DNA of 10,862 nucleotides from Cyanobacteriota bacterium. GTDB taxonomy: Bacteria; Cyanobacteriota; Cyanobacteriia; PCC-6307; Cyanobiaceae. Every line of letters begins with the position of its first letter. Positions within the stretch are counted from its first letter, which is position 1. This document shows positions 1 through 10,862 of the stretch, piece by piece. Position numbers and translations under genes: made by a program. Below the pieces are notes generated by a model. It saw nothing but the letters and a program-made list of their open reading frames with translations, searched no databases and was not told the DNA's origin. The DNA lies in NCBI GenBank assembly GCA_947463165.1, contig CANHSW010000042.1:1-10862 (forward strand), in the 5' to 3' direction.

Positions 1-261
1 AACCGTGAGCCATTGGCGCTGCTGGGCCAGTTGCCGCTGTAGCTCCAGCAGGGGCATGCCGGCCTGCACGGTCACCGTGAAGTCGCCGGGGTTGTGGTCG
101 AGGATCCGGTCCAAGCGCTTGGTGCTCACCAAGGCACTGGCGGGGTGCACTGCGGGCCCCCAGTCCAGGCGGCTGCCCAGGCCGCTGGGCAGCCAGGGCA
201 AGGCCTGCCGGTGCAGTTCCCGCACCAGCTCCAGCAGCTCGCTGGGCTCAGGGCAGATCAC
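1..261 (-). CDS. glcE: GlcE-like FAD-binding subunit of glycolate dehydrogenase, 5' part (runs off the left edge)
   Basis: Reading the minus strand from GTG at 261-259 gives 87 residues and continues out of the window. The translation begins VICPEPSELLELVREL, followed by WLPSGLGSRLDWG, STKRLDRILDHNPGDFTVTV and QAGMPLLELQRQLA. This is the layout of the start of a GlcE/FAD_binding_4 (PCMH-fold) domain: an N-terminal helix, a G-S-x nucleotide-binding turn, the line 'D.NPGD.TVTVQAG' and then an L-L-L-rich helix. In the family, GlcE works with GlcD and GlcF to oxidise glycolate to glyoxylate in photorespiration; GlcF is encoded in this window. The first visible residues line up with the start of E. 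coli GlcE as I remember it, which supports the GTG. However, the frame stays open upstream to about 678, with an ATG at 483-481 and a TTG at 417-415, so the start is not certain. No Shine-Dalgarno is seen. Most of the gene lies outside the window, so subunit assignment within the FAD_binding_4 family is an inference. Confidence 0.75.
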   Translation of the reverse strand, partial: MICPEPSELLELVRELHRQALPWLPSGLGSRLDWGPAVHPASALVSTKRLDRILDHNPGDFTVTVQAGMPLLELQRQLAQQRQWLTV

Positions 262-275
262 GGCACGATGGTGCC
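262..275. repeat. Short inverted repeat between the divergent glcE and kinase starts
   Basis: GGCAC (262-266), GATG, then GTGCC (271-275) form a perfect 5-bp stem. It covers the putative ATG of the kinase (268-270) and touches the GTG of glcE (261-259). It could be an operator or a start-masking hairpin, or chance in high-GC DNA. Confidence 0.3.
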
Positions 276-1851
276 ATGCGGCAGGGAAAGACAGTTGGCG
301 GCGCAGTGGCAGACGGGCCCAGAGGCAAAGCAGGGGGCGCCCAGCCAGGCCCAGCTGGCTCCAGGGCCCGAGCGGCTGAAAATCATCGTGCTCGATGACG
401 ACCCCACCGGCTCCCAAACGGTGCACAGCTGTCCGCTGCTGCTGCGCTGGACGCCCCAGGCCCTGGCCGCTGGCCTGGCCCATCCCTCGCCGCTGCTGAT
501 TTTGCTGGCCAACAGCCGCGGCCTGGCCGCCCCTGAAGCCGCCGAGCGGGTGCGGCAGATTTGCAAAGCGCTCACGGCGGCCCTGGCCGCTGCCCGCCAG
601 GCCGGCGTAATCGATCGCTGGCTGCTGCTCAGTCGGGGGGATTCCACCCTGCGGGGCCATTTCCCCCTGGAGAGCGAGCTACTGCAAGCCGAACTGGGGC
701 CCTTTGACGCCACTTTGCTGGTGCCGGCCTTCCTGCCCGGCGGCCGCACCACCGTGGCGGGCGAGCACCGCCTCCACGGCCAACCGGTACACGCCAGCGC
801 CTTTGCGCAAGATCGCCAATTTGGCTACAGCACCAGTTATCTGCCGGCCTGGGTGGAGCAGAAGAGCGGCGGCCGCTGGCCGGCGCAGCAGGTGCAGCGG
901 ATTGACTTGGCGGAGCTGGATGCGGCGGCGGCAGAGCTGGCTGGCCAACAGCTGACTGCCCCCCAGCAGGCAGCGGAGGTGTCTGAGCAAAAACTTGCTT
1001 TGCCCGAGCCAGCGGCTGGCGGCTATGGGCTGTTGCTGCGGCGGCTGGCCGGCTTTGCGAACAATGTCTGCGTGGTGGTGGATGGCGAGCGGCCCGAGCA
1101 GTTGTCGGCCCTGGCCGCTGCGGTGCGCCAGCTCACCGCCCCTACGGCGGCGGCGCCTTGGGGCCGGCCGCGGCGCTTGCTGGCCCAATGCGCCGCCAGC
1201 TGGATCGAGGCCCTGGCGGCCCTGCCGCCCCAGCCCCTAGGCCGCCAGGGGCTGGTGGGATTGCGGCGCCGGAACAGCGCTGGCGCCCCCCTGCCGGGCT
1301 TGGTGTTGGTGGGCTCCCATGTGCCCCTGGCCGATAGCCAGTTGGAGCGGCTGCTGGCCCAACCGGCCTGCGCCGGGGTGGAGCTCGATGTGGCCCTGGT
1401 GGCGGAACTGCTGGCGGCACCGGAGCCGGGACCAAAGCTGGCGGCCTTGGCGGCGGATTTAGCCGCCCAGCTGCAGCGGCTGCTGGTGCCGGGTCAGACA
1501 CCGGTGCTGTTCACCAGTCGCGGCGAGTTCAGCTGCCGCGATGCCGCCGAGCGCTGGGCCCTCGGCGAGGCGCTGGCGACCTTGATGGGCCGCTTGGCCG
1601 GCCGCCTGGCCCCTGGCCTCGGCTACCTGATCAGCAAGGGCGGCATCACCAGCCATACCCTGCTGGCCGATGGCTTGGCGCTGGATCGGGTGGAGTTGCA
1701 GGGCCAGTTACTGCCGGGGCTGTCGCTGGTGCTCACGCCGGCGGAGGCGGCCGTAGCCGGGCTGCCGGTGCTCACCATGCCCGGCAACCTGGGCGATGCC
1801 GACAGCTTGGTTCAGGCCTGGGCCCTGCTGGAGAACAGCTCGATCGGGTAG
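268..1851 (+). CDS. Four-carbon acid sugar kinase family protein (DUF1537)
   Basis: The product is about 527 residues from ATG 268. It shows the hallmarks of the two-domain DUF1537 kinases, which phosphorylate C4 sugar acids such as erythronate, threonate or 3-oxo-tetronate with ATP. The N-terminal substrate domain opens with VLDDDPTGSQT (about residues 41-51) and carries SRGDSTLRGHFPLE (122-135). The C-terminal nucleotide-binding domain has LISKGGITSHTLL (KGGITS at 457-462) and ends with MPGNLGDADSL (PGNLGDADS at 505-513). The length is slightly above the usual 400-500 residues. The start is uncertain: family members normally begin a residue or two before the 'KIIVLDDDP' strand, so the first ~35 residues (low-complexity, Q/A/P-rich) may be untranslated. 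TTG 295 and GTG 388 are alternatives. The gene is divergent from glcE and its 3' end overlaps the convergent permease by 40 bp. The substrate cannot be read from the sequence. A salvage role for C4 acids beside glycolate oxidation is an inference. Confidence 0.9.
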   Translation: MVPCGRERQLAAQWQTGPEAKQGAPSQAQLAPGPERLKIIVLDDDPTGSQTVHSCPLLLRWTPQALAAGLAHPSPLLILLANSRGLAAPEAAERVRQICKALTAALAAARQAGVIDRWLLLSRGDSTLRGHFPLESELLQAELGPFDATLLVPAFLPGGRTTVAGEHRLHGQPVHASAFAQDRQFGYSTSYLPAWVEQKSGGRWPAQQVQRIDLAELDAAAAELAGQQLTAPQQAAEVSEQKLALPEPAAGGYGLLLRRLAGFANNVCVVVDGERPEQLSALAAAVRQLTAPTAAAPWGRPRRLLAQCAASWIEALAALPPQPLGRQGLVGLRRRNSAGAPLPGLVLVGSHVPLADSQLERLLAQPACAGVELDVALVAELLAAPEPGPKLAALAADLAAQLQRLLVPGQTPVLFTSRGEFSCRDAAERWALGEALATLMGRLAGRLAPGLGYLISKGGITSHTLLADGLALDRVELQGQLLPGLSLVLTPAEAAVAGLPVLTMPGNLGDADSLVQAWALLENSSIG

Positions 1852-3137
1852 CCGGCCAGCACCAGGCCGGCGGCGATGGCGCAGTCGAGCGGGCTGCTGA
1901 GCAGCTCCCCGGCCAGGAAGGCCAGCGACACGGCGCTGATCAGCAGCGGCGGCAGCGGGTAGGCCCAGACCCGAAACGGCCGCGCCAGCTGGGGTTCGCG
2001 CTGGCGCAACACCACCAGGGCGGCGATGCCACTGAGGGGCAGGGCCACGTATAGAAAAGCCCCCATCGCCAGCAGGTGCTCAAACGAGCCGATCAACACC
2101 AGGGCCAAGCAGGTGATGGTGGTGAGCAGCAGGGCATTGGTGGGGGTGCCGCCGGGGTTCACCTGGCTGGCCCAGGCGGGGAAGATCCCGGCGCGACTGA
2201 GGCCATAAAGGATGCGCGGCGCCGCCATCACCACCGTATTGATCAGCCCCAACAGCGACACCAGCGCCAGGCCGGTGATCAGCAACGCCCCTGGCGGTCC
2301 GGCCAACAGCCGGGCGGCATCGGCCGCCGGCAGGCTGGAGCTGGCCAGTTGCGCCGGGGAGAGCAGGTGCAGCAGGGCCGCGTTGAACAGCAGGTAGAGG
2401 GCCAACACCGCCAGTACGCCACCGATCAGCGAGCGGGGCAGATCCCGCTCGGGCTGCTGGAATTCCTCCGCGAAGTAGATCGGGCTGGCCCAGCCGTCGT
2501 AGGTGGTGATCACCGCCTGCAATGCCGCCATGGCCCCCAACAGCAGCGCCGGACTGGCCTGGGCTGCTGGCGCGGCGGCACTGGCTACCGCCAGGCTCTC
2601 GGGAGCGACGGCCGGCAGCAGAAAGCAGGCGATCACCAACAGCAAAAAGGCGACGGTCTTCACCAGGCTGAGCAGTTCCTGGCTAGCGCTGCCCGCACGA
2701 ACCCCCCGCCACTGGATCAGGGCAAAGAGCACCACCACCAGCAGGGCCAGGGCCCGGGGCGGCAGGTCCGGCAGCAACAGTTGGCCGTACTCGCCGGCGG
2801 TGGTGGCCACCCAGGCCAGGCCAATGCAATGGGCCAGCCAGTCGCTCCAGCCCACCAGAAAACCGGCCCTGGGCCCAAAGGCCCGGCTGGCATAAACGGT
2901 CCAGCCGCCGGCCTGGGGCAGACTGGTGGCCAGTTCCGCCACACACACAGCCCCCAGCAGGGCGTAGAGGCCGCCCAGCAGCCAGGCCGCCAGGATCCAG
3001 CTGGGCTGGCCCAGGGGCCCGGCCACCAGGCCTGGGGTGCGCAGGATGCCGGCACCGATCGTGCCGCCCACCGCCCCGGCCAGACCAAAGCCCAGCCCCA
3101 GCACCTGCAGCAGCTTGCCGGGAGCGGGATTGGCCAT
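1812..3137 (-). CDS. APC-superfamily amino acid permease
   Basis: This is a 441-residue, very hydrophobic inner-membrane protein of the size usual for APC permeases with about 12 membrane helices. Helix 1 carries the unwound substrate-binding motif GGTIGAGI (24-31), followed by LRTPGLVAG. The segment TTYDGWASPIYFAEEF (about 211-226), followed by PERDLPRS, is the family's conserved helix 6 region and cytoplasmic loop (the 'GW...EE..nPeR.lPr' pattern of the amino acid/LAT-like branch). The start is ATG 3137-3135; the upstream bases show no strong Shine-Dalgarno. It follows glcF on the same strand with a 63-bp gap, so co-transcription is likely. Its last 13 codons run antisense to the last codons of the sugar-acid kinase. 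By family it exchanges or imports amino acids using ion gradients. The substrate is unknown, and a link to photorespiratory glycine or serine is only suggested by the neighbours. Confidence 0.88.
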   Translation of the reverse strand: MANPAPGKLLQVLGLGFGLAGAVGGTIGAGILRTPGLVAGPLGQPSWILAAWLLGGLYALLGAVCVAELATSLPQAGGWTVYASRAFGPRAGFLVGWSDWLAHCIGLAWVATTAGEYGQLLLPDLPPRALALLVVVLFALIQWRGVRAGSASQELLSLVKTVAFLLLVIACFLLPAVAPESLAVASAAAPAAQASPALLLGAMAALQAVITTYDGWASPIYFAEEFQQPERDLPRSLIGGVLAVLALYLLFNAALLHLLSPAQLASSSLPAADAARLLAGPPGALLITGLALVSLLGLINTVVMAAPRILYGLSRAGIFPAWASQVNPGGTPTNALLLTTITCLALVLIGSFEHLLAMGAFLYVALPLSGIAALVVLRQREPQLARPFRVWAYPLPPLLISAVSLAFLAGELLSSPLDCAIAAGLVLAGYPIELFSSRAQA

Positions 3138-3200
3138 GGGCGTTATCGGGCGAGGGTGGGAGTGGAGGGGCAGCCGGGCCGCCCGCTGGGGCTGCGCGCT

Positions 3201-4652
3201 TTAGTTGGTGCTCACCAGGTCTTTGCTCGTGGAGTTATGGCGCCCGGTGCCACTGCTTTCGCCACTGCTCTGGTCGAGCAGCTGGATCGGATGCAGCACC
3301 GGCAGGGGCTCAGGGCGATCCTCCATGTGGCGGCGGATTTGCAAACTGCAGCCGATGTTGGCGCTGGCCACCAGGGCGGCCCCCGTGCCCCCCAGATCGG
3401 CGGCCTTGAGTCGACCCAACTCGGCGGCCTCCTCCGGCTGCACCAGGTTGTAGATGCCGGCACTGCCGCAGCAGACGCCCGCCTCCACGGCCTCGCGGAT
3501 CTGCAGGTGGGGGATGCGCTGCAATAGCGAACGCGGCTGCTGTTGCAGGCCCTGGCCGTGCAGCATGTGACAGGCGTCGTGGTAGGCCACCTGCAGGGGG
3601 CGCTGGGCGCTGGCCAAGCTGCCGTCGGCATGGGCCAGGGGCTGCAGGCGGGCCTGGAAGCTGGCGCTCAGCCCCACCTGCTCCAGGAACTCCTGGATAT
3701 CGGCCACCGGGGCGGCAAAGGGCAGGTAATCGGCCTGGGCTGCCTGGGAAGTTTGCGGCTGGCTGGCGGCAGCCAGAATCTGGCCGTAGAGCTTGAGGGT
3801 GTGGCCGCAGCCGGAGGCGCAGACCAGCACGGCGTCGAGGGGTTCGGGGCCGGCGGGCTTGCCCTCCCCCACCACGGCCTGGAAGCTGGCCAGCAGCGCC
3901 GTGGCCAGGGCGCGGGTCTGCTCCAGTTCGCCCTGGTGATGGGTGACGGCGCCGCAGCAGCCCTGGGCCGGTGGGATCACCAGCTCAATGCCATTGGCGC
4001 TGAGTACCCGCACGGCCGCGGCATTCACCGCCGGGTCAAACAGGCGCTGCACGCAGCCGAGCACCAGGCCAACCCGGTAACGCCTCGGGCCCTGGGCCGG
4101 CACCAGCGGCGGCCAGGAATCCTGGAAGGCCTCGCTGGGAAGGGCTGGCAGCAACCGCTCCATCGCCTCTAACTGGGAACCCAACAGCCGCAGCAAACCG
4201 CTGCGGCGCACCAATGCCTGCAGGCTGGTGCCGGCATAGGCGCGCAGAGGCGTCAGCAGAGCCCGCAACCGCTCCGGATAGGGCAGCAGCGCAAATAGCA
4301 ACCGGCGAAAGCCGGTGAGCTGGGGGCTGCGCAGGCCGGCGGCATTCAGTTGGGGGCGGGTGGCGTCGAGCAGCTGGTCGTAGCGCACGCCGGAGGGGCA
4401 GGCCGTTACGCAGGCCAGGCAGCCGAGGCAGGAATCGAAATGGCTGGCGACGGTGGCGTCGAGTTGCAGCTCGCCGGCGGCGATGGCCTTGAGGGCATGG
4501 ATGCGACCTCGGGGGGAATCCATCTCCGTGCCCAGCACCCGGTAACTGGCGCAGCTGGGCAGACAGAAGCCGCAGTGCACGCAGGGATCGGTGGCGCTGG
4601 CCGGGCTGGCGCCGGCGGGAGCACCAGCCCACGAGGTGAGGGAGGTCGTCAT
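3201..4652 (-). CDS. glcF: Glycolate dehydrogenase iron-sulfur subunit GlcF
   Basis: The 483-residue protein starts at ATG 4652-4650. The N-terminal domain holds two 4Fe-4S ferredoxin motifs: CVHCGFCLPSC (Cys 24, 27, 30, 34, followed by an unusually short link) and CLGCLACVTACP (Cys 75, 78, 81, 85). The C-terminal half carries the two CCG domains typical of heterodisulfide-reductase-like subunits: LGCVQRLFDP (Cys 200) with QGCCGAV (Cys 232-233), and HDACHMLHGQG (Cys 361) with VCCGSAGIYN (Cys 394-395). The order 2x[4Fe-4S] then 2xCCG, together with PSGVRYDQLLDATRP after the second cluster, is the GlcF signature. GlcF passes electrons from the GlcD/GlcE flavin subunits to the quinone pool while glycolate is oxidised to glyoxylate. 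The permease gene follows by 63 bp. The upstream spacer (4653-5007) must hold its promoter. A lactate-type (LutA/GlpC-like) substrate cannot be fully excluded, but the GlcE-like gene nearby favours glycolate. Confidence 0.92.
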   Translation of the reverse strand: MTTSLTSWAGAPAGASPASATDPCVHCGFCLPSCASYRVLGTEMDSPRGRIHALKAIAAGELQLDATVASHFDSCLGCLACVTACPSGVRYDQLLDATRPQLNAAGLRSPQLTGFRRLLFALLPYPERLRALLTPLRAYAGTSLQALVRRSGLLRLLGSQLEAMERLLPALPSEAFQDSWPPLVPAQGPRRYRVGLVLGCVQRLFDPAVNAAAVRVLSANGIELVIPPAQGCCGAVTHHQGELEQTRALATALLASFQAVVGEGKPAGPEPLDAVLVCASGCGHTLKLYGQILAAASQPQTSQAAQADYLPFAAPVADIQEFLEQVGLSASFQARLQPLAHADGSLASAQRPLQVAYHDACHMLHGQGLQQQPRSLLQRIPHLQIREAVEAGVCCGSAGIYNLVQPEEAAELGRLKAADLGGTGAALVASANIGCSLQIRRHMEDRPEPLPVLHPIQLLDQSSGESSGTGRHNSTSKDLVSTN

Positions 4653-5007
4653 CTGGCCAGTCTGGCTTCCAGGCCTGGCGGCGACGGGCCAGCCTGGTTT
4701 GCGGAGCTACTGAGATATCCCCCAAAACTTCATGCTTGGCAGCATTAAAGTTGCAGGATTACCGCAAACCGTCGCCCTGACCGCAAGCCTTGACTGCAAT
4801 CATTGACCGCTAGCCGTGGCGGCTTTCAGAGGATGCGGCCGCCAGCGGATTGCCGGCAGGAGCAGATAGTCTCTGCGGTCTCTGCGCAGACTACCCATTT
4901 CCAAGCATCCTTAGCCATATCCAAGTCAATAGTCCATGCCAAAGCCAATTACCGACGCAAATTACGGATACAGCTTGACAATGTAAATTGAGAATGCAAA
5001 TTACAGA
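4653..5007. other. Intergenic region upstream of glcF, with short repeats
   Basis: No convincing gene is seen in these 355 bp. The part next to glcF should contain its promoter; a TTTAAT hexamer on the minus strand (plus coordinates 4744-4749) is the most AT-rich candidate -10 element, but no good -35 pairs with it. Further out there is a tandem 9-bp repeat, GTCTCTGCG twice (4869-4886). It overlaps the 10-bp palindrome TCTGCGCAGA (4881-4890). The stretch from about 4900 is distinctly AT-rich and holds the direct repeat GCAAATTAC(G/A)GAT at 4957-4969 and 4996-5008, 39 bp apart; the second copy overlaps the stop codon of the DUF389 gene. A TTGACA (4975-4980) on the plus strand has no matching -10 and no downstream plus-strand gene. 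Confidence 0.6.
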
Positions 5008-6069
5008 TTAAGAGCCGCTGCTGGTCGCGGAGGGCAAATTGACATCCTCACCTTCCAGTCCCGGGTGGTCGGTAGGCACTAGTTCGGGGGGATTGGGCTT
5101 GGTCTCCGGGCCAATCACATCCACCGACACCCGCTGAACGACGAGTCTGTAGCGGATCGGTTGGCTTTGATTGATGTAGGCCTGCACGTCGGCCACCTGG
5201 CGGGCGGTCGGCAGACGCGGATTGGTGACCCGCACCGCAGCTCGAATCAGCGGTGGATTCTGAGCCCAATCAATCGTCACATTCACCAATTCGGCATCCT
5301 TGCCCAGGGTGATCGTGCGGTCCCTCAGGGAGCTGGTGATCACCTGTTGAATCGCCTGCAGCGAGGCCGTACGGCGGGCCTGGGCGATCAGCGATAGGAA
5401 GCTGCCGGATAGGGGAATCAGCAGCAGAGCCGTGAGCAGCAGGCTCACCAAGCCCAGACGGCTGCGCCAGAGATTCATCCGCAGTTCAGGTAGGCAAATC
5501 GCCAGGGCAATCAAGCTGCCGCTGAGGATCCCCAGCAGGTTGGCGGCAAACAGAAGCGCTGCCCCCAAGGCATCGCCCCACAGGGTTTTCGAGCTCAGCA
5601 ACCCGAAGGCACACACCGGCGGCACCAGGGCCACGGAGATGGCGGTACCCGCCAACGACGAGAGGGCCTTGGAGCGAACGGAGGCGTAGGCCGAGATGGC
5701 GCCGGCCACCAGGGCCACGCCAAGGTCGAGCAGATTCGGCTGGGTGCGGGCCGCCACCTCCGAACCCAGAATCGGCAGCCCCACCCAGAGTCCCAGCAGG
5801 GCCGATAGCCCCACGGTGATGGCCATGCCGATCAGCAGGGTGACCAGGGCCCTGGCCACCAGCCGCAGGCGCCCCTGGAGGATCGCAAAGGCTGTGGCCC
5901 GTAACGGCAACATCCAGGGAGCAATCAGCATCGCGCCGATCACCACTGCGCTGCTGTTGGCCAGCAGGCCAAGGGTGGCGATGATGCCGGCGGCCAGGGT
6001 GAGCACCACAAATTCCTGATCCGCGTGGGCGTCTAGCTCGAACTGATCACTGAGCTCCCGGATGTTCAT
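5008..6069 (-). CDS. DUF389 family membrane protein
   Basis: From ATG 6069-6067 the product is 353 residues, beginning MNIRELSDQFELDAHAD. It then shows the DUF389 signature IATLGLLANSSAVVIGAMLIAPWM (starting near residue 30), where NSxAVVIGAMLIAP is the diagnostic run. Several further membrane helices follow, including ALVAGAISAYASVRS, AISVALVPPVCAFGLL and LLFAANLLGILSG. The last ~115 residues form a soluble tail with mixed strands and helices. The function of DUF389 is not established, so I give none. The frame extends upstream to a TTG at 6117, but the ATG fits the family start (short acidic helix before the first membrane segment). A purine-rich GGAGGA lies about 15 bases upstream, rather far for a good ribosome site. 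The gene stands alone between two spacers and has no obvious operon partner. Confidence 0.88.
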   Translation of the reverse strand: MNIRELSDQFELDAHADQEFVVLTLAAGIIATLGLLANSSAVVIGAMLIAPWMLPLRATAFAILQGRLRLVARALVTLLIGMAITVGLSALLGLWVGLPILGSEVAARTQPNLLDLGVALVAGAISAYASVRSKALSSLAGTAISVALVPPVCAFGLLSSKTLWGDALGAALLFAANLLGILSGSLIALAICLPELRMNLWRSRLGLVSLLLTALLLIPLSGSFLSLIAQARRTASLQAIQQVITSSLRDRTITLGKDAELVNVTIDWAQNPPLIRAAVRVTNPRLPTARQVADVQAYINQSQPIRYRLVVQRVSVDVIGPETKPNPPELVPTDHPGLEGEDVNLPSATSSGS

Positions 6070-6262
6070 CTCATTGGCTGCGGATCCTCCACTAGCTGAC
6101 CATGCTCCAGGTGCCAAAAGCCAGCGTTAGCTGCATCCCCCCACCAAAACCGCCAGCCCCACACCAACTCAAGCGCCCTGGGCGGCCACTGAACAGCACA
6201 GCCCTGGCGAGGAGCAGGGGCAGGTGGCACATACCGCTGCTATCTAATCGTCACCGAACAAG

Positions 6263-6360
6263 CAGGGGGTGACTTGCAGGGGGGACATCTTGCAGCAGGG
6301 GGGGGGGTTACATCGGGGTGATTTTGCAGAGGGGGAAGTATGCAGCGGGATAATTTCGCA
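6263..6360. repeat. Degenerate tandem array of six 16-bp G-rich units
   Basis: Six head-to-tail units, each ending in (T)GCA: CAGGGGGTGACTTGCA (6263), GGGGGGACATCTTGCA (6279), an 18-bp variant containing a run of ten G (6295-6312), TCGGGGTGATTTTGCA (6313), GAGGGGGAAGTATGCA (6329) and GCGGGATAATTTCGCA (6345). The approximate consensus is a GGGG block, a short A/T-rich middle and TTGCA. All spacings are 16 bp except the third unit, which is 18. The period is not a multiple of three, so it is not a protein repeat. The five G-runs on one strand could also form a long-loop G-quadruplex. The function is unknown; regular binding-site arrays of this kind occur at the ends of some transposons, but no transposase is present here. 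Confidence 0.8.
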
Positions 6361-6530
6361 ACAAATGAAGCCAAATACTAGGATATCGAACAGCCCTTTG
6401 GGGCGATGCACCGAGGAACATACCGTGCCCAGCGGCCATAAAAACAACCGCTTAATGAAAGGCACCAGGGAGCTCACCTTGTTCAGTGGCTACGCAAGCA
6501 GCCCTAGCAATTCACCCAGGCTTACCTATC

Positions 6531-6605
6531 ATCCAGCGGCGCAACCGATACAGCAGCGCTACGGATATAACGGTGGCACTGATCCAGGGGCGCAACTGAT
6601 ACAGC
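6531..6605. repeat. Pair of 24-bp direct repeats
   Basis: The 24-bp sequence starting ATCCAGCGGCGCAAC at 6531-6554 recurs at 6582-6605 with two mismatches, 51 bp apart. A shorter piece (CGGTGGCACTG, 6571-6581) also recurs just after the second copy as CCGTGGCACTG (6605-6615). This looks like a decayed duplication of about 51 bp with a small deletion in the second copy. It ends just upstream of the start of the next gene, so it may lie in that gene's promoter or leader. Confidence 0.75.
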
Positions 6606-6638
6606 CGTGGCACTGGTAAGAGCACCCGCCTCGTCCCC

Positions 6639-7040
6639 TTGTCTACCCGCGCCGTTTATAGCTTCATCGGTTTTCCATCAGCTAATTTTCCATCAGCTGA
6701 TGGAAAATTAGCTGAAGAGTTCCACTATTACCTTCACCATGATGGCTATCCCAGCGGTGCGGCCTGGCGTTTTGCGGCAGCCCTGCGGCAAAGCGGCACT
6801 GCCTCTGCTTTTCTTGGCGCCTTCCTGAGCAGCCAGCCCCAGGCAGAAGCACTGGCCAGGGTGGAGCAGGCCGCCGACGCCGAATACTGCTACCGCTTGC
6901 AGCTAATGTCCAGCGCCGATCCGCAGCTGCAGGTGCAGTGCTGGCGGCGCATCCCAGGTGGGGGCAGCTGGCATTGCCACTGCGGGCCGATGGCGCTGGC
7001 GGCGTTCATTCAGCGGTTTCCACCTGAAGATCAGCATTAA
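6639..7040 (+). CDS. Small uncharacterised protein of the 'STRA...DGYPSGA' type
   Basis: The 133-residue product starts at TTG 6639 (an in-frame stop at 6597-6599 leaves no ATG or GTG option). The start MSTRAVYSF followed by FHYYLHHDGYPSGAAWRFAAAL matches, from memory, a family of ~130-residue proteins seen in bacteria and phages that open with M(S/A)TRA.Y.F and carry a (H/W)DGYP.GA motif. Their function is unknown to me. The conserved STRA right after the TTG supports this start. Between the two motifs sits the peptide FPSANFPSADGKLAE, which is encoded by a 15-bp repeat and palindrome (listed separately) and looks like an in-frame insertion into the family fold. The C-terminal part has WRRIPGGGSWHCHCGPMAL. 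No Shine-Dalgarno is visible. The gene sits alone in a repeat-dense islet, which suggests accessory DNA. Confidence 0.65.
   Translation: MSTRAVYSFIGFPSANFPSADGKLAEEFHYYLHHDGYPSGAAWRFAAALRQSGTASAFLGAFLSSQPQAEALARVEQAADAEYCYRLQLMSSADPQLQVQCWRRIPGGGSWHCHCGPMALAAFIQRFPPEDQH
6671..6715. repeat. In-frame 15-bp repeats with a 38-bp perfect palindrome
   Basis: Three 15-bp blocks lie end to end: TTTTCCATCAGCTAA (6671-6685), TTTTCCATCAGCTGA (6686-6700) and TGGAAAATTAGCTGA (6701-6715). Bases 6678-6715 are a perfect inverted repeat with no loop, centred between 6696 and 6697: CAGCTAATTTTCCATCAG on the left arm is the exact complement of the right arm. The block is a multiple of three and is read as FPSANFPSADGKLAE inside the DGYP-family protein. 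It would form a cruciform in DNA or a strong hairpin in RNA. Confidence 0.9.
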
Positions 7041-7080
7041 CCACCTGGCCATTAACCAGCCCAATATTAACCAAATAACT
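7036..7080. repeat. Three 15-bp iterations of ATTAACCA
   Basis: ATTAACCA occurs at 7036-7043, 7051-7058 and 7066-7073, at an exact 15-bp period. The first copy includes the TAA stop of the small upstream gene. The remainder of each unit is not conserved, so either a decayed tandem repeat or a small set of protein-binding sites is possible. Confidence 0.65.
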
Positions 7081-7232
7081 GTAACTACCCATTTCACAAG
7101 CTGATCAGATCCGGCGCGCGATGTGGTGGTGGTGGGCAGGCGTTCAGGTTGTTCATATCTGTCAAACCACGCACTTTTGCAAGCGAAACATCCTGGCTCC
7201 CGATCATTTGTCAGGCAAACCACATACCCCCA

Positions 7233-8525
7233 TCATTTCCCAAGCAAAGTGTCCACCGACTGCGATTCAGAGGCCGTGCTCGAATAAACCTTGGAACCCC
7301 TGGGATAAACAGTGACAATTTCCAAGCGTTCATCATAACGATATGGCAAAGCCCCTGGCTTAACTATTTGTGATTTAGCCCTTCTGTAGGCCGCCGCCTT
7401 GGCCTCAATAGCATCTTGAATATTATTGATACGCTCAACTTCGCCAGGGTGCGAATCGCCGACAGCGGCTATTGGCTTGTAGCTGCCACGGTGCAGGGTC
7501 GCGATTACATCAATACAGCCCTTGGGATTAATGCCAACATTCGCCAAGAATTCAACGGCCATGGAATCCGATTCATACTCATGAGACCTGGAAGTCTCAC
7601 TCATTTTTGCGTTAACCTCGCCAAGATAGCTATTTACGTCTACCATTGTTCTCTTGACAAGCTGACCTGGCAGCCCATCCATCTGGCCCAGGGATGATGC
7701 CACTTGAGGCGCCAGGTTGGCGGCTTGCTGCATCAATTGCGAAAACATTATATTGCCAGCATTTTGATCGTTGGCTATACGGGAAGCGAGGACCTGGTTT
7801 TGAAAATTAGCGTTAGCTGCAGCAGAATAGTTGCCAGCGCCTGAATTAAGACCAGCACTCGCCGCATTAAGACCGATGGCCACGACACTCCAAAACTGCT
7901 GAGATTCATTTGCTCGTTTTGCATTTGCCACAGCGGCTGAGATTTTTTCGGCTGCTTCGTTGTTAAATTGATCTAGAGCCTGCCGCTTCAGCTTGGTATG
8001 ATCTTTATGAAGGTGAGCTAGTTCATGGGCAATTACACAGGACTTGCCTTCTATGTTATTCGCGAGGGCGTCATACAAGGCCCTGTTGATGACTATTCTA
8101 TTATTGGCGCTTGTCGCATAGGCGTTTAAATCTGGAGTTTGAGCCGCAGCCACCTGAAGCGCCCAGATCATTAGATTATCTTCTTTGCTTACATTTGGAA
8201 GATTTGCAGCGATACCGCAAAGGGCATTTTCACCAATGAGCTGCTTACACGTTTGCTCGTCCAAGCTTCTCACCGCAATTGAAGCATTCTGCTTTATCGC
8301 TGGGTTAGCACTCATCAAGCGATCCAGTATTCGATAAGCCGGATAAAGATCTCGCGTAAGCTTGGCCTTTGCACCCTCGTAAACCCTCGTCGATGCAGTG
8401 GCTGATTGCGGCGAATTTTGCCGAGCATTTGCAAAGGCTTCAATCGGCACGCAAGCCAGTGAAAGCAGAGAAAAAGCCACGAATATTCCCCTCAGATTCA
8501 AGTCAAGTGTGTTCAGCTTGAACAT
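7233..8525 (-). CDS. Secreted M48-family zinc metalloprotease
   Basis: From ATG 8525-8523 the product is 430 residues. It opens with a signal peptide (FKLNTLDLNLRG, then the hydrophobic FVAFSLLSLACVPIEA and FANA as a likely AxA cleavage site). The catalytic zinc motif is HELAHLHKDH (HExxH at 167-171). The glutamate ligand lies in SRSHEYESDSMA (Glu 316, the family's 'E.ESD/EAD' motif) and the distal conserved histidine in GDSHPGEVERI (His 359). Between residues ~185 and 310 is an alanine/asparagine-rich helical insertion. M48 proteases of this layout act in the periplasm on damaged envelope proteins; the specific substrate is unknown. The frame extends to a GTG at 8612, but that would place 29 residues before the signal peptide, so I prefer the ATG; GGTGAAG about 7 bases upstream is a weak ribosome site. 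The gene is far more AT-rich than the flanking genes (one counted 60-base line is 45% GC), suggesting transfer. Confidence 0.9.
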   Translation of the reverse strand: MFKLNTLDLNLRGIFVAFSLLSLACVPIEAFANARQNSPQSATASTRVYEGAKAKLTRDLYPAYRILDRLMSANPAIKQNASIAVRSLDEQTCKQLIGENALCGIAANLPNVSKEDNLMIWALQVAAAQTPDLNAYATSANNRIVINRALYDALANNIEGKSCVIAHELAHLHKDHTKLKRQALDQFNNEAAEKISAAVANAKRANESQQFWSVVAIGLNAASAGLNSGAGNYSAAANANFQNQVLASRIANDQNAGNIMFSQLMQQAANLAPQVASSLGQMDGLPGQLVKRTMVDVNSYLGEVNAKMSETSRSHEYESDSMAVEFLANVGINPKGCIDVIATLHRGSYKPIAAVGDSHPGEVERINNIQDAIEAKAAAYRRAKSQIVKPGALPYRYDERLEIVTVYPRGSKVYSSTASESQSVDTLLGK

Positions 8526-8612
8526 TTTGGCTTCACCGAGGGGCCGATTTCGGGGGCAGCATATGGAAGTCACCGCCTGGCTGTCTACTATCAAGTCGTA
8601 ACTCCGTAGCAC

Positions 8613-8876
8613 TTACCGGTGGAGGCCCGGAGAATTCGCCTGCTCCCGGCTGAACGGGAGGATCGGACTTGCGCCTTTGACCCCCCAGCAGCGCCAGGGC
8701 TTGATGGAGCTGGTCTCCAGGAGTTGAATGACGACCGCCCTGCCGTTGGCTGTGGGATGGTGGAGATAGTGGTATGGGAGGAGAGGAGAGCAGAGGGGAG
8801 GGCTGTTCTCGATCCTGTCCTGATCCCCGAAATCCTGCGCGTCGACCAGCAGGTTGATGTCAAGGCCGGAGCGCAT
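8613..8876 (-). CDS. Doubtful small ORF or gene remnant
   Basis: An 87-codon frame from ATG 8876-8874 to TAA 8613-8615 begins MRSGLDINLLVDAQDFGD and continues with PYHYLHHPTANGRAVVIQLLE. Third positions are mostly G or C, as in real genes of this GC-rich genome, and the N-terminal half reads like a folded protein. Against it: no Shine-Dalgarno, no family I recognise, an overlapping open frame on the other strand (8619-8921), and hairpins inside it. It lies upstream of the M48 gene on the same strand. Confidence 0.25.
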   Translation of the reverse strand: MRSGLDINLLVDAQDFGDQDRIENSPPLCSPLLPYHYLHHPTANGRAVVIQLLETSSIKPWRCWGVKGASPILPFSREQANSPGLHR

Positions 8877-8948
8877 CAGATGTCAGCACCCTGCAGCTAC
8901 GGTGCTGTTATCCGTGACTGAACCAGCTCACACCCCCCAGGCTCCGGA

Positions 8949-8986
8949 CCCGCTGGGAGCTGCGCCCGCGCAGCGGGCCTAGGCCC
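8949..8986. promoter_or_regulatory. Cluster of overlapping inverted repeats in the GH57 leader
   Basis: CCCGCTG (8949-8955) can pair with CAGCGGG (8971-8977). The inner GCTGCG (8959-8964) can instead pair with CGCAGC (8969-8974) around a CCCG loop. Next to these lies the perfect palindrome GGGCCTAGGCCC (8975-8986), which uses the same GGG. The pairings are mutually exclusive and end 21 bp before the GH57 start. They could be an operator, an attenuator-like leader or a terminator of something upstream; no U-run follows. Confidence 0.4.
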
Positions 8987-9007
8987 TCAAGTTGAAGTCA
9001 ACTATCC

Positions 9008-10507
9008 ATGAGCCAATTTGTGAGTCACCAATCCCTGCCGCCGATCGCTGGCTCTGAAGCCGAAATTCTGGCCTTGATGCAACAGGCCGGCCCGTTGTTT
9101 CTGCCGCGCACCAATCTCCACCTGGATCAGATCCGCTCTGGCTTTGCCTGTGCGCTCCACATGCACCAGCCCACAATTCCAGCCGGCGCGCAGGGAGAAC
9201 TGATCTCCCACCTGCAGTACATGCTGGAGCACCCCGGCGAAGGCGATAACCACAATGCCGAACCATTTGCCCAGTGCTACAGGCGCCTGGCCAAGATCAT
9301 TCCCCAGCTGATTCAGGAAGGCTGCAATCCCCGGATCATGCTGGATTATTCTGGCAATCTGCTCTGGGGTGTTGAGCAGATGGGTCGCCACGACATTCTC
9401 GATGCCCTGAAATTCCTCGCCTGTGATTCCTCCATGCAACCGCATGTGGAATGGCTGGGCAGCTTCTGGAGCCACGCTGTAGCCCCCTCCACGCCGATTC
9501 CCGATCTAAAGCTGCAGATCCTGGCCTGGCAGCACCAGTTCGCGGCCCTATTTGGCCGAGAAGCCCTGCAACGGGTGAAGGGGTTCTCGCCACCGGAAAT
9601 GCACCTACCAAATCACCCCGACACCCTCTATGCCTTAGTGAAGGCTCTGCAAGAGTGTGGCTACCGCTGGCTGCTGGTGCAGGAGCACAGCGTCGAAAAT
9701 TTTGATGGTTCCAGCCTGCGCCAGGAGCAGAAGTTCATCCCCCAGCAGCTCGTGGCCCGCAGCTCCAACGGCGAGGAGGCCACCATCTTGGCGTTGATCA
9801 AAACCCAGGGTTCCGATACCAAGCTGGTGGGTCAGATGCAGCCCTACTACGAGGCCCTGGGGCTGGGCCGCCAAACCCTGGGCGACCGCATGATTCCGTC
9901 ATTGGTGGCGCAGATTGCCGACGGCGAGAACGGCGGCGTGATGATGAATGAGTTTCCGCCTGCCTACATCCAGGCCCATCGCCGCATTGCGAACCAGGCA
10001 GGCGACAGCAACGCCGCAATGGCAACCAACGACACGGTGGCAAGTAATGAAACGGTGGCGATCAACGGTACGGAATACCTGGAGCTGCTGGAGGCTGCCG
10101 GGGTGCAAGACAGTGACTACCCGCAGATTCAGGCGGTGCAGCAACATAAACTCTGGCAACAGGTGGGCAGCCAGCCCAGCGCTGAATCCGTGCAGGCGGC
10201 GATCGCCCAGCTCAAGGCCAGCGATTCCAGCTTCTCGATGGCCGGCGCCTCCTGGACCAACAACCTCAGCTGGGTGGAGGGCTACGCCAACGTGCTGGAG
10301 CCAATGAACCAGCTCAGTGCCCGGTTTCACCAGGTATTTGACCCCCTGGTGGCCCAGGATCCAAGGGTAACCAGCAGCCGCCACTATCAAGAAGCACTGC
10401 TATACCTGCTGCTGCTGGAAACCAGTTGCTTCCGCTACTGGGGGCAAGGCACCTGGACCGATTACGCCAGCGAGATCCACAGGCGTGGCATAGCCGCGAT
10501 CGGCTAG
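9008..10507 (+). CDS. Glycoside hydrolase family 57 protein
   Basis: The 499-residue protein starts at ATG 9008. The first GH57 conserved region is ALHMHQP (51-55 for HMHQP), preceded by LPRTNLHLDQIRSGFAC. GFSPPEMHLPNHP (about 192-204) corresponds to the region with the catalytic glutamate (Glu 197), and IADGENGGVMMNEFP (303-317) to the region with the catalytic aspartate (Asp 305). Family enzymes are retaining alpha-glucanases (alpha-amylase, 4-alpha-glucanotransferase, branching or pullulanase types) acting on glycogen-like glucans; the precise activity cannot be told from these motifs. The length is within the range of the shorter cyanobacterial GH57 proteins. There is no signal peptide, so a cytosolic role is likely. 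Residues ~329-355 form an Asn/Thr/Ala-rich insertion built partly from a hexapeptide repeat (listed separately). No strong ribosome site is seen. Its leader contains overlapping inverted repeats and a hairpin lies just after the stop codon. Confidence 0.9.
   Translation: MSQFVSHQSLPPIAGSEAEILALMQQAGPLFLPRTNLHLDQIRSGFACALHMHQPTIPAGAQGELISHLQYMLEHPGEGDNHNAEPFAQCYRRLAKIIPQLIQEGCNPRIMLDYSGNLLWGVEQMGRHDILDALKFLACDSSMQPHVEWLGSFWSHAVAPSTPIPDLKLQILAWQHQFAALFGREALQRVKGFSPPEMHLPNHPDTLYALVKALQECGYRWLLVQEHSVENFDGSSLRQEQKFIPQQLVARSSNGEEATILALIKTQGSDTKLVGQMQPYYEALGLGRQTLGDRMIPSLVAQIADGENGGVMMNEFPPAYIQAHRRIANQAGDSNAAMATNDTVASNETVAINGTEYLELLEAAGVQDSDYPQIQAVQQHKLWQQVGSQPSAESVQAAIAQLKASDSSFSMAGASWTNNLSWVEGYANVLEPMNQLSARFHQVFDPLVAQDPRVTSSRHYQEALLYLLLLETSCFRYWGQGTWTDYASEIHRRGIAAIG
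10028..10081 (+). repeat. 18-bp in-frame repeat in the GH57 gene
   Basis: Three six-codon units read NDTVAS, NETVAI and NGTEYL (residues 341-358), with ACGGTGGC recurring 18 bp apart at 10034-10041 and 10052-10059. The third unit is already diverging. It sits in a low-complexity linker right after the catalytic-aspartate region and is probably a surface loop lengthened by tandem duplication. Confidence 0.6.
10198..10207. repeat. HIP1 palindrome
   Basis: GGCGATCGCC, the extended form of the highly iterated palindrome GCGATCGC that is over-represented in many cyanobacterial genomes. It lies inside the GH57 gene. It supports a cyanobacterial source but is only a single copy. Confidence 0.7.
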
Positions 10508-10510
10508 CTA

Positions 10511-10539
10511 GCCACCGGTTTCAGTGATCTCCCGGTGGC
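10511..10539. terminator. Hairpin between convergent genes, possible terminator
   Basis: GCCACCGG (10511-10518) and CCGGTGGC (10532-10539) form a perfect 8-bp stem around a 13-base loop, starting 4 bases after the GH57 stop codon. It lies between two convergent genes, a usual place for a bidirectional terminator. No T-run follows on either side, so it is not a classical intrinsic terminator; it may instead stabilise the 3' end of the message. Confidence 0.45.
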
Positions 10540-10595
10540 GCTAATCGGCTCCACAGGCCTCAGGGCAATAGCCACTCAGCCAGGGTTAACTGCAT

Positions 10596-10862
10596 TCAGC
10601 CCAATCTCAGATCCTCAAGTAGCAGAGCGAGGGTTTCGCTCAGTTGCAGTCGGTTGAGGGGGGAATCGGCGAGGAGGAATCGGCATTGCGTAGCAGCAAG
10701 TCGAGCTTGGATTCGAGCTTGGCGAGCCGTGCGTTCTCGATCTTCAGCTGTTCGGTCTCGCTCCTCAGCCGCTCGGATTCTCTGCTCGATTCGATCGCGC
10801 TCAGCTGCGCATCGACCGTTGGATGCCAATTTAAATTCGCCAAAAAGCGCCGCCAAGGCGGC
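10596..10862 (-). pseudogene. 3' end of an unidentified coiled-coil gene, apparently frameshifted; runs off the right edge
   Basis: On the minus strand, entering from the right edge, one frame reads PPWRRFLANLNWHPTVDAQ, then a clear heptad helix (SERLRSETEQLKIEN followed by RLAKLESKLDLLLRN), and then an unlikely tail SSSPIPPSTDCN to a TGA at 10642-10640. A second frame is Arg-rich over the helix region, but after the same point it reads LNRLQLSETLALLLEDLRLG to a TGA at 10598-10596, which looks like a genuine C-terminus. A 14-bp duplication (10662-10684) lies exactly where one becomes plausible and the other stops being so. Removing 14 bases joins them as ...LLLRNADSPLNRLQLSETL. I infer a frameshifted or phase-variable gene. 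If the helix frame alone is real, the gene simply ends at 10640. I do not recognise the family; the visible part is only the C-terminus. It is convergent with the GH57 gene. Confidence 0.5.
10662..10684. repeat. 14-bp-period duplication inside the coiled-coil gene
   Basis: GGAATCGGC occurs at 10662-10670 and again at 10676-10684, separated by GAGGA, so the period is 14 bp. Because 14 is not a multiple of three, gain or loss of one unit shifts the reading frame of the gene it lies in. Confidence 0.85.

Follow-up and report, generated by a model that had tools for sequence, protein, structure and literature searches.

The window, as the whole 10,862-base contig analysed here is termed, comes from a freshwater-type cyanobacterium whose draft genome, 77.66% complete, totals 2.27 Mb across 332 contigs. 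One of its genes is a short open reading frame (ORF) of an uncharacterised picocyanobacterial protein family, and within this ORF lies a perfect palindrome: the 38 bp at 6678-6715 are their own reverse complement, with arms of 19 bp and zero loop. The features of the locus are outlined below.

6639..7040, forward strand: host ORF, TTG start, 133 amino acids, uncharacterised picocyanobacterial family.
6671..6685, forward strand: Unit 1, forward; linker TTTTCCA at 6671-6677 and hinge TCAGCTAA at 6678-6685.
6686..6700, forward strand: Unit 2, forward; linker TTTTCCA at 6686-6692 and hinge TCAGCTGA at 6693-6700.
6701..6715, reverse strand: Unit 3, reversed; linker TGGAAAA at 6701-6707 and hinge TTAGCTGA at 6708-6715.
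6678..6715, no strand: perfect loopless palindrome of 38 bp, its own reverse complement.
6686-6707: 22-bp core.
6684..6713, forward strand: 30-bp in-frame insertion relative to the empty site of the same-genus genome G002, codons 16-25; one of several equivalent placements.

No other loopless palindrome with arms of at least 7 bp is present in the window. The longest loopless arm reached 11 bp across 300 first-order Markov windows, 11 bp in 359,694 bases of the window's own genome and 12 bp in one Markov copy of that genome sample; arms of 19 bp therefore place the palindrome far beyond chance, and the feature is real. It is embedded in three adjoining 15-bp units, each consisting of an 8-bp hinge and a linker of 7 bp, either TTTTCCA or, in reverse complement, TGGAAAA. 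The hinge TCAGCTGA is, on inspection of its letters, self-complementary over all 8 bp, and 6701-6715 is the exact reverse complement of 6678-6692, variant hinge base included. The open frame is translated across the repeat as GFPSANFPSADGKLAEEFHYYLHHDGYP; a forward unit encodes FPSAD and a reversed unit SADGK, both are open in the frame that is used, and each has a stop in one other frame. Because the hinge is self-complementary and the unit is 15 bp long, units can be added in either direction with the reading frame unchanged. The array has the form of a coding minisatellite (tandem units of 10-60 bp) in which one of the three units is reversed, and it is absent from the output of Tandem Repeats Finder at score 30. 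The predicted RNA energy of the 38-nt hairpin is -24.8 kcal/mol, and such a structure might influence early translation.

The state of the gene without the insert is seen in G002, where GGT TTT CCA TCA GCT is followed by CAA GAG; the flanks of the two genomes can be aligned closely, and the three longest alignments are 94-95% identical. A unit of the 15-bp type is already native coding sequence in G002, with TTTTCCATCAGCT present in its empty site, and Unit 1 occupies the position of this native unit. Since the gene natively encodes the first FPSA unit, the insertion amounts to 30 bp, or 10 residues, and not to 15 residues. Its placement is ambiguous within the repeat, as 6680-6709 and 6684-6713 leave an identical empty site. 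Outside the window's genome the spacing is unexpanded in all 35 readable locus rows, which comprise 16 of the 29 loci of one list and 19 of the 24 of another (the remaining 18 are unmatched by the reading pattern, and the lists overlap, with some genomes, G002 at least, in both). The window gene therefore carries an in-frame insertion that nearly all relatives examined lack, as is the case for palindromic elements of the Rickettsia type. These results bear out much of the original prediction. The loopless 38-bp inverted repeat that it described in the ORF stands far above the Markov controls; the three 15-bp blocks from 6671 to 6715 are present as claimed, the third being a reversed unit; and the two motifs that it expected to lie close together do so in nearly all homologues examined, which are without the addition at this place. 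The addition of 15 residues in frame holds as to frame and is corrected as to size, to 10 residues and 30 bp against G002, and the homologue alignment proposed as a check on the 15 residues agrees, in that the addition is lacking in nearly all homologues examined and the first five of the 15 residues are native.

Relatives of the host protein provide a series of length alleles. Database searches recovered 281 homologous proteins, and among the 120 listed three are expanded besides that of the window: P0009 by five residues (SADGK), P0002 by 10 (SADGK twice) and P0001 by 15 (SADFL, SADFP and SADRK). These alleles are known at the protein level, and their unit structure is back-translated. They differ by whole five-residue units and not by one fixed element, and additions of 0, 5, 10 and 15 residues occur in a single well supported clade that comprises 11 rows, which is the behaviour of a coding VNTR. 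Searches with the P0001 and P0002 arrays as query found no further array of FPSAD/SADGK-type units. Four distant extra matches were also read, and in one of them, P0122, the same place is occupied by a longer stretch of unrelated sequence; variation of the loop thus extends to the wider family.

The residues that follow the array divide these proteins in a different way. E-E-F is found in the window and in unexpanded P0003, whereas Q-E-C is found in P0001, P0002 and P0009 as well as in unexpanded P0004, P0006, P0008 and G002; these flanks hint that the array of the window and those of P0001, P0002 and P0009 may have expanded separately, or may reflect exchange. On a tree built from the rest of the protein, the expanded label needs four changes (shuffled labels need a mean of 3.8), and the starred branches force only one change of this label. 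The same tree pairs P0003 (E-E-F) with G002 (Q-E-C), such that gene body and flank disagree. As judged from the protein tree, more than one origin of the expansion does not appear to be required.

Members of the family are found in 35 of the 197 genomes searched, own genome included, and many of them are distant. The host protein has no match in Pfam or NCBIfam, and its predicted model, with a mean pLDDT of 83, has no PDB match by Foldseek at E <= 0.001. The added residues 16-25 are modelled as a low-confidence loop between the strands formed by residues 5-10 and 28-32; mean pLDDT is 61 for residues 11-20 and 68 for residues 21-30, and is under 50 at 17-20. Over 122 codons compared between the window and G002, the host gene differs nonsynonymously at 18 and synonymously at 5; the corresponding counts for three flanking genes are 13/33, 11/39 and 27/31 (Fisher P = 5e-5 versus all three combined and 0.013 versus the closest one). 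From this single genome pair, which is a small basis, NG86 dN/dS is approximately 0.97 in the host gene versus 0.11, 0.08 and 0.24 in the three neighbours. These values fit relaxed or diversifying selection on the host gene, under which such insertions would be easier to keep, and the added loop may be either tolerated or selected.

The array is best explained as a locally born, mixed-orientation intragenic minisatellite, made by slippage and by template switching at the palindromic hinge, and we consider this explanation very probable. The gene would natively have carried one TTTTCCATCAGCTGA-like unit. Tandem slippage would have duplicated this 15-bp unit, and a G-to-A change would have followed in the first hinge. 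A replicating strand with the self-complementary hinge TCAGCTGA at its 3' end would then have crossed to the opposite strand, copied a single unit in reverse and finally re-paired at AGCTGA. Such a strand switch would generate the third block and the perfect palindrome together, and would carry the hinge variant to the other arm. The path of duplication, base change and reverse-complement copying from hinge to hinge reproduces the window gene letter for letter, and Unit 3 is an exact reverse-complement copy of nearby sequence (6701-6715 versus 6678-6692), as is characteristic of template switching. Quasipalindrome mutation has reportedly also been studied in Escherichia coli, in the QP study (PMC7202029). 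We infer a replication strand switch as the cause from established work on quasipalindromes, as set out in excerpts of two papers (PMC8604942, PMC8794818).

Variants shared between the two arms are consistent with copying of this kind. In the window, the TAA/TTA pair, seen in the protein as S-A-N with K-L-A, is exactly complementary in the DNA. P0001 may be a second case: its FL/RK pair consists, at the protein level, of a P-to-L change in one forward unit and a G-to-R change in the reversed unit. A single base change from the native codons allows only CTA for Leu and, from GGA, either AGA or CGA for Arg; the pair would be complementary if Arg is AGA, one of the two single-base routes. With 45 sites and three changes at each, the chance that a second random single-base change in the window would fall on the matching partner is approximately 1 in 130. 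The two forward hinges of P0001, with a 7-nt linker between them, would form a natural snap-back primer, and P0001 suits a simple fold-back better than does the window, where the switch requires a zero-loop (inter-strand) step. Against slippage and template switching is the need for an extra contraction or duplication in P0009 and P0002.

Alternative origins account for parts of this evidence. The original prediction likened the insert, in principle, to the palindromic elements of Rickettsia and proposed a mobile palindromic repeat on condition that it recurs elsewhere in the genome, and this part of it has to be given up. A mobile palindromic element, whether of the Rickettsia palindromic element (RPE), REP or cyanobacterial small dispersed repeat type, draws some support from the insertion itself, since the 30 bp can be read as a perfect palindrome of 26 bp together with a duplicated 4-bp AGCT, and from one partial Y1-transposase match in the genome (an IS200/RAYT-type domain on contig C313 at 749-943, for which no link to the palindrome locus was seen). 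However, the 22-bp core is present in one copy in the source genome, the outcome that the original prediction had named as refuting it, and in place of multiple dispersed copies the only full match in this 77.66% complete draft is the window itself; in a scan of 300 genomes drawn from a larger family, none of the 299 others has the core at up to two mismatches. At the same tolerance, the 15-bp unit is found elsewhere in the genome as six lone copies, with two mismatches each and on six contigs, and its backwards control pattern has one match. Viral contigs yielded neither an exact match to the core nor a relative of the host protein, and searches of phages and plasmids gave no match to the 105-base region. 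The 38-bp palindrome and the 30-bp insertion are also far from the length of RPEs (about 105-146 bp, with terminal inverted repeats). Furthermore, the palindrome is built from 15 bp already held by the empty-site gene, over 13-15 bp its arm corresponds to host-gene sequence at the insertion point, and relatives with 5, 10 and 15 added residues have their units in different orders. The genome, family, viral (exact core), phage and plasmid searches led us to reject a mobile element as a candidate, and we rate it as highly improbable.

An origin by plain tandem slippage alone, in which point mutation produced the reversed unit, is extremely improbable: direct tandem arrays are common in the genome and the window array itself includes two direct copies among its three blocks, but the third is an exact 15-bp reverse complement that includes the variant hinge base, and reversed-unit peptides recur in P0002, P0009 and P0001. 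Site-specific inversion, in which TCAGCTGA hinges would be the recognition sites of an invertase and flipping of the 7-bp linkers would give a phase-variable peptide, would explain why the hinges are palindromic and the linkers occur in both orientations. We find it barely credible, since the number of units varies as well as their orientation, a 7-bp segment is far below the range that known invertases handle to our knowledge, and no recombinase family match was found in the six neighbouring ORFs scanned; ORF 9008-10504 has no family match. That the palindrome is an artefact, created during assembly of the draft contig or during amplification, is very unlikely. The draft is incomplete (332 contigs, 77.66% complete) and snap-back by polymerases in vitro can create palindromes, but the insertion is exactly 30 bp, in frame and free of stops, and at the same place in-frame arrays of these units are carried by three homologue clusters that are listed under other sources (ena, jgi, lgn). 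Slippage and template switching, the explanation that we prefer, could also serve a function: self-complementary hinges at a 15-bp spacing might be a selected diversity generator for the loop of a fast-evolving, possibly interaction-facing protein. We regard such selection as unlikely; if true, the array would grow, shrink and reverse its units in any combination while still in frame, and would offer a recombinase-free and retroelement-free route to local protein diversification.

Short tandem arrays are abundant in the window's genome. A 360-kb sample (contigs C1-C20, with the nine longest cut at 20 kb) contains 140 tandem arrays with a period of 10-60 and a score of at least 50, which corresponds to 38.9 arrays per 100 kb versus 1.9 in third-order Markov sequence. 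The commonest period is 15 bp (30 of the 140 arrays), in a sample where minisatellites of about 12-24 bp abound. Samples of 20-60 kb from seven relatives, which are small and unmatched for content, have 10.0-38.5 arrays per 100 kb, and strong arrays (score of at least 80) number 14.7 per 100 kb in the window's genome versus 0-6.1 in these relatives. The top relative on both measures is the same-genus G002; G001, also of the same genus, is not high (15.6 and 2.2 per 100 kb). Units in reverse-complement orientation lie near 25 of 285 tandem arrays, and those of a control that was reversed but not complemented near 30 of 285; this test, which allowed up to two mismatches and in which short units therefore match by chance, detected no enrichment. 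Flipped units are accordingly not seen as a genome-wide habit, and mixed orientation is not a general property of these arrays; here, the unit ends in a palindrome. On contig C277, a 6.6-copy direct array of GCTGAGCTGATGGCT is present at 1439-1537 upstream of an ORF that we take to encode a prolyl-tRNA synthetase. This 15-bp array shares AGCTGATGG with the window unit, and by eye it contains only direct units.

Repeats inside or between genes have been described in several systems. The small dispersed repeats of cyanobacteria are, as their name indicates, dispersed. In Saccharomyces cerevisiae, the passages on template switching in PMC8604942 describe substitutions on the arms and spacer inversions that change 2-5 bp, and quasipalindrome template-switch mutation is treated in part of PMC8794818. 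In common with the mutations in these passages, the window locus would show reverse-complement copying between nearby inverted repeats and arm homogenisation, together with spacer inversion, amino-acid change and recurrent events; unlike the yeast events described there, it adds whole 15-bp units, of five residues each, and has self-complementary hinges. RPEs, as summarised in PMC2229807, are 105-146 bp long and are present in 19 reading frames as well as in intergenic DNA. They resemble the window palindrome as in-frame palindromic insertions that are tolerated in a protein, but the latter has 38 bp, occurs once in its genome and is derived from the host gene. PARCEL units, according to an extract of PMC2996958, comprise 75 nt encoding 25 amphipathic residues and are found in many ORFs, with horizontal spread suggested. 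Tandem coding repeats, dyad-symmetric DNA and variable copy number are shared with PARCEL; the window unit is not a 25-residue amphipathic repeat, has 15 nt and five residues, and is confined to a single site in one gene family. The mitochondrial genes of Nematomorpha contain coding inverted repeats of up to 284 bp with both arms in conserved regions, in the account excerpted from PMC6649704; these are likewise perfect inverted repeats inside translated genes, although the window has a 15-bp array and is not mitochondrial. Cyanobacterial small dispersed repeats (Elhai et al. 2008, as cited in PMC3116915) and HIP1, which according to a portion of PMC4390886 is found at high frequency in genomes, are also short repeated cyanobacterial DNA, HIP1 being palindromic, but the window array is confined to a single locus.

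The window array works like known quasipalindrome mutation and does not belong with the mobile coding palindromes; we see in it a clear example from nature and not a novel type of element. Its value lies in separating two easily confused origins of coding palindromes, the mobile insert and local template switching, in a bacterium where the empty site can be compared with alleles of several lengths and with the variants that the arms share. A palindromic hinge, as this locus further illustrates, lets a minisatellite gain units in both orientations with the frame intact, and the genome, with its many 15-bp arrays, is one in which such mutation can be studied. Among the titles and abstract openings listed by searches of one library, none concerned the window locus or a minisatellite-rich genome of the genus.

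Repeated DNA is found elsewhere in the window. The intergenic DNA upstream of the host ORF has degenerate repeats at 6244-6370 and 6534-6615, with TTGCAG/GGGG motifs visible by eye and a 17-bp array, and it differs from G002 by length differences of 35 bp and 153 bp. At the right end of the window, 10590-10862 matches three separate places on G002 contig C38 (1083-2304) and another on C34, which points to a repeated segment.
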